NCBI GenBank assembly: GCA_002720855.1
Contig: PBIN01000005.1
Coordinates: forward strand, 124,001 to 188,000
Direction of reading: 5' to 3'
Source of the DNA: Rhodospirillaceae bacterium
GTDB lineage: Bacteria > Pseudomonadota > Alphaproteobacteria > MPNO01 > UBA2964
Length of the DNA: 64,000 bases
A program made the translations under genes and the position numbers. Of this stretch, positions 1 through 64,000 are shown piece by piece (position 1 is the first letter of the stretch; the number at the start of each line of letters is the position of its first letter). Under the pieces are notes generated by a model. It saw only the letters and a list, made by a program, of their open reading frames with translations, made no database searches and was not told where the DNA came from.

Positions 1-2304
1 GCAATGGCTATTTGCGTTTCTTATCGCACTGTCGCTGAACCCCATGGACGCCAAAAGATCGAATGCAGGATTTTCGAGCTCATTGGCTCCAACGCCTAAA
101 AGCTCGATGCATTGGTCCACGCCAAGAATCCAAGGGTTGAAGACTTGCGAAAGATCGATGGCATCGATCAGCGCATCTTCTACTTTGTCAATGAGGTCGT
201 CTGTAAAACCACGATGTTTGAGCGTTTCATGATTAATCGATGGTGCGTTCTTAAGTGTTCGATGGCCAAGAACGCTGTTGGCAAACGCTTCGGTCTGAAC
301 CTGCGAATACCCCAAAGCTTTCAGTCCTTGCCAAACACAGGGTGCTAAAGAGTTACGGTATTTGCCACTGGCATCGAGATCATGGCGGCAAAGGGAAGGG
401 ATCGGCAATAGACCGTGTGCGTTGTTCGCCAATATGGTGCTTGTATTAATTTCTGCCGTTACCAACGTCACCTGGGCATTTCTAAAGCCAGCGTCCATCC
501 CAAGACTTTCTGCCCTTTTCCACGCATCAACGGTCATTTCATGAAGGTTTGGCAACCCTCTGCGCGGATCAATCGAACGCGGATTCCAGCCCAAAAATTC
601 ATAACCACCATAATCTCCATCATTAGCGCGCCGGTGGTTGCGGATGACCCGCATCATAGATTCACGATTTTCGGTAAATGACGGAAATGTCCCGAGTTCA
701 GAAGCCATAGCCGCCGAATTGGCGTATGCGGTTGCTGTTACGAACGAGCAAATTGCGGCTGCAACTGCCCTCGCATCATCGCTATCATATGGCAATCCGT
801 ATGACATGATGATTTCGGCAATTCCCGTGATGGAAAGTCCCAGCGGCCTATAGTTCCAGACACGCTTCGCAGTGCGCGTCGTGTTCTGTGTGTTGCATAT
901 AAGGCTGATATCCATCGCAGTAGAAATCAGGGTTACCGCGTGACTGAGACCCTCCACGTCGAATTCGAATTCCGTGCCCCTAAATTTTGCGCAGTCGATG
1001 GCTGAACGGTGGCAAGCAGTGTCGTCCAGGAAAACAAAATCGCCGCCGCCGGCTGTCGCATTTATATCTCCATCGGCGGGGCAGGTATGCCAGCCTTCAA
1101 TTGTTGTCGAATACTGAATGCCGGTCTTGCGACCCGTCCACGCGCCGTAAGCTATCGAATCGAATATTTGATAATTTGCGTCGTCACCCTCGATCGCCGA
1201 ATCAATCGGACCGTCCTCCAATCGTACCATTAGAGATTTATTCGATAACGGCGATACATCTGCATGGGAATCGGGGGTGGGTCCCAGAATATCGGCTGCA
1301 CGCAATTCGGAAATTTGAGCGATAAGCTGCAGAGTACGTTCGATAATGTTCTCAGGAATACCAGCGCCCTTTGCGGATTTGATCGCCAGCGTAAGTGCAG
1401 CGCTGTTTGAGCCATCCTGTTTGGCGAAATTTTTTTCCTTGCTATATGAATCGATGATCGATTGTAGATGACGCGTTGCGATCTCGTATCCCATTGATTC
1501 CAATGCGTCTCGGGCATCCGAAGTGCCATCTTTCCACAAATCGTTGAGCGTCTCGGGATGTGTCCCGTCCAGTGTGACCCGAATGCCGGCTCTGGCATCT
1601 TTGAATGCAGATGTGTGTTCGCCATTCTGTTTGGGATAGGTGCCTATCGCGCACCCAAGCTTTGCAAGTGTCTCTTGTACTTCCGCTGTATTTTCAGGAG
1701 AAACAATCTGGGCCCCAGACGGCGCTACATCGTGTGTTTCGCTGCGACGGACCAGTCCAGTTCTATAATCAGTTACGAAACTATCGACCGGGGCCGTTGT
1801 AATTCCATATGCCCAAAAAGCCCCGTTTTTCTGCCATTGCGCGAGCTCTGGTGTGAATTTTCTGTGGCAGAGGAGCCATCGAATTTCGTCGTAAAAGGCG
1901 GAGGCATCCTCCTCAGAATCAAAATACCCTGCCTTCCATCCCAAATAAGTCCAGCCTCCTGAGATGCGGTCAATGGCAGCTCGCACGCTGATTTCACCGG
2001 AAAATTCTATTCCATTGGTGTCTGAGAGAGGGGTCGATTTATCGCCGGAGCGCCGCCACAGCCAGCGAGGAACGCTCTCCTCGCGAACGTACTCCAAATG
2101 GCGCGGTGATACTTCCGTTATAAGACAATTTTGGCAGAAGAATGCACAGGCTTCCGTTGACCATTCGGATGGAACTTCAACAAGGAATTTGTCGCTTTCT
2201 GCCTTCGACGAATATTGAGATTCAGTTTGTGGATCGAAAAACGCAAACGTCACGCCTTCATATGGCGTGCAACCAACCGTTGTATTTCGTCGGGCAATTC
2301 TCAC
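1..2304 (-). CDS. NrdJ-like protein (B12-dependent ribonucleotide reductase homologue), active site lost; 3' part outside window
   Basis: An open minus-strand frame of 768 codons runs off the left edge without a stop. The likely start is GTG at 2304: the first residues VRIARR resemble the NrdJ start MRIERR, and an in-frame TAG lies at 2322. Blocks typical of alphaproteobacterial class II reductase are present in order: WTYLGWKAGYFDSEEDA, HTCPADGDINA, FLDDTAC, ENRESMMRVIRNHRRA, GFRNAQVT, INHETLKHRGFT and NPAFDLLASMGF. The catalytic positions are changed. The thiyl-radical NPCSE segment reads AGGGD, the HACFIQ cysteine segment reads PSGAQIV, and the phosphate-binding APTGTIG reads TAEINTS. The cysteine in DDTAC remains. 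I infer a non-reducing paralogue, with the active nrdJ expected elsewhere. The frame is clean, so it is not an obvious decaying pseudogene. Homology is strong by eye; its role is unknown. Confidence 0.85.
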   Translation of the reverse strand, partial: MRIARRNTTVGCTPYEGVTFAFFDPQTESQYSSKAESDKFLVEVPSEWSTEACAFFCQNCLITEVSPRHLEYVREESVPRWLWRRSGDKSTPLSDTNGIEFSGEISVRAAIDRISGGWTYLGWKAGYFDSEEDASAFYDEIRWLLCHRKFTPELAQWQKNGAFWAYGITTAPVDSFVTDYRTGLVRRSETHDVAPSGAQIVSPENTAEVQETLAKLGCAIGTYPKQNGEHTSAFKDARAGIRVTLDGTHPETLNDLWKDGTSDARDALESMGYEIATRHLQSIIDSYSKEKNFAKQDGSNSAALTLAIKSAKGAGIPENIIERTLQLIAQISELRAADILGPTPDSHADVSPLSNKSLMVRLEDGPIDSAIEGDDANYQIFDSIAYGAWTGRKTGIQYSTTIEGWHTCPADGDINATAGGGDFVFLDDTACHRSAIDCAKFRGTEFEFDVEGLSHAVTLISTAMDISLICNTQNTTRTAKRVWNYRPLGLSITGIAEIIMSYGLPYDSDDARAVAAAICSFVTATAYANSAAMASELGTFPSFTENRESMMRVIRNHRRANDGDYGGYEFLGWNPRSIDPRRGLPNLHEMTVDAWKRAESLGMDAGFRNAQVTLVTAEINTSTILANNAHGLLPIPSLCRHDLDASGKYRNSLAPCVWQGLKALGYSQVQTEAFANSVLGHRTLKNAPSINHETLKHRGFTDDLIDKVEDALIDAIDLSQVFNPWILGVDQCIELLGVGANELENPAFDLLASMGFSDSAIRNANSHC

Positions 2305-2735
2305 TAGCGCCCCCGACCTCTATGCGGAACCGTCTTTTTATTTTTGATCCCGTCTGCGTCACTAATACCAAACAATCCGTTTGCAAGTGGATAGTTGGTC
2401 CCCCCGGTTGAATTTGAATCCGTTATTACTCTGAAATTCTTTAGCCAACTACACTACCGAGTAAAAATACGGACCCTAAATCTGGGGGGCGTACAGTATT
2501 TATTCCCAATATGTAGAAAAAGCAACAATATTCTGCGTTTTGACATATTTTTGGCACAATATTGAGTATTTTACTGAAATATTTGTTTGATTGCCCTAAA
2601 TGTTGATGTGACAGGACTGCGTGTAAAGCATTTAGGAAAAAGTACTTTGCCTGATGAACTTTACATGGTTAACAATGTGCTCACTTAGTTCGTAGATAGT
2701 TGCACGGAACCTAGGAAATTATGGTAGCCAGATAA
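2305..2735. other. Divergent intergenic region, AT-rich, no gene seen
   Basis: This 430-base stretch separates the leftward NrdJ-like gene from the rightward NDUFA12 gene. I see no open frame with a start and coding character. The part around 2500–2600 is markedly AT-rich and carries two copies of ACAATATT exactly 31 bases apart (see the NrdR-like entry). Promoters for both flanking genes must lie here, but I cannot place a convincing -35/-10 pair. A TTGACA at 2540 has no good -10 at the right distance. Confidence 0.6.
2523..2569. promoter_or_regulatory. Possible pair of NrdR boxes
   Basis: Two 16-base segments, 2523–2538 and 2554–2569, share the core ACAATATT and start 31 bases apart. NrdR, the ribonucleotide reductase repressor, binds two 16-base palindromes with centres about 31 bases apart (consensus near ACACwATATATwGTGT). 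By hand count the left segment matches 11 and the right 12 of 16 positions. The site lies about 220–265 bases upstream of the NrdJ-like start, which fits a ribonucleotide-reductase family gene. The core is short and AT-rich, so chance remains possible. Confidence 0.35.
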
Positions 2736-3092
2736 ATGACAATTGGGACGCGCCTATTCACATTGTTCAAAGGGCGGCATGTGGGCACCGATTCATTTGG
2801 AAACAGATATTTCGTTGAACGCAGCCCCGTTGAGGGCCGCCGCGCGAGACGGTGGGTCTTGTATAATGGTGCAGCAGAAGCCTCTCAGGTGCCGGCTGCT
2901 TGGCACGGCTGGTTACATGGTCGTACTGACGAATTGCCATCGGCTGAAACCGAAAAGAAATATGACTGGCAGAAAGAGCATCTCGCTAATCAAACCGGAT
3001 CGGAAAACGCGTACCGACCGCCGGGTCACGTTTTAAGCGGCGGGAAACGGGAAAAGGCAACCGGCGATTATGAACCTTGGCAACCGTCCTAA
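2736..3092 (+). CDS. NADH:ubiquinone oxidoreductase subunit NDUFA12 (B17.2) family
   Basis: A 118-residue protein of the NDUFA12/B17.2 family, an accessory or assembly subunit of respiratory complex I found in mitochondria and alphaproteobacteria. Family features seen are VGTDSFGNRYFVE near residues 16–28, RRWVLYNG, the VPAAWHGWLHGRTDELP segment and a C-terminal YEPWQPS. Length is normal for bacterial members. It starts at ATG 2736 and is followed 23 bases later by mlaD. The order NDUFA12–mlaD–DUF2155–aat is familiar from alphaproteobacteria, so these genes are probably co-transcribed. Confidence 0.93.
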   Translation: MTIGTRLFTLFKGRHVGTDSFGNRYFVERSPVEGRRARRWVLYNGAAEASQVPAAWHGWLHGRTDELPSAETEKKYDWQKEHLANQTGSENAYRPPGHVLSGGKREKATGDYEPWQPS

Positions 3093-3115
3093 AAACAACG
3101 AGTGGAGTATAGTGG

Positions 3116-3598
3116 ATGGGAAAAAATTTAGCTGAAACGTTATTGGGCGCGGTCGTTTTGCTCGGTGCGGTGATCTTCTTGGCATTTGCTTACTCCAAGG
3201 GCGGGCTGAAATCGGTCGACGGTTATTCGGTCGTTGGAAAATTCGACAGAATTGATGGTTTGGCTGAGGGAAGCGATGTCAGGATGAGCGGTATCAAGAT
3301 CGGGACGGTTGTTTCGCAGGAACTCGATACAAGAACCTATCTCGCTGTACTTACGATGAACGTAAAGAATGATGTCAAATTGCCACGCGATAGTTCGATC
3401 AGAATTGCTTCCAATGGTCTGCTCGGAGACAAGTATCTCTCGATCACGCCGGGGGCCGAAGATGAAATGATAAAACCGGGTGGTGAAATTTCCCACACCC
3501 AAGGTTCAGTTGATCTTTTGTCACTAGTTGGACGCATGATATTTAGCCAAACCGGTGACAAAGAAAAGGCGGCAGACAAAAAAGATGGACCGAACTGA
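3116..3598 (+). CDS. mlaD: Outer membrane lipid asymmetry protein MlaD (MCE domain)
   Basis: A 160-residue single-MCE-domain protein: the periplasmic, inner-membrane-anchored substrate-binding subunit of the Mla phospholipid transport system. One N-terminal membrane segment (about residues 7–27, TLLGAVVLLGAVIFLAFAY) precedes the MCE domain (about 38–120) with the motifs GLAEGSDVRMSGIKIGTV and NGLLGDKYLSI. Its ABC partners MlaE/MlaF are not next to it, which is usual for alphaproteobacteria where mlaD can sit beside NDUFA12. ATG 3116 follows a purine-rich GGAG. The 3' end overlaps the methyltransferase start by 14 bases. Confidence 0.92.
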   Translation: MGKNLAETLLGAVVLLGAVIFLAFAYSKGGLKSVDGYSVVGKFDRIDGLAEGSDVRMSGIKIGTVVSQELDTRTYLAVLTMNVKNDVKLPRDSSIRIASNGLLGDKYLSITPGAEDEMIKPGGEISHTQGSVDLLSLVGRMIFSQTGDKEKAADKKDGPN

Positions 3599-4367
3599 CG
3601 GGGTTGTACCCAAACAACAACGTTGGTTCGCCGATCGTTACGCCGAAAATGCCAGGTTTGTTTCCGATCTTGCAGAGCCACTCATCGATATTCTCAACCC
3701 TAAGGCGGGGGAACTGATCCTTGATCTTGGTTGTGGCGACGGTGCGCTTACGAAATTGGCTTCGAATACCGGTGCAATAACAATCGGTGCAGACGCGAGT
3801 CTCGATCAGGTCGCCGCAACCCGGAATCTGGGAATTCCTGGCGCCGTGGTGGATGGCCATAATTTGGCCTTCAAAGAAGTATTTGATGCCATTTTAACGA
3901 ATGCAGCATTACACTGGATGACAAGGCCCGATGAAGTCATCCAAGGTATGTGGAACGCTTTAAAGCCTGGCGGCAGGCTCGTTGGCGAAATGGGTGGAAT
4001 GGGAAACATTGCCAAAATTACCCATGCCCTGACAGAAGCATTGGCGCGTCGCCGCCTCGACGATCAGATTCAATTTCCGTGGTATTTCCCTGACGAGAAT
4101 GATTATCGCAAACGTTTGGAAAATCAGGGTTTCGATGTGAATTACATTGAGCTCATACCGAGGCCTACGCCTTTGCCGGGAGAGTTTACGGCGTGGCTTG
4201 ATACGTTTGGTGAGCATTTTGTTTTCCTGGTACCCGATTCTGAAAGGGATGACTTCAAAGAAGAAGTTGCCGAGGCACTGAGACAAGATTTATATGAACC
4301 GCATGACAAGTGGGTGGCGGATTATGTTCGTCTAAGATTTTCTGCGACGCGGCCCGCGAAGCCATAA
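3585..4367 (+). CDS. Class I SAM-dependent methyltransferase
   Basis: A 260-residue Rossmann methyltransferase. Motif I is LILDLGCGDGAL (about residues 45–56), followed by an acidic strand end GADAS, then motif IV-like FDAILTNAALHWM and the post-IV segment ALKPGGRLVGEMGG. This pattern resembles the Methyltransf_11 / trans-aconitate-methyltransferase-like group; the substrate cannot be told. I chose ATG 3585 (MDRTDGVV) over the upstream in-frame ATG at 3555 because it gives a normal N-terminus and only a 14-base overlap with mlaD. It sits between mlaD and the DUF2155 gene and stops 2 bases before the latter's ATG, so the three are likely co-translated. Confidence 0.85.
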   Translation: MDRTDGVVPKQQRWFADRYAENARFVSDLAEPLIDILNPKAGELILDLGCGDGALTKLASNTGAITIGADASLDQVAATRNLGIPGAVVDGHNLAFKEVFDAILTNAALHWMTRPDEVIQGMWNALKPGGRLVGEMGGMGNIAKITHALTEALARRRLDDQIQFPWYFPDENDYRKRLENQGFDVNYIELIPRPTPLPGEFTAWLDTFGEHFVFLVPDSERDDFKEEVAEALRQDLYEPHDKWVADYVRLRFSATRPAKP

Positions 4368-4369
4368 AA

Positions 4370-4774
4370 ATGCTCACAATCAAGTCAAAACAGGGTTTTC
4401 TTTGGACTGTATTCGCCTTGGTTTGCCTGTCGAACGGAGGCGTTTTCGCCTCAGATGGCGCCGTCTTGCAAGGGCTCGACAAGGTTACCGCGCGAATTCA
4501 AACCTTTAACGCGCCGATCGATAAACCGGTTCGATTTGGTAGTTTGCGGGTCCGGGTTCGCACGTGTGTCAAACGTCCTCCTGAAGAACCACCGGAAAGT
4601 GCCGCATTTTTGGAGATTTCGGATGAACGGCCAGGGGAGGAAGAAAAACGGGTGTTTTCGGGCTGGATGTTTGCTTCGAGCCCTGCATTGTCTGCGATGG
4701 AGCACGCTGTCTACGATGTCTGGGTTGTCGATTGTATGAAAGACTCTAGTGCAGAAACTTCCAATTCACCCTGA
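4370..4774 (+). CDS. DUF2155 domain protein (exported)
   Basis: A 134-residue protein with an N-terminal signal peptide ([17 protein letters not shown], cleavage likely after about residue 28) and a DUF2155 domain. It shows the family pattern: a central segment on conversion to a [19 protein letters not shown] stretch, then [18 protein letters not shown] and a closing [10 protein letters not shown]. The two cysteines (about 65 and 125) could form a periplasmic disulfide. Its function is not established; its neighbours point to the envelope. ATG 4370 follows the methyltransferase stop by 2 bases. Its last 64 bases overlap the convergent 3' end of aat, an unusually long tail-to-tail overlap. 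Confidence 0.85.
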
Positions 4775-5361
4775 AAAGTAGCGTTCTTATCCAGCGCCGT
4801 TGAGAGGAGCTGTCGATACCCGCCGCGATGTATTTCCACAGCACCAAATTGGTTCAGGTGGCTCGTAACAAATTGTGTGTCGAGTAGCGTAAAACCACCT
4901 AGTTTCAGGCGGGCAACGAGATGGACGAGAGCAACCTTACTTGCGTCTGTTACACGGCTAAACATACTTTCACCAAAGAAAGCACTGCCAAGAGCAACAC
5001 CATAAAGACCGCCAACGAGCTGCCCGTCCAGCCAGGCCTCGACACTATGAGCACGACCTATATCGAATAGGTCGATATAGAGCTCAATAATTTCTTCATT
5101 TATCCAGGTTTCTGCCCGATCGTCAGCAGGTTCCGCGCAAAGCCGAATAACCTGTTCAAATGCAGAATCACATTTTATTTCAAAACTATTCTGCCGAACT
5201 GTACGGCGCAAGCGCCGCGGAATTCGAAATTTTTCAAGGGGTAGGATTCCGCGCTTTTCGGGGTCAATCCAATAAAGCGTAGAGTCATCATGATGTTCAG
5301 CCATCGGGAAGAGTCCGACAGCATACGCGCGAAGCAAAATGTCAGGACTTAGTCCAACCAT
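4711..5361 (-). CDS. aat: Leucyl/phenylalanyl-tRNA–protein transferase
   Basis: A 216-residue Aat enzyme, which transfers Leu or Phe from charged tRNA to N-terminal Arg/Lys of proteins, marking them for ClpS/ClpAP degradation (bacterial N-end rule). Typical segments are [75 protein letters not shown] and [24 protein letters not shown] 5361 is preferred to the TTG one codon upstream. It follows the accC stop by 3 bases, so it is the last gene of the aroQ–accB–accC–aat operon. The 3' end overlaps DUF2155 by 64 bases. Confidence 0.96.
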
Positions 5362-5364
5362 CAA

Positions 5365-6714
5365 CTAGCCGTTTCCGCGAGCCTCAACAAATTTCTCAAG
5401 CCAGTGGATATTATAGTCGCCGTTGACGAAATCGGAATCTTTTATGATGTCCTGGTGCAAAGGAATGGTTGTATCGATTCCCGTAATTACATACTCCTCA
5501 AGTGCACGGTGGAGGCGCATCAGGCATTCATTTCGCGATGCGCCATATACGACAAGCTTTGATATCAGGCTATCGTAATGCGGTAGGACTGCATATCCCG
5601 CGTAGAGAGCAGAGTCGACACGCACGCCTAAGCCACCAGGCGTATGATAGGTGTGAACCCCACCCGGTGATGGCGTAAAGTCGTCAGGAGACTCTGCATT
5701 TATTCTACATTCGATCGCGTGACCGGCGAATTGGATGTCATCTTGGGAGAATGACAAAGACGCGCCACTCGCCAGTCTGATTTGTTCCCGAACCACATCG
5801 ATACCGGTGATCATTTCTGTGACAGGGTGTTCAACCTGCAACCGTGTGTTCATTTCGATGAAATAAAATTCGCCGTCCTCGTACAAAAATTCGATTGTGC
5901 CAGCATTACGATACTTCAACGTAGATAGCGCGTTGCAGGCAACTTCGCCGATTGCATCGCGTCCTTCCGCGTTGAGGGCGGGTGATCCGGCTTCCTCCAG
6001 AATTTTCTGATGGCGTCGTTGCAAGGAGCAGTCGCGTTCGCCCAAATGTACGACTTCACCTTCACCATCGCCCATGACCTGAATTTCAATATGACGTGGT
6101 TTTTGAAGAAACTTTTCCATGTAAACCGCGTCGTCGCCAAACGCTGCGAGAGCTTCTGTGCCGGCCTGGCGAACAGCGTCTTCCAGTTCTGCTTCTTCCT
6201 GGACAATTTTCATGCCACGGCCACCACCGCCAGCGGAAGCCTTGATCAAAACCGGATAGCCTATCTCTTCGGCCATCATTTTTGCTTCATCAAAATCTTT
6301 AATCGCGCCATCTGATCCGGGGACGACCGGGATACCGAGTTCTTTGACTTTTGTTTTCGAAGCGATTTTATCGCCCATCAAAGCGATATGATCTGAGGTC
6401 GGTCCGATAAAACAAATTCCGTGTTCCTCAACGATTGAAGCAAAATTTGCATTTTCCGACAGGAATCCGTATCCGGGGTGGATCGCGTCTGCGTTTGTAA
6501 CGGTGGCGGCTGTGATAATTGCAGGAATGTTTAGATAGGACTCTGTCGCCGGTGCCGGGCCGATACATACGCTTTCATCCGCCAATCGAACATGCATCGC
6601 ATCTTCATCGACGGTTGAATGGACCGCGACGGTTTTAATACCCATTTCCCTGCATGCGCGATGAATGCGCAACGCAATTTCACCACGGTTAGCGATGAGG
6701 ATTTTTTCGAACAT
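5365..6714 (-). CDS. accC: Acetyl-CoA carboxylase, biotin carboxylase subunit
   Basis: A 449-residue biotin carboxylase: ATP-dependent carboxylation of the biotin on AccB, the first half-reaction of acetyl-CoA carboxylase in fatty acid synthesis. Seen are the N-terminal FEKILIANRGEIALRI, the ATP-grasp glycine-rich loop KASAGGGGRGM (about residues 159–169), HLGERDCSLQRRHQK, and the metal/catalytic segment FIEMNTRLQVEHPVTEMITG. Length is normal. It starts at ATG 6714, 10 bases after the accB stop, in the usual aroQ–accB–accC order. Confidence 0.98.
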   Translation of the reverse strand: MFEKILIANRGEIALRIHRACREMGIKTVAVHSTVDEDAMHVRLADESVCIGPAPATESYLNIPAIITAATVTNADAIHPGYGFLSENANFASIVEEHGICFIGPTSDHIALMGDKIASKTKVKELGIPVVPGSDGAIKDFDEAKMMAEEIGYPVLIKASAGGGGRGMKIVQEEAELEDAVRQAGTEALAAFGDDAVYMEKFLQKPRHIEIQVMGDGEGEVVHLGERDCSLQRRHQKILEEAGSPALNAEGRDAIGEVACNALSTLKYRNAGTIEFLYEDGEFYFIEMNTRLQVEHPVTEMITGIDVVREQIRLASGASLSFSQDDIQFAGHAIECRINAESPDDFTPSPGGVHTYHTPGGLGVRVDSALYAGYAVLPHYDSLISKLVVYGASRNECLMRLHRALEEYVITGIDTTIPLHQDIIKDSDFVNGDYNIHWLEKFVEARGNG

Positions 6715-6724
6715 ACCGACGCCC

Positions 6725-7174
6725 TTACTCGAGAATTACGAGTTCCTCACCAAATTCCACCGGTGATTTATCGGGAATACAAATTTCTACGACTCGACCT
6801 GCGGACGGTGCCCGAACCGGGTTGAACGTTTTCATCGCTTCGATAAGGAGTAGGGTTTGACCCTCCGATACCGTATCCCCAGGTTTTACGAAAGTGGGCG
6901 AGCCCGGTTCCGGCGAAAGATAAACGACCCCCACCATAGGAGCGGTGACAGCGCCTGACCTTGGACCGGATGCTGCTGCTGGACTGCTTTCAGCAGCAGT
7001 TGCTGGTGCCGGTGCCGCAGCAATCGGAGCAGAAGCTACCATTTGTCCAGACGCATTACGGGAGACTCTAACAGCATGGTCGCCGAGCTTATATTCGATT
7101 TCCGTTAAGCCGGTTTCATCAAGAAGCTCGGCAAGTTTGCGTACCATTTCTTCGTTTACGTCGAACTCTGCCAT
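6725..7174 (-). CDS. accB: Acetyl-CoA carboxylase biotin carboxyl carrier protein
   Basis: A 149-residue biotin carrier (BCCP) of cytosolic acetyl-CoA carboxylase. An N-terminal helix (VNEEMVRKLAELLDETGLTEIEY) is followed by an Ala/Pro-rich flexible linker (about residues 50–75) and a biotinyl domain with the EAMKTFNPV motif, whose Lys is the biotinylation site. ATG 7174 is used in preference to the in-frame TTG at 7177; its A overlaps the last base of the aroQ TGA (TGATG), indicating translational coupling. Confidence 0.97.
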   Translation of the reverse strand: MAEFDVNEEMVRKLAELLDETGLTEIEYKLGDHAVRVSRNASGQMVASAPIAAAPAPATAAESSPAAASGPRSGAVTAPMVGVVYLSPEPGSPTFVKPGDTVSEGQTLLLIEAMKTFNPVRAPSAGRVVEICIPDKSPVEFGEELVILE

Positions 7175-7623
7175 CAACCTTCCTCTTTATCAGAAATCAC
7201 TGACGAAATTGCGTCTAGCGCTAACAAATACCCCTGAGCGCCGAATCCGCAAATGACACCTTTCGCCACAGGCGAAACAAAAGAGTGATGCCGGAACTCC
7301 TCTCGGCTAAAAATATTTGAAAGATGTATCTCTATGATGGGGCAATCAACTTGCTTGAGGGCATCTAAAATTGCGACGGATGTGTGCGTGTAGGCAGCCG
7401 GGTTAATGATGATGCCGTCCGACCTGCTCGCAGCTTCCTGAATCCATGTAACCAAATCACCTTCGTTATTGCTTTGTCGAAAGTCGATAGAAAGTCCCGT
7501 CTTTTCCGCGTGAAAGCGACATTTTTCTTCGATATCGGAAAGTGTATCCCGTCCGTAAATTTCCGGTTCCCGCGTTCCCAGGAGATTTAGGTTGGGTCCA
7601 TTTAGTATAATTACATTTGGCAT
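7174..7623 (-). CDS. aroQ: 3-dehydroquinate dehydratase, type II
   Basis: A 149-residue type II dehydroquinase (third step of the shikimate pathway; dodecameric in characterised members). The signature [19 protein letters not shown] at the N-terminus carries the catalytic Arg and Tyr. It is followed by [22 protein letters not shown], and [17 protein letters not shown] with the catalytic His. It heads the aroQ–accB–accC–aat operon and is divergent from the 7849 gene across a 225-base gap that should hold its promoter. Confidence 0.97.
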
Positions 7624-7848
7624 CGAGCGGACGCATTGCGGCTGTTATTAAGTTTCACACATCTACGGTTATCGCACCGATGCGAACGGTGCAATGCCAG
7701 TATTTAGTATCTGCATAGTCTATACGCGAATGCCTGCGAATCGATTTTAGGAAATGTTAATGGTTTCGCGGAAGAATTTAACAAGATGGTTCGAACTAAA
7801 CTCTATTTAGCAGACGGATCACAGCCACATTGAGGGGCAGTAAACCTC

Positions 7849-8274
7849 ATGCGCTCATACGAAATCCAAGTTTACAAAGGCGGGAAATGGGAATTCGATT
7901 CCTATTTCGAAGACCGTTACAGCGCAATGGCTGATGCGGATGAACTCGTTGCCGATGCCCGAATACAAGGTGTAAGGGTCCTAAAAGAAAATTACGACGA
8001 GACCAGCAATATCGCAGTTTGCGACGTTATTTTTACGCGAATGCGCAACAAGAACGCGGGTCCCGATTTAAAAAGAAAACCTGCCCCCCGAAACAACCGA
8101 AGTAAAAACCGTTCGACGTCCCAGAATGGCATTGGCCACCGGAGGTCGCGGCATAGAAAACCCAGGAAGAAATTGGCAGGCCCAGTATTCTTGCTGACTT
8201 TGATCGCGATTTTCTTCCTCTTGGGTGGGATCTCAACAATAGTCGTCTTGGGTGGCTTTTCGGTTCTACCCTAA
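7849..8274 (+). CDS. Small tail-anchored protein, paralogue A (unknown family)
   Basis: A 141-residue protein I cannot name. Residues 1–50 form a compact domain beginning MRSYEIQVYKGGKWEFDS and ending in GVRVLKENYDE. Residues about 70–108 are very basic and probably disordered (many K, R, N, S). A single C-terminal hydrophobic segment (about 110–137) suggests a tail-anchored membrane protein with a cytosolic N-terminus. The protein at 8907 has the same three-part architecture and aligning N-terminus, so the two arose by duplication. GAGGGG upstream supports ATG 7849. I recall similar hypothetical proteins in Rhodospirillales; function is unknown. Confidence 0.8.
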   Translation: MRSYEIQVYKGGKWEFDSYFEDRYSAMADADELVADARIQGVRVLKENYDETSNIAVCDVIFTRMRNKNAGPDLKRKPAPRNNRSKNRSTSQNGIGHRRSRHRKPRKKLAGPVFLLTLIAIFFLLGGISTIVVLGGFSVLP

Positions 8275-8369
8275 GTGCACTCCCATCTAATTTCGTGCAA
8301 TTTCCACGTTTACCGCTTGTTAAGGTAAATAAGTGACTCTGGCTTAAGAATTGTAACCAGTGGGCTCTC

Positions 8370-8870
8370 ATGCAGGAAAATCTTCCCGAAAACGTAACGC
8401 GTGAGGAAGTTAAATCTGAACTTCCGCAGGGAATTGAGCGGCGTCTCGTACTGCGTCTGCTAAATCACTGGCGGGAGATCTGTGGAGAGCGCGAATTTCC
8501 CTCGTTTGCCGAAATTGAACCGAAGGACATGCCTGATATGTGGCATAGCTGCTTCGTACTTGAGGTCGTTGGTCACGAGAACGACCCTGTATTTAGAGCG
8601 GCTGGCGGCGAAATTCTCAGTATTACCCCCAAACCCTTAATAGGAACGACCGTCTCAGCATGGCGGCCGGAAACACTAATTGGTGTCGCGGTGAGTTATA
8701 CGGCTGACGTTATTTCGAAAGAAGCTCCGATCTCTCAGGGAGGAGAGTTTCTGAAGATTGATGGGACCAAAGTACTATACCGCAGCATTCTGTTGCCAAT
8801 GAGTGACGACGGCAATTCGATTAGCGGACTCCTGGGAGCGGCGAACTGCCGGGAAGTTCATGAGGAGTAA
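8370..8870 (+). CDS. PAS-domain protein (PAS_5-like)
   Basis: A 166-residue stand-alone sensory-type domain resembling the PAS_5 (PF07310) family common in Rhodospirillales. Seen are LLNHWREICGEREFPSFAEIEPKDMPDMWHSCFVLEV near the N-terminus, then FRAAGGEILSITPKPLIGTTVS and the later YRSILLPMSDDGNSISGLLGAANCRE. There is no output domain, membrane segment or signal peptide, so it may act through a protein partner. It lies between the two tail-anchored paralogues and in the same direction, which suggests a functional link. Ligand unknown. Confidence 0.75.
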   Translation: MQENLPENVTREEVKSELPQGIERRLVLRLLNHWREICGEREFPSFAEIEPKDMPDMWHSCFVLEVVGHENDPVFRAAGGEILSITPKPLIGTTVSAWRPETLIGVAVSYTADVISKEAPISQGGEFLKIDGTKVLYRSILLPMSDDGNSISGLLGAANCREVHEE

Positions 8871-8906
8871 GCGGTCAGGAATGCCTGTTAGCTTGCGCAT
8901 AGAGTC

Positions 8907-9323
8907 ATGAGAGCATTTGAGATTCATACATTCCGTGGTGGGAAGTGGAAGATTGATTCAGTCTTCGATGACAAGGATCTTGCCATGTTTGAGGCGCGTC
9001 GTATGGACGAAAGTTCCCGCTACACCGGTGTTCGGGTGATTGAGGAAAATTTCAACGAGTCCACTCAAGAAACTGTTTCCCGAACAATTTTTAAAGGCGG
9101 ACGTGCGGAGAAACAGGCTGCGCCCAACCGCCAGAAAAAGAAAAAGACGACGAGAACGCAGGGTCGTCGGGGAGGGGCGCAGGGACGAAAAGGTAGTCGC
9201 AAACGTCCAGTACAACGAAAGCAGAAGTCAGGCATATTAGTGCCTCTATTGGTGCTATCGCTAATCATCACTTTTGGGTTTGCGGCTTTGTTTGGTCTCC
9301 AGCAAGCCTCCATTTTCCAATAA
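8907..9323 (+). CDS. Small tail-anchored protein, paralogue B (unknown family)
   Basis: A 138-residue paralogue of the 7849 protein. The N-terminal domain (MRAFEIHTFRGGKWKIDS to GVRVIEENFNE, about residues 1–52) aligns with the first copy without large gaps. A strongly basic stretch (about 65–105, rich in K, R, Q) and one C-terminal membrane segment (about 108–130, LVPLLVLSLIITFGFAALF) follow. The N-terminal domain is better conserved between copies than the linker, as expected if it is the functional part and the linker only needs charge. Function unknown. Confidence 0.8.
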   Translation: MRAFEIHTFRGGKWKIDSVFDDKDLAMFEARRMDESSRYTGVRVIEENFNESTQETVSRTIFKGGRAEKQAAPNRQKKKKTTRTQGRRGGAQGRKGSRKRPVQRKQKSGILVPLLVLSLIITFGFAALFGLQQASIFQ

Positions 9324-9437
9324 GTTTTCATCAAATTCAGCCGGATCGCGAAACTTCTTCCGCGAATTCCATTCTGTGTGTAAAAGCGCTGGGCTATATG
9401 TCCATAATCATAGGTGCGCTTTGCAGAGGTCCGACAC

Positions 9438-10568
9438 ATGACAGAAAAAATTCAGCGGTTTCTCGTCGATGAAAGGCCTGAAACACCGTGCCTCGTGGTC
9501 GACCTCGATGTCGTTAAAAGTAATTTTCTTCAACTAAAGGAGCAACTTTCCGAAGCAGAGATCTTTTACGCAGTCAAAGCAAACCCCGCTGAACCGATAC
9601 TGTCATTGTTACGAGACCACGAAAGTAATTTCGATGCTGCGAGTATTTTCGAAATAGAGCAATGTCTGGCATTGGGTGTGGCTCCAGAAAAAATTTCCTT
9701 CGGGCATACAATAAAAAAACAATCTCATATCAAACGCGCATTCGACGCCGGTATTCGTTTATTCGCATTTGATAGTATTCAGGAACTCGAAAAACTCTCG
9801 ATCTCGGCACCAGGCGCCAGTGTGTTTTGCAGGATTCTCACGCCGAATGACGGTGCTGATTGGCCGCTTTCTGACAAGTTCGGCTGTGTCCAGGCGCTTG
9901 CTGTTGATCTTCTCTGCCAGGCATCAGATATGGGCCTTGTTCCAGCCGGTGTTTCTTTCCATGTTGGATCGCAACAGAGAAATCCGAGCGTTTGGGGCGA
10001 CGCACTTGCTAAATCGGCCGAAATTTTTGCAGCCACGGCCAAACGCGGTGTGACGCTATCTCTGCTCAATCTTGGTGGCGGATTCCCCTCACAATACAAG
10101 CCACCTATGTGTGAGCTGTCTGAACATATCAAGGCGATCAAGGATGGTCTCAGGCAATATTTCGGCGATTCTCTTCCGAGGATAATTGCGGAACCAGGAC
10201 GGTATATTCCAGGCGATGCAGGCATCATTCAGAGTGAAGTTGTTCTGATCTCGCAGAAGTCGCTAAATGCCGAGAAGAGGTGGGTATACCTGGATATCGG
10301 TAAATTTGGCGGTTTACCGGAGGTCCTTGATGAAGCAATTAAATATAGGATTTGTACGCCGCACGATGGTGAGGAAACCGGCCCGGTAGTTATAGCTGGC
10401 CCCACCTGTGACGAAGTAGACGTTATTTATGAGGAGTCTGACTACGAATTGCCGTTGAACCTTGCCATCGGTGATCGCGTTGAAATCCTAAGCGCTGGCG
10501 CCTATACCGCCAGCTATTCGTCGGTTGGGTTTAATGGTTTTCCGCCATTGAAGGAATATTATATTTGA
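9438..10568 (+). CDS. Type III (alanine-racemase fold) PLP decarboxylase, ornithine/lysine decarboxylase-like
   Basis: A 376-residue fold-type III decarboxylase of the eukaryotic-ODC group, which makes putrescine (or cadaverine) from ornithine (or lysine). The PLP lysine is in FYAVKANP (about residue 47); HVGSQ, LNLGGGFP and EPGRYIPGDAG form the phosphate-binding barrel face. GPTCDEVDVI supplies the second-subunit Cys-Asp of the active site, and the C-terminus has GAYTASYSSVGFNGFPPL. ATG 9438 has AGAGG upstream at a good distance and is preferred to the in-frame ATG at 9414. Ornithine versus lysine preference cannot be decided from sequence alone. Confidence 0.92.
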   Translation: MTEKIQRFLVDERPETPCLVVDLDVVKSNFLQLKEQLSEAEIFYAVKANPAEPILSLLRDHESNFDAASIFEIEQCLALGVAPEKISFGHTIKKQSHIKRAFDAGIRLFAFDSIQELEKLSISAPGASVFCRILTPNDGADWPLSDKFGCVQALAVDLLCQASDMGLVPAGVSFHVGSQQRNPSVWGDALAKSAEIFAATAKRGVTLSLLNLGGGFPSQYKPPMCELSEHIKAIKDGLRQYFGDSLPRIIAEPGRYIPGDAGIIQSEVVLISQKSLNAEKRWVYLDIGKFGGLPEVLDEAIKYRICTPHDGEETGPVVIAGPTCDEVDVIYEESDYELPLNLAIGDRVEILSAGAYTASYSSVGFNGFPPLKEYYI

Positions 10569-10635
10569 TCGCAGACGGTCACCCGCCATTTTGCTAGGTT
10601 TGCTGAAATCGCTGAGAAACATTCAGGAAAAAGAT

Positions 10636-11283
10636 ATGAAACTTTATGGGTATTTTCGGTCATCTGCAGCGTTCAGGGTACGCATTGCGCTCAACCTGAA
10701 GGGCTTGGATTACGAGACAGCACTAATAAACCTTACGACCGCAGAGCATCTGACCGACGACTATAGGCGTGTAAATCCGCAGGGTCGTGTCCCAGCGCTC
10801 GTTCACAATGACACTGTCCTTACACAATCGCTGGCAATTATGGAGTTCTTGGAGGAAACGCATCCCGAGCCCGCTTTTCTACCTGAGTCGGCAACAGCAA
10901 GGGCAAGAGTTCGAGCTCTGGCAAACATAATTGCCTGCGATATACATCCTTTAAATAATCTTGCGGTCTTAAACTATCTGAGTGGTCCTCTATCAGCGAG
11001 CGATGAACAAAAGACGACCTGGTATCGTCACTGGGTTTCTGAAGGATTTAATGCCGTGGAGCCATTGTTGGCGCAGGATTCAGCGACCGGCGATTTTAGC
11101 CATGGAGATGCGCCCGGTTTGGCAGATATCTGTCTTGTACCGCAGGTTTTTAACGCTCAAAGATTTGATTGCGACATCTCGCCATATCCAACGATTGACC
11201 GGATATTCAACAATTGTATGGCGTTAGATGCCTTTGATGCTGCGCAACCTTCTAAACAACCGGAAGCCGCAGATATCGCATGA
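10636..11283 (+). CDS. maiA: Maleylacetoacetate isomerase (GST superfamily)
   Basis: A 215-residue glutathione-S-transferase-fold isomerase of the zeta class, converting maleylacetoacetate to fumarylacetoacetate in tyrosine/homogentisate breakdown. The N-terminal thioredoxin domain has the zeta signature LYGYFRSSAAFRVRIALNLKGL with the SSx(S/A)xR glutathione-activating motif. NPQGRVPAL and LTQSLAIMEFLEE follow, then an all-helical C-terminal domain with CDIHPLNNLAVL. ATG 10636 (MKLYGYF) matches the family start; an upstream in-frame ATG at 10591 would add an unrelated extension. No other homogentisate-pathway gene is nearby. Confidence 0.92.
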   Translation: MKLYGYFRSSAAFRVRIALNLKGLDYETALINLTTAEHLTDDYRRVNPQGRVPALVHNDTVLTQSLAIMEFLEETHPEPAFLPESATARARVRALANIIACDIHPLNNLAVLNYLSGPLSASDEQKTTWYRHWVSEGFNAVEPLLAQDSATGDFSHGDAPGLADICLVPQVFNAQRFDCDISPYPTIDRIFNNCMALDAFDAAQPSKQPEAADIA

Positions 11284-11295
11284 ACTAAACGGAAA

Positions 11296-12663
11296 TCAGC
11301 GCCGCTTTTTATTTCTATTTCGGTCGATTTCGTTCTTAATATCCTGCGCTCGCAGCCAAGCCGGAGAACCCTCTTTTAGAATTTTAATCGCTCTTTTCGC
11401 TTGTGAGCTAGCGAGCCGCGTGCGGCCTATTAGAACGTTGTACTCTGCAAGTGCGAGCGCCGATTGACCCATCTGATTCTTCCGGCCATAAGCAGTTCCG
11501 GCAAGCCGCCAGGCCAGCGGCATAAAGCGCTCTACCCGAAGTGCGTGATTGACGTGTTTCAATGCCAGGTCATTTAGCTCCGGCCGATTCATTTCCAAGA
11601 TAACATGTGCTAGGCTGGTTCTGATCAATGGGGCGCTTGGCAAAAGATTCACAGCCTTTTGATAGGCCTTCATCGCTTTTTCCAGTTTTCCGTTTTCAAA
11701 CAGCATTTGCGCTTTCAGCTCTACAAAATACGGGTTTTTGGGAAATTCAGAAATCAAGGCATTGATCATCGGAAGTGCTTTGGCCAGGTCAGCGAGCCTG
11801 TATGTTGCGATCGCCCTTGCGTACCGTGCGACGACTGACTTGTCTGTTGCTTTATATTTTCGAAGCGTTTTTTCCGGCGGGTCGAGAAAGCCGTCCAGTT
11901 TAGCCACCATGCGCCGGTGCCGTTCAACAATATTCGGAGGAAGTTTATTCTTTGTTGCAGGTGATTTCGCGACATGGTGTTCCATAAAACTGATTCGCGA
12001 CCGGGTCAGCGGATGAGTTCGCACATATGGATCCTGGTTGGAGGTCTGGAGAAATTCCTGCCCGGACAGAAAATTCAGAAACTCAAGTAGGCCGTTTCCT
12101 GAAATGCCAACCTTGTCCAGATATAAAGCGGCGGCCTGATCGGCCGCCTGTTCCTGGCCACGACTAAAATTGAGGAATGATCGCTGTGCGACATGCTGTC
12201 CGCCTGACGCAACTGCAGCGGCACCTGCTGGGTTCTGGGCCAATGCTCCGATCGCAAGACCTAGAATTTGTGTAACGAATGCTGTCTTGCCCGCTCTTTC
12301 GACCGCGCTATGCAGACGTGCAAGATGCCCACCTGCGATATGTCCGATTTCATGGGCAATAACACCGATAACCTGGCCGGCATTTTTGCTGTGTCGTAGA
12401 AGTCCGGTTGTCAAAAATAGTCTTTGCCCTCTCGCCACAAAGGCATTGAGTGCCGGATCTCTTACGATATGGATATTTAAATGTTCGTCTTCGAGACCAG
12501 CCACCGTCAAGAGTGGCGCCGCAAATGTACGAATGGTATTTTCGATTTCGGTGTCCCGGACCAGAGGGAGCGCTTCCGCTCTTGAAAATCCGGCTTCTGT
12601 CAGGCACACATTTGTTAGAAATAATGCGCCTATAGTTGGAAGTATGAATTTGCTTAAATGCAC
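11296..12663 (-). CDS. M48 family periplasmic metalloprotease with TPR region (BepA/YfgC-like)
   Basis: A 455-residue exported zinc protease of the BepA (YfgC) type, a quality-control protease/chaperone for outer-membrane proteins. A signal peptide (about 1–28) is followed by an M48 domain with HEIGHIAGGH (zinc ligands and catalytic Glu) and the third ligand in RGQEQAADQAAALYLD. The C-terminal half (about 250–440) is helical repeat of TPR type. GTG 12663 gives a clean signal peptide; the TTG at 12705 would extend it and overlap the divergent gene. With GTG, the two divergent starts are only 16 bases apart, so each promoter must lie inside the other gene. Confidence 0.9.
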   Translation of the reverse strand: MHLSKFILPTIGALFLTNVCLTEAGFSRAEALPLVRDTEIENTIRTFAAPLLTVAGLEDEHLNIHIVRDPALNAFVARGQRLFLTTGLLRHSKNAGQVIGVIAHEIGHIAGGHLARLHSAVERAGKTAFVTQILGLAIGALAQNPAGAAAVASGGQHVAQRSFLNFSRGQEQAADQAAALYLDKVGISGNGLLEFLNFLSGQEFLQTSNQDPYVRTHPLTRSRISFMEHHVAKSPATKNKLPPNIVERHRRMVAKLDGFLDPPEKTLRKYKATDKSVVARYARAIATYRLADLAKALPMINALISEFPKNPYFVELKAQMLFENGKLEKAMKAYQKAVNLLPSAPLIRTSLAHVILEMNRPELNDLALKHVNHALRVERFMPLAWRLAGTAYGRKNQMGQSALALAEYNVLIGRTRLASSQAKRAIKILKEGSPAWLRAQDIKNEIDRNRNKKRR

Positions 12664-12679
12664 AGTCAGATTCCCGAAG

Positions 12680-14179
12680 ATGAATAGAAAAAGTAGGTAC
12701 GGCAAGACCTTGCGTCAATGCATCTGCGGTGCCTTGGCAATTTTAGTTGCCGGATGTTCTGATAAGGATCCACAACCGGTTGGGGTTGTTGGGCATTTGA
12801 AATCTTATTTTGGTGGCGTGGCTGCTGACGAGGCACGAGCTGCTCTTGTCGGACGCGATACTTTGTCGGCGGGTGGCACATCTGCAGATGCGGCCGTTTC
12901 AATGGCATTTGCCTTAATGGTGAGTCGCCCTGATGCGGCAGGACCAGGTGGTGGCGGTGTATGCGTCCATTACGACAGTGCCTCGAATAAGGCCGAGACC
13001 CTGGAATTCTTCCCGAAATTACCCATCGCAGTACCGCCTAAAGGGCGGTGGCCGGCGCTCGTACCTGGCAGTTTCCGTGGATTGTTTGCATTACATGCTC
13101 GTTTTGGAAACCTTCGTTGGGAACAATTGGTTCAGCCCGCGGAACAGGCAGCGAGGTTTGGTTGGCCAATTGCAAAAGGATTATCCACTGCTTTGTCAGT
13201 TTATGGCACAAAAGCCCTCAAGGATGATCGAACCCGCGGGGTATTTTCTGGCAAGAGCGGAAAGTTTATCGCGCCAGGAGAAACCATAGAACAAGTGGGA
13301 TTGGCTGGAACACTTGGTATTATTCGCGGTTTAGGCCCCGGTGTTTTTTATTCAGGACGGCTTGCTCGGCGCTATATAGATGGAATAAAGGCAGCTGGTG
13401 GCTGGCTGACAATCGAAGAACTCCGTTCATATCGCCCGGTATGGAAGAAAACTGTCCAAGTACAAACTGGAAATCATGTTTTGCACTTTCCGGTTACGAA
13501 GGGCCTAGGTTCAGGACAGACAGTCGGAATTTGGGGCCAAATAGGTAATAAGCGTGGTTTTTCATCGTCCAATGAGCCGAGTAAAGCAGCGTTACTGGTC
13601 GCGGCCGCACGCAATGTCAGTAGTGCAGCTGGCGCAGAATGGGCTGGGAGTGGCGGATCGGCCGGTCTGTTTGCCATGGATTTCAAGGGAAATGCCACGT
13701 CCTGTGTTGTGACAATGAACCGGCCCTTTGGCAGCGGTGTTACGGCAGGCGAGACAGGCGTTATTCAAGCGGCTCCTGCTGTAGTCGGATCAGGACTGAA
13801 TGTTGCGCCTGTCGTTATGGCCAATCATAACATTTCTCAGGCCTTCTTGGCCGCGACAGCAGCGGGAGACCGATATTCTGGGGTCGCGCTCGCATCAACC
13901 TTGATGCGGTTGATCGATGGCAATACCCAAGCGGAAGAGGCGCTTGCTCAACCACGTTATGCGCCGGGAGTCGGTGCATCCGACGTACTTATCGAGGAGC
14001 GTTTGGAGCAGGGTGCACGCAGTATCATCGTTCAAAAGGGCTTGGTTCCGTATTTGCGAAAGTCTATTGGCCAGGTCAATCTAATGTATTGTAAAGGCGG
14101 GATCGTTAATAATCCGTCGAATTGCGTGGTGCGCACCGATCCGAGAACACCGGCATATGGTATAAATTCGGAGCTTTGA
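12680..14179 (+). CDS. Divergent gamma-glutamyltransferase-family lipoprotein
   Basis: A 499-residue GGT-fold (Ntn-hydrolase) protein with a lipoprotein signal ending in the lipobox VAGC (Cys near residue 26). The front half shows GGTSADAAVSMAFALMVSRP and GPGGGGVCVHYD, typical of GGT. At the autocleavage site, GGT enzymes have TTHYSVVDKDG; here the aligned segment is SAGLFAMDFKG, so the nucleophile Thr is Ser. The second Thr of the active site is kept (CVVTMN). The acidic pair (MDDF) and the SS substrate contacts are not evident. It may be a Ser-nucleophile acylase or an inactive relative. The aminotransferase gene starts 3 bases after its stop. Confidence 0.85.
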   Translation: MNRKSRYGKTLRQCICGALAILVAGCSDKDPQPVGVVGHLKSYFGGVAADEARAALVGRDTLSAGGTSADAAVSMAFALMVSRPDAAGPGGGGVCVHYDSASNKAETLEFFPKLPIAVPPKGRWPALVPGSFRGLFALHARFGNLRWEQLVQPAEQAARFGWPIAKGLSTALSVYGTKALKDDRTRGVFSGKSGKFIAPGETIEQVGLAGTLGIIRGLGPGVFYSGRLARRYIDGIKAAGGWLTIEELRSYRPVWKKTVQVQTGNHVLHFPVTKGLGSGQTVGIWGQIGNKRGFSSSNEPSKAALLVAAARNVSSAAGAEWAGSGGSAGLFAMDFKGNATSCVVTMNRPFGSGVTAGETGVIQAAPAVVGSGLNVAPVVMANHNISQAFLAATAAGDRYSGVALASTLMRLIDGNTQAEEALAQPRYAPGVGASDVLIEERLEQGARSIIVQKGLVPYLRKSIGQVNLMYCKGGIVNNPSNCVVRTDPRTPAYGINSEL

Positions 14180-14182
14180 TCA

Positions 14183-15340
14183 ATGGCACTCAAGGTTTCG
14201 CGCCGGGGCGTCATTCCGCCGTTTATTGTTATGGATGTCCTTCGAGCTGCCAATCGCCGGCAGGCAGAAGGTAAGGACGTACTACATCTGGAGCTTGGAC
14301 AACCAGCTTCGGGAGCTCCGGCGGGCGTCATAGAAACAGCGCATAAAAAGCTGGAATCGGATCAACTAGGTTACACAGAAGCATTTGGCATCATGTCGGT
14401 TCGCCAACGGATTTCCGAATATTATGCCGCGGAACAAAGTGTTTCTGTCGACCCGGAACAAATTGTCCTCACGACAGGATCATCGGGCGGGTTTGTTCTG
14501 GCTTTTACAGCGGCTTTTGACGTTGGTGATAGAGTTGCGATCGCAGATCCAGGGTATCCAGGATCGAGAAATATTTTACTCGGATTGGGTATCGAGCCGG
14601 TTCTTGTTCCGACCGGACCGGAAACCCGATTTCAACCGACACCCGAGTTGCTGGACAAGATCGACGGCCCTTTGGATGGCCTGATTGTTGCGAGTCCGTC
14701 TAACCCGACCGGGACAATGCTGGGCGAATCCGAACTTGGGGCACTAAGTGAATATTGTCGTGATCGTGGCGTTCGTCTGATTTCCGATGAAATATATCAT
14801 GGGATTACATATGAGAATCCTGGTGTATCTGCCCTTCGGTTTGATGACGAAGCAATCGTGATCAATAGTTTTTCCAAATACTTTTCCATGACTGGTTGGC
14901 GGGTAGGGTGGATGGTCGTTCCAACGGCACTGTCGCGAAGTATTGAGTGTTTAGCGCAGAATCTGTTTATTTCCGCGCCAACGCTATCTCAATATGGAGC
15001 TGGCGCTGCATTCGATTGTACGGAAGAACTTGACGCAAATGTTGAGCGTTATGCCCAAAACCGGGAAATACTCTTAAAGGGTTTGCCTACAGCAGGGTTC
15101 GATCAGCTGGCACCGGTCGATGGCGCTTTTTATATCTATGCTGACATTTCGAATCTGACGAATGATAGCGAGTCATTTTGCCGCCGCGTGCTCGACGATA
15201 CCGGTGTAGCGACAACCCCTGGTACTGATTTTGACCAAGGGCGCGGAAGCTCATTTATTAGGTTTTCTTTTTCTGGCGCAACCAATCAGATCACAGAAGC
15301 CGTAGAAAGATTGCAGCACTGGATGACAAAGACCGGTTAA
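14183..15340 (+). CDS. Class I/II PLP-dependent aminotransferase
   Basis: A 385-residue fold-type I aminotransferase. The key segments are LELGQPASGAP, GYTEAFGIMSVRQRISEYY, LTTGSSGGFVLAF, the PSNPTGT motif binding PLP (about 172–178), SDEIYHGITYE with the pyridine Asp, and SFSKYFSMTGWRVGW with the Schiff-base Lys near 234. The C-terminal substrate Arg is in SFIRFSFSG. The family includes aspartate/alanine-type transaminases; the substrate cannot be fixed. Spacing of 3 bases indicates co-transcription with the GGT-like lipoprotein gene. It converges on rne; a 14-base palindrome covers its stop codon. Confidence 0.93.
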   Translation: MALKVSRRGVIPPFIVMDVLRAANRRQAEGKDVLHLELGQPASGAPAGVIETAHKKLESDQLGYTEAFGIMSVRQRISEYYAAEQSVSVDPEQIVLTTGSSGGFVLAFTAAFDVGDRVAIADPGYPGSRNILLGLGIEPVLVPTGPETRFQPTPELLDKIDGPLDGLIVASPSNPTGTMLGESELGALSEYCRDRGVRLISDEIYHGITYENPGVSALRFDDEAIVINSFSKYFSMTGWRVGWMVVPTALSRSIECLAQNLFISAPTLSQYGAGAAFDCTEELDANVERYAQNREILLKGLPTAGFDQLAPVDGAFYIYADISNLTNDSESFCRRVLDDTGVATTPGTDFDQGRGSSFIRFSFSGATNQITEAVERLQHWMTKTG

Positions 15341-15349
15341 CCGGTTTGA

Positions 15350-17875
15350 TCACTCAGTAATGCGTTGCCACCAGCCGCGTTTTGCAGGCGTGGCCGCATT
15401 ATCCGCTGGCTCAGCAGCACCACCATTTGGCTCGCGAACGGGCTCAGGTTCATTTTCGCTCGTCACTGCAGTTGTCTCGCTGGGACTGTCCGCCGCCATT
15501 GGAACTTTTTCCGTCGGTTGTGACGATCCCGTATCACCAGCGTCGTCGTTGCTTTCAGGTGGAGAGGTATCCTCATTTTCTTCAGAGGATGTTTCTTCAT
15601 TTTTTTCTTTAGATGTACCTGACCGGGTTGAGCGCTGATTGCGGCGTCTACCGCCACGGCGACCGCGTCTGCGGCGACGCGCGGGCCGTTCTTCGGAGGT
15701 CTCTTCCTTATTTGTGTCCGCTTCAATGGACACATTTTCATCAGGTTGGTCCGTCTTGTTTTCTTCAGCCGCACTATCGTCTTTAGCTGATTTAGACGTA
15801 TCGTTCTTGCGGCGCCTTCTGGGGCGGCGCTTGCGTGTATTCTCTTTTGGTGGGTTCTCCGGCGCGGTTTCCGCGTTGTCTACAGTTGAGTCGATGACAA
15901 CGGCATCTTTTACTATTTCTTCAACCTCTCCGGAAGCGGACCGGCCCTGAAGCCTTTCAAGACGCATGTCTGGTGGTAATAGTTTGTCATCACCAAGAAC
16001 ACGAACTCTGAAATTATACCGGGTTTCGATCTGGGTCAGAGAATCCCGTTTCTGATTGAGAATGTAGAGAGCGATAGGTGTTGGCACTGTAACGGCGACT
16101 TCGCTGCTTCGATTGCGGATTCCTTCCTCCTCTACCGAACGCAAAACATGGACTGCAGTAGATTCAGTTGACCGGACATAACCTGATCCCGCGCAATGCA
16201 CGCAGGTTTCGGTACTGTTTTCGACGATACTTGGGCGCATGCGCTGCCGTGAAAGCTCGAACAATCCAAAATTGCTAATTCTTCCGAGCTGAATGCGGGC
16301 CCTGTCTGTTTTTACAGCCTCCTTGAGGCGCCGTTCCACGGAACGTTGATTGCGTGAGACGTCCATGTCGATGAAGTCGATAACAATCAGACCCGCCAAA
16401 TCACGTAGGCGGAGTTGCCGGGCGACTTCGCTCGCCGCTTCCAAATTCGTTTTATAGGCTGTTTCTTCGATATTCCGCTCACGGGTCGATCGTCCTGAGT
16501 TTACATCGATCGCCACGAGGGCTTCCGTTGGATTGATTACGATGTATCCACCCGACTTCAGCTGAACAACTGGACTATGCATTGATTCGAGTTGCGTCTC
16601 GACCTGATACCTGTGAAACAGCGGAATAGTCTCATCTCGATAAGGCTGCACGCGCTTGGCGTGACTTGGCATCATCATCCGCATCAACTTTTTACCGGCG
16701 GAATATGCATCATTTCCTTCGACAAGGATCTCTTCTATCTCGCGTGTATACAGATCGCGAATAGCCCGTTTTATCAGGTCGCCTTCTTCATATACGAGTG
16801 CTGGTGCTGCCGATTGAAGGGTAAGTTCGCGCACATTTTCCCAGAGACGTGTCAGATAATCGAAGTCTCGTTTAATTTCCGATTTGTTCCGCTCCATGCC
16901 CGCGGTGCGCATAATCACGCCCATTCCTTCGGGAACATCTAAATTCTTAAGCAAATCGCGAAGGCGACGTCGATCAGCCGTACTCGTAATTTTACGTGAG
17001 ACTCCGCCGCCGCTCCTCGACGTATTCGGCATCAAAACGCAATAGCGGCCTGCTAGAGACATGTAGGTTGTCAGCGCGGCGCCCTTATTTCCCCGCTCTT
17101 CCTTGACGACCTGTACCAGCAGAATCTGACGGCGTTTGATAACTTCCTGAATTTTGTAGCGACGCATCGGATTTTCGCGTCGTTCAGATTTCTTACTGTC
17201 GCTTTTAGTCTTCTTCGCCGCAGTGGCTTCTTCTTCAGCCTCATCCGCGTCATTCGCAGCGGCACTCTCTTCCTCTGTTTGTCCGGTGTCTGCAGTTTCA
17301 GGTGATTCTTCTGTGTTGCCTGATTTCTTGTCCTCTGAATCTGCCTCTTCTTCGGATTCGTCCTGGTCGGTAGAGGTTACTTCCTCCGTTTCTTGATCAG
17401 CAGGAGATTCCTCTGCTTCGACAGCACCGGCTTCAGCATCTCCTTTTTCTTCACTTTCATCCGTTTCTGCAGATTCAGAAGCGTCGTCATCTTCTATCGA
17501 TGCGTCATCTTCGCCATCGGCATTGGTTTCATCGACGTCGCCATCAATCTCATCGATATGTGCCTGTGCTGCAGAAGCATTTGCTTCAAACTGGGCGACG
17601 TCTCTCTTTAGCGCTTCTCGATCCTCTACCGGTATCTGGTAGTAGTCTGGATGAATTTCGCTAAAAGCCAGGAAACCGTGCCGATTCCCGCCAAAGTCCA
17701 CAAAAGCTGCCTGAAGAGAAGGCTCAACGCGGGTTACTTTTGCGAGATATATATTCCCTTTGAGCTGGGTCTTTGTTGACGTTTCTACGTCATATTCTTC
17801 TAATCGGTTGCCGCTGGTAATCACCACCCGGAGTTCCTCCGGATGCGTGCCATCAATTAGCATACGTTTCGTCAT
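15350..17875 (-). CDS. rne: Ribonuclease E
   Basis: An 841-residue RNase E/G-family endoribonuclease, core of the RNA degradosome. The S1 domain (about 35–90 and about 230–290, split by an insert) contains KGNIYLAKVTRVEPSLQAAFVDFGG. An acidic, Glu/Asp/Ser-rich insertion (about 95–225) interrupts it, as is typical in alphaproteobacteria. The catalytic DNase-I-like region follows with LVAIDVNSGRSTRERNIEETAYKTNLEAA and the metal-binding IDFIDMD. The zinc-link CVHCAGSGYV sits near residue 570. The C-terminal 200 residues are a low-complexity tail with Arg-rich blocks (RKRRPRRRRK, RRRRGRRGGRRR) that bind RNA. Confidence 0.97.
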   Translation of the reverse strand: MTKRMLIDGTHPEELRVVITSGNRLEEYDVETSTKTQLKGNIYLAKVTRVEPSLQAAFVDFGGNRHGFLAFSEIHPDYYQIPVEDREALKRDVAQFEANASAAQAHIDEIDGDVDETNADGEDDASIEDDDASESAETDESEEKGDAEAGAVEAEESPADQETEEVTSTDQDESEEEADSEDKKSGNTEESPETADTGQTEEESAAANDADEAEEEATAAKKTKSDSKKSERRENPMRRYKIQEVIKRRQILLVQVVKEERGNKGAALTTYMSLAGRYCVLMPNTSRSGGGVSRKITSTADRRRLRDLLKNLDVPEGMGVIMRTAGMERNKSEIKRDFDYLTRLWENVRELTLQSAAPALVYEEGDLIKRAIRDLYTREIEEILVEGNDAYSAGKKLMRMMMPSHAKRVQPYRDETIPLFHRYQVETQLESMHSPVVQLKSGGYIVINPTEALVAIDVNSGRSTRERNIEETAYKTNLEAASEVARQLRLRDLAGLIVIDFIDMDVSRNQRSVERRLKEAVKTDRARIQLGRISNFGLFELSRQRMRPSIVENSTETCVHCAGSGYVRSTESTAVHVLRSVEEEGIRNRSSEVAVTVPTPIALYILNQKRDSLTQIETRYNFRVRVLGDDKLLPPDMRLERLQGRSASGEVEEIVKDAVVIDSTVDNAETAPENPPKENTRKRRPRRRRKNDTSKSAKDDSAAEENKTDQPDENVSIEADTNKEETSEERPARRRRRGRRGGRRRNQRSTRSGTSKEKNEETSSEENEDTSPPESNDDAGDTGSSQPTEKVPMAADSPSETTAVTSENEPEPVREPNGGAAEPADNAATPAKRGWWQRITE

Positions 17876-18318
17876 GGAAACTGCATCTCCACGGTCGACG
17901 CGGACAGCCCGTGCGAACGTCGGGCGGCATCAGACCGTTGTTCTTCAAAGCCGGCGGCGCTTGCGTCAAACCAATATACCTTTGGAATACAAACTTCTTC
18001 CAAAGAGGGACGCATTTATGCGGCCGCTACGAACTTCAAGTTTCTCCAATTAAACTGTGAAATCAAAGCGCAATCCCACGGGTCGTAACAACGTGATGTT
18101 GTCTCGCCCGATTGTCGCGCTCCCAACAAAACGGAGGTCCGCAGGTCGGATGCTCACAGTCGTTCGCAACATCCATAGGATACGCGCACACGCGACTTTC
18201 TACAATCAGTATATTGTCCGAATTTCGCGACTATCGAATTTTTGGCTAATTTTTAAAGTGTTGTGATATCGTAATTTCGTTGATGATTTGCCTAAATAAC
18301 CCTATATCTGGCGGCGTC
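17876..18318. other. Divergent rne/amiC intergenic region
   Basis: About 440 bases between the divergent rne and amiC starts. No convincing gene is seen; short frames here lack coding character. The rne-proximal half should be the rne mRNA leader, which in other bacteria is a target of RNase E self-regulation, but I cannot show a conserved structure. The amiC-proximal 80 bases are AT-rich and probably hold its promoter. Confidence 0.5.
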
Positions 18319-19599
18319 ATGGCAACAAGCCACAATATCTTCTCATTTCGTACGCTTTTAGCGTATCTCCTTTTTGCAATGCTGCTTTGTGGAACGCAGG
18401 CCCGTAGTGCGGGCGCTATGCCTTCCGTAGATTCAGTTCGAATTGGAGATTACCCGCAAAAAACCCGGTTCGTTTTGGAACTCGATAAACCGGTAAAATT
18501 CAAAGCATTTACTCTTTCAAACCCAAATCGGGTGGTAATTGAGCTTCCGGAAGTGAGTTGGCGTATTAAGCCAAGAGATGTCAGGCGTGGCAAAAGAATA
18601 AAAGGATATAGGTTTGGTCGGTATCGTTCTGGCCAGACACGGGTCGTTTTAAACTTGAAATCGCCGGTCAAAATTTCGAAATCATTTGCATTGGGCCCCA
18701 ATGGAAAACGTGGTCATCGGGTGGTTCTTGATATTGTTTCTGTGCAATCAGTATCTGCTGGAAAGTCAAGCAAGCCGCAAGCAGTCACCAAGAAACCGGT
18801 ATCAAAAAAATTAGCAGCTAAACCGGTACCTAAAGCGAAAGTGGCGAAAATTTTTGCGAAGCCGAAAAAACCTACAAAAAAGATACAGCCGCGTCGTCCA
18901 AAACTACCGAGAGTAATTGTTATCGACCCTGGTCACGGTGGTGCCGACCCTGGTGCTCGGGGGCGCCGGGGAACGCAAGAAAAATGGCTTGTGTTGGAGC
19001 AATCCTTTGAGCTCAAGAGACAGCTTTTGTTGACCAGGCGATATCGCGTAATTATGACCCGTGAAAAAGACGTCTACATTCGTTTACGCAAGAGAATTGC
19101 AATTGCGCAGAAAGCGGGTGCAGACCTCTTTATCTCGATCCATGCCGATTCCATCGGCAATCGGCACGTGCGCGGTGGCTCCGTTTATACTTTATCCGAA
19201 CGGGCCTCAGACAAAGAAGCTGAAGCGTTGGCGCGTCGGGAGAACAAGTCAGACATCATCGGCGGCGTTGATTTGAACGACCAGAGTCAAACAGTTGCCA
19301 AGATTCTGATTGATCTAAGTCAAAGGTTGACCAAGAATAATTCTGTCACATTAGCAAAGCTTTTGGTCGGGCAACTGAGTAAACAAACTCGAATGTTGCG
19401 ACGCAAACATCGGTTTGCTGGCTTTGCAGTCCTCAAAGCGCCGGAAATTCCATCCGTACTCATTGAGATGGGTTATCTTTCGAACGCAAAAGAAGAAGTA
19501 TTGCTTCGCAGGTCATCGCATCGGCGCAAGATTGCCGGGGCAATCGTTCGCGCCATTGATCGTTATTTCGCCCGCCAGCAGGCATATAAACAGCCATAA
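18319..19599 (+). CDS. amiC: N-acetylmuramoyl-L-alanine amidase (AMIN + Amidase_3)
   Basis: A 426-residue periplasmic zinc amidase that cuts peptide stems from peptidoglycan during cell separation. A signal peptide (about 1–30) is followed by an AMIN domain (about 35–135, targeting to the septum), a Lys/Pro-rich linker (about 140–195), and an Amidase_3 domain. The zinc ligands are in VIDPGHGGADPGA, the Glu in GTQEKWLVLEQ and the His in LFISIHADS; the catalytic Glu is in LIEMGYLSN. ATG 18319 gives a normal signal peptide; an alternative ATG pair at 18280 would add 13 residues. PBP1A follows, a common pairing. Confidence 0.93.
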   Translation: MATSHNIFSFRTLLAYLLFAMLLCGTQARSAGAMPSVDSVRIGDYPQKTRFVLELDKPVKFKAFTLSNPNRVVIELPEVSWRIKPRDVRRGKRIKGYRFGRYRSGQTRVVLNLKSPVKISKSFALGPNGKRGHRVVLDIVSVQSVSAGKSSKPQAVTKKPVSKKLAAKPVPKAKVAKIFAKPKKPTKKIQPRRPKLPRVIVIDPGHGGADPGARGRRGTQEKWLVLEQSFELKRQLLLTRRYRVIMTREKDVYIRLRKRIAIAQKAGADLFISIHADSIGNRHVRGGSVYTLSERASDKEAEALARRENKSDIIGGVDLNDQSQTVAKILIDLSQRLTKNNSVTLAKLLVGQLSKQTRMLRRKHRFAGFAVLKAPEIPSVLIEMGYLSNAKEEVLLRRSSHRRKIAGAIVRAIDRYFARQQAYKQP

Positions 19600-19605
19600 A
19601 TCCGC

Positions 19606-19620
19606 CACTATCTGATAGTG
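19606..19620. promoter_or_regulatory. 15-base palindrome upstream of PBP1A
   Basis: CACTATC-T-GATAGTG is a perfect 7-base inverted repeat with a one-base centre, 7 bases after the amiC stop and 50 bases before the PBP1A start. The single-base centre does not suit an RNA hairpin, so a dimeric protein binding site is the more likely reading if it is functional. Repeats of this size are expected a few times by chance in 64 kb. Confidence 0.2.
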
Positions 19621-19669
19621 TATTATAGTCGTGTCGACAGCTTTGTCGGGTGGACGGTAGTATTCGCAA

Positions 19670-22126
19670 ATGAAGAAGGTTTTGAAATTTTTTGCGGCAG
19701 TCACCGCTATATGTCTCCTATTGGGGGTAATTGGGGCCATCGCGGTTGTTGGTGTGTTCTGGCACTACGGCAGAGGTTTGCCAGACTACAAACAGCTCGC
19801 GAGTTACGAGCCGCCCACGGTAACGCGCATTCACGCTGGAGACGGAAGTCTTCTTGCCGAATTTGCACGGGAAAAGCGTGCATTTGTCCCCATTGGCGCT
19901 ATTCCCAAAATGGTTGTGAAGGCATTTCTATCGGCGGAAGACAAAAAGTTTTACGAACATGCAGGCATAGATTTCGTCGGAATTGTCCGCGCTGTAATTA
20001 CCAACCTTAAACGTCTGGGGACCAATCAGCGCCCGGTGGGCGCTTCCACGATTACGCAGCAAGTGGCCAAGAACTTTCTTCTGACGAACGAAGTGTCAAT
20101 TGACCGAAAAATAAAAGAAGCCATTCTCGCATTTCGCATTGAGCGGGCACTGACCAAAGATCGAATACTGGAGCTCTACCTTAACGAAATTTATCTGGGG
20201 CTCGGTTCCTACGGTGTTGCAGCGGCGGCGCTGAATTATTTTGATCGATCACTGGACGAGCTGACGCTCCCCGAGATCGCTTACATTGCCGGTCTTCCGA
20301 AAGCCCCAAACAATTACCATCCAACACGCCGTCCCGATGCGGCGAAAATTCGGCGCAACTATGTAATAGGCCGCATGTTGGATGACGGATACATAACGGC
20401 GGAAATGGCAGAAGCTGCGAGGACAGCGTCTCTCGTGGTCAGACAACGGACCGGGGCCGCTGTTGCGCAAGCTGATTACTTTGTGGAGGAGGTTCGCCGT
20501 GAACTTACAGATCGTTATGGCGACAGAAATCTGTACGGCGGCGGGCTGTCCGTAAGAACCACCCTTGATCCGCGTTTGCAGCGTATTGCCGAAAAAGCAT
20601 TGCGGGACGGGCTGGTTGCCTATGATCGGAGACATGGATGGCGCGGTCCGTTGACTCGGCTCGATACGGCAAACGATTGGCGGCGAACGTTAGACAAGGT
20701 TCCGCTACCGGAGGGACTTGCCGAGGCGCGGCCAGATTGGAGAAAGGCGCTCGTTCTTTCTGTGGAGAAGACAATGGCAAAGATTGGTTTGTCTGATGGT
20801 ACGCGTGGTCAGATTGAACTCAAACATCTGAAATGGGCGCGTGCCTGGCAAAAAGATCAAAAACGTGGGCCGTCCATAAAAAGCCCCGCAGACGTTCTTC
20901 AGGTACTGGATGTTGTTTTAGTTGAAAGACTTAAAGCCGATAAGGACGGTAAAGAACCGCCTAGTGGTGCATTTGGGTTGCGGCAAATTCCCGATATCGA
21001 AGGTGCAATTGTAGCTGCCGATCCCCACACCGGCCGAATTTTGGCGATGAGTGGAGGATTCACCTACGCACGGAGTGAGTACAATCGGGCCACTCAGGCC
21101 AAACGGCAACCTGGATCTGCCTTTAAACCGTTTGTGTATCTGGCAGCGATGGATAACGGGTATACACCGTCTAGCATCGTTCTCGATGCGCCTTTTGTTG
21201 TTGATCAGGGGCCGGGCATCGGTTTGTGGAAACCTGCGAACTACACCAAAAAGTTCTATGGTCCGAGCCCCCTTCGGTTAGGCATAGAAAAATCACGCAA
21301 CTTAATGACGGTCCGTCTCGCGCAGGTGATCGGTATGGAGACGGTCGCCGAGTATGCAGAACGCTTTGGCATATCCCGTGAAATGCCGGAAATGTTGTCC
21401 ATGTCTTTGGGGGCAGCAGAGACCACATTACTTGATTTAACCACCGCCTACGCAATGCTGGTGAATGGCGGAAAAAGGATCATACCGACACTGATTGACC
21501 GTGTTCAGGACCGCAATGGCCGAACGGTATTTCGGCACGAAAAGCGTTTGTGTTCGTATTGCAGCAATATTCAGTGGGACGGACAGCCGGTTCCGCTCGT
21601 TCCTGATAATCGTCAGGAAGTGGCTGATCCCCGCAGTGCCTACCAGGTTGTGTCGATGCTGGAAGGGGTTGTTCAGCGCGGAACGGGTATACGTATTAGA
21701 GCCGTCGGAAAGCCGCTGGGCGGTAAGACGGGCACAACGAATAAAAGTGTTGATACCTGGTTTATCGGATTCTCACCTGATTTAGCCGTCGGCGTATTTG
21801 CCGGGTTTGATCAACCTCGTCCCCTCGGCAAGCGAGAAACGGGGTCATCTGTCGCCGTACCCATATTTCGAGACTTTATGGCTGCGGCACTAAAGGACAA
21901 ACCGCCAATACCTTTCCGGATACCAAAGGGGGTACGGCTGGTTCGTGTCGATGCTACATCCGGCAAGCTTGCGCGGCCGGGTGATAGAAAAGTTATTTTG
22001 GAAGCCTTCAAGGCGGGGACGGAACCGAAGGCTGAAACTGCGGCGTCTGGTGTTTCCACGTCAAACCCGACAACGATACCAAGTAATTCTTCGTCTCCGC
22101 TTGGCGATGTAAGAGGTTTGTATTAG
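19670..22126 (+). CDS. mrcA: Penicillin-binding protein 1A (bifunctional transglycosylase/transpeptidase)
   Basis: An 818-residue class A PBP building septal/lateral peptidoglycan. A cytoplasmic tip and one membrane helix (about 7–31) precede a GT51 domain with EDKKFYEHAGIDFVGIVRA (catalytic Glu), RPVGASTITQQVAKNFLL and KIKEAILAFRIERALTKDRILELYLNEIYLG. An OB-like linker follows (about 330–430). The transpeptidase domain has SAFKPFVYLAAM (SxxK nucleophile), the SRN motif in EKSRNLMT, and KTGTTN. Its length and order match proteobacterial PBP1A. It follows amiC at 70 bases. Confidence 0.96.
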   Translation: MKKVLKFFAAVTAICLLLGVIGAIAVVGVFWHYGRGLPDYKQLASYEPPTVTRIHAGDGSLLAEFAREKRAFVPIGAIPKMVVKAFLSAEDKKFYEHAGIDFVGIVRAVITNLKRLGTNQRPVGASTITQQVAKNFLLTNEVSIDRKIKEAILAFRIERALTKDRILELYLNEIYLGLGSYGVAAAALNYFDRSLDELTLPEIAYIAGLPKAPNNYHPTRRPDAAKIRRNYVIGRMLDDGYITAEMAEAARTASLVVRQRTGAAVAQADYFVEEVRRELTDRYGDRNLYGGGLSVRTTLDPRLQRIAEKALRDGLVAYDRRHGWRGPLTRLDTANDWRRTLDKVPLPEGLAEARPDWRKALVLSVEKTMAKIGLSDGTRGQIELKHLKWARAWQKDQKRGPSIKSPADVLQVLDVVLVERLKADKDGKEPPSGAFGLRQIPDIEGAIVAADPHTGRILAMSGGFTYARSEYNRATQAKRQPGSAFKPFVYLAAMDNGYTPSSIVLDAPFVVDQGPGIGLWKPANYTKKFYGPSPLRLGIEKSRNLMTVRLAQVIGMETVAEYAERFGISREMPEMLSMSLGAAETTLLDLTTAYAMLVNGGKRIIPTLIDRVQDRNGRTVFRHEKRLCSYCSNIQWDGQPVPLVPDNRQEVADPRSAYQVVSMLEGVVQRGTGIRIRAVGKPLGGKTGTTNKSVDTWFIGFSPDLAVGVFAGFDQPRPLGKRETGSSVAVPIFRDFMAAALKDKPPIPFRIPKGVRLVRVDATSGKLARPGDRKVILEAFKAGTEPKAETAASGVSTSNPTTIPSNSSSPLGDVRGLY

Positions 22127-22183
22127 CTTGCGCCGCGGCTGACCAGATTCAGTCAATTTGGCAGAAATCTTAGGTATGAGTTG

Positions 22184-23315
22184 ATGCGTGCGGAAACCCA
22201 AACATTAATTGATGAAATCAGGCAGTCTGTTGTACTGCTAAGGAGGCATCTTTGACTGGGACAACGCTCTCAGACGCCTAGACGAACTCAATGCAGAAGC
22301 CGAAGACCCTGAACTCTGGTCCGATCAGGCCAAAGCGCAGGCCGTCATGCGTGAGAGAACTCACCTTGAACAATCAATCGAAGAAGTAACAGCCATCGAG
22401 CAGGAGCTCGAAGATAGCATTACGCTTATCGAGCTCGGAGAGGCAGAGGGCGACGATAGCGTTTTGGATGAAGCAGATGCGATTTTGGAACCTTTGAGGG
22501 TACGCGCTGCAAAGCGCGAGCTTGAGACTTTGCTCTCGGGTGAAGCAGACAGCAATGATTGTTTTCTGGAAATCCATGCTGGTGCAGGTGGAACGGAGTC
22601 CCAGGATTGGGCGCAAATGCTGACGCGAATGTATGTTCGTTGGGCGGAAGCGCATGGGTATAAAGTGGAATGGCTTGAGGAAAGCCCGGGCGAAGAAGCA
22701 GGGATAAAATCCGCGACGATCAAGATTGCCGGGCACAACGCATATGGCTGGCTAAAGACAGAGAGTGGTGTGCACCGACTTGTCCGAATTTCGCCTTACG
22801 ATTCCAATGCTCGTCGTCATACCAGCTTTTCAAGCGCGTGGGTTTATCCGGTTATCGATGACTCGATTGAAGTTGATGTCGAGGATAAGGACCTTCGCGT
22901 TGATACCTACCGTGCGTCTGGTGCTGGGGGACAGCACGTCAACAAAACCGATAGCGCTATCCGAATTACCCATATTCCAACCGGCATCGTTGTGCAGTGT
23001 CAGAATGATCGTTCACAACATCGCAACCGCGCTGCTGCCATGGACATGTTGCGGGCTCGACTTTATGAGCGGGAATTACAGATTAGAGAAGAGCAGGCAC
23101 AAGCTGAACATGATGCTAAAACGGAGATTGGCTGGGGACATCAAATACGCTCCTATGTGTTGCAGCCCTATCAGATGGTAAAGGATCTTAGGACCGAAAT
23201 CGAAACAAGTAATACGCAGGCCGTTCTTGACGGCGATCTTGATGATTTTATGGCAGCATCGTTAGCGCAACGCGTGGGCGCAAATGCGGACAACGATACG
23301 GAGATTGAAGGATGA
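22184..23315 (+). CDS. prfB: Peptide chain release factor 2, expressed by programmed +1 frameshift
   Basis: RF2 reads UAA and UGA stop codons. Twenty-three codons from ATG 22184 end at an in-frame TGA (22253–22255). The downstream frame resumes at GAC 22254 after skipping T22253, giving 376 residues. The join is the classical RF2 self-regulatory site (CTT TGA C behind AGGAGG). The codon-recognition tripeptide region reads SPYDS (SPF in E. coli; SPY is, as I recall, common in alphaproteobacteria). The catalytic GGQ loop is [17 protein letters not shown]. The C-terminus ends in TEIEG; the stop overlaps the bolA ATG. Calling only the larger frame from 22347 would miss the true N-terminus. Confidence 0.96.
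22241..22256 (+). promoter_or_regulatory. Programmed +1 frameshift site in prfB
   Basis: AGGAGG (22241–22246), three bases, then CTTTGAC (22250–22256): an internal Shine–Dalgarno placed just before the slippery CTT and the UGA stop. This matches the known RF2 autoregulatory arrangement. When RF2 is scarce, UGA decoding is slow and the ribosome slips +1 to read GAC; when RF2 is plentiful, translation stops after 23 codons. Confidence 0.95.
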
Positions 23316-23632
23316 TTGTACAAAGGTCTATCGAAGACAAACTTCAGAGACAGCTCGATCCGTCATTTAGTCAGGTGCTCAATGAAAGCCATATGCATAG
23401 TGTGCCGCCAAATTCCGAAACGCATTTCAAAGTAATTGTCGTTTCCGAAGCCTTTGCCGGAAAGACGCGTGTGGCCAGGCATCAATTGGTCAACGGTATT
23501 CTGGCAGATGAAATAGCGGGCCCCGTCCACGCACTCTCAATACAGGCGCACACTGGTGCTGAATGGCAGGAAAGGGAAGGCGCCGTTTTAGACTCCCCCG
23601 ATTGCGCGAGTGCGAACAAAGCGAGCGCTTAG
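23312..23632 (+). CDS. bolA: BolA family protein
   Basis: A 106-residue BolA/IbaG-fold protein, which partners monothiol glutaredoxins in iron–sulfur handling. The central segment (about residues 35–85) has [31 protein letters not shown] followed by [14 protein letters not shown], with the conserved C-terminal-helix pattern and His residues that can bind a cluster. It starts at ATG 23312, overlapping the prfB stop as ATGA, so it is translationally coupled. Its stop directly abuts the convergent RAYT-like stop. Confidence 0.93.
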
Positions 23633-24556
23633 CTAAAGCAAATAAGTAAGGCCGCTGCCCCACGGAAAAGCGCTGCCAATACCTCCCTGGTTTTCAATTG
23701 ATCGTTGGATTTGCGATATACGGCCCTGCGAAACGCCGGCCATCGTAGCAACTTCTTTTAATGGCAGATTGCTCGCGCGTCGCAATAAATAGACAGTTGC
23801 CTTAAAAGCAGCTGGATCTGCTTTTCGGTCCAGCAAAACTTCCATTAAAGTTCCGCTTGCGTGCGCCACGGATTGCATAACTTTGTCAGGCGTCGGTCGC
23901 GTTGGGTCAGCGACTTTGGCGGCAACTTGATCGAGTGGCAGGCCGCGAATGCGTTCGGCAATATCTTCCAAAAATGTCTCGTCCCCAAGATAATGACCGG
24001 CGCGCAAGTTCTCCCATGGGGAAGGGGCGCCAAGTCCTTTCTCCACATACTCATGCCAGGCTTTCCCAGACCCTATTTGGTTGCGGAGCCACTCTCGGTG
24101 AAGCCACGCCGGTTGCTCACTGTCGAAACCCTGATAGCTGGACCAACGCCAATGATCGACCCGGTTCACGGCTTGCAATCTTACCGGTTTCAAAACGACA
24201 TGGCGACACACCTCTAGAAGATGCCGCTCTTTTTGCAGGATGATCGACTTATAGCGGCCATAAAATAAATGTCCGCGTTGGTCATACTGGCGCCCAAACC
24301 ATTGAGAATACGCCATATTTAGACGGCCCATTCCGCGCCCAAGGTTTGGTTCGGGCGTCTCCAGAACGAGATGATAATGATCTTCCAACAGACAATAAGC
24401 GTGGCAAATCCACCTGTGTTGTTGAATTTCCCGGGCTAAAAAGTTCAGAAACTGGTTGCCATCAGCAATATTGGTAAAGAGTTGTTGCCGCGCGTTCGCT
24501 CGGGCCGTTATGTGATAAACAGCCCCGGAAAACTCTAATCGTAGCGGGCGAGACAT
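23633..24556 (-). CDS. REP-associated Y1 transposase-like protein (RAYT), catalytic Tyr replaced
   Basis: A 307-residue protein of the IS200/REP-associated tyrosine transposase family. It has SRPLRLEFSGAVYHITAR at the N-terminus, the HUH-type metal motif as EDHYHLVLETP (about 60–70), and GRGMGRLNMAYSQWFGRQYDQRGHLFYGRYKS. The segment that carries the nucleophile in relatives (RY-I-x-L-N-P-V-R) reads RHVVLKPVR, so Tyr is His. The C-terminal 90 residues contain a DnaA-like/HTH segment (LPLKEVATMAGVSQGRISQIQ), as in long RAYTs. No REP palindromes were recognised nearby. It is probably immobile or domesticated. It is single copy in the window and convergent with bolA. Confidence 0.88.
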   Translation of the reverse strand: MSRPLRLEFSGAVYHITARANARQQLFTNIADGNQFLNFLAREIQQHRWICHAYCLLEDHYHLVLETPEPNLGRGMGRLNMAYSQWFGRQYDQRGHLFYGRYKSIILQKERHLLEVCRHVVLKPVRLQAVNRVDHWRWSSYQGFDSEQPAWLHREWLRNQIGSGKAWHEYVEKGLGAPSPWENLRAGHYLGDETFLEDIAERIRGLPLDQVAAKVADPTRPTPDKVMQSVAHASGTLMEVLLDRKADPAAFKATVYLLRRASNLPLKEVATMAGVSQGRISQIQRSIENQGGIGSAFPWGSGLTYLL

Positions 24557-24602
24557 AACTTAGCATACCCGAATCACAATTAATAAGTAAAGTGATGACC
24601 CT

Positions 24603-25394
24603 TTATGACGAAAAGCGGTAGAATTGAGGAGAAAAGCCGGCTTTTTCTCGTGCTTCGTCATTAAATGGCGGTTTAAGAACTCCCTTAAAATGTTTTTTCA
24701 CCAGGGTCTGCCAGGTGTTTTCCGGTTCCAGTTCTCGTTGCAAGCAAATGTAGTGGAACCATTTCTGGCCAATTGCAACGTGGCCAATTTCATCATTATA
24801 AATTCGTTGGAGTACATTGGCGCTCCTATGATCGCCCGATTTCTTGAGGTTTTTCATCATTGTTGGGGTAACGTCGAGACCGCGCGCCTCTAATACAAGG
24901 GGAACAATCGCAAGCCTCGCCAGAATATCATGTGCGGTTTCCTGTGCGGCTTCCCACAGACCATCATGTCCGGGCAGTTCGCCATACGCTGAATTCATTT
25001 CTCGAAGCCGTTCGGCAAGCATCGCAAAATGCAGGCCTTCTTCTGACGCCACCTTAGCCCAATCATGAAAAAACGCCTCAGGCAGACCGTCTTGTGAAAA
25101 TCGGACGATGATATCGCAAGCGAGGTCTATGGCGTTTAGCTCGATATGGGCCAGTGCATGAAGGAGGGCGATACGACCAGACTGGCTGCCTGCTTTCCCG
25201 CGTTTTGGCATTTCGCGCGGTGCCAACAGCTCTGGTTTCGATGGCCGTGCCGGCCGTTGGGGAGGTACAGCGTGGCCGATCTCAGGGAGTGCTCCGTTCT
25301 TCCAGCTGATGGCGAGTTTCTGAGCGAGCGCGGATTTTTGATCGGCGTCTGCACAATTAAGGATAGAAACGGCAGCGGCACATAGTGTTGTAAT
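24603..25394 (-). CDS. DUF455 ferritin-like protein; apparent ATT start codon
   Basis: A ferritin-like DUF455 protein. Typical segments are RPARPSKPELLAPREMPKRG, GRIALLHALAHIELNAIDLACDIIVRF (Glu/His metal-type helix), DWAKVASEEGLHFAMLAERL, LEARGLDVTP and IYNDEIGHVAIGQKWF. Homology extends upstream of any ATG, GTG or TTG: the first such codon (TTG 25226) would remove about 55 residues that match the family (SILNCADADQKSALAQKLA). The family N-terminus MTT… aligns with ATT ACA ACA at 25394, so either ATT is the start or an ATG has mutated. A CTG at 25424 is the other option. The product is 263 residues from ATT. It lies downstream of bcp by 26 bases. Confidence 0.8.
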   Translation of the reverse strand: MTTLCAAAVSILNCADADQKSALAQKLAISWKNGALPEIGHAVPPQRPARPSKPELLAPREMPKRGKAGSQSGRIALLHALAHIELNAIDLACDIIVRFSQDGLPEAFFHDWAKVASEEGLHFAMLAERLREMNSAYGELPGHDGLWEAAQETAHDILARLAIVPLVLEARGLDVTPTMMKNLKKSGDHRSANVLQRIYNDEIGHVAIGQKWFHYICLQRELEPENTWQTLVKKHFKGVLKPPFNDEAREKAGFSPQFYRFSS

Positions 25395-25420
25395 GTCGAG
25401 CTTCTGGTCTTGAGATTTTT

Positions 25421-25885
25421 TCAGAGCTTTTGTACCTCTTCGAGAACCTTTTCGACATGACCCTTAACGCGTAAATTCCGCCATACCGCTGCGATTTTTC
25501 CTTTTTCGTCTATCAAAAAGGTCGAACGAACGATCCCCATATAGGTTTTGCCGTAGTTCTTTTTTTCCTGCCAAACATCATACGCTTCACAGATCGTTCC
25601 ATCCTCGTCCGCAATGAGCGAGAAGGGTAGATCATACTTTTCTTTAAATTTGTCATGCCGTGCGACACTGTCTTTGGAAACGCCAACAATCTTAGCGTCG
25701 AGTTTTGCAAAATCTGGATGTGCATCACGGAAGGCGCAGGCTTCGGTAGTGCACCCTGGCGTCATATCTTTAGGGTAAAAATACAGAACAACGCGTTGTC
25801 CCTTGAACGTTTTCAAAGAGACAGTACCGCCGCCATCCGTGGAAGCAGAGAAATCTGGTGCTTTATCGCCAACATCAATTGTCAT
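25421..25885 (-). CDS. bcp: Thioredoxin-dependent thiol peroxidase (Bcp/PrxQ)
   Basis: A 154-residue peroxiredoxin of the PrxQ class that reduces hydrogen peroxide and organic hydroperoxides. The peroxidatic Cys is in YFYPKDMTPGCTTEA; a second Cys five residues later (ACAFRD) is the resolving Cys of atypical two-Cys PrxQ. The remainder (GVSKDSVARHDKFKEKYDLPFSLIADE) is typical. ATG 25885 (MTIDVGDKAP) matches the family start; an in-frame upstream start would run into the YciI gene. It follows the YciI gene by 5 bases, so both are in one transcript with DUF455. Confidence 0.96.
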   Translation of the reverse strand: MTIDVGDKAPDFSASTDGGGTVSLKTFKGQRVVLYFYPKDMTPGCTTEACAFRDAHPDFAKLDAKIVGVSKDSVARHDKFKEKYDLPFSLIADEDGTICEAYDVWQEKKNYGKTYMGIVRSTFLIDEKGKIAAVWRNLRVKGHVEKVLEEVQKL

Positions 25886-25890
25886 TGGAA

Positions 25891-26271
25891 TTACTCTATC
25901 GTGTAGGTACCGGTGGAGAATTTTACGTTTAGATTGAAGCCACCCTCGTTGACCTCCCACGCCTGGATTCGGAAGCTTCTGAAACCCTGCTTGTGGAATG
26001 GGTCAGCTTCCGCAACACGTTTCGCCTCTGCCATTGATTTGGCACGGATTATTATCATACCAGGTCCCTGCGGCTTTCCCTTGCCATCTACAAACGGGCC
26101 AGCTGCAAACAAAATTCCCTTGCGTTCAATTTCAAGCTGATAGGCTATGTGTTTAGGGAAAACTTTCGAGCGGTCGCCGGGCTTATCCGTGGGGTCGGAA
26201 AATATGACGTAGAGCCGCTTGTGCAACATTTTGTCATGGAGAGCGTGAATCTGTTTGGCGGTAAGTGCCAT
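25891..26271 (-). CDS. YciI-family protein
   Basis: A 126-residue YCII-superfamily (dimeric ferredoxin-like) protein. The His-Asp type pattern is spread over FPKHIAYQLEIERKGILFAAGPF and VAEADPFHKQGFRSFRIQAWEV, typical of YciI-like domains. The activity is not established for most members; some relatives handle chlorinated or muconolactone-like aromatics. It starts at ATG 26271 and is the first gene of the YciI–bcp–DUF455 unit. Confidence 0.85.
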   Translation of the reverse strand: MALTAKQIHALHDKMLHKRLYVIFSDPTDKPGDRSKVFPKHIAYQLEIERKGILFAAGPFVDGKGKPQGPGMIIIRAKSMAEAKRVAEADPFHKQGFRSFRIQAWEVNEGGFNLNVKFSTGTYTIE

Positions 26272-26393
26272 CTAAATAATCCTTTTTCTACAATATGCTT
26301 AAATCAAATTCGTTCGAGAATATGAAGGCCATGATCATCGTCCACAAGACAAATCAATTCATGATTTTTGCCGAACAAGTCGTTCAGGAGTGA

Positions 26394-29300
26394 CTAATTC
26401 GAGCTCTCATTTGCCGCCGGCACTTCGATGATCTCCTTGAAGATTCGATACACAGTGTCAGCTGTGTCAGAAACGCGGCCTTTGAGTGTTTCGATGTCAA
26501 CTGCATCGCAGGCAGCGAGAAGCATACTGCAGTTTCCGCTGGTTGCAGTTTCATCGTCAAAATTATCTCCGGCTGTTAATCGAACGATACTCTGAACGTT
26601 TCGCCAAAGATTTAGAGCATCGGTCAGCTGTTCGGTTAGTTCATCTGAAAGCACGCCGCTGCTTCGTAAGTTCTCCAGCGCCTGTTCGGTATCTGGCGAC
26701 AAAACCGAAGGTGAATTTTCAGCATGAAGCAATTGTAAATACTGAGTAATAAACTCTATATCCACCAGGCCACCTCGAATGTTTTTGACATCCCATGGTC
26801 CCGATGGCGCCCGCCCGTCTGAGAGCCGGATGCGCATTTCCGCTACATCTTTAAGAAGTTTGTCTTTGTTTTGGGGTGATATCAGAATTTCCCTAATTGC
26901 ACTTTCAATATTCGTTCGCAGGTTGTCGCCCGCAAATATCACGCGGGCGCGTGTCAAAGCCATGCGTTCCCATGTCCACGCATCTTGTTGGTGGTACCGA
27001 ATAAATGATTGTAGCGCCGTTGCTAGAGGGCCGGCATTTCCAGAGGGACGCAAACGCATATCAACTTCATAAAGCGGTCCCTCCGCTGTTGGCGCCGTAA
27101 GAGCGCTGAGATATCGCTGTCCCAGCCGTGTGAAATAGGGAATTGGCGAGAGAGATTTTTCACCATCGGAGGACTCTCCTTCTGCGCTATATATAAACAG
27201 AAGGTCGAGGTCCGAACCGATGGTCATGTCCTGACCGCCTAGCTTGCCGAGCGCAACGACTGCCATATCTCCGGTAGCGAAATTGCCGTGCTGGGCCGTG
27301 AATTCGTTGCGTACCGCCGGACAAAGTATGTTGACGGCTGCGTCAGCGATATTGGCAATTGCGCGACCGCTCTGATCTGCCGTCATATGGCGACGAATAA
27401 TTTGAACGCCGACCTGAAACAAACGGTCGTTCACCTGTCGGCGAACGATATCTAGAACATCTTGAAAATCGTGCGCTTTTCGTTGGATCTGTCCGTCAAT
27501 TTCCGAAACCAGCGCCACAGAATCGGGCACTTTTTCGAAAAAGTCGGCTGTTAAAACGGCATCAAACAGAATTGGGTGACGCCGCAATGTATCGGCAATT
27601 CTTGGAGCGCTCCCCATAATTTCCGCCAGGAGTTCGAGAAGACCTGGATTGCTATAAAACAAAGAGAATAGTTGGACGCCAGCAGGTAAGCCCTGCAAAA
27701 ATTCGTCAAAGCCGTGCAATGCGGTGTCAGGGTTGCCCGTTTTGGAGAAAGCCGTAAGCAGACCGGGCATGAGTTCAGTGAGCAGTTCCTTTGATCGAGT
27801 ACTGCGTGTTGCGCGATATCTGCCGTGGTGCCAGGTTCGAATGACCGATGAAACCGACGATGGGTCTTCAAATCCTAGGGACAGAAGTGTCTGAAGTGTA
27901 TCTGGATGATCTTCCCCACCTGTAAAAACCAGTGAACCCGGTCCACTTAGATCTGGCGCCTCCTCAAACAGGGCAGCGTAATGACGTTCGACAATCTCCA
28001 ACTGCGCAGAGAGCGCACTGGCAAAACTGTCGGAGTTCTGAAACCCCATAAAAAGTGCAAATGCTTCGAGTTTCTCCGGTGTTTTAGGAATCTCGTGGGT
28101 TTGTTGATCGTCGATCATTTGCAATCGATGTTCTACACATCTCAAGAATTCATAGGCTGCATCCAATTCATTTGCGATCTTCGGAACAAAATGACCGGCA
28201 GCGGCAAGTAGCAGTAACGCCTTTCTGGTTTTCTTTTCGCGCAATGCAGCGTCTCGACCGCCCCAGATCAATTGCTGCGTCTGCGCATAAAATTCTATTT
28301 CCCGGATGCCGCCGCGACCGAGCTTTACGTTGTGTCCTGCCACCGCAATTTCGCTGCCACCCCGGTGAGCATTTATTTGCCGTTTAATCGAATGAATATC
28401 ATCTATGGCAGCAAAATCGAGACTGCGTCTCCAAACGAATGGACCAAGATATCTCAGGAAAGCATTTCCGGATTCAATGTCGCCCGCTATGGGTCTCGCC
28501 TTAATCATTGCGGCGCGTTCCCAATTCTGGCCGGTCGTCTCGTAATAGGTTTCCGCTGCCAATGTAGAGAGAACAATTGGGGTCGAGCCAGGATCAGGAC
28601 GCAATCGAAGGTCAGTTCTAAACACATATCCGTCAGGCGTCCGTTCCTCGAGGATTTTGACGAGATCTCGGGCGAGACGAACAAAAAATTCCTGTGCGGT
28701 ACGCTTTCCAATGTAAGGCGTTTTTTCATTATCGAAGAGCAGAATCAAATCGACGTCGCTGAAATAGTTGAGTTCACCCGCACCGAGCTTGCCCATTCCG
28801 AGAACGATGAATCCGGAATCAAGCGAAGGGGTGGCAGGATTGGGTAGTGCCAGTTCTTCCGCGAGGTGCCCCTTTAGGAGCAAATGAGAAACGGCGACGT
28901 TCGTGGCTTTGTCTGCAAACGAACTCAAAGCTCCTATGACGTCTGATAAACTCCAATGTCCAAATATGTCAGCGACGGCAACAATGAATGCGCAGTGACG
29001 GCGAGCGATTCGGAGCTCGCGTATAATTGATTCCTGGTTTTCTTCCAAAAGCTCCGGTCTATCCAACTCGACAAAAATCGATTCAAATGCCGTTTCAGGC
29101 CCGGACTCAAAAATTTGTCGGACCCAATCCGTATGGTTAACCAGGGTGTTCGTGAGAAAAGAACTGTTTCCAAAAATACAATCGATCAGTGGCTTTATAT
29201 GAGCACTTTTAAAGCAGGTCTCGATAAATTGCAGGACGTTGTTATCTTCGGTACGGCGTCCTATCTCCCGCCAGCGCTCCCAGCCGGAATCAACTTGTTC

Positions 29301-29399
29301 AGGATTGCCCGGCAAGGGAATCGGTCCACTAACGTTGAGTCCTATTTTGACTTCTGATGTCAATTGGTACGTTCCATCTGACCACGTTTTGCCGCACAC
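26394..29399 (-). CDS. glnE: Bifunctional glutamine synthetase adenylyltransferase/deadenylase
   Basis: A 1001-residue GlnE, which adds and removes AMP on glutamine synthetase in response to PII proteins. Two nucleotidyltransferase domains are seen: an N-terminal GMGKLGAGELNYFSDVDLILLF (deadenylation half) and a C-terminal ALGKLGGQDMTIGSDLDLLFIY (adenylylation half), each followed by a helical GlnD-type PII-uridylyltransferase-associated region. Length is slightly above the E. coli form, as usual in alphaproteobacteria. The start is uncertain: GTG 29399 gives the full frame, and TTG 29363 has a better upstream GGA. It is divergent from the AsmA-like gene. Confidence 0.96.
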   Translation of the reverse strand: MCGKTWSDGTYQLTSEVKIGLNVSGPIPLPGNPEQVDSGWERWREIGRRTEDNNVLQFIETCFKSAHIKPLIDCIFGNSSFLTNTLVNHTDWVRQIFESGPETAFESIFVELDRPELLEENQESIIRELRIARRHCAFIVAVADIFGHWSLSDVIGALSSFADKATNVAVSHLLLKGHLAEELALPNPATPSLDSGFIVLGMGKLGAGELNYFSDVDLILLFDNEKTPYIGKRTAQEFFVRLARDLVKILEERTPDGYVFRTDLRLRPDPGSTPIVLSTLAAETYYETTGQNWERAAMIKARPIAGDIESGNAFLRYLGPFVWRRSLDFAAIDDIHSIKRQINAHRGGSEIAVAGHNVKLGRGGIREIEFYAQTQQLIWGGRDAALREKKTRKALLLLAAAGHFVPKIANELDAAYEFLRCVEHRLQMIDDQQTHEIPKTPEKLEAFALFMGFQNSDSFASALSAQLEIVERHYAALFEEAPDLSGPGSLVFTGGEDHPDTLQTLLSLGFEDPSSVSSVIRTWHHGRYRATRSTRSKELLTELMPGLLTAFSKTGNPDTALHGFDEFLQGLPAGVQLFSLFYSNPGLLELLAEIMGSAPRIADTLRRHPILFDAVLTADFFEKVPDSVALVSEIDGQIQRKAHDFQDVLDIVRRQVNDRLFQVGVQIIRRHMTADQSGRAIANIADAAVNILCPAVRNEFTAQHGNFATGDMAVVALGKLGGQDMTIGSDLDLLFIYSAEGESSDGEKSLSPIPYFTRLGQRYLSALTAPTAEGPLYEVDMRLRPSGNAGPLATALQSFIRYHQQDAWTWERMALTRARVIFAGDNLRTNIESAIREILISPQNKDKLLKDVAEMRIRLSDGRAPSGPWDVKNIRGGLVDIEFITQYLQLLHAENSPSVLSPDTEQALENLRSSGVLSDELTEQLTDALNLWRNVQSIVRLTAGDNFDDETATSGNCSMLLAACDAVDIETLKGRVSDTADTVYRIFKEIIEVPAANESSN

Positions 29400-29455
29400 T
29401 GCGGCAAGGTCATTTATCGGTCAAGAAGATGGGCCGTAGAAAACTGTAGATTGGA

Positions 29456-32400
29456 ATGCTGGGACGAATAACTCGAATTTGTTGCGAGGTTGTTGCACTC
29501 ACAGCGCTCGCCTTATTTTTGCTGGCAGGCGTCGCCAGTTGGCGGCTTTCGCAAGGACCCGTGCCGCTCAATTTTCTGTCCAGTCATATTGAAAATGCTT
29601 TGAACGACCCCGCCAGCCCGGTACGGGTCGCCGTTGATGGAACGAATTTGGCGTGGGCAGGCTGGGATCGTACTCTCGATATTCGTGTTTTGGGAGTAAA
29701 GGTCTCTGGCGCGGACGGTACGGTCATTGCGAGAATACCTGAAATGTCCGTCAGTTTCAGCCTGCCGGCACTTCTGCGCGGTACAGTCGCACCTACAAAC
29801 CTTGATCTCATTGAGCCAAGACTGAAGCTCGTGCGAAACGCTTCTGGCAAACTCGCCATGACCCTTGAAGAAACCAACGATTTGCCCGCCGACACCATCG
29901 GAGGAGTGATCGCGGCCTTAAGTGCACCGAAACAGAAAAAGGGTGTTTTGAGATATTTGCGCCAATTCAGCATTTTGGACGCCAAACTCGAAGTCGATGA
30001 CAGAGTCACAGGATTAAAATGGGGAGTGCCGCAGGCTGATTTAGTGGTCATTCGGGAAGAAAAGCAAATCCGCGCGTCGTTGTTTGCAGATCTTGATGCT
30101 GCTGGACGGGCTTCCCGACTCATAGCGAAGGCCAGTCTGGAATCTGGTGCTGAAGAAGCATTAATAGATTTCTCTATTGAGAATTTTCCGCTCGACCGGC
30201 TTTCGACCGCGTTGCCGCAGCTCAAAGTTTTGAAATCGGCGCAGATTGCGCTGAATGGCGATATCGCGGCGCGCGTTTCTCTCGACGGCATAATTCAGGA
30301 TGCAAAATTTGAAATTTCTGGGGGAGTTGGCCACATCGAAAAAGGTAAGTTGTGGCCATCAAACATCCCCGTAAAGAATTTAAAGCTGCGAGCTAAACTC
30401 GAAAACGTTCCCGCATCGCTCGAGATTGAAAGTTTCAGCGTCAATGTTGGCGGGCCGACAATATCACTCAACGGTTCAATCATCGCGGTCGATGATGGAA
30501 TGTCGATAGATGCCCGTGTCGCCGCGACAACAGTTCCGATATCTAAACTCAAAAATTATTGGCCAATCGGAATTGGAAAAGTTGCTCGGAAGTGGGTTAC
30601 CGAGAATATGCTGCGGGGAGTAGTGGAAAACGTTGCCGCGTCATTTTCCCTTCGGATGCCCGACTTGAAACACACTGCAACAGTCGTGGATTCGTTTTCT
30701 GGAAAGTTACGTCTCCGCAACTCGGTCATTCGCTTTAACGAGAATTTTCCGAACCTCGAAAAAGTCGAAGCAACGGCTGTGTTTTCAAAAGGCCGGTTTG
30801 TTGCATCGATTTCATCCGGCCTTCTAAGCGGCCTGAATCTCGTGTCGGGGCGGGTTAAACTTCTGGACCTGGATAGTGATAAAGAATTTGCTGACATTAC
30901 AACCAAGGTTTCCGGTCCGCTTCGTACAGCGCTTTCAATTGTCGACAACGAACCCCTTAAACTGGTTTCAAAGTTTGGAATTGATGCGAAAACGGTTCGG
31001 GGTTGGTCAAGTTCCACCCTCCAATTTCGTTTTCCACTCTCTGCCTTATTGCGGCTTTCAGATGTCGACGTTACGGCAGATTCAAGGGTCATAAACGCCG
31101 TTTTGCCAAAAAATCCGCTGGGCAAACCAATCGAGTCCGGAAACTTCAGCTTGAAATTGGACACGAATGGATTGGTTCTCGATGGTAGTGCCACGGTCAC
31201 AGGAACACCTTTAAAACTCAATTGGGAAGAAAGGTTTGATCAAGATCGAAAATTTGTCAGGCGGTATCACGTCGCAGGCCACCTTGATGAAAAAGCACAG
31301 GTGGAAATTCTGAAATTGCCCGACCTTTCTCCCTTTGTTTCGGGTCCGCTTGGCCTCGAACTTGCACTGGTTGAGCGAAACACGGGACGAAAGGAAATTG
31401 CGGCTAAGGTTTCGTTGAAAGATGCTACCTTAGGTCTTTCCAGCCTAAATTGGACCAAAAAGCCCGGTGTCGACGGAGTCGCGTGGCTGTCGATATTTGT
31501 TGAACCCAGTGGCGCAACTAGGATTCAGAATTTCGATGTTCAGACAGGCGAGTTGCGCGGAATGGGAAATGCGCAATTCGATGCAGAAGGAAATTTCGTT
31601 CAGGCAGCTGTCCAAAAATTCAGCCTAGGCAGGTCTGAATTTGATGGCTCGGTCACAACATTGTCGGATGGAAGTTTGGATGTCGTTCTAAATGGGAAAT
31701 CATTGGATGCTGTACATTTGTTCAGTCGAGAAGTTTCGGAACATGATACGAATCTTCCCAGGATGACTTTGAAGGCCAAAATTGACACCGTTTGGTTCGA
31801 TAAAGACGTGCCCATAACTGCTGTTGAATCGTCGATGACACATGACGGTATCGATTGGGATCAAATCTCGATCACCGGTCTGGTTGGCGAAAATCAGCCC
31901 TTTGCTTTTGATCTAGAGACGACGCCGAACGGCAAGCAGTTTAATGTTCGTGCCGGAAATGCGGGAAAAATTTTGGCTGGGCTAGACTTAGTGGACGATA
32001 TACGCGGCGGCGTCTTGGATGTTAAAGCTACTCAAAAAAAAGGTACCAAAAATGCCTGGAACGGCCGCGTTGCCATTTCGGATTTTACGGTTGTTCGAGC
32101 ATCAATTTTGGCCCGTGTTTTAACGCTTGCGTCCCTATCGGGCATCGTAAATACGTTAACCGGAAAAGGTATTCGGTTTGCCAGACTGAATATTCCGTTT
32201 TCTTATTCAGATGGAAACGCGAACATTCGTAACGCACGCGCTGTTGGATCTGAATTGGGAATTACCGCTGACGGCGCTTTAGACCTTGATAAGAAATCGG
32301 CCGCGTTAAATGGGACAATTGTGCCAGCCTATTCGATTAATAGTGCTCTGGGGAACATTCCAATAATCGGGCAAATTTTTACCGGGAAAAAAGGAAGCGG

Positions 32401-32566
32401 TGTTTTCGCGGCGACCTACGGAATTTCCGGTGAACTCGCAAAACCCAAAATTACTGTAAATCCACTTGCCGCGCTGGCCCCTGGGTTCCTACGGGATTTG
32501 ATCGGAATTCTTGGTGGTGGCACAAAGCGCAAAGAACCTTCCGCTGGCAAACTTAAAAAGAAATAG
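29456..32566 (+). CDS. AsmA-like/YhdP-type protein (DUF3971 and AsmA_2 domains)
   Basis: A 1036-residue envelope protein. An N-terminal membrane segment (about 10–30, VVALTALALFLLAGVASW) anchors a long periplasmic beta-rich body, with a DUF3971-like middle (WPIGIGKVARKWVTENMLRGVV is a hallmark) and an AsmA_2-like C-terminus ending in PLAALAPGFLRDLIGILGG. The family includes YhdP, TamB and AsmA, which form bridge-like lipid conduits between inner and outer membranes. A role in phospholipid transport is inferred from the family. It converges on tyrS with 6 bases between stops. Confidence 0.9.
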   Translation: MLGRITRICCEVVALTALALFLLAGVASWRLSQGPVPLNFLSSHIENALNDPASPVRVAVDGTNLAWAGWDRTLDIRVLGVKVSGADGTVIARIPEMSVSFSLPALLRGTVAPTNLDLIEPRLKLVRNASGKLAMTLEETNDLPADTIGGVIAALSAPKQKKGVLRYLRQFSILDAKLEVDDRVTGLKWGVPQADLVVIREEKQIRASLFADLDAAGRASRLIAKASLESGAEEALIDFSIENFPLDRLSTALPQLKVLKSAQIALNGDIAARVSLDGIIQDAKFEISGGVGHIEKGKLWPSNIPVKNLKLRAKLENVPASLEIESFSVNVGGPTISLNGSIIAVDDGMSIDARVAATTVPISKLKNYWPIGIGKVARKWVTENMLRGVVENVAASFSLRMPDLKHTATVVDSFSGKLRLRNSVIRFNENFPNLEKVEATAVFSKGRFVASISSGLLSGLNLVSGRVKLLDLDSDKEFADITTKVSGPLRTALSIVDNEPLKLVSKFGIDAKTVRGWSSSTLQFRFPLSALLRLSDVDVTADSRVINAVLPKNPLGKPIESGNFSLKLDTNGLVLDGSATVTGTPLKLNWEERFDQDRKFVRRYHVAGHLDEKAQVEILKLPDLSPFVSGPLGLELALVERNTGRKEIAAKVSLKDATLGLSSLNWTKKPGVDGVAWLSIFVEPSGATRIQNFDVQTGELRGMGNAQFDAEGNFVQAAVQKFSLGRSEFDGSVTTLSDGSLDVVLNGKSLDAVHLFSREVSEHDTNLPRMTLKAKIDTVWFDKDVPITAVESSMTHDGIDWDQISITGLVGENQPFAFDLETTPNGKQFNVRAGNAGKILAGLDLVDDIRGGVLDVKATQKKGTKNAWNGRVAISDFTVVRASILARVLTLASLSGIVNTLTGKGIRFARLNIPFSYSDGNANIRNARAVGSELGITADGALDLDKKSAALNGTIVPAYSINSALGNIPIIGQIFTGKKGSGVFAATYGISGELAKPKITVNPLAALAPGFLRDLIGILGGGTKRKEPSAGKLKKK

Positions 32567-32572
32567 TTTCAA

Positions 32573-33829
32573 TTAGAACGGTTTGACGAGTGCGTGACGC
32601 TTCTTTCCCGCGGAGAACTTGATTGCGCCATCTTCATTAAGATCGGATGTACTGATGGTTTGGCTTTCGTCTCCTATAACGGTGTCATTAACGCGACCGC
32701 CACCGCCGCGAATGAGGCGTCGAGCTTCACCATTACTGTTAGCTAATCCAGCTCTTACGAATGCTTCGAAAGCTGGCATTCCCTCGGCAAGGTCAGTTTC
32801 AGCTATCTCGACCGTTGGTAGCGCTGCTCCCTGCGTGCCCTCTTCAAATGTTGCCTTAGCGGTTTCGCCCGCTTCGGCTGCCGCAGTTTCGCCGTGGCAA
32901 AGTTTCGTTGCTTCATAAGCAAGCACTTTTTTCGCTTCGTTTATTTCCGCATCCTTCAGTTTCTCGAGCTTGCCAATTTCGCCAAGTGGAATTTCGGTAA
33001 AGAGTTTCAGGAAGCGACTAACATCTTCGTCCGCTGTATTGCGCCAAAACTGGTAATATTCATAGGGCGAAAGCCGGTCGCCATTCAGCCATACTGCCCC
33101 GCCGGCGGTTTTTCCCATCTTCTCGCCTGCGGACGTCATGATTAGTGGTGAGGTCAATCCATAGAGGGCGGTGCCATCGACACGGCGTCCCAATTCTACG
33201 CCATTTACGATGTTGCCCCATTGATCAGAGCCGCCAATCTGCAGGATACAGTCATCGCGCCGAGACAACTCTAAAAAATCATATGCCTGCAAAATCATGT
33301 AATTGAATTCGAGGAAGCTCAATGGTTGTTCGCGATCAAGGCGAAGTCTGACCGAATCGAACGACAACATGCGATTAACGGAAAAATGCTTACCGAACTC
33401 CCGTAGGAAAGGAATGTATTCAAGCGAGTCGAGCCAGTCAGCGTTATTGACCATCAATGTATCGGTAGGACCGTCGCCAAAGCTCAAAAACTTTTCGAAA
33501 GTTCCTTTGATACCTTCAATATTTGCTGCAATCGTCTCTTCATCGAGTATCTGACGGGACTCATCTTTCCCAGACGGGTCGCCAACTTTTGTAGTACCGC
33601 CGCCCATCAGGGCAATTGGCTTATGGCCACAACGTTGGTACCACCGGAGAGTCATAATCGGCATTAAATGACCAATGTGAAGAGAGTCGGCAGTGCAATC
33701 AAAACCTGCATAGGCGACAGCGCCCGCTTTTTTGCTGAGGATTTCGTCAAGGGCCTCGTCATCTGTGCATTGATGAATGAACCCGCGTTCGGAAATGGTC
33801 TGAAGAAATTCTGATTTATAACTGGTCAT
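32573..33829 (-). CDS. tyrS: Tyrosyl-tRNA synthetase
   Basis: A 418-residue class Ic aminoacyl-tRNA synthetase charging tRNA-Tyr. Seen are the HIGH motif as [10 protein letters not shown] (about 51–60), the tyrosine-binding [22 protein letters not shown], and a KMSKS variant [14 protein letters not shown]. The C-terminus is an S4 RNA-binding domain ([15 protein letters not shown]). Length is normal. In many alphaproteobacteria it is divergent from anmK; here a dioxygenase gene lies between them. Confidence 0.97.
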
Positions 33830-33920
33830 GTTGATTTAGCTTGTTATTGAACGCTGCTGTCCGTCGTCGCGGCGGTGTTTAACATAGCCTCATGGCATCT
33901 GGCGAGGGTGCGAAACGCTT

Positions 33921-34970
33921 TCAACCATTTTCTGCAGAAAGCACACTGGCGCGTGGTTCGTCACCCCAACGTCGAATGAAGGCATTTAGATCTGCAGTGT
34001 ATTTCGGTACGTCCTCATAGGAAGGGGTAAATAGCAACATGCGGATGAGGTGGCGCCGCCGCTCTTCCTCTTCAAAATCTTCGTATTCCGTGCGGCTGTG
34101 AACGATGTAATGGTTATTTAAGAACTGCATATCGCCGCGTTCAAATTCCATATCAAGGCGTATCTCTTCACTTAGAGCGAGCTCGCTGAATAGGTTCATT
34201 GCTTCGGTTTGTTTTTTGGAGAGACGCGGCACCTCGGGAAATCGCTGCGCGCTTTCAACATATTTTTGACCAAACCGAGCAAAAAAACGGCCATTATGCA
34301 CCGAAAATACCTGCGCTATATAGTAGGGGGCTTCACCGTCAAATTCCTCGCCGCGATGGTCTACGTAGAATGGTTTATAGAGTTCCGGCAAGAGATCCGG
34401 ACGACTTCTCAAAATTTCATTGTGTATGGCAATTGAACTTGCAATCGAACTGAGTCCACCAGATTTGGCGGTTTGCATGCACAGCAAACCAACGGTATCG
34501 GATTTATCGCAGTGATAGGGGAGATGAACAGGGGTTTGATATCCGCGGAGGTTAAAATTCTGGTCCCAATTGCTGCCCACTGCTTTTACGTGGCCGAGCA
34601 ATTCACCCATCATGTTCTGAGCGACGGCTTCACCAAAATGGGTTCCAATGCCCCAATAAATTTTGGTGGCATCTTTCTCGCCAAGACGTTCAACCGGCAG
34701 GCCGCGAATAAGTTTGAACCCACGTCCATATTCGATTTCTTGCAGAATATTTGCCAGCGTTTTCGAGAAATTGGGAAGCGGGAAATCGACCCTGTTAATA
34801 TTTGGAACTTCCAGCCCGGCGTCGTTTACCTGTCTAAGCGCCGTATCGAGCTCGGCAATGTCGGCATCCGTTAAAACGTAAATCCAGTCGCTCGAAGGGG
34901 CGAGTTCAGGCCCAACCCAGGCGGCTGGGGACTCATAGGGACGATCCAGGACAGTGGTGGCCATAGACAT
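33921..34970 (-). CDS. TauD/TfdA-family Fe(II)/2-oxoglutarate dioxygenase
   Basis: A 349-residue enzyme with the double-stranded beta-helix of the TauD/TfdA family. The facial triad is intact: HxD as PYHCDKSDTVGL (about residue 153) and the distal His in NNHYIVHSRTEYED, followed by the 2-oxoglutarate Arg in RRRHLIRMLL. The N-terminal region (GLEVPNINRVDFPLP, GRGFKLIRGLPVERL) is typical. The substrate is unknown. ATG 34970 is chosen; GTG 34973 and ATG 34964 are near alternatives. It lies between tyrS and anmK, which are usually direct neighbours, so it looks like an insertion. Confidence 0.9.
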   Translation of the reverse strand: MSMATTVLDRPYESPAAWVGPELAPSSDWIYVLTDADIAELDTALRQVNDAGLEVPNINRVDFPLPNFSKTLANILQEIEYGRGFKLIRGLPVERLGEKDATKIYWGIGTHFGEAVAQNMMGELLGHVKAVGSNWDQNFNLRGYQTPVHLPYHCDKSDTVGLLCMQTAKSGGLSSIASSIAIHNEILRSRPDLLPELYKPFYVDHRGEEFDGEAPYYIAQVFSVHNGRFFARFGQKYVESAQRFPEVPRLSKKQTEAMNLFSELALSEEIRLDMEFERGDMQFLNNHYIVHSRTEYEDFEEEERRRHLIRMLLFTPSYEDVPKYTADLNAFIRRWGDEPRASVLSAENG

Positions 34971-35049
34971 CACCAGTTTCGCGTTTTCGATTTGAACTAA
35001 CAGTCAGTATCGGGTCCAATGCGATTGAATGCAATCGCCTGTTAACTCC

Positions 35050-36126
35050 ATGGAAAACACAGTTCTGGCATTAGGTCTTATGAGCGGGACATCGCTCGAC
35101 GGAATTGACGCTGCACTGGTGAGAACTGATGGCAGTAAGATCGTAAAAACAGGTGAGTTCCTCAGCTTGCCTTACACAGATAAGTTTCGCGAGAAACTAA
35201 GGTCAATTTTGGGAGGTATTGGGGATGTGAAGGTCGTCGAACGCGAGCTCACATTATTGCACGTCGACGCTGCACAAAAACTAATTGAATACTCGGGACG
35301 ACAGGCCGCGGACATCGATGTAATCGGGTTTCATGGCCATACTATTTTGCACAATCCGGACAAGGCACAGACCTGGCAAATAGGTGACGGTGCACTTTTG
35401 GCTTCCGAGACCGGAATCGATGTAGTCTGCGATATGCGGAGCCGAGACGTAGATGAAGGCGGGCAGGGGGCACCTCTTGCACCCCTATTTCATCACGCTC
35501 TGGCCAGCGAAATGGAACAACCGCTGGTCGTGCTTAACATTGGTGGTGTGTCTAATGTGACTTATGTCAACGGTGATGAAAGTTCTCTGATCGCTTTTGA
35601 CACCGGTCCCGGTGGCGCGCTGATCGACGATTGGGTCTCTCAAAAGTGCGGGATTCCCTTTGACAGGGATGGTCAAATCGCTGCCAGTGGCGAAGTCGCA
35701 AATGGCGTTCTAGATCAATTGTTGGACTCACCCTATTTTGACACTGCGCCGCCAAAGTCGCTCGACCGTAATCAATTTGATGTCAGCCTAGTTCAAAGCC
35801 TTTCTATGGAAGACGGTGCCGCAACATTGACGGCGTTTACCAGTGTTTCCATTACGCGAGCTCTCCCGCATTTTCCTGAAAAACCACTTAGGTGGCTCGT
35901 AACAGGTGGCGGCAGACATAATAAATTTCTTATGGCGAATCTTAGTAGGGAATTGGGTGTAGATGTGGAGCCAGTAGAAGCCGTTGGGTGGAACGGCGAT
36001 GCGCTTGAAGCTCAAGCCTTCGCCTATTTGGCGGTACAAAGCCGGAAAGGCTTGCCATTGACGTATCCGGGCACTACCGGTGCAAAGGGCCCCACGACCG
36101 GCGGTGTTTACTTTTCAAGTTCCTGA
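35050..36126 (+). CDS. anmK: Anhydro-N-acetylmuramic acid kinase
   Basis: A 358-residue sugar kinase (ASKHA fold) that opens and phosphorylates anhydroMurNAc during peptidoglycan recycling. Seen are the N-terminal phosphate loop LGLMSGTSLDGIDAAL, the central GFHGHTILHNP, DMRSRDVDEGGQGAPLAPLFH with the catalytic Asp, NIGGVSNVT, DTGPGGALID and the C-terminal VTGGGRHN. ATG 35050 (MENTVLALGLMSG) matches the short family N-terminus better than ATG 35029. The stop abuts the convergent hydrolase stop. Confidence 0.95.
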   Translation: MENTVLALGLMSGTSLDGIDAALVRTDGSKIVKTGEFLSLPYTDKFREKLRSILGGIGDVKVVERELTLLHVDAAQKLIEYSGRQAADIDVIGFHGHTILHNPDKAQTWQIGDGALLASETGIDVVCDMRSRDVDEGGQGAPLAPLFHHALASEMEQPLVVLNIGGVSNVTYVNGDESSLIAFDTGPGGALIDDWVSQKCGIPFDRDGQIAASGEVANGVLDQLLDSPYFDTAPPKSLDRNQFDVSLVQSLSMEDGAATLTAFTSVSITRALPHFPEKPLRWLVTGGGRHNKFLMANLSRELGVDVEPVEAVGWNGDALEAQAFAYLAVQSRKGLPLTYPGTTGAKGPTTGGVYFSSS

Positions 36127-36792
36127 CTAGTTTCCTGATGCGGCAGCATCAATCGCCGGAATCTGGGTTTCCAGATAGGCATCGACGTGCGTCGTTAATT
36201 CATCGACCTTGTCGTGGAAGAAATGGTTCGCACCATCGATAATCCGGTAATCGATCGTAATTCGCTTTTGCGCCTGAAGCTTTTTCGCTAAGGCGTCAAC
36301 AGAGTCTTCTGGAACCATTGTGTCCTCTGCTCCATGGACAAACAGACCTGAAGCGGGGCAGGGCGCGAGGAACGCGAAATCATATTTGTTCGCTGGTGGC
36401 GCAAGCGCAACAAAACTGTCGATCTCAGGACGGCGCATCAGAAGTTGCATGCATATCCAGGCGCCGAAGGAGAAACCACCAACCCAACACTGTGCAGCAT
36501 CGGAGTTGGCTGATTGTAGCCAGTCTAGTGCGGCTGCCGCGTCGCTCAATTCACCCATACCTTCGTCATATTCGCCCTGAGAGCGTCCAACGCCTCGAAA
36601 ATTGAATCGAAGGGTCGAAAAGCCGCGCCGTGCAAATGTTTGATACACCTCAAAAACCACCCGGTTATTCATCGTGCCACCCTGTTGCGGGTGCGGGTGA
36701 AGAATTAAAGCGATAGGCGCGTTTTCGACACGTGAATGATGATATCGGCCTTCAAGCCGACCATCGGGACCGTTAAATATGACCTCGGGCAT
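36127..36792 (-). CDS. Alpha/beta hydrolase
   Basis: A 221-residue small alpha/beta-hydrolase of the group often annotated as dienelactone-hydrolase-like or 'alpha/beta hydrolase'. Seen are LILHPHPQQGGTMNNRVV near residue 30, RGVGRSQGEYDEG, the nucleophile elbow GGFSFGAW (Ser about 105), the acid near VHGAEDTMV and the catalytic His in GANHFFHDK. A close relative sits next to the Rrf2/cysteine desulfurase genes in many Rhodospirillales; substrate unknown. AGGAG upstream supports ATG 36792. Confidence 0.9.
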   Translation of the reverse strand: MPEVIFNGPDGRLEGRYHHSRVENAPIALILHPHPQQGGTMNNRVVFEVYQTFARRGFSTLRFNFRGVGRSQGEYDEGMGELSDAAAALDWLQSANSDAAQCWVGGFSFGAWICMQLLMRRPEIDSFVALAPPANKYDFAFLAPCPASGLFVHGAEDTMVPEDSVDALAKKLQAQKRITIDYRIIDGANHFFHDKVDELTTHVDAYLETQIPAIDAAASGN

Positions 36793-37022
36793 GAGGAATT
36801 TCTCTCCTGATTATGAAGTAAGCTGGCGTTAAACCCAGTTGTTGACGCACCCAGTCGCTCCACCTACATTCCCGGCGCTGATAAAAATCAGGCAACCAAT
36901 TAGAAACTAGCGCGCGAATATAGTGAATTGACGTATAAAAATACAAGCTTCTCGGTAACAGGGTCCCTATATCAAGACGATTTTGGTCGAATTTTGAACA
37001 TTTGTAAGGAAATTAGAGCGTT

Positions 37023-37475
37023 ATGAGAGTTGGTAGTAAGGGGCGATATGCCGTAACGGCGATCATTTATTTAGTGCAGCAGGATAACAGAATGCCCATG
37101 CCATTAGCAGAAATCGCGAAATTGCATGAAATTTCTTTATCTTATTTGGAACAAATATTTTCAAAACTGAGACGTGCGGGACTGGTCAAAAGTGTTCGAG
37201 GCCCTGGCGGTGGATATCTACTCGATAGACCGGCCGATAAAATATTGATCTCGGATATTGTAGCCGCAGTTGAAGAACCGACTTCACGGGAGCTTAAATC
37301 GGCTTCGAGAAGTGCTATGGACGGGTCTGAAACACTTGCATTGTGGGACGCTCTGGGAAACCAGGTTTTTGGATTTCTTAGTTCAATTTCTGTGGCTGAT
37401 GTTTGTGAGCGCCGTATCGAACCTGCGGGGCAATCAGATCAACAGGTTACGCGGTCGCACGCCGCTGCCAGCTAG
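37023..37475 (+). CDS. Rrf2-family regulator, IscR-like but without cluster cysteines
   Basis: A 150-residue winged-helix Rrf2 protein at the head of an iron–sulfur gene set. The DNA-binding domain is typical: RVGSKGRYAVTAIIYLVQQ, ISLSYLEQIFSKLRRAGLVKSVRGPGGGYLL. IscR binds a [2Fe-2S] cluster through three Cys around residues 92–106; here that stretch (VEEPTSRELKSASRSAMDG) has none, and the only Cys is near residue 127 (ADVC). It therefore probably does not bind a cluster in the IscR way. AAGGAA precedes ATG 37023. It should regulate the following desulfurase–ferredoxin–mnmA genes. Confidence 0.9.
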   Translation: MRVGSKGRYAVTAIIYLVQQDNRMPMPLAEIAKLHEISLSYLEQIFSKLRRAGLVKSVRGPGGGYLLDRPADKILISDIVAAVEEPTSRELKSASRSAMDGSETLALWDALGNQVFGFLSSISVADVCERRIEPAGQSDQQVTRSHAAAS

Positions 37476-37490
37476 CATCAACGGATAGGC

Positions 37491-38600
37491 GTGTCCCCCA
37501 GAAGCTATTTGGATTTCAACGCAACCGCGCCAACGCGGTCGGAAGTTATCGATGCAGTTACAAAAGCAATGCAAGAAGGTGGAAACGCCTCATCTGTCCA
37601 TGCCGATGGTCGGGCAGCGAGAGCTCGAGTGGAAAGGGCACGGCAACAGGTGGCTGCGCTGGTTGGGGCTGATCCGGCAGGCGTGATTTTTACAGGGAGT
37701 GGTACCGAGGCCAATAATCAGGCGTTGCGTGCAACGAAATGCGAACGCTTGATTGTTTCTGCAATTGAACATGAGTCTGTGCTGCAGGCTCGCGACGACG
37801 CCGTGATCTGTCCGGTTACGCCCGACGGATTGGTAGATTTGGAAGCTCTTCAGGCGCTTCTAGCAGAGAATAGTTCGTCAACAGTGGTTTCGATAATGCT
37901 GGCTAATAATGAGACCGGCATAATTCAGCCGGTGGTCGAGGCCGTTCAGATAGCGCATGACGCCGGTGCCTTCTTTCATTGTGACGCGGTTCAGGCGGCT
38001 GGAAAAATTCCCGTCGATATGATGGCTTTGGGCGTCGATAGCCTGGCGCTTTCAGCTCATAAGATCGGTGGTCCCCAGGGTATCGGGGTGCTCATTTGTC
38101 GCGACCCATCTTTGATGGCGCGATTTGTCCATGGAGGCGGTCAGGAGAGTGGATTGCGTGCCGGGACCGAGAATGTACCTGGTATCGTTGGCTATGGCGT
38201 CGCGGCGGAGTGCGCACTCGTGGGTCTGGACAATTTTGGCGGTCTCGCGAATTTGCGGGATGATTTAGAACTCCGCATTCAGGAACTAGAGCCAAACGTG
38301 CAGATTATTGGGAAAAATCTAGATCGCCTTCCCAATACCTCCAAGATTTTGACTAAGGGGCTGACCAGTGAGGTGCAGGTTATGGGGCTCGATTTAGATG
38401 GCGTTTCAATCAGCGCTGGATCAGCCTGCTCCGCTGGCAGAGTTGAAATGCCATATGTTCTGGCTGCAATGGGTGTACCTGAAGAGTTGGGTCTTTGTGC
38501 AGTGCGGGTTAGTTTGGGCTGGACCACAACGGGGGAGGATGTCGATCGCTACATCGAAGCGTGGCAAAAACTTTATGACCGTAAGATCGCTGAAACCTGA
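37491..38600 (+). CDS. Cysteine desulfurase (IscS/NifS-like)
   Basis: A 369-residue PLP enzyme releasing sulfur from cysteine as enzyme persulfide for Fe–S clusters and tRNA thiolation. Seen are YLDFNATAPTRSEV at the N-terminus, GSGTEANNQAL, IEHESVL, NNETGIIQPV, the HCDAVQAAGK Asp, SAHKIGGPQGIG with the PLP Lys, RAGTENVPGI and the catalytic Cys in SAGSACSAGRVE. GTG 37491 starts 15 bases after the Rrf2 stop. The neighbouring mnmA, which needs persulfide sulfur, supports a role in 2-thiouridine formation. No IscU scaffold gene is in the window. Confidence 0.94.
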   Translation: MSPRSYLDFNATAPTRSEVIDAVTKAMQEGGNASSVHADGRAARARVERARQQVAALVGADPAGVIFTGSGTEANNQALRATKCERLIVSAIEHESVLQARDDAVICPVTPDGLVDLEALQALLAENSSSTVVSIMLANNETGIIQPVVEAVQIAHDAGAFFHCDAVQAAGKIPVDMMALGVDSLALSAHKIGGPQGIGVLICRDPSLMARFVHGGGQESGLRAGTENVPGIVGYGVAAECALVGLDNFGGLANLRDDLELRIQELEPNVQIIGKNLDRLPNTSKILTKGLTSEVQVMGLDLDGVSISAGSACSAGRVEMPYVLAAMGVPEELGLCAVRVSLGWTTTGEDVDRYIEAWQKLYDRKIAET

Positions 38601-38608
38601 CTAGTGTC

Positions 38609-38938
38609 ATGCCGAAGGTGATTTTCAACCTGCCTGACGGTACGCAGCGGGAATTCGAAGTCGCTGTGGGCAAAACGCTCCTCGACATTGCCTGGGATAA
38701 TCAGCTCAATGTCGAAGGAGCTTGTGGTGGCGTAATGGCTTGTTCGACATGTCATATGATAGTCGATGCGGCCTGGGCCAGTCGGTTGGAAACGCCAGGC
38801 CAGGAAGAAGATGAGATGCTTGATCTGGCCTGGGGAGTAACCAAAACATCCAGACTTGGGTGCCAGATTAAGGTAACCGAGGCGCTCGATGGGTTGGTTG
38901 TCAGTCTGCCGACCGAGACGCGAAATTTACTCGACTGA
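38609..38938 (+). CDS. fdx: [2Fe-2S] ferredoxin (adrenodoxin/ISC type)
   Basis: A 109-residue ISC-type ferredoxin. Cluster cysteines follow the C-x5-C-x2-C…C pattern in GACGGVMACSTCHMIV and RLGCQI, characteristic of the vertebrate-type/ISC ferredoxins that feed electrons to Fe–S assembly. The acidic interaction helix (EEDEMLDLAWGV) is present. It starts 9 bases after the desulfurase and is part of the same operon. Confidence 0.95.
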   Translation: MPKVIFNLPDGTQREFEVAVGKTLLDIAWDNQLNVEGACGGVMACSTCHMIVDAAWASRLETPGQEEDEMLDLAWGVTKTSRLGCQIKVTEALDGLVVSLPTETRNLLD

Positions 38939-38995
38939 CGTTAAAATTAAAAAAAATCCCTTTCACTCTGCCCTAGGCGCTCTATATTCCGCCGC

Positions 38996-40123
38996 ATGAT
39001 CAATCTGGTTGCAAATAAGGATCCTGCCAATACGCGGGTCGTGGTCGCCATGTCTGGCGGTGTCGACTCATCGGTGACGGCTGCGCTATTGGCAGAGCAG
39101 GGGTATGACGTCGTTGGTGTAACGTTGCAACTCTACGATCACGGAGCGGCAGTAAGCCGAAAGGGAGCATGCTGCGCCGGGCAGGATATTGCGGACGCAG
39201 GACGTGTCGCCGAGAAAGTCGGAATTCCACACTACGTTTTAAATTATGAAAGCCGGTTCCGCGAAGACGTAATAGATGTTTTCGCAGATTCATATGTTCG
39301 AGGGGAAACGCCTATCCCCTGTGTGTTGTGCAATCAGACTGTCAAATTCAGGGATCTGATGCAGGTTGCGCGCGATCTTGGCGCTGACGCATTGGCCACC
39401 GGCCATTATATCCGCCGTGTAGAAGGCGAACTCGGTGCCGAACTTCATCGCGCTGCCGATGAGACAAAAGATCAAAGCTATTTTCTGTTCGCAACGACTG
39501 CGGAACAGCTCGAGTTTTTGCGTTTTCCACTTGGTGAATTAACCAAGGACGAAACGCGCGGGCTGGCATCGCGATTTGATTTACCTGTGGCAGCCAAGCC
39601 CGACAGCCAGGATATCTGTTTCGTACCTCAAGGCCGCTATGCCGATGTCGTACTGAAAGTTCGACCCGATGCCGCAGATGGTGGCGATATTGTTGATCTT
39701 GAGGGGAACGTGCTCGGCAAGCATGACGGTATTATCCATTATACAATTGGCCAACGCCGGGGGCTGCATCTCGATACCGCGGAAGATGCCCTTTATGTCA
39801 TTCGAATTGATCCAGATGCGAAGCACGTAGTCGTTGGGCCGCGCGCTGCGTTGGCAACGAAAACGATCACTTTGTCGGATGTGAACTGGCTGGGCGATGA
39901 CACGCTTGGCTGTGATCCTATCGAATGTGATATCAAGGTTCGTTCTATGCGCCCGCCGGTTGCTGCGTCAGTTCGCAAGACAGATGATGGTGGAGTGTGT
40001 GTCGAATTAGCTGCCGCCGAACATGGTGTCGCACCGGGGCAAGCATGTGTTTTCTATGATGGTGATCGTGTCCTCGGTGGTGGCTGGATACAGCGTGAAA
40101 ATTCCGCAACAGAGGCCGCGTAA
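38996..40123 (+). CDS. mnmA: tRNA-specific 2-thiouridylase MnmA
   Basis: A 375-residue ATP-dependent thiouridylase modifying U34 of Lys, Glu and Gln tRNAs. The PP-loop is [16 protein letters not shown] (about 18–33); the catalytic Cys is in [10 protein letters not shown] and the persulfide-receiving Cys in [23 protein letters not shown] and the C-terminal beta domain ending VLGGGWIQ complete the family pattern. It gets sulfur from a cysteine desulfurase, matching the neighbouring gene. A TATATT ends 7 bases before the ATG, so part of its expression could be independent of the upstream genes. Confidence 0.97.
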
Positions 40124-40126
40124 TAC

Positions 40127-40155
40127 TTGACGAATAGGGGCGGGAAGCCTTATAC
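40127..40155 (+). promoter_or_regulatory. Sigma-70-type promoter of tRNA-Met
   Basis: TTGACG (40127–40132), a 17-base spacer and TTATAC (40150–40155): a near-consensus housekeeping promoter 40 bases upstream of the tRNA. It begins just after the mnmA stop, which explains independent tRNA transcription. Confidence 0.75.
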
Positions 40156-40194
40156 GGCTCGCTCTTGGTAGCGTCCGCGCAAACCGTTAATTGC

Positions 40195-40271
40195 GGCGGG
40201 GTAGCTCAGCTGGTTAGAGCAGCGGAATCATAATCCGCGTGTCGGGGGTTCGAGTCCCTCCCCCGCTACCA
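40195..40271 (+). tRNA. tRNA-Met (anticodon CAT, elongator type)
   Basis: A full cloverleaf of 77 bases with encoded CCA. The acceptor arms are GGCGGGG/CCCCGCT (first pair G·U). The D arm is GCTC…GAGC with AGCTGGTTA in the loop, the anticodon stem GCGGA/TCCGC with loop ATCATAA (CAT at 40229–40231), and the T arm GGGGG-TTCGAGT-CCCTC. The 1–72 G·U pair and absence of three G–C pairs of the initiator type favour elongator Met; a lysidine-modified Ile-CAU cannot be fully excluded but this sequence resembles alphaproteobacterial elongator tRNA-Met. Confidence 0.93.
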
Positions 40272-40291
40272 ATTTTCTTTCCACAGAAAAA

Positions 40292-41128
40292 CTAATCCAC
40301 GAACATCGGACCTGGATTGTCATATAAATCCTCATAATCAATGAGTGCCGGACGGCCAGATAGCGGCTGAGAAACCCCGTTGCGGAAGGCCCATTCACCA
40401 CGATCACTATTGTCGGCGATGACGTACCCGTTTGTGTAAAAACGACAATCTGCGTTGGAACGGTTTGGGGGCGAACCATGTACAGTATGGGCAGACCAAA
40501 TCGCTACGTCGCCTGGTGCCATTTCCAGAGTAACCGCGTTACAGGGATCGAGGCCGAATTTTTCAAGATCATCTTCACTTAATGACTGATCATTCCGGTG
40601 ACTATCGACATCAACGGTAATTTCTCCGAGATCCTGGCTACCAGGGTAAACGACCATTGCGCCACTATCGTTCGTGTGGGCGTCAATCGCGATGCCGGTT
40701 TGAATAAACGACACAGAAAAATCACGAAATGCATTGCGTGGTCGTCGTACCTGGACGGCCTGATGTAAACCTATTTCGGAACTTGCAGCGCCCGGTTGTT
40801 TCCAGTGCATTTGATTGATTATTTGCTTGAGATTGACACCCAACATAGGTGCGATAATCTTTAACACGCGCGGATTCCGACGATAGCGGTCAAGTGTCCG
40901 GTTGAAATAACTCGGCCATTGGACATATCTGACTACCGGGCCGAGATTATCGTCATTGCTAATTTTAAAAAGAGTATTGTGCAGGCGGTAGCTGCGACCC
41001 AACATCTTCGCTTCATCGTGGACCCGTTCAAAAGCGTTTGTCAGTTCGTCAATTTCGTACCGGTCAAATACGCCGCGTACCACGGCATATCCATTTTTCC
41101 GGTATTCTTCGATTAAATCATCGGACAT
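40292..41128 (-). CDS. PhyH-family Fe/2-oxoglutarate enzyme with HxA in place of HxD (halogenase-like site?)
   Basis: A 278-residue phytanoyl-CoA dioxygenase-family protein. Start ATG 41128 (MSDDLIEEYRKNGYAVV) has GAAGACG upstream; an in-frame start farther up at 41191 is less likely. The family body is clear: QMHWKQPG, then the metal motif, then TNDSGAMVVYPGSQD, MAPGDVAIWSAHTVHGSPPNRS with the distal His, and CRFY with the 2-oxoglutarate Arg. The proximal motif, normally HQD, reads GLHQAVQV: the Asp ligand is Ala. In PhyH-fold halogenases such as SyrB2 the same Asp-to-Ala change opens an iron site for chloride. It could be a halogenase-like enzyme or an inactive relative. Substrate unknown. 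Confidence 0.88.
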   Translation of the reverse strand: MSDDLIEEYRKNGYAVVRGVFDRYEIDELTNAFERVHDEAKMLGRSYRLHNTLFKISNDDNLGPVVRYVQWPSYFNRTLDRYRRNPRVLKIIAPMLGVNLKQIINQMHWKQPGAASSEIGLHQAVQVRRPRNAFRDFSVSFIQTGIAIDAHTNDSGAMVVYPGSQDLGEITVDVDSHRNDQSLSEDDLEKFGLDPCNAVTLEMAPGDVAIWSAHTVHGSPPNRSNADCRFYTNGYVIADNSDRGEWAFRNGVSQPLSGRPALIDYEDLYDNPGPMFVD

Positions 41129-41299
41129 GGAAACGTCTTCGCACGCCATTTTGGGCAATTGCCCAAACCCCCAAAAATAAAAACGCATCAATTTAGATCA
41201 ATTCTAAAAGTGAGGCTGTGCGACAGCGCACAGAGGTTAACAATTTCCTAATTTTGATTATATGATTTAGGGACCTAGTCACATCGCTAAAGGAAGACG

Positions 41300-41842
41300 G
41301 TGAGCCAAACATCGCCCATGGATCGGAGAAGCGCATTAAAGTTTGGGTTGGCCGGTACGCTGTCACTGTTTAGCGGCACCGCTTTTGGTGCTGTTTCAGT
41401 TTCAAGATCGTTATCATTCCTAAACCTCCATACCGGAGAAAGCGCCACCGCTACCTATTGGGAAAACGGCCAATATATTTCTGAGGCAACACGTACGCTT
41501 GATTATTTGTTGCGGGATCACCGGACGAATGAGGTTCGAGAAATAGATAGAGGGATATTGGATCAGCTATACCGACTTCGATTGCTGGTTGGAAATGATC
41601 GGCCATTCCATGTGATATCGGGGTACCGGTCCGCCAGAACCAACGCCATGCTGGCCCGCCGTAGTGGGGGCGTTGCCCGGCGCAGTTACCATCAGTTTGG
41701 AATGGCGATTGATGTCAGGTTACCCGGTACGCGATTGCAGGATTTGCGAAACGCGGCACTGTCAATGAAAGCTGGCGGCGTTGGTTATTATCGGCGCTCT
41801 AATTTCATTCATCTGGATACAGGCCGCGTCCGATTTTGGTAG
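41300..41842 (+). CDS. DUF882/YcbK-family peptidoglycan hydrolase (M15-like, MepK type)
   Basis: A 180-residue exported zinc peptidase-like protein related to MepK (YcbK), which cuts cross-links in peptidoglycan. A twin-arginine-like signal (MDRRSALKFGLAGTLSLFSGTAFG) is followed by LSFLNLHTGESATATYWENG, HVISGYRSARTNAML, and the zinc/catalytic pattern SYHQFGMAIDV and FIHLDTG. GTG 41300 has AGGAAG six bases upstream; ATG 41318 is the alternative. No cysteine pair is visible. Confidence 0.9.
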   Translation: MSQTSPMDRRSALKFGLAGTLSLFSGTAFGAVSVSRSLSFLNLHTGESATATYWENGQYISEATRTLDYLLRDHRTNEVREIDRGILDQLYRLRLLVGNDRPFHVISGYRSARTNAMLARRSGGVARRSYHQFGMAIDVRLPGTRLQDLRNAALSMKAGGVGYYRRSNFIHLDTGRVRFW

Positions 41843-41911
41843 CCGTGCCATCGCACATCGCATTTCGGCCTGTTACACTGGGAAAAGTTTAATCTCTGGG
41901 AGCGTAGTGCC

Positions 41912-42805
41912 GTGGCGGAATCCACTGACGATAGATACTTCAAGTCCAGATGCGTTTATCGCAATTTCACGCAGGGCGAACTGGATGTTCAATATGATGC
42001 GCGTGGAACAGCACCGGATGGGGACAAGTACAGAAACTTCATCTCTGAAAACAGTGCCCGTGTCCGCGAAGAAATGGAGTGCAGAATAGATGTTTCTTAC
42101 GGGCCAACAGATGCTGAGGTCGTGAATGTTTTCCCGGCGGAAAACCCCGGGTCACCCATCGTTTATTTTATACATGGCGGCTACTGGCGTTCATCAAGCC
42201 AAAAGGATGTCGATCTTTACGCGGAGGCACTTGTACCGGCGGGCTGTGCGTACGTAACAGTGAACTATCTCTTGGCACCCGAAGCCTCGATTGACGAAAT
42301 AGTCCGTCAGTGCCGCGCAGGGCTCGCCTGGGCATACAATAACGCAGAGAGTTTTAATGGCGACGCGAAAAACATTCATGTTGTCGGGCGTTCCGCCGGC
42401 GGGCATTTGACTGGCATGATGTTAGCCGATGGCTGGCGCGAGGAGTTTGGCCTGCCGGATGATTTGATCAAGAGCGCATGTGCGTTGTCGGGATTGTTCG
42501 ATTTAGAACCGGTCCGTCTTTCTAACGTCAACGAGTGGGCAAAACTCGACAAGGAATCCGCCTATCGGAATAGTCCGGTGCATCATCTGCCCAAAGTTGC
42601 GTGCCCTATTATCATCGCCTGGGGAGAGAACGAAACCGACGAGTTCAAACGGCAGTCAGATCTATACCGGGTGGCTTGGCAGTCGCGTGGTTGGCCGTGT
42701 CAGACAATGGAATTTGCAGGCAAACATCATTTCGCTTCGATGCCTGATCTGATGTATCCCGAGGAGCCATGTACCAAAGCCTTGCTAGCGCAGATCGGAC
42801 TTTAA
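41912..42805 (+). CDS. Alpha/beta hydrolase, kynurenine-formamidase-like
   Basis: A 297-residue hydrolase of the arylformamidase/BD-FAE-like group. It has the oxyanion motif YFIHGGYWRSSSQ (about 88), the nucleophile elbow VVGRSAGGHLTG (Ser about 158), an acid in IIAWGENETDEF, and the catalytic His in FAGKHHF. Kynurenine formamidases share HGGYW, but no tryptophan-degradation genes are nearby, so other ester or amide substrates are equally possible. GTG 41912 follows GGGAG. The next gene begins 6 bases after its stop, starting a four-gene unit with two SDRs and a second hydrolase. Confidence 0.88.
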   Translation: MAESTDDRYFKSRCVYRNFTQGELDVQYDARGTAPDGDKYRNFISENSARVREEMECRIDVSYGPTDAEVVNVFPAENPGSPIVYFIHGGYWRSSSQKDVDLYAEALVPAGCAYVTVNYLLAPEASIDEIVRQCRAGLAWAYNNAESFNGDAKNIHVVGRSAGGHLTGMMLADGWREEFGLPDDLIKSACALSGLFDLEPVRLSNVNEWAKLDKESAYRNSPVHHLPKVACPIIIAWGENETDEFKRQSDLYRVAWQSRGWPCQTMEFAGKHHFASMPDLMYPEEPCTKALLAQIGL

Positions 42806-42811
42806 AATTTG

Positions 42812-43573
42812 ATGTCCGACTTAGGCGGCCAAATAGCGCTGATAACGGGGGCAGGGGGAACACTTGGCAGTTCGCACGCTCGTGCTATCGCCGCAAAGGG
42901 TGCGCATGTCATTGTGCATGATATCGACGAAGGGGCTGCGCAATCTGTTGTCGAAAACATATTGGAGGGCGCGCAGGGTTCAGCATCACCCATGGTTTGC
43001 GATATCACCAATGGTTCGGCTGTGAAGGCAGAAGTTTCGAAAGCGGTGAACGATCATGGCGAAATCACAATTTTAATCAATAATGCAGGGATAACCGGCA
43101 ATAACGCGTTGCTGAAAGATATCGATGAAGCGTTTTTTGACCGAATGTTTGATATCCATGTCAAAGGCGCTTTCTTCGCAATCCAGTCGGTAATCGGTGG
43201 TATGAAGTCGGTAGGCCGCGGACGTATCGTTAATACGATCTCCGGACGAGCACATTCTGGCGCCGTGTCTGGTTCGCACTATAACGGCGCCAAAGGCGCA
43301 ATCGTCGGATTAACACGAGCGCTGGCAACTGAGTTTGCACCGTTCGGTATTACGGTGAACGCTATCGCGCCAGGTGTAACACCAAGCGGCATGACACGGG
43401 CGAGGCTCGGCGAAGATGGACTTGCGGCACGCGCCAAACAACTGGTTTCCGATCGACTGCCAACGCCTGAAGAAATTACCTCTGGGGTCATGTTCTTTCT
43501 CGCGGAAGAAGCGGCCATTGTTACCGGACGGGTGCTCAATATGCAGCAACCCCGAAAGGCAGAGGTGGTATGA
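42812..43573 (+). CDS. Short-chain dehydrogenase/reductase (intact)
   Basis: A 253-residue SDR. The cofactor motif is TGAGGTLGSSHA (about 13–24), NNAG is present (INNAGITG), the catalytic Ser is in NTISGRAHSG and the Tyr/Lys pair in SHYNGAKGA. HDID after the second strand favours NAD over NADP. A C-terminal family ending (VTGRVLNMQQ) is present. ATG 42812 is used; the TTG just upstream is not needed. Its stop overlaps the next SDR's start (ATGA), which implies coupled expression and possibly a heteromer with that degenerate partner. Confidence 0.93.
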   Translation: MSDLGGQIALITGAGGTLGSSHARAIAAKGAHVIVHDIDEGAAQSVVENILEGAQGSASPMVCDITNGSAVKAEVSKAVNDHGEITILINNAGITGNNALLKDIDEAFFDRMFDIHVKGAFFAIQSVIGGMKSVGRGRIVNTISGRAHSGAVSGSHYNGAKGAIVGLTRALATEFAPFGITVNAIAPGVTPSGMTRARLGEDGLAARAKQLVSDRLPTPEEITSGVMFFLAEEAAIVTGRVLNMQQPRKAEVV

Positions 43574-44199
43574 CATCAGTCTTTATCACCGACGCCGACA
43601 AACCTATGGGCAAGGCAATAGCGAAAAGACTTCAATCAGAGGGGTATGAGGTGTTCACCCATCCCGCGAATGGCGATGCGGCAAGCCTAAAGGAAGCGAT
43701 AAAGACTGCCGGGGCGATTGCGCTGCTCATCAACAACGCCGAACCAGTTTTTGAGAGGCTTGTTTTTGAAGAAATTGATGAGATTACTTTTGCAAATATG
43801 ATGAACGGCGTCGCTCGAATGGCTTTTTTTGCCGTACAGGCTGTTCATCCGGTTATGACAAAAAATGGTGGGGGAAAAATCATCAATATTGCATCGTCCG
43901 CGCCAGTGCGTGGCATGGCAGGTGGGGCGCATTTCACGGCTGCAAAAGGATCTCTTTATTCGTTCACCCGCAGTTGGGCGCAAGAACTTGCTCCTGACAA
44001 TATACGTGTCAATCTTGTCGCAGCCGATGTAACGACGGGGACAGCGGCGGAAGACGGCGGTAGCGAAACCCCGCTTGGCCGCCCCGTGAAAATTGACGAT
44101 ATCGTTGAAACAGTAGCGTTTCTAGCTGGCGAGGGGGGCGATATGATCAGCGGGCAGGAAATAATCGTCGATGGCGGGTTTACCCGCGTTGGGTTTTAA
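43570..44199 (+). CDS. Degenerate SDR paralogue lacking catalytic Tyr
   Basis: A 209-residue SDR-fold protein. Structural blocks remain (LLINNAEPVFERL, KIINIASSAPVRG, SFTRSWAQELAPDNIRVNLVA, SGQEIIVDGGF), but the active site is altered. The YxxxK motif reads AHFTAAKG, with Phe for Tyr, and the nucleotide loop TGxxxGxG reads TDADKPMG. It is also about 40 residues shorter than its partner. The frame is intact and the start is fused to the upstream SDR by ATGA, so I infer a retained non-catalytic subunit rather than a pseudogene. The substrate pathway is unknown. Confidence 0.9.
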   Translation: MTSVFITDADKPMGKAIAKRLQSEGYEVFTHPANGDAASLKEAIKTAGAIALLINNAEPVFERLVFEEIDEITFANMMNGVARMAFFAVQAVHPVMTKNGGGKIINIASSAPVRGMAGGAHFTAAKGSLYSFTRSWAQELAPDNIRVNLVAADVTTGTAAEDGGSETPLGRPVKIDDIVETVAFLAGEGGDMISGQEIIVDGGFTRVGF

Positions 44200-44220
44200 A
44201 ACCGGAAATAGGGGGACGCA

Positions 44221-45579
44221 ATGAACGGTAACTGGACACCACCAGAAGAAATTGAACGAGCGCAGTGTATTTCGGAATCGAATGATATTTTGGCGCGACC
44301 CGACATTCCATTTACCGAACACGAAGACCTGTTCCGTATCGAAACAGTTGGTCTGGAATGGGATATTGGTGCGCAGATTTATGAGCCGGAAGATTCCTCA
44401 CAAATTGCTATTGGCGCAGACGGAAAAAAGATTGGTGTTTATCTGCTGTCCGGCGGCGACGGCGATTTCAAAACCATGGCGCCGGTAGCAAAATTGCTGT
44501 GCGGAAAATTCGGTTTCAAAGTCACGACAATGACCTATCCCGGTCGCCTGTTTCTTGATGATCCTTCGCGGCACTGGCCCGGCGATACTATTAACCCTGA
44601 CGGTACGATCAGAACACCGCAATGGTTGACGGGTGAGCATATAACACCCGACCAGTATGAAGTTGTCACCGACACCTCGATACGCGAGCGTTACGGCACC
44701 CGGACGGTTTTACATGCGAAACCAGGTACGACGTTTTGGAACAGGATGGCAGGATGGCCAGCGGCGTTCGAACGTGGCGGCATAGAGGCGATGGCGCGCA
44801 ATATGCCGGAAGATGAATATTCAATTTTTGTTCATGGCCATTCAACGGGCGGCCCCTTCGTTTTCATGTTGTCGCAACGCGTTCCAAATGTTGCTGGGGT
44901 AATGGCAATAGAGAATTCCGCGTTTGGTTATATTAATGAGGCAAAACTAGCGAAAATTGGCTCGCTAGGTGCGATCGGTGATTTTGAAAAAGTTGTTACC
45001 GAAACCCAGCGTACCGATCCGTTTTATGAACTCTACATACGCACCTGGCGTGACAAGGCACGCTATGTGGGCCCGGAGAAACTCGGTCAGGATGGTCCGG
45101 TTGCTTTGATGCGCCTTCCGCTGGTGATCGAAGAGGTCATGGAACGCTGGGAGGCTGCGAAAATGCAGCCGCAATTTAAGTGCGAATACACGGTAAGTAC
45201 CAATATCGAGGCATCTCTTGAGGAAGGCGCCCGCGTTTGCGCTGAACGCATGAAGTTGAACGAGGAAGATACCGAAGCTCTGGTCAAACAGTTCCTCGGT
45301 TATGGACGTGAACTAAAGGGTGCGGACGCGAAACCGGTACCGCCTGTGCTGTTTTGTGTCGCAAAGGATAGCCGCGATCATGGGGTGGAAAGCTACAAAT
45401 CTCTTGTAATGCCGATGTATGCGGATATGGATCCTGCACCGAAGACGGCTCTGGTGCATTTTCAAGCGGGTGTCCATTCTTATTGGACAGAAGAAGATGA
45501 ATTGCCTATCGGGATTGCGCCGTCGGTAGCACAACTTTGGCATGACGCTGTAACAGGAGGATATTTCCTAACGGACTAA
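44221..45579 (+). CDS. Large alpha/beta hydrolase-like protein
   Basis: A 452-residue protein with an alpha/beta-hydrolase core. A VYLLSGGDGDFKT oxyanion-like loop lies near residue 78, and VTTMTYPGR follows. The nucleophile elbow is FVHGHSTGGPFVF (Ser about 207), and FQAGVHSYW near residue 420 is a candidate His. A long insertion (about 250–380) between the nucleophile and the His makes it larger than ordinary esterases. I do not recognise a characterised homologue. It is the last gene of the hydrolase–SDR–SDR–hydrolase unit, 21 bases after the second SDR, with a one-base gap to the convergent LysR gene. Confidence 0.8.
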   Translation: MNGNWTPPEEIERAQCISESNDILARPDIPFTEHEDLFRIETVGLEWDIGAQIYEPEDSSQIAIGADGKKIGVYLLSGGDGDFKTMAPVAKLLCGKFGFKVTTMTYPGRLFLDDPSRHWPGDTINPDGTIRTPQWLTGEHITPDQYEVVTDTSIRERYGTRTVLHAKPGTTFWNRMAGWPAAFERGGIEAMARNMPEDEYSIFVHGHSTGGPFVFMLSQRVPNVAGVMAIENSAFGYINEAKLAKIGSLGAIGDFEKVVTETQRTDPFYELYIRTWRDKARYVGPEKLGQDGPVALMRLPLVIEEVMERWEAAKMQPQFKCEYTVSTNIEASLEEGARVCAERMKLNEEDTEALVKQFLGYGRELKGADAKPVPPVLFCVAKDSRDHGVESYKSLVMPMYADMDPAPKTALVHFQAGVHSYWTEEDELPIGIAPSVAQLWHDAVTGGYFLTD

Positions 45580-45580
45580 C

Positions 45581-46480
45581 TCACCCGTTGACAGCATCGT
45601 GGACGTCGTTGCGGAGTGTGTCGAGAAACGACTTGGTGGCGATCGATTGGGCGATCCGCGTGTTGACGATCGTGGCGACCTTTCGGGTAATAGGCGGGTC
45701 AGTTGGTCGGAAAACTATATTTTCTGATGGAAAATCTGACGCTGTTGTGCGGTCAACCAAAGTAATTCCGGCTCCAGCTTCAACCATTTTACAAAGTGAC
45801 GCATGTGTTCGCGCTTCTCCAACAACGTCGGGCTCCACTTTTTGTTTTCGCAATGCTTTCCATATAACCGAGCCGTATTCGCTATCTTCCGGCAAGACGA
45901 CCATCCGCCGACCGTTGAGTTCTTTCAGAGGAACAACTTTTAGCGTAGCGAGTGCATCATTCGCATCCATCGCCAGCAGGACACTTGTTTCAAAAAGAGG
46001 TTCAGCCTGAACTAAAGAGTCAGACACTGTCGCAGAGGCTATGCCGACATCGTAGCTTTGCGATACAATGCCCTCGACAACCCCTGCTGTACCTGAGCTT
46101 TCGAGTTCAACCATGATTCCAGGATTGTCTTTGATAAACTGACCGATAATGCTGGCGACGAAACCGTCGGCGTATTTGGAAAGCGCTATGACCCGTACAG
46201 TGCCTGTGGCTTTTTCACGAATTCCGGTTGCAACCTGACCAATTCTGTCGAGACCGATGAAGGATCTTTTGACCTCTTCATAGAGCGAATGGGCATCTTG
46301 AGTTGGCACAAGGCCGCGCGCACGTCTTTCAAAGAGCTGAAACCCAACATTTGCTTCAAGATCCGCAAGAAGTCGACTCACTGCGGGCTGTGTCACATGC
46401 AGGACTTCGCTGGCTGCGGTTGCGGAGCCAAACTCCATTGCCGCCCGAAAAGCCTCAATCTGACGTAAATTAATTCGCAT
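45581..46480 (-). CDS. LysR-family transcriptional regulator
   Basis: A 299-residue LTTR. The N-terminal winged helix (MRINLRQIEAFRAAMEFGSATAASEVLHVTQPAVSRLLADLE) is followed by a linker helix and a periplasmic-binding-fold effector domain (about 90–295). ATG 46480 is preferred over the TTG two codons upstream. Immediately upstream lie two inverted repeats (46488–46506 and 46516–46535) and then the divergent NMT1/THI5-like genes, the classical LysR layout of self-regulation plus divergent target. It also converges on the hydrolase/SDR unit. The ligand is unknown. Confidence 0.95.
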   Translation of the reverse strand: MRINLRQIEAFRAAMEFGSATAASEVLHVTQPAVSRLLADLEANVGFQLFERRARGLVPTQDAHSLYEEVKRSFIGLDRIGQVATGIREKATGTVRVIALSKYADGFVASIIGQFIKDNPGIMVELESSGTAGVVEGIVSQSYDVGIASATVSDSLVQAEPLFETSVLLAMDANDALATLKVVPLKELNGRRMVVLPEDSEYGSVIWKALRKQKVEPDVVGEARTHASLCKMVEAGAGITLVDRTTASDFPSENIVFRPTDPPITRKVATIVNTRIAQSIATKSFLDTLRNDVHDAVNG

Positions 46481-46487
46481 AGCCAAA

Positions 46488-46506
46488 CCATAACATTTAA
46501 TTATGG
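46488..46506. promoter_or_regulatory. Inverted repeat next to lysR start, probable operator
   Basis: CCATAA-N7-TTATGG, 7 bases upstream of the LysR ATG. Its size and AT-rich dyad fit a LysR recognition site, and the position suits autoregulation. Support is the dyad and the context; the arms are short. Confidence 0.4.
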
Positions 46507-46515
46507 AAAGTGAAG

Positions 46516-46535
46516 ATAATAGAATTCGCTATTAT
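46516..46535. promoter_or_regulatory. Second inverted repeat in lysR–NMT1/THI5 gap
   Basis: ATAATAG-AATTCG-CTATTAT, a perfect 7-base dyad with a 6-base centre, 84 bases before the first NMT1/THI5-like gene and 9 bases after the first palindrome. Two adjacent dyads fit the recognition/activation pair used by LysR regulators. Confidence 0.35.
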
Positions 46536-46618
46536 TACACGAGTCCGTCAAAATAAGCCCATCAACATTCGAAAAAACGCTGAAATCTTAGAAGTTTGAC
46601 TTAATCAGGGGAACTACA

Positions 46619-47554
46619 ATGATTACATTAAGACTTGAAAATACCGCACCCTTCCAAGGACTTGCAGAGCTCGTCGCCGACAAAGAAGGCCTCTTTGAGA
46701 AAGAAGGCATCGTTATCGAGTGGGTCGATCGCGATAAGGGAGTAAAAAAGGAAGTACGGACCGATATCACACGGCCCGATGAGCTGGATCCGCATTCAAG
46801 TCACGGCAAGCTCTTCGAGCAAGGCAAGGCTGATATGTATAACGCTTGCGAATGGGGCAATTACTGCCGCGTTCAGGATTCAAGTGTGCAGTCTGGCCGC
46901 CAGATTGGTCGTCGCGCCATCGTGACATTTGCCGGTCTTGTCGTTCGCCCCGAATCCGAGGTGTATACCCCACAGCAGCTCGCCGGAAAGCTTGTTGGCG
47001 TGCCTTTCTACTTTGGAACGCATTATCTTGCTCTTCATATGCTGGAGGGTTTCCTGCCGCGCGAGGACATCAATGTTTGCAGCGCGCCTAACGGATCGCG
47101 CATGCGTTACGATTCAATGATGTCTGGTGAAATCGAAGCCACGACACTGACTGAGCCCTATCTGTCCCTCGCTGAGAAAAATGGTTGCCGCGTCGTTGCG
47201 ACGGCATTCTATCATGGTACGGAAGTAGCTTCGGATAAGGTCGACACTGAAACCTACGCCAAGTTCAATCGCGCTGTGAAAGAAGCGGTCATTCGCATCA
47301 ATGCCGATAAGGAAAAATATCTTTCCTATTTCATCGATTGCCACAAAGAAAAAGATCCTGAAATCGGTACGCTAACCGTCGATGATCTGCGGGCCAGCCG
47401 CATCGTGGTTGTTGATCCGGCACCGATCCCTGCCGATGAATTGGCGCGGACTGCCGAATGGATTAAGAGCTGGGGTATGTTGGCTGAGACTGACGACCAT
47501 ATGGATTTGGTCAATATGGAAGTTCAGGAAGGTGCTCACGCGGCAGCTGAGTAA
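46619..47554 (+). CDS. NMT1/THI5-fold protein, copy 1 (cytosolic, no signal peptide)
   Basis: A 311-residue two-lobe periplasmic-binding-fold protein of the NMT1/THI5 type, starting directly with the fold (LRLENTAPFQGLAELVADKEGLFEKEGI), so it has no export signal. The signature KLFEQGKADMYNACEWGNYCRVQDS (about 62–86) has two Cys separated by five residues, conserved in all three copies. FYFGTHYLALHMLEGFLPR, LTEPYLSLAEK and DPAPIPADELART follow. Transport relatives are exported and have ABC partners; neither holds here. THI5 itself is an HMP-forming suicide enzyme; this protein lacks its CCCFC motif. Function unknown; it is probably regulated by the divergent LysR. Confidence 0.85.
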   Translation: MITLRLENTAPFQGLAELVADKEGLFEKEGIVIEWVDRDKGVKKEVRTDITRPDELDPHSSHGKLFEQGKADMYNACEWGNYCRVQDSSVQSGRQIGRRAIVTFAGLVVRPESEVYTPQQLAGKLVGVPFYFGTHYLALHMLEGFLPREDINVCSAPNGSRMRYDSMMSGEIEATTLTEPYLSLAEKNGCRVVATAFYHGTEVASDKVDTETYAKFNRAVKEAVIRINADKEKYLSYFIDCHKEKDPEIGTLTVDDLRASRIVVVDPAPIPADELARTAEWIKSWGMLAETDDHMDLVNMEVQEGAHAAAE

Positions 47555-47578
47555 CGCCGGCACACTACTTCGAGCAAA

Positions 47579-47601
47579 GGGTGGAGGCGCGGTCTCCACC
47601 C
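47579..47601 (+). promoter_or_regulatory. Strong hairpin between copies 1 and 2
   Basis: GGGTGGAG-GCGCGGT-CTCCACCC: an 8-base perfect GC-rich stem with a 7-base loop, starting 25 bases after the copy 1 stop and ending 25 bases before the copy 2 start. There is no T-run after it, so a full terminator is unlikely; an mRNA-stabilising or partial-attenuation role, giving more copy 1 than copy 2, is inferred. Confidence 0.55.
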
Positions 47602-47625
47602 ATTCGCCTTATTAGAGAGGTCGTT

Positions 47626-48561
47626 ATGAAGAAGTTGGTATTGGAAACAACCGCACCATTTCAGGGTTTGGCTGAACTCGTTGCGGACCGAGAAGGGTTA
47701 TTCGAAAAAGAAGGTATTCAGATCGAGTGGGTGGATCGCGACAAAGGCGTCGACAAATCGGTTCAGAAAGACGTCAACAGCCCCGAAGGTGTCAATCCCT
47801 TTGCCAGTCACGGTAAGCTCTTCGAGCAAGGCAAAGCCGACATGTACAACGCCTGCGAATGGGGCAACTACTGCCGCGTTCAGGATTCGGGTGTCCAGTC
47901 TGGCCGTCAGCTTGGCCGTCGGGCAATCGTGTGCTTTGCCGGGCTATATGTAAGACCAGATTCCGAGGTCTACACCGCGCAGCAACTGGTGAACAAGGAT
48001 GTTGGTGCGCCGTTTTACTTCGGTACGCATTACCTCATTCTTCATATGCTTGAAGGCTTTATGAATCGTGATCAGATCAAGCTGGTTCGGGCGCCGAATG
48101 GTTCCCGCTTCCGCTACGATGCATTATTAGCTGGTGAATATGAAGCGACTTGCCTAACGGAACCATATGCCTCATTGGCCGAAAAAGAAGGTTGCCGTCT
48201 GGTCACGTCTTCGTTCCTTCACGGCACCGAAGTGGCGTCTGACAAAGTGGACACTGAGACCTACACAAAGTTTAACCGGGCAGTAAAAGAGGCGGTTAAA
48301 CGCGTTAATGCCGATCGGTCAGCCTACATGCATTACTTCATCGACTACTACAAGGATAAGGACCCACGGGTCGCCGCAATGGATACCAGCGATTTGATGG
48401 AATCCCGCGTCGTGGTGGTCGACCCAGCACCTATCCCGCAAGAGGAAGCAGATCGAACTGCAGCCTGGATCAAGAGCTGGGGTATGTTAGCGGATACCGG
48501 AGAGGCATCGGAACTTATCAATATGGAGGTTCAGGAAGGCGCGCACGCGGCCGCTGAGTAA
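47626..48561 (+). CDS. NMT1/THI5-fold protein, copy 2
   Basis: A 311-residue paralogue of copy 1, with the same start region (MKKLVLETTAPFQGLAELVADREGLFEKEG), the signature NACEWGNYCRVQDS, YFGTHYLILHMLEGF, NGSRFRYDALLAGEYEAT and the closing EVQEGAHAAAE. ATG 47626 has GAGAGG upstream. Identity to copy 1 is high along the full length by eye, suggesting recent duplication or shared selection. No signal peptide or membrane segment is seen. Confidence 0.85.
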   Translation: MKKLVLETTAPFQGLAELVADREGLFEKEGIQIEWVDRDKGVDKSVQKDVNSPEGVNPFASHGKLFEQGKADMYNACEWGNYCRVQDSGVQSGRQLGRRAIVCFAGLYVRPDSEVYTAQQLVNKDVGAPFYFGTHYLILHMLEGFMNRDQIKLVRAPNGSRFRYDALLAGEYEATCLTEPYASLAEKEGCRLVTSSFLHGTEVASDKVDTETYTKFNRAVKEAVKRVNADRSAYMHYFIDYYKDKDPRVAAMDTSDLMESRVVVVDPAPIPQEEADRTAAWIKSWGMLADTGEASELINMEVQEGAHAAAE

Positions 48562-48587
48562 TTTCAGATTGATGTTGGGAGAGCTGT

Positions 48588-49523
48588 ATGAAGAAGCTTA
48601 CCCTTGAGACAACAGCCCCTTTCCAGGGGCTGCCCGAACTCGTTGCCTACGATGAAGGGTTGTTTGAGGCTGAAGGCATAGAGGTCACCTGGGCTGATCG
48701 TGATGCTGGCCCGAAACCCGGTACACAAAAAGATGTGAACAGCCCCGTCGGGAACGATCGATTTTCCAGCCATGGCAAACTTTTCGAACAAGGCAAGGCG
48801 GATATGTATAACGCCTGCGAGTGGGGCAATTATTGTCGTGTCCAGGATTCCGACAGCGGTGGACGCCAGGTTGGAAGACGAGCAATCGTTGCTTTTGGCG
48901 CACTGGTTGTGCCACCGGACTCAACGGCGTACACGCTGCAACAGATGGCCGGGAAAGTGGTGGGTTTACCATATTATTTTGGCACGCATTTCCTGGCTTT
49001 GTTGATGCTCGAAGGTTTTCTGCCGCGCGATCAAATCAAGACTTGTAAAACGCCGAATGGTTCGCGTCGGCAATATGATGCATTGCTGCGGGGTGAGTAT
49101 GACGGCGCGTGTTTGACAGAGCCGTATATTTCGCTGGCAGAAAAGCAGGGGTGCCGGGTTCTTTCAGCGGCGTCTTTCCATGGCACCGAGGTTGTGTCCG
49201 ATAAGGTTGATGTCGAGACTTATGCGGCTTTCAATAAAGCTGTGACCGAAGCGGTCGACCGGATCAATGCCGATAAAGAAAGCTATATGCACTATTTCAT
49301 CGACTACTACAAAGAACGGGACCCGGAGGTTGCTTCAGTTCTGACAGTTAATGATTTGCGGCCTAGCCGGTTGATTGTACAGAAACCCGGACCCATTCCA
49401 GAGGATGAGCTCAAACGTTCCTAAGAGTGGATACGCAGCTGGGGTATGCTTGCGGAAACAGCTGTCGCGACGGACCTTGTAGATATAGAATCCCAAGACA
49501 AGGCACACGCTGCGGCAGAATGA
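48588..49523 (+). pseudogene. NMT1/THI5-fold protein, copy 3, with in-frame TAA near the end
   Basis: This copy has the same length as the others (311 sense codons) if read through. ATG 48588 starts MKKLTLETTAPFQGLPELVAYDEGLF and the NACEWGNYCRVQDS signature is intact. A TAA at 49422–49424 falls where copies 1 and 2 have Ala (ELART-A-EW; here ELKRS-stop-EW). After it the frame continues with WIRSWGMLAET…KAHAAAE, aligned to the other copies, and ends at TGA 49523. Termination at 49424 gives a 278-residue product lacking the last 33 residues. This reads as a recent nonsense mutation, or a sequencing error; the remainder shows no decay. Confidence 0.8.
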
Positions 49524-49629
49524 GTCCAAAAGGTCGTTTTTTTATTTGATTCCCGCTATGTAAAGGGTACAGATCGGTTTCCTCGAAATGACAAGATGGG
49601 TACGCTATCTTGGGCAAGTGGATTGAATT

Positions 49630-50874
49630 ATGGCGAATAGCGGAAACGGGATAGAACGGCGCGAAAGTGTGGCTGTGAAGGTTGGCAACGTCACTGTCGG
49701 TGGCGGTGCGCCTGTAGTCGTGCAGTCGATGACCAACACCGATACCGCTGACGTTGAATCGACGACGGAACAGGTTGCGCAGCTTGCCCGTGCCGGTTCG
49801 GAAATCGTACGAATCACCGTAGACCGCAAAGAGTCTGCCGCTGCTGTGCCCTATATCCGAGATGCGTTGGCGAAGCAGGATATTGATGTACCGCTGGTAG
49901 GCGATTTCCATTATATCGGTCACCAATTGCTGACAAGTTACCCCGATTGCGCAGAGGCGCTCGCTAAATACCGTATCAATCCGGGAAATGTCGGTTTCCG
50001 TGAAAAACGCGATCTTCAGTTCTCCACAATGATAGAAGTGGCACTGAAATATGACCGGCCGGTAAGGATCGGTGTGAATTGGGGCAGTATCGATCAAGAA
50101 CTGCTTACCCATTTGATGAATGAAAATGCAGAGGCGGAATCACCCCTTGATGCGACCGGAATCATGCGGGAAACAATGATTCAATCAGCACTGCATTCCG
50201 CAGAACGCGCTCATGAAATTGGAATGGGACCCGAGAAGATCGTAATTTCCTGCAAAGTATCCGAAGTGCAGGATTTGATCGGGGTCTATAGCGCAATTTC
50301 CAAACGATGCAATTACGCGCTCCATCTGGGGCTGACCGAAGCAGGTATGGGTTCGAAAGGTATCGTTGCGTCGACGGCGGGCATGGCCGTTTTATTACAG
50401 CAAGGCATCGGTGATACCATTCGCGTTTCGCTGACGCCGGAACCCGGTGGTGACCGGACCCGCGAAGTTATCGTCGCGCAGGAAATGCTGCAGACAATGG
50501 GATTACGGTCGTTCCTGCCGCTGGTGACCTCCTGTCCAGGATGCGGCCGTACGACGAGCACGGTGTTTCAGGAGCTGGCGGACAAAATTCAAACCTATAT
50601 CCGGGAGCAGATGCCCGTATGGCGTGAGAACTATGATGGCGTCGAAGATATGGCCGTGGCTGTAATGGGTTGCATCGTTAATGGTCCCGGTGAAAGCAAA
50701 CACGCCAATATTGGCATCAGCCTTCCCGGAACCGGTGAGGCGCCTTCAGCGCCAGTCTTTATTGACGGTAAGAAAGCCATGACATTGCGTGGCCCCGGCA
50801 TCGCTGAAGAGTTTCAGACAATTGTCGACGATTACATCGAAAGCCATTACGAAAAACGAAAAAAGTCTGCCTAA
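49630..50874 (+). CDS. ispG: (E)-4-hydroxy-3-methylbut-2-enyl-diphosphate synthase
   Basis: A 414-residue [4Fe-4S] enzyme of the MEP isoprenoid pathway. Seen are [17 protein letters not shown] near the N-terminus, [33 protein letters not shown], the cluster cysteines in [12 protein letters not shown] with a third in [13 protein letters not shown], and a C-terminal DYIES. Length is slightly greater than E. coli IspG, as usual in alphaproteobacteria. Its end overlaps the convergent exporter gene by 4 bases. Confidence 0.97.
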
Positions 50875-51794
50875 GTTGGTGCGTCCGACGACGGCTTGTT
50901 GACGTCTTTGTCTTCAACTTCCTTCTTCGTCAGAAGGAAGGAGGAGGCGACAATCACGACACTGCCAATCCATACCCAGATCACCGGCCACTCGCTAAAG
51001 ACCACCAGGCCAATAATTGCGGCTATTGGCAAACGGATAAAATCGAGAGTGATGACCACGGTAGCGTCTGCGGCATGGAATGATCGAGCAAGTGCCCGCT
51101 GCGTAAGGGCGCCGAAGGCACCAATCAGGAGAAGCCAGCCAAATTGCTCAAGTGTCGGTGTCTTCCAGACGAATAACGCTACAATTAGCGCGTATGGCGC
51201 AACAAATACCGCCTGATATATGGCGATGGTATCTGGATGCTCTGTTCGGGACAGGTACTTGATCATAATCGAGTTGCAGACGCTGAGCATGACTGCGGCG
51301 AAGGCATAAAGTATGCCGGGATTAATTTCCTGAAACCCGGGGCGCACAACAATCAAGGCACCAAGCATACCAATGGCTATTGCCGCCCAACGTCTGGTTC
51401 GTGCAAGTTCACCAAGTATCAGGATTGCAGCAATGCAAGCGAAGACCGGGCGCGTAAATCCAATCGCTGCGATGTCTCCCAGCGGAATATAGGTTGCGGC
51501 CAAGAAGAAAAATGTGACGCTGAGATAAGCGGATATACCGCGCAAGGCGAAGAGCGGGTATTTCTTGGTGCGAAGTCGGCGGCCACCGTTCGAAAATGCG
51601 GTCGGAAGCAGAAACATTAATCCGAAGGTCGCGCGAAAAAAGACCACGACCAGAATCGAAAGTTCTGGGGATAATGTGCGGGCGATGGTCATCATACCGG
51701 TAAAGCAAGCGCCCGCGCATGTAATCCAGAATCCGGCACGGATGGCGCCCGGCAAGGTGTCGAACCATTCGCCCAAGGGTTGGAAGAAACTCAT
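50871..51794 (-). CDS. DMT-superfamily transporter (EamA family)
   Basis: A 307-residue inner-membrane protein with ten predicted helices in two EamA repeats, the drug/metabolite exporter fold. The first repeat begins about [16 protein letters not shown] and has [33 protein letters not shown]; the second covers about 150–285 with [42 protein letters not shown]. Substrate unknown. It ends in a charged tail ([12 protein letters not shown]). Confidence 0.92.
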
Positions 51795-51913
51795 AGTTCG
51801 TTATAGGTGGCGGTTTTGGTGTGCGCTAGGGAACTGAACGAAAAAACTTTTGAAATCGTCCCGCTAATTCCAACTACGATCAGCGAAAGAATTTTATTTG
51901 GGGACGATGGCAA

Positions 51914-53500
51914 TCATTTGGTCGCCATTACATTTCGGACATCTTGTTTTGACTTTATTGCGCCTTTGAAAAATTGGTGGATTAGATTTCTTGTGCGGAT
52001 GGTGTCTATAGGTTGCTTGATCAAAAATTGATTTCGTTGACCGGGGAGTTTGACCATAAATGGGACAAATTTACTTTTGATTCCGTCATGCTTTTCAGCT
52101 TTTCGCCAGCGGTGATCTGCGCTTACAATTACGGTTGCTTCATCCCATCGACCTGCGGCCTCAAGTGCTTTTCGCATGGCCGAGAAGGCACGATCCGTAG
52201 CCTCCAAATTGTCCAAATAACCGAGCACGGGTTTTTCATCTACTCTTGACTGCGGCAGAAATGAATTTGTTTTTCGATCATAGACAAAGGGTCGGTGGGG
52301 CAAATTCCAATGAATAAAGATAAAGTCGAAATCTCTATCTTTTAAAGCAATTTCGGTCCCAGTCACAAATGCTTCGAATTGGTTTTCGCTGTCTGGTTTT
52401 AACTGTTTGGGATCGGGAAGCCCGGCATTGTCTAGTATCCGCGATACAAATGGAATGTGCTCCACTACTTTGAAAAGTAGATCATCAATACGATTTACAA
52501 CTGTCCATGTTTCTCTGTGCCATGGCGCGTCGTTTTCCCAACAATAGCTGATCAAGGAACCAAAAAGCCGACAATAAGGATGACCGCCTTGTGCCAAGAG
52601 CGCTACATTGAGGCCCATTTCGTGCACGTCGTTTAGAATTCCAGGATTCTTTTTCCAAGAAAGCGATGCACTTCCATCTTTTGGAATTAGGCGAAGATCA
52701 AATCTACTTTCATGCTTCGTTGCGTTGATCCTTTTGCCCAGCATTAAACTAGGAATCGAATAAAGCGTTACATCGCCAGGAGGGGTCGCCTCTGTCGCTA
52801 CGATTGCTTCGCCTCGAAACCTGTCCAGCGCAGGCATTTCAATATCCGACGGTCTATCGCGAAATCCAACCCGCTCGTCTAGCTCGTCGAAGATGACCCA
52901 AATTATTGGGGGTCTACTTAATCTTAAGTGCTCTTTTTTGGGCGTCAGATGTTTTTCATACGTAAATAAATTCAGTGGGTTAAATTTGACGATCGCACCA
53001 ATAGTATTGATTGAATAGATAATCAAAAGAGGAATTCCAAGCACTATTGATAGCCTCGGTAACGTGTGCCAACCTCTTCGCCATCGCCATAAAATCGTGA
53101 GCACTAATATAACAGTTAAGATGCTTTTTATGGGGTTCTCAATGCACCAACTTAAATCAAACCAGGAAAAAAAATACATGCGAACGGCATTTATTCCCAG
53201 AGCAATACATGTGAAATGGATGACCCATTCAAGATATGGTGCAGCTGGTTTTAAAAAGGAGACAAGAGCAAAAATAGCTATGCCTATCAAGATGGTGACC
53301 AGCAAGGAGGCAAGATAATCGACATGCGAATCCTTGAGAGTGCTAAAATAGAAATTCGCTAAAAATTGATGTTCGAGGGGTGTTCTCAACGCTGTGAAAA
53401 CCCCAAGCCAAAACGGTATGATTATTAAGGACGCGGCGCCCGTTGATTCGAAGAATCGTTGTATTAAGTTCCTTGATATGTAACTGGCTGTTGGCCACAT
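51914..53500 (-). CDS. Membrane-anchored sulfatase-like (alkaline phosphatase superfamily) protein
   Basis: A 528-residue protein with about five N-terminal membrane segments (residues 20–175), then a periplasmic sulfatase-like domain. IIWVIFDELDERVGF carries the first metal Asp/Glu, EATPPGDVTLYSIPSLMLG holds the expected nucleophile region (Thr or Ser, no sulfatase CxPSR), HWNLPHRPFVYD follows, and ATVIVSADHRWR carries the metal Asp-His. The layout resembles phosphoethanolamine/phosphoglycerol transferases, but the exact reaction is unknown. The gene is visibly more AT-rich than its neighbours and stands alone, which suggests acquisition. Confidence 0.8.
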   Translation of the reverse strand: MWPTASYISRNLIQRFFESTGAASLIIIPFWLGVFTALRTPLEHQFLANFYFSTLKDSHVDYLASLLVTILIGIAIFALVSFLKPAAPYLEWVIHFTCIALGINAVRMYFFSWFDLSWCIENPIKSILTVILVLTILWRWRRGWHTLPRLSIVLGIPLLIIYSINTIGAIVKFNPLNLFTYEKHLTPKKEHLRLSRPPIIWVIFDELDERVGFRDRPSDIEMPALDRFRGEAIVATEATPPGDVTLYSIPSLMLGKRINATKHESRFDLRLIPKDGSASLSWKKNPGILNDVHEMGLNVALLAQGGHPYCRLFGSLISYCWENDAPWHRETWTVVNRIDDLLFKVVEHIPFVSRILDNAGLPDPKQLKPDSENQFEAFVTGTEIALKDRDFDFIFIHWNLPHRPFVYDRKTNSFLPQSRVDEKPVLGYLDNLEATDRAFSAMRKALEAAGRWDEATVIVSADHRWRKAEKHDGIKSKFVPFMVKLPGQRNQFLIKQPIDTIRTRNLIHQFFKGAIKSKQDVRNVMATK

Positions 53501-53779
53501 TCGTGAATACCGCTTTGTCTTCTATTCGAATTCTCTTGAATTAGTTAGTGATCTGACTCGCTATGAAAATAGCCTGTGTTGACCGATAGGATAATACCAC
53601 CCCAGCACATGTTTTGGTCAATTGATCGGATCGTCAAACTAGATTGAGCAGATTTAATTGTTTCTGCATTAAACCATGGTGTTCCAAGATAAGACGTTTT
53701 ACGTAAGCCAAGTATACTATGTCGTGCTATTGGGTTCGGTGACGAGGCACTGAAGCAAAGTGCAGACTGGATTTTGGCT

Positions 53780-54211
53780 ATGTCAGGACGAGATATCCAT
53801 ATCGGGCAAATTAAGGTCCCGGCGGAATCGCTAGAGTTCAGCTATATTCGTGCCTCTGGTCCGGGGGGGCAGAACGTCAATAAGGTTTCGACCGCGGCGC
53901 AGCTGCGCTTTGATGCCGAAAACTGTCCCTCAATCGACAAATATACATTCAACAGATTGCGCCAAATTGCGGGATCGCGGATGACCCAAGACGGCGTCAT
54001 TGTAATCACCGCTCAAAGATTCAGATCACAGGAACGCAACCGCGAAGACGCTATTGATCGTTTAACCGGAATGCTAAGGGATGCGGCTCATCGTCAAAAG
54101 GCACGAAAACCAACACGGATTAGCAAGGGCGTAAAAAAGAGACGTCTTGATAGCAAGCGACGCCATAGCAATATCAAAAAGAATAGGGGTCGCGTACGTG
54201 GCGACGAATAG
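53780..54211 (+). CDS. arfB: Alternative ribosome-rescue factor ArfB (peptidyl-tRNA hydrolase)
   Basis: A 143-residue ArfB (YaeJ) homologue that frees ribosomes stalled without a stop codon. It has a release-factor domain 3 with the GGQ loop ASGPGGQNVNKVSTAAQLRF (about 27–46) and a highly basic C-terminal tail (RKPTRISKGVKKRRLDSKRRHSNIKKN) that enters the mRNA channel. ATG 53780 is preferred to the TTG at 53774. No tmRNA gene is in the window. Confidence 0.95.
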   Translation: MSGRDIHIGQIKVPAESLEFSYIRASGPGGQNVNKVSTAAQLRFDAENCPSIDKYTFNRLRQIAGSRMTQDGVIVITAQRFRSQERNREDAIDRLTGMLRDAAHRQKARKPTRISKGVKKRRLDSKRRHSNIKKNRGRVRGDE

Positions 54212-54278
54212 CCTATTTGGGACTCGACAATGCTGCGATCGATCCGGCAGCATATGTCCATCAATTGTGGAGTAGAGA

Positions 54279-54692
54279 ATGGCCGACAAGATCAAAAAGA
54301 CTGAAGACGAGTGGCGCGCGGAGCTTTCGCCAGAACAGTTCCACGTATGTCGTCAGGCAGGCACTGAACGCCCGTTTACAGGGAAATACAATGACTTCAA
54401 AGGGAACGGGACTTTTGTTTGCTCCTGTTGCAGCAACCCGCTTTTCGATTCCGAAACCAAGTTTAACTCGGGAACAGGTTGGCCAAGTTTTTTCGCACCG
54501 TTGTCAAAAGAAGCCGTCGATCTGCACGACGATTGGTCGATGTTTATGAAACGCACAGAAGTAAAGTGTGCCAAATGCGATGCCCATTTAGGACATGTGT
54601 TCCCTGACGGTCCACCGCCCACAAACCAGCGTTTCTGCATGAACTCCGTGTCACTGGATTTTCAGGAGAAAGACGAGGGGCAAGACGAATAG
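54279..54692 (+). CDS. msrB: Peptide-methionine (R)-S-oxide reductase
   Basis: A 137-residue MsrB repairing methionine-R-sulfoxide. Zinc-binding CxxC pairs are in [10 protein letters not shown] and [12 protein letters not shown]. The catalytic Cys is in [10 protein letters not shown], with the family core [13 protein letters not shown] 54279 follows GGAG. It lies 67 bases after arfB and converges on the DUF6165 gene with a 4-base gap. Confidence 0.97.
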
Positions 54693-54696
54693 ACTG

Positions 54697-55119
54697 CTAG
54701 TACGGAGTGTATGACTTTTCTTCTTTAATTGCGGCACCTAGCAGGTCGTTAATCTCAGCCTTTAGTGCGGCGCGCCTGTCATTGGTTTTGTATACTGAGC
54801 GCGCGCAGGCAATAAACCGTTTGCCAAAGTCGAGATCGCGCTCGCGTTCACGAATTTCATCTTCGATAGTCCATAGCTCCAGGTTGACGGCCTTCAGGTC
54901 ATCAGTAAGGCGGTCCATTTCAGAGCTCTTTGGAATAACAGCGCCGCACACAGCGCGTAATGTTTCCAGCTCGCGTTGAATGTTACTAAGCTTCTGTTCG
55001 TCGAAAATTTGCTGTTTCTTGATCTCTAGAATCGTAATTTTATCGATCAGTTCACCAGGCGATATGTCAACCTGAACAGTTTTCACAACGTCTGAATTAA
55101 AGTCTCGTTGCGAGCTCAT
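54697..55119 (-). CDS. DUF6165 family protein
   Basis: A 140-residue cytosolic, largely helical protein. The conserved start VQVDISPGELIDKITILEIKKQQI is followed by a coiled-coil-like middle (about 45–105) and FGKRFIACARSVYKTNDRRAALKAEIN. Function unknown; the family is commonly the downstream neighbour of TPR/glycosyltransferase proteins, as here. Its ATG at 55119 overlaps a TGA (55118–55116) that would be the original stop of the TPR gene, a standard ATGA coupling. Confidence 0.85.
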   Translation of the reverse strand: MSSQRDFNSDVVKTVQVDISPGELIDKITILEIKKQQIFDEQKLSNIQRELETLRAVCGAVIPKSSEMDRLTDDLKAVNLELWTIEDEIRERERDLDFGKRFIACARSVYKTNDRRAALKAEINDLLGAAIKEEKSYTPY

Positions 55120-55166
55120 GAATATCGTCCCTTAAGGTCTTCTTCAATTCGTTGAAAGACACCCGC

Positions 55167-56663
55167 TCAGTCGCCATGCTGGGTTTGCCGATATAGCTTC
55201 ATCGTCGGGTACCAAGGCGTTTCCGTTCCGTCCAATCCCCAACGCCAGTCAGGGACAAAGGAAAGTACGACCCATGTTTCAACACCAAGCGCACCGCCAA
55301 GATGCGCTATCGCCGTATCCGAAGTAATGAGCAAGTCGACATTTTCGAGAATAGCGGCCGAATCCAGGAATGCCCCTTCCGCATCGATTTCATTGCCCAG
55401 AGAAAGAACATCGGAGCCCCAGGATTGGCTTACCAACTGTTTTGCGGCTTCGCCTTGTTGCAGACTGATAAGCTGAATGTCGGGCAGACCGGCAACCGGC
55501 GTGAATTCATGAATTGGAATGGAACGCGTCGCGTCGGCGCGATAGCTGGCGTTGCCCTGCCAGCATATTGCGATCCTATATTTTTTGTTCGTTGGAAGGT
55601 GAGTTCGCCACTCATCAACGCGAGATCGCTCAGCGCTGAGATAGGGACCGCTGTCAGGCCAGAAAGGTTCTGTTGGTCCAGTTTGATACGGCAGCGACAA
55701 TAGAGGGATTTGTACATCGAAGCGGGCTTTTTCACCGACCGCGATGTGTTGGTCACACGTAGGCAATGTCGATAAAAGCGGAACAAGCCGTTCAGGCAAT
55801 TCAACAAAATAGTCCGTCCGGGATTCGGCGAATTGGTCCAGATATCGACAGAATTGAATAGTATCGCCGAGTCCTTGCTCTGCATGTATCAGGAGACTTT
55901 GTCCGGTTCGGAATTTTCCATCCCAACGCCTCCTTTCCTGATGGTGCATTGCAGAACCGGGTATAGAACACCTTGCTTCATATGCGGCCCAGCCACTCTG
56001 AAAATCCTGGCGCATAAGCAATAAAAGGGACTCGTTCCACAATGTGTTGGGATTTGGCGGGTCGATCTGCGCTGCTGCGGCAAGCGATAATTCGGCATCG
56101 CCTATGCGACCGATAGATTTTTGAACGGATGCAAGATTTAGATGAGCACCCAAATGCGTCGGCGAAAGCTCGATTGTGCGCTCATACGAAGAGATTGCTG
56201 GATTGAGGTCTCCGTTCCCGAAATAGGCGTTGCCCAGATTGAAATGGAATTCTGGTTCAGATGGGTTGATGTCTATCGCTCTCGTTAGAGCACGAATGGC
56301 CTCATCATACTGTCCGGCAGCATTCAGGGCTGAGCCAAGATTGGACCACGCGGGCGCGGATTGAGGTAAAAAGCCGCATACGCGGCGTTGTTTTGCGATC
56401 GCTTTATCAGGTTCGCCCAATTTTTTGTACAGCAAACCCAGATCGCACAGGATTGGGGCGGACTGCGGCGAATATTCCGCCGCTTTCTCTAAATACCGCA
56501 ATGCACGGCGATCATTACCCAGATCGCGTAGGATCAGACCTGCGAGATGGAGCGTTTCAGGGTCCCTCGGCTGTTTTTTTAGGGTTAACCTGATGAGTTT
56601 TTCGGCCTTTCTCAACTTCCCAGCGAGGCGGGCGTTCGTCGCTTCCGTAAGTTTGGTGTTCAC
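55167..56663 (-). CDS. TPR protein with glycosyltransferase-like C-terminal domain, apparently shortened by TGG-to-TGA
   Basis: A 498-residue protein with about six tetratricopeptide repeats (residues 1–215, for example PAWSNLGSALNAAGQYDEAIRALTRAIDINP). A GT-B-like domain follows with LLIHAEQGLGDTIQFCRYL and DLLITSDTAIAHLGGALGVETWVVLSFVPDWRWGL, typical of TPR proteins with a heptosyltransferase-like end. Relatives close with a GDWAGVFERI-like segment; here the frame reads HGD, TGA (55169–55167), then AGVFQRIEEDLKGRYS and a second TGA overlapping the DUF6165 start. So the ancestral gene likely ended at 55116 with Trp at the TGA. The truncated product lacks only 17 residues and may still work. 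Confidence 0.85.
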   Translation of the reverse strand: MNTKLTEATNARLAGKLRKAEKLIRLTLKKQPRDPETLHLAGLILRDLGNDRRALRYLEKAAEYSPQSAPILCDLGLLYKKLGEPDKAIAKQRRVCGFLPQSAPAWSNLGSALNAAGQYDEAIRALTRAIDINPSEPEFHFNLGNAYFGNGDLNPAISSYERTIELSPTHLGAHLNLASVQKSIGRIGDAELSLAAAAQIDPPNPNTLWNESLLLLMRQDFQSGWAAYEARCSIPGSAMHHQERRRWDGKFRTGQSLLIHAEQGLGDTIQFCRYLDQFAESRTDYFVELPERLVPLLSTLPTCDQHIAVGEKARFDVQIPLLSLPYQTGPTEPFWPDSGPYLSAERSRVDEWRTHLPTNKKYRIAICWQGNASYRADATRSIPIHEFTPVAGLPDIQLISLQQGEAAKQLVSQSWGSDVLSLGNEIDAEGAFLDSAAILENVDLLITSDTAIAHLGGALGVETWVVLSFVPDWRWGLDGTETPWYPTMKLYRQTQHGD

Positions 56664-56922
56664 GGTAACGGTTTGAGAATAAATGGTATTTTGTGCTGCG
56701 ACCGTAATCTTAGTGTCTCCAATGGATGCGCTAAATATGGTGCTGAAGATTAGCGGAAATATGTTGAAAAATGATTGAAGGGGGCACGGTTCCTTTAATC
56801 GGAAATATAAAATAAAGTAGTGACACTAAAAGATCGAATAATCCAAGAAATCCATTAAATTGGTGCCTAAAAGCCGTTTTTCCGCTAATCTTTGAGAAGT
56901 CGAAGTAAATGGGTTTTGACAA

Positions 56923-57789
56923 ATGATCCTTGTTACCTGCGCTGCAGGAAAAACCGGTAAAGCGATTGTAGAGGCGCTAAGAGCGGCCAATCAGCCGGTA
57001 CGCGCAATGGTTCGCAGTACGGAGTCCGAAGAAGCATTAAAAACATCGGGAATTACCGATGTGATTGTTGGTGACCTCGTTCATTACGAAGATGTCCTCG
57101 AGGCCGTTACCGGTGTCGACGCCGTCTACTATATTGCGCCAAATATGGATCCGAATGAGCGTTTAAACGGTGAAAACATCATCAAAGCCTGCAATTCCGC
57201 CGGTGTGTCCCGGCTGGTCTTTCACTCTGTTCTTCATACCCAAATCGAAGCTCTGCCTCATCATTGGGAGCGGCATTTTGTTGAACAGGAAATAATGAAT
57301 TCAAACCTGGCGTTTACCATCTTGCAGGTTGGTTCATACATGCAAAACATGCTTCCGGCTTGGGGAAAGATGGTCGAAACGGGCATTCATAGAATGGCCT
57401 ATGACATTGATGCCCCTATGAGCCTGGTTGATCTCGGTGACGTTGCTGAGGCGGCAGTACATGTTCTGGCTGATGACGGTTATATCAATGGCATGTTCGA
57501 GGTTGCCGGTCCGGTCATCACGCTGACAGAGAAAGCTGCAATTTTGTCGCAAGTTCTTGGAAAAGAGATAGTGGCGGAAAAGGAAAATCTCGACGAGTTC
57601 CTTGATCACGGCAGGGCAATTGGATTTGGTGATTTTACGCTGGCGACAATGGCAAAGATGTTTCCCTACTACGATGAGCATGGGTTGGTGGGCAGCGACA
57701 AAGTTCTAGGCTGGATCCTGGGACGATCCCCAACCGATTTCGAAACCTTTGCACGGCGCGCCGCCGCAGCTTTCGATCAGGGTTCGTAA
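56923..57789 (+). CDS. NmrA-like NAD(P)-binding oxidoreductase
   Basis: A 288-residue atypical SDR of the NmrA group. It has the Rossmann loop ILVTCAAGKTGKAIVEAL (AAGKTG instead of GATG), AMVRSTESEEAL, VIVGDLVHYEDVLEAVTGVDAVYYIAPN and VSRLVFHSVLHTQIEAL. There is no classical catalytic YxxxK, so it may sense the cofactor or reduce quinones as NmrA/QOR2 relatives do. A well-defined C-terminal helix ends at residue 288. The 3' end overlaps the convergent DUF1989 gene by 13 bases. Confidence 0.88.
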   Translation: MILVTCAAGKTGKAIVEALRAANQPVRAMVRSTESEEALKTSGITDVIVGDLVHYEDVLEAVTGVDAVYYIAPNMDPNERLNGENIIKACNSAGVSRLVFHSVLHTQIEALPHHWERHFVEQEIMNSNLAFTILQVGSYMQNMLPAWGKMVETGIHRMAYDIDAPMSLVDLGDVAEAAVHVLADDGYINGMFEVAGPVITLTEKAAILSQVLGKEIVAEKENLDEFLDHGRAIGFGDFTLATMAKMFPYYDEHGLVGSDKVLGWILGRSPTDFETFARRAAAAFDQGS

Positions 57790-58409
57790 ATCATCGCCTG
57801 AATAGGTTGGCCGAATTCCGGTGCAGCAAGATCAGGGCAGGCGCTGGCAGCAACCGCCAAATCCATTTCTGCGCGGAAGTCGACATAAATCGGGTCTTTC
57901 GGTCTGTTTGGTGTGTGTTTGATTTCGCCAGTCGCTGTGTCGATATCGACGTGCTGAAAGATGTTGAGAGGACTCGGAATGAGTTCCGGCGGCACATTCC
58001 AGGCGCTGAAACCATCGATCAGGTTTTCCCAACAGCCTCGATCGGGAATAGGGATGTCATCGCCATGGTTGTACTGGTTTAAGCGGCCTTCTTCTTTCGC
58101 GCGGGCGTAACGCGGACCCGAACAAGTTCCATATTGCAGGTCGTGATATCCCTGACCGGCAAACTGGTCTTCGACAATTGTCATCATGGGGTTATTGAGC
58201 TTGCTGAAAAGCACGTCTCCGGTCGAGATCCAAAGTTTCATATTATAAACCTTGGTGCGCGCCTGATCGAACCGCTCGTCAAGATTATGCAAATTGAGGC
58301 AGGCGAAATCGATTATGGTTTTCGCCGTGAGCCGCAGAACCTGACCTTTTTTCATTGGCGCGCCCCATCCGCTATTTGCCGGGACAAATTCGTCGCTGAT
58401 AACATTCAT
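57777..58409 (-). CDS. DUF1989 (urea carboxylase-associated) protein, copy A
   Basis: A 210-residue DUF1989 protein. Seen are FVPANSGWGAPMKKGQVLRLTAKTIIDFACLNLHN at the start, LNNPMMTIVEDQFAGQGYHDLQYGTCSGPRYARAKEEGRL (metal-type Cys/His region), PDRGCWENLIDGFSAWN, IPSPLNIFQHVDID, and AEMDLAVAASACPDLAAPE. The family includes UAAP1/2 beside urea carboxylase/guanidine carboxylase; none of those enzymes is here. AGGAG seven bases before the ATG supports the start. It is the last of three tandem copies. Confidence 0.9.
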   Translation of the reverse strand: MNVISDEFVPANSGWGAPMKKGQVLRLTAKTIIDFACLNLHNLDERFDQARTKVYNMKLWISTGDVLFSKLNNPMMTIVEDQFAGQGYHDLQYGTCSGPRYARAKEEGRLNQYNHGDDIPIPDRGCWENLIDGFSAWNVPPELIPSPLNIFQHVDIDTATGEIKHTPNRPKDPIYVDFRAEMDLAVAASACPDLAAPEFGQPIQAMIYEP

Positions 58410-58427
58410 GTTCTTCTCCTTACCGGC

Positions 58428-58970
58428 TCAGGGCTGAAAAATTGTAATTGTGGCATAGGCACCAGAGGCTGATGTTTCAGATGCGGGGCAATTCATGATG
58501 GCGCAGATCAAATCTATTTCCGCCTCGAGATCAATCGAGACCGGTTCAGGCGGCCCCTTGGGTTTTGGTCGGATACGTCCTTCCTGACTGATATCGAGAT
58601 TGCGAAACAGGCCCATCGGATCGGGGAGGTTCTCAAACGTCATCTCGAGTGGGGCAAGCAAGGACAACATGCCATCGGCGCACCCGTGACCGGATTGGAG
58701 GTCGTGCAAGCCAAAACCAGCAAAACCGTCTTCCAAAATTCGCATCATCGGGTTGTTTTGTTTGCTGAACAGCCTGTGCCCCTTCGTTGGGTACAGGTTG
58801 AGGTTATAAATTCTCGTGCGGGCGGTATCGAAGAACTCCCGAATGTCCTCTCGTTTAAAGGCATTGAAGTCGATAACACTGCGGCCCGTAATCCTGAGAA
58901 CCTGTCCACTATTAACATTGCCCGTCCATCCATTTTGGGGGGATACAGTCTCTTCGCTTATGACGTTCAT
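58428..58970 (-). CDS. DUF1989 protein, copy B (internally shortened)
   Basis: A 180-residue paralogue. It begins NVISEETVSPQNGWTGNVNSGQVLRITGRSVIDFNAF, keeps NNPMMRILEDGFAGFGLHDLQSG, and then goes straight to HGCADGMLSLLAPLEM. About 30 residues present in copies A and C between HDLQ-G and the GC-x-(E/D)-N segment are missing, including the (T/M)C-x-G region. The end is NCPASETSASGAYATITIFQP. The deletion removes one likely metal-site element, so this copy may be structural or altered in activity. Start ATG 58970 is preceded only by GGAA. The frame is clean. Confidence 0.88.
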   Translation of the reverse strand: MNVISEETVSPQNGWTGNVNSGQVLRITGRSVIDFNAFKREDIREFFDTARTRIYNLNLYPTKGHRLFSKQNNPMMRILEDGFAGFGLHDLQSGHGCADGMLSLLAPLEMTFENLPDPMGLFRNLDISQEGRIRPKPKGPPEPVSIDLEAEIDLICAIMNCPASETSASGAYATITIFQP

Positions 58971-58998
58971 GATGTTGGTTCCGATAAAATATCTATGC

Positions 58999-59631
58999 TC
59001 AAGGTTGGAATACCGTCGCTGCTACTTCAAGTCCACGCGTCTTTGACGCCATATCAGGACAGGCGCTGAATCCGACAAGCAAATCGCGCTCTGCGCGGAG
59101 CTCCAGATGAACAGGACGTTCTGGACGTATTTGTGTGCGTTTCATGCCGCCGGATTGTTGATCGATGGCCATATTCTGAAAAAAATTTACCGGGCTCGGA
59201 ATGTTCTCGTAAGGAATGCCCCAGGGTTCAAGTGCCCAGGTGAGGTTTTCCGAACAGCCGTGATCAGGCAGTTCCATATTGCTGCCATGAAGATATTCGC
59301 CGAGCCGACCTTCCTCCGCGGCGCGTTTATGCCGCGCCCGTCCACACATACCAAATTGCATATCATGGGTCCCTAACCCGTCAAACTCGTCAGTAATCAT
59401 CGTCATCAAAGGCGCCCCGCGGCGGGAAAGCATCTGATGGCCTCTCTTAAGGTAAATGCATCCGCTGGCTTCCTTGGTGGGGGCCTGATCGAAGGCTTCG
59501 CCATAGTCGCTCTGATCGAATGCCACAAAATCGATAATCGTACGCGCTGTTAGACGGAGGACCTGCCCCACATTCATCTCCGTCGCCCAACCAGTGTTTT
59601 TCGGGGCTAGATATTCTTCGACCATGCGCAT
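58999..59631 (-). CDS. DUF1989 protein, copy C
   Basis: A 210-residue copy at the head of the triplet. It has MRMVEEYLAPKNTGWATEMNVGQVLRLTARTIIDFVAFDQSD, then MTMITDEFDGLGTHDMQFGMCGRARHKRAAEEGRLGEYL, LPDHGCSENLTWALEPWGIPYENIPSPVNFFQNMAID, and AERDLLVGFSACPDMASKTRG. Length and motif spacing match copy A. ATG 59631 with GGAG upstream is preferred to longer in-frame starts. It begins 69 bases after the GNAT stop and copy B follows at 28 bases, so the four genes are probably one operon. Confidence 0.9.
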   Translation of the reverse strand: MRMVEEYLAPKNTGWATEMNVGQVLRLTARTIIDFVAFDQSDYGEAFDQAPTKEASGCIYLKRGHQMLSRRGAPLMTMITDEFDGLGTHDMQFGMCGRARHKRAAEEGRLGEYLHGSNMELPDHGCSENLTWALEPWGIPYENIPSPVNFFQNMAIDQQSGGMKRTQIRPERPVHLELRAERDLLVGFSACPDMASKTRGLEVAATVFQP

Positions 59632-59700
59632 GAAATATAGTCTCCGCTTTGGACCATTATATGACGCGATATACGTTGTACCGAGTGATGAGCATGACAA

Positions 59701-60273
59701 TCATGAAATCAACGAAACGATGCCACCAATGATCAAAAAGAAAAAAATTGAAATCAACACCGCAATCAATTTTCCATAAATACGTGTCGCCGGTTCATTC
59801 GGGTCTGCCCAATCAATGCGATGCTCCGTTCTATCGTTGACGTCTCGATATTCCATATAAATATGGGGAATTCCGGCTTCTTCGAAGACGTCTCCGATAC
59901 GCTCGAACCCTAGTCCCAAATAAAATTTTTCGGCGTGGCATTGCGCATGGATCGCGACTGTTCCAGCGCCATCCTCTCTCGCATCTTTGATCGTGCGAAA
60001 CATAAGCTGTTGTCCGATACCGATGCCGCGTTCCTCTTTGAGAACAGCAACCCGTTCGATTTTGGTTTTTTCTGGACTGTCTCTTCGCAACCGCGCCGTT
60101 CCAACAGCATGCCCATCTCGTTTAGCCAGATACTGCCGGCATTCATGATCCTGGCCGTCGAACTCTTCTTCAGGATCCACCTTTTGCTCGTCGCAGAATA
60201 CAATGCGACGAATCTCAAAGGCTTTCTCCATATCGTCGTCTGAAGAAATTTCAGTGATTTCAATATCAATCAT
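59701..60273 (-). CDS. GNAT acetyltransferase with C-terminal membrane anchor
   Basis: A 190-residue protein. The GNAT core (about 1–140) has MEKAFEIRRIVFCDEQKVDPEEEFDGQDHECRQYLA, the acetyl-CoA-binding segment IERVAVLKEERGIGIGQQLMF and the C-terminal IHAQCHAEKFYLGLGFERIGDVFEEAGIPHIYME. This is the ElaA/YjcF-type pattern. It is followed by a linker and a strongly hydrophobic last segment (about 168–190, LIAVLISIFFFLIIGGIVSLIS), which would tail-anchor it in the membrane. That addition is uncommon for this family. ATG 60273 is preferred over the upstream in-frame ATG at 60309. It is the first gene of the DUF1989 unit. Confidence 0.9.
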   Translation of the reverse strand: MIDIEITEISSDDDMEKAFEIRRIVFCDEQKVDPEEEFDGQDHECRQYLAKRDGHAVGTARLRRDSPEKTKIERVAVLKEERGIGIGQQLMFRTIKDAREDGAGTVAIHAQCHAEKFYLGLGFERIGDVFEEAGIPHIYMEYRDVNDRTEHRIDWADPNEPATRIYGKLIAVLISIFFFLIIGGIVSLIS

Positions 60274-60384
60274 CGCCGCAGCATTGTATCCCGCAGTCTG
60301 AAATATCAAAAGCTGTGCAACCGTAGACCGCTTTGGTTTGGATGATTAAGGTGCAGCGATCTTGATAGAGGAAGGAATTTGACG

Positions 60385-60942
60385 ATGCGCATTTTCGTGT
60401 TCGCGGGCTCGCTGCGGAAGGATTCAGTAAATAAAAAACTCGCCGGACTCATATCCCAAAAACTTGAGGGGCTGGGCGCAGAGGTCGACTTTGCGGATTT
60501 CAGAGAGTTTGAAATGCCGCTCTACGACAATGACATCGAACAATCCGATGGACTGCCTGCGGGTGCACAGGGTTTGGCCGACCGAATTTCTGCATCAGAT
60601 GCATTTGTAATCGTGACACCTGAATACAATCACAGCATTCCGGGGCCGCTCAAAAATGCGATCGATTGGATTTCCCGGATACGGCCTTACCCGACGGCTG
60701 GGAAAATTTGTTTCCTCGCGTCAGCCGCGCCAAGCATGGTAGGCGGCTCTCGTGCAGTTATTGCGCTGAGACCGGTTTTGTCCCCGATGGGGGCGTGGCT
60801 ATCCGGCGACAGTTTTTCATTGGCCCAGGCCAATCAGGCGTTTGATGATAATGGCGGACTGGCAAATGCCGATATCGAAAAGTTGCTCGATGGCATGCTT
60901 GACCGTTTCGTTAAAGTGAGCGCTTCCGCCCAGACCAGCTAA
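60385..60942 (+). CDS. NADPH-dependent FMN reductase
   Basis: A 185-residue flavodoxin-like reductase. The FMN phosphate loop is FAGSLRKDSVNKKLA (about 6–20). The active-site segment TPEYNHSIPGPLKNAIDWISR and the SAAPSMVGGSRAVIALRPVL stretch match NADPH-FMN reductase/chromate-reductase-like proteins. ATG 60385 has AGGAAGG nine bases upstream; a TTG at 60379 would be too close. It lies 21 bases before the ligase gene and is probably in its operon; it could supply reduced flavin. Confidence 0.93.
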   Translation: MRIFVFAGSLRKDSVNKKLAGLISQKLEGLGAEVDFADFREFEMPLYDNDIEQSDGLPAGAQGLADRISASDAFVIVTPEYNHSIPGPLKNAIDWISRIRPYPTAGKICFLASAAPSMVGGSRAVIALRPVLSPMGAWLSGDSFSLAQANQAFDDNGGLANADIEKLLDGMLDRFVKVSASAQTS

Positions 60943-60963
60943 CACGATTGCAAAGCGTATCAA

Positions 60964-62550
60964 ATGGATCTCGGTACCGCCTTTGATGCGTCCGTCGCCC
61001 GGCAGCCCGGGGCACTGGCTTTTGTCGATGGCGAATTGCGGCGTGACTTTGCGTCATGGCAGAAGGAAATCCGGTGTGTCGCTGGTGGTCTGTCTGCAAT
61101 GGGGCTGCAAGCCGATGATCGTTTGGTTTGCATCATGGCGAACCGCTATGAAATGGCGACGCTTTACTGGGCCTGCCAAATGTTGGGCGCCGTTTTCACG
61201 CCCTTCAATTGGCGCGCAACAACAAACGATATTGCATTCATACTTGAGGACGCCGACCCTCAGATTGTAGCGTTCGATGATTCTTGCGACGAAGCAGTGC
61301 AGTCAGCGTTGGGCGGATTCAACTTTTCTGAGGACGCGTTGGTAACTGCAGGAGTCGATCTTCCTGGAATCGCCTTTGCCAAGCTTCTGAAATCAGACCC
61401 CGTCAATAGTCCCGTCGGAGCACGAGACGAAGATATCTGTCTCATGCTCTATACCTCTGGCACAACGGGGAAACCAAAAGGAGTGCCGCGGTCGCACCGT
61501 GCCGAACGGACGGCGGCGGCATCTGTCATCGCACATCTTCGATATCGGTTTGGCGATTGCGCTCTCGGCGTTATGCCGCTGTTTCACACGATGGGTATCC
61601 GTATTCTGCTGTGCTCGATGATGATAAACGGTGCGCTTATCAATATGCGGGGCTTTAACGGCGCAGCGGCACTCAAGCTGATCGAAGATGAAAACATAAA
61701 TTCTCTGTTTTTGGTGCCGACTATGTTTCACGACATGCTGGCCCAGGAGACATTCGCGACCGATGCGATGTCTTCGGTTCAAAATATCGCCTATGCCGGG
61801 ATGTCTATGACCAGCGAACTCGAACAGCGCTGTGTTGAACGATTTCAGCCAGAAATTTTTGCGAACTATTACGGTTCAAGCGAAATATTTACCTTCTCCG
61901 TTTGTGACCACCTTGACCGGAAACCGGGTAGCGCTGGTTGGCCGGGGATCAATCAAAAAATTCGTGTTGTTCGAGCGGATGCCGATGGCGGGGCAATGCC
62001 AAACGAAACTTTATCGCCGAACGAAATAGGCGAGGTCATTGCGACAATGGAGAGTCCGGAAGCCTTTCGAGGCTATTGGAAACGACCGGATGCTGATGAG
62101 AAGGCGATCCGCGATGGTTGGTACTTTACCGGCGATCTCGGCTATTTTGACGAGGACGGCGAGCTCTTTCTGGCCGGTCGTATAGACGACATGATCATTT
62201 CCGGAGGTGAAAACATTCACCCCGAAGAAGTGGAGGATACATTGTCAGATTGCGACCTTGTCTCTACGGCTGCAGTCGTTGGGTTACCCGATGAAAGATG
62301 GGGACAAAAGGTGGTTGCCTTTATCGAAGCGGCCAGCGAAAAAGCAGGAGCAAAGGCATTGGACGAATTTTGTACGAATTCGGCGCTTGCGCGATTTAAG
62401 CGGCCGAAGGCCTATGTCTTTGTTGAAGCTTTGCCAAAATCGGCATCCGGCAAGTTGCTAAGGCGACATTTGCGGGATGGTGATTATGTCGTATCGCCAA
62501 AGTTTGATAGTACACTTCAAGAGTTGGATTCAAAGGAAAGAGAAGAATGA
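60964..62550 (+). CDS. Acyl-CoA synthetase (AMP-forming)
   Basis: A 528-residue ANL-superfamily ligase. The AMP-binding motif is MLYTSGTTGKPKGVPRSHR (about 161–179), then NYYGSSEIFTF, YFTGDLGYFDEDGELFLAGRIDDMIISGGENIHPEEVEDTL (hinge and A8 motif), and the C-terminal catalytic Lys in PKSASGKLLRRHLR. The substrate acid is unknown; the adjacent crotonase gene suggests a beta-oxidation-like or aromatic-acid route. Its stop overlaps the next start by 4 bases. Confidence 0.94.
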   Translation: MDLGTAFDASVARQPGALAFVDGELRRDFASWQKEIRCVAGGLSAMGLQADDRLVCIMANRYEMATLYWACQMLGAVFTPFNWRATTNDIAFILEDADPQIVAFDDSCDEAVQSALGGFNFSEDALVTAGVDLPGIAFAKLLKSDPVNSPVGARDEDICLMLYTSGTTGKPKGVPRSHRAERTAAASVIAHLRYRFGDCALGVMPLFHTMGIRILLCSMMINGALINMRGFNGAAALKLIEDENINSLFLVPTMFHDMLAQETFATDAMSSVQNIAYAGMSMTSELEQRCVERFQPEIFANYYGSSEIFTFSVCDHLDRKPGSAGWPGINQKIRVVRADADGGAMPNETLSPNEIGEVIATMESPEAFRGYWKRPDADEKAIRDGWYFTGDLGYFDEDGELFLAGRIDDMIISGGENIHPEEVEDTLSDCDLVSTAAVVGLPDERWGQKVVAFIEAASEKAGAKALDEFCTNSALARFKRPKAYVFVEALPKSASGKLLRRHLRDGDYVVSPKFDSTLQELDSKEREE

Positions 62551-63359
62551 GCAAAAACTACGCCGCTGAACGGGGCGCCTTATTAGAAAATCTGGATGGA
62601 CTCCGCGTTGAAGTCGATGCTGACAAAAATATAGGTTATCTGATCCTGGATCGGCCGCCGCTGAATATCGTTTCCTATACTGGCCGATCCCAAATCCGGG
62701 CCATTATCGAAGCCATGGATGAAGACGATGATGTCGGTGTAATTGTCATACGAGGCGAGGGGGGAACGTACACTTCGGGCGGTGACGTAAAGAGTTTTCC
62801 CGACATTCCCTTTGATGGCATGTCTGATCTTGCCTGGAATATTGGAGCACCCGAACGTTGCACCAAACCCGTGATCGCCGCGCTCGAAAAATACGCCTTT
62901 GGTGTCGGGTTTGAGTTGGCAATGGCATGCGATTTCCGGTTGGCCACAAAAGACACGCTGGTTGCGCTTCCGGAGATCAATCTCGGTGAAATGCCGGGTT
63001 CAGGCGGAAGCGTTCGCGTCGTCAAAATTGCCGGTCTGACACGCGCCAAAGATATGGTGATGCTCGGCAAAAGAATTCCTGCTCCTCAAGCAAAGGAATG
63101 GGGGTTGATTACAGAAGTCGCAGAGGATTCTGACGCACTGACCGCCTTGATCGAGCAATATGCTGCTGACTTGAATGCTAAAGCGCCATTGGCGTTGCGG
63201 GCATTGAAACGGGTGCTGAATTCGGTTTACGACACGAGCCTTAAAGTCGCCTTGGATATCGAGGGTCATTCATACGAGAAACTCAGGTCGACACAGGATT
63301 ACAAGGAAGGTATTGACGCCTTCGCGGAAAAACGTAAACCGAATTACACTGGCAATTGA
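62547..63359 (+). CDS. Enoyl-CoA hydratase/isomerase family protein
   Basis: A 270-residue crotonase-fold protein. Both acid positions are evident: FGVGFELAMACDFRLA (first Glu, CoA oxyanion region) and LPEINLGEMPGSGGSVRVVKIAG (second Glu). The CoA site TYTSGGDVKSFP and the C-terminal YKEGIDAFAEKRKPNYTGN are typical. GVGFE in place of GGGCE is a minor variant. It overlaps the ligase by ATGA, so the two enzymes are coupled and probably act in sequence on the same acyl-CoA. Confidence 0.93.
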   Translation: MSKNYAAERGALLENLDGLRVEVDADKNIGYLILDRPPLNIVSYTGRSQIRAIIEAMDEDDDVGVIVIRGEGGTYTSGGDVKSFPDIPFDGMSDLAWNIGAPERCTKPVIAALEKYAFGVGFELAMACDFRLATKDTLVALPEINLGEMPGSGGSVRVVKIAGLTRAKDMVMLGKRIPAPQAKEWGLITEVAEDSDALTALIEQYAADLNAKAPLALRALKRVLNSVYDTSLKVALDIEGHSYEKLRSTQDYKEGIDAFAEKRKPNYTGN

Positions 63360-63377
63360 TCCGGTCTAAGGTAATCT

Positions 63378-63971
63378 TCAGATAATCGGAATTTCGGAAT
63401 CTTCTTCGGTCGATTCTTCCGAAACCCCGCCATTTTGCAGTCCGGTATCGACAAGGGCAGCGGATAGCTCTTCCGTCGGTGAGAAAGACGTCAATTCATT
63501 TTGCACCTCCTGCTCCGCAACAGGATCAATTATCTGCGGTACCGCCGGTTGCGCAATAATGACAGTGTTTGGCGGCACGAAGACCTGAGAAACGCCGACT
63601 CCGCACAATACGCCAAAGACAACGGCAGCGGCAGCGGCGCGCAACCAGGTTCCATTCGATCGTGGATACCACTTTGCAATCGCAATGATAACATTCCGGT
63701 TTTCATTCGCCGCGGTAGGTTTTAGTCCGTCCGCAATTTCCAAAACGCCTTCTCTGAGTTCCGAAGAAATTTCTGGTGTTGGCAAAGAATCAAGCGCGGT
63801 ATCCAGCGCAGCGGCATCGCGAATGATTTCCTCCGCTTCCGGCGATGTGGCGATCAATGCCTCGGCAAGTGCGCGTTCCTGATCTGGCCACTTTTCGGGC
63901 GAGGCGCCATAGGCTGCGATCAATTCCCGAAAGCGGTCAAATGTCATAGGTTTGATTTCATCTGACATCAT
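63378..63971 (-). CDS. Putative single-pass anti-sigma/sensor protein
   Basis: A 197-residue protein. The cytosolic part (about 1–100) is helical and acidic (TFDRFRELIAAYGASPEKWPDQERALAEAL), followed by one membrane segment (about 110–128, WLRAAAAAVVFGVLCGVGVSQVF) and a short, acidic, Pro/Glu/Ser-rich periplasmic tail. This topology resembles anti-sigma factors paired with ECF sigma factors; the partner should lie just past the right edge, not visible here. ATG 63971 has AGGAG nearby; the next ATG at 63968 is also possible. Confidence 0.65.
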   Translation of the reverse strand: MMSDEIKPMTFDRFRELIAAYGASPEKWPDQERALAEALIATSPEAEEIIRDAAALDTALDSLPTPEISSELREGVLEIADGLKPTAANENRNVIIAIAKWYPRSNGTWLRAAAAAVVFGVLCGVGVSQVFVPPNTVIIAQPAVPQIIDPVAEQEVQNELTSFSPTEELSAALVDTGLQNGGVSEESTEEDSEIPII

Positions 63972-64000
63972 CGTTCTCCTAGTAATTCTATTGCCTGGGG

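Follow-up and report, generated by a model that had tools for sequence, protein, structure and literature searches.

Can a gene for ribonucleotide reductase, a textbook essential enzyme, lose its active site and still be kept by selection? The question is raised by the first gene of the window, which is the whole stretch of 64,000 nucleotides that was analysed. A sequence-only reading had described the product as a full-length, NrdJ-like protein lacking the reductase active site, and as a maintained pseudoenzyme and dead paralogue. The gene and its nearest neighbour lie as follows.

1..2304, minus strand: inactivated nrdJ orthologue, the 5' 768 of 996 codons, with a GTG start at 2304 (by open reading frame, homology and synteny).
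2736..3092, plus strand: NDUFA12 gene, whose divergent position beside nrdJ is conserved across Alphaproteobacteria.

The gene exits the window after 768 codons, and the remainder reaches G000:C5:123314 (L003:6315). In the genome, the whole frame (L003:6315-9305, minus strand) encodes 996 amino acids. Intact NrdJ proteins have about 1205-1290, so "full-length" was wrong. The protein is related to class II NrdJ by the homology of its N-terminal domain and barrel and by its orthologous locus. Pfam recognizes Ribonuc_red_lgC (99 bits) and Ribonuc_red_2_N (57 bits). The best NCBIfam model for the full protein is PRK07562 (1222 aa), at 555 bits against a cut-off of 1737. The nearest solved structure by sequence, in a family-profile search, is Rhodobacter sphaeroides NrdJ (7b9p, 714 bits). 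This is also the best Foldseek match of an AlphaFold model of the orthologue from a relative, G004; the model was built with intact NrdJ rows, which favours an NrdJ fold. It is ordered over residues 1-819 and then disordered, with a tail pLDDT of about 27.

A single-protein search of named genomes gave no match. An alignment-based search gave one true relative, CALIBP010000106.1, which is the same contig as in G004, together with 79 NrdJ loci of 32-35% identity that are intact where examined.

The origin of the gene can be read from its surroundings. In many genomes of Rhodospirillales and Hyphomicrobiales type, intact nrdJ follows aroQ, accB, accC, aat, DUF2155, (a methyltransferase), MlaD and NDUFA12. 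RidA, FemAB, clpA and clpS often lie further along. The dead gene occupies exactly the place of intact nrdJ in this order, and this synteny with the ancestral locus rules out a paralogue of the true NrdJ. The gene is instead the ancestral nrdJ, inactivated in place. In a tree of accC, the host and its order mates form their own clade within Alphaproteobacteria, whose placement relative to the Rhodospirillales-type lineages is weakly resolved.

The genome does encode another reductase. An intact class II enzyme, NrdJ_Z, is found on a different contig (L004:5688-8027, minus strand; 589 bits to TIGR02504) and retains NPCGEQ and APTGTIS. A class I reductase is also present in most relatives; the search of the window's own genome turned up none. 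NrdJ_Z and the dead NrdJ belong to different NrdJ subfamilies and share 23% identity over one segment. Because of this, regulation of the true NrdJ, a role that had been suggested, is unlikely to work through mixed dimers.

The dead proteins were aligned with 40 intact NrdJ proteins to read the active-site motifs, which fall at these places.

1702..1722, minus strand: first active-site Cys segment, PHACFIQ to PSGAQIV (residues 195-201; alignment).
1240..1251, minus strand: place of the specificity loop, SGQN to PLSN (residues 352-355; alignment).
1039..1053, minus strand: place of the radical-cysteine motif, NPCSE to AGGGD (residues 418-422; alignment).
1012..1026, minus strand: DDTAC (residues 427-431), the sole active-site Cys kept, present in six of seven dead proteins.
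439..459, minus strand: place of the phosphate loop, APTGTIG to TAEINTS (residues 616-622; alignment).

The three replacements that had been noticed beforehand (AGGGD, PSGAQIV and TAEINTS) were read correctly. The catalytic cysteines are lost rather than displaced, and a frame or alignment error was ruled out: the flanks of the radical-cysteine motif and of the phosphate loop align gap-free. In wider context, the window copy has TAGGGD for SNPCSE and SGAQIV for PHACFIQ. VSGQNSNN, RRAAKM and the C-terminal RNGTCLKC zinc finger are also gone. HACFIQ, NPCSE and APTGTIG, on the other hand, are present in all 63 intact NrdJ frames examined.

The dead state is common to relatives in three genera. 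All seven dead proteins have lost the radical-cysteine motif with its N and E, and neither the phosphate loop APTGTIG nor the specificity loop SGQN survives in the family. The redox cysteine pair is incomplete: its first segment is lost or deleted (wholly absent in four relatives), and the second, DDTAC, is kept in six of the seven. The cysteine of FLDDTAC is presumably the third active-site Cys of the L. leichmannii scheme; C431 is not kept in G010. The C-terminal cysteines, which serve re-reduction in class II reductases (PMC5704485), are missing with the zinc-finger region.

The protein thus resembles the long alphaproteobacterial NrdJ (PRK07562; R. sphaeroides, PDB 7b9p/7b9q) in its N-terminal domain, barrel fold, locus and NrdR-type boxes, but it is without the radical-cysteine motif, the first active-site Cys, the specificity and phosphate loops, and the C-terminal IscU-like/zinc-finger part. 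Since the effector-loop and substrate-phosphate segments are gone, NrdJ-like nucleotide binding, another proposed role, is also unlikely. The view that the non-catalytic blocks are well kept is true for only some of them. Among columns invariant in intact NrdJ, the dead protein retains 25 of 34 at reference positions 550-650 and 15 of 23 at 100-150. Retention falls to 4 of 76 at 200-300, and beyond 950 none of 94 is kept. Across all seven dead proteins, 107 nearly invariant residues are identical, and derived residues such as R477, R481 and W483 are fixed in all of them.

A redundant nrdJ might simply be drifting and in the course of being lost, so that its open frame is a functionless remnant. 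Several facts fit such an ordinary decaying pseudogene. The gene is deleted at well-covered loci in G005 and G008 and is apparently absent from a partial, fragmentary locus in G006. In G002 an ISXO2-type element splits it: two copies, now 2.1 Mb apart on opposite strands, lie in an arrangement that an insertion and a subsequent large inversion would explain. In G001 and G007 a stop codon shortens the frame; several relatives are incomplete assemblies, in which single stops or gaps may be errors. The protein is 53-57% identical among relatives, against 75-94% for its neighbours. G015, from another family, has a shorter dead protein of 701 aa (L046:4617-6644), with much of the barrel deleted and the RNA described below kept.

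At the broken gene of G002, the ISXO2-type copies lie at both ends (L042:6160-8656 and L043:4589-7085). The element carries a DNA methyltransferase and a 207-aa protein.

The substitution pattern tells against decay. Five genomes of the genus have residues 1-880 open, and every gap there spans whole codons. Over this region (830 codons), omega is 0.127-0.165 in congener pairs with usable dS, and omega = 1 fits worse by 145-213 lnL units and is rejected; dS is saturated in pairs with the window's own copy, so the estimate for that copy rests on its relatives. The most constrained part is the following.

505..1104, minus strand: barrel core, residues 401-600, with omega of 0.05-0.09 in three congener pairs.

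Neighbouring genes have omega of 0.02-0.16, a range that includes the barrel core. The stops in G001 and G007 are confined to an unconstrained tail (residues 901-996), where omega is 0.63-0.90 at a low dS of 0.29-0.48. The shared derived residues and the retention of NrdR boxes also argue against decay, which we regard as quite improbable. The family is a pseudoenzyme in the sense that catalytic residues are lost throughout and selection is purifying, the latter shown for the window copy only indirectly because its dS is saturated. "Maintained" therefore holds for several species, in which neutrality is rejected; it does not mean indispensable. Because the frame has been deleted, broken or shortened in congeners, any benefit of the gene is dispensable. 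Taken together, the sequences describe the dead NrdJ as a maintained but dispensable pseudoenzyme in several species.

A strongly constrained barrel could also belong to a protein that is still an enzyme, either with a different chemistry or as an unconventional reductase. Constraint is strongest in the barrel core, and C431 and the DDT block are kept. However, the radical Cys, its N and E, the phosphate loop and the C-terminal cysteines are lost in all members, and G010 lacks C431 as well. This alternative is hardly credible.

The control region of the dead gene has three conserved features.

2554..2569, minus strand: NrdR-box-like site 1 (ATACTCAATATTGTGC), retained by each of the six congeners for which sequence upstream of the dead gene is available.
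2523..2538, minus strand: NrdR-box-like site 2 (ACGCAGAATATTGTTG), 31 bp from site 1.
2305..2515, minus strand: structured conserved 5' leader, with 39 predicted pairs, 8 of them changed on both sides among six congeners.

Paired NrdR-type boxes stand upstream of the dead gene in 6/6 congeners with upstream sequence. They likewise precede intact nrdJ in many genomes. There is also an nrdR gene. Ahead of NrdJ_Z, no NrdR boxes were found above chance. The leader fills the space between the boxes and the GTG start and is possibly an attenuator. In it, CCCCCCAGAUUUGGGG pairs with a later CAAAUCCAUCUGGGGGG block, and there is a covarying ACCAAAUCAUC hairpin.

At its other end, outside the window, the dead gene overlaps a second structured element.

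L003:6264-6408 = G000:C5:123263-123407, minus strand: conserved four-hairpin RNA overlapping the 3' end of the dead nrdJ.

The element consists of the last ~100 nt of the dead gene plus the terminator, and contains two anti-Shine-Dalgarno-like segments. By computation, its structure covaries: in an eleven-genome alignment, 18 of the 47 pairs show changes in both partners, compared with 6.1 in shuffled alignments (0/500) and 4-6 in slid controls. The loop of the second hairpin reads UCUUCCUC, or a close variant, in most genomes. The linker GUCUCCCUGA, just 5' of the terminator, is invariant or nearly so. With a covariance model, each of the nine genomes of the genus gives a single full match, directly before ridA, and so do G009, G010 and G015; G005 and G017 each have one extra weak match. 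The RNA persists without the gene, since G005, G006 and G008 carry it and are without the frame.

The same DNA could have been conserved for the C-terminal peptide SRRSASDTARS..SSPDAAVEQRHI. This was ruled out as a protein signal by the omega of the tail, by stops upstream of it in two species, and by the DNA being kept past the stop and in frame-less genomes. Conservation of the tail runs past the stop codon into the terminator and persists behind in-frame stops. Because tail omega is 0.6-0.9, the tail is conserved as RNA and not as protein.

Another explanation for the element is a structured terminator, a mere end of the nrdJ mRNA that insulates the downstream ridA. It does include a strong hairpin with a U-run, and ridA follows it closely in every genome. 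Yet three more hairpins, two of them strongly covarying, and the invariant linker would be needless for termination. The element also persists where nrdJ is gone, and related modules are found behind intact nrdJ genes far from ridA. We consider a terminator without regulatory function unlikely, though deserving of some weight.

Alternatively, the frame might serve merely to carry transcription into the RNA, the protein being irrelevant. Retention of the RNA in 9/9 congeners, not all of which keep the frame, agrees with this. The strong protein-level constraint lies far from the RNA, however, and those congeners manage to keep the RNA with no frame at all, which makes the carrier idea very improbable.

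Evidence for the source of the RNA can be found at intact nrdJ genes. The first hairpins align to the codons for the zinc finger (GNFTLVRNGTC) with which intact nrdJ ends, in a different frame from that read by the present dead gene. The ancestral 3' end, which encoded the Cys-rich C-terminal domain of class II enzymes (PMC5704485), is thus recognisable at DNA level, but this DNA has turned into RNA hairpins, and where it is still translated the frame is a different one. The best outside match of the 5' part of the RNA (E 6e-9) lies within an intact nrdJ. The 3' part aligns to a module of YCUCCCU and terminator behind intact nrdJ. YCUCCCU occurs within 300 nt in 16 of 85 intact-nrdJ 3'UTRs, compared with 1.9% of random windows, and mostly has a terminator behind it; in 3 of the 16 it is probably part of the terminator arms only.

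The closest known relatives in design are the alpha-R8 small RNAs (MmgR, SisA-D; RF00519 suhB), which combine a hairpin, an anti-Shine-Dalgarno 10-mer and a terminator and base-pair near ribosome-binding sites (PMC12559287). The nrdJ RNA likewise has a hairpin, a CUCCCU-containing anti-Shine-Dalgarno stretch and a Rho-independent terminator, with a core that reads GCGUCUCCCU instead of the exact 10-mer UUUCCUCCCU and is partly paired, where an alpha-R8 core is unpaired. It also differs by two extra coding-derived 5' hairpins and by lying at nrdJ, not at the FGase gene. Rfam mmgR/suhB (RF00519) matches exactly at the RNA site in several genomes, with 22-35 bits, below the gathering cut-off of 41; no Rfam family matches the 3' RNA at its curated threshold. 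Both the low score and the inexact 10-mer weigh against the sRNA reading, and the element may amount to no more than the nrdJ terminator region. Together with the modules at intact nrdJ and the published description of alpha-R8, the sub-threshold matches suggest an alpha-R8-like sRNA from the nrdJ 3'UTR. No earlier description of nrdJ together with a UTR-derived sRNA was found in the open literature, of which coverage was incomplete.

The loss of catalytic residues, the orthology by synteny and the purifying selection on the body are computed directly, as are the covariation of the RNA and its survival where the gene is gone, and the reading that best joins them has, in our estimate, about two chances in three of being right. 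It holds that an ancestral nrdJ was inactivated in place, that several species retain a selected non-catalytic protein, and that the 3' end carries an alpha-R8-like sRNA. The unrelated NrdJ_Z, with a class I enzyme in most relatives, would have taken over ribonucleotide reduction, after which the ancestral alphaproteobacterial nrdJ could be inactivated. In several species the protein would still be made and selected, as an NrdR-controlled, non-catalytic protein of NrdJ fold. It may act by binding a partner or ligand through its barrel instead of by chemistry. The 3' end of the gene would double as a separate sRNA transcript that stops at the nrdJ terminator. The anti-Shine-Dalgarno loop and the linker of this transcript would base-pair with target mRNAs at their ribosome-binding sites. 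Such an sRNA would have arisen in the nrdJ 3'UTR, extended into dead coding sequence and outlived the protein gene.

A bolder version, to which we give even odds, is that an RNA born in the nrdJ 3'UTR absorbed the dying coding end, is now the one part of the gene that is universally selected and outlives the gene, and that the residual frame, in species that have it, is the first bacterial class II pseudoenzyme shown to be selected and NrdR-controlled. A search of the open literature, again of incomplete coverage, for reductase pseudoenzymes, class II reductase pseudoenzymes or nrdJ pseudogenes found nothing relevant.

Reductase large subunits have been repurposed away from reduction elsewhere, as in herpesvirus R1 homologues such as M45. 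These share with the dead NrdJ the loss of catalysis and retention for another role. However, they are viral class I subunits with unrelated roles, whereas the dead nrdJ is a bacterial class II gene at its ancestral chromosomal locus. A dead reductase held at its original locus under constraint like that of a housekeeping gene, with its original repressor sites, offers a test case for a scaffold without chemistry. The loci also form a graded series, from intact gene with 3'UTR module, through dead gene with structured end, to RNA alone, which bears on the way in which the end of an mRNA can become a regulatory RNA.

In other Alphaproteobacteria, a CCUCCCUG-like motif and terminator follow intact nrdJ at L196:1501-1650, L198, L199, L015, L025, L026, L086, L088, L111, L114, L115 and L148. 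This module is a candidate for a widespread 3'UTR small RNA, and its occurrence suggests that an RNA behind nrdJ may be common in Alphaproteobacteria. Further mmgR/suhB-like loci, sub-threshold at up to 28 bits, are found in the host genome (G000: C15, C10, C9 and C3), and the host order may carry many siblings of alpha-R8 type.
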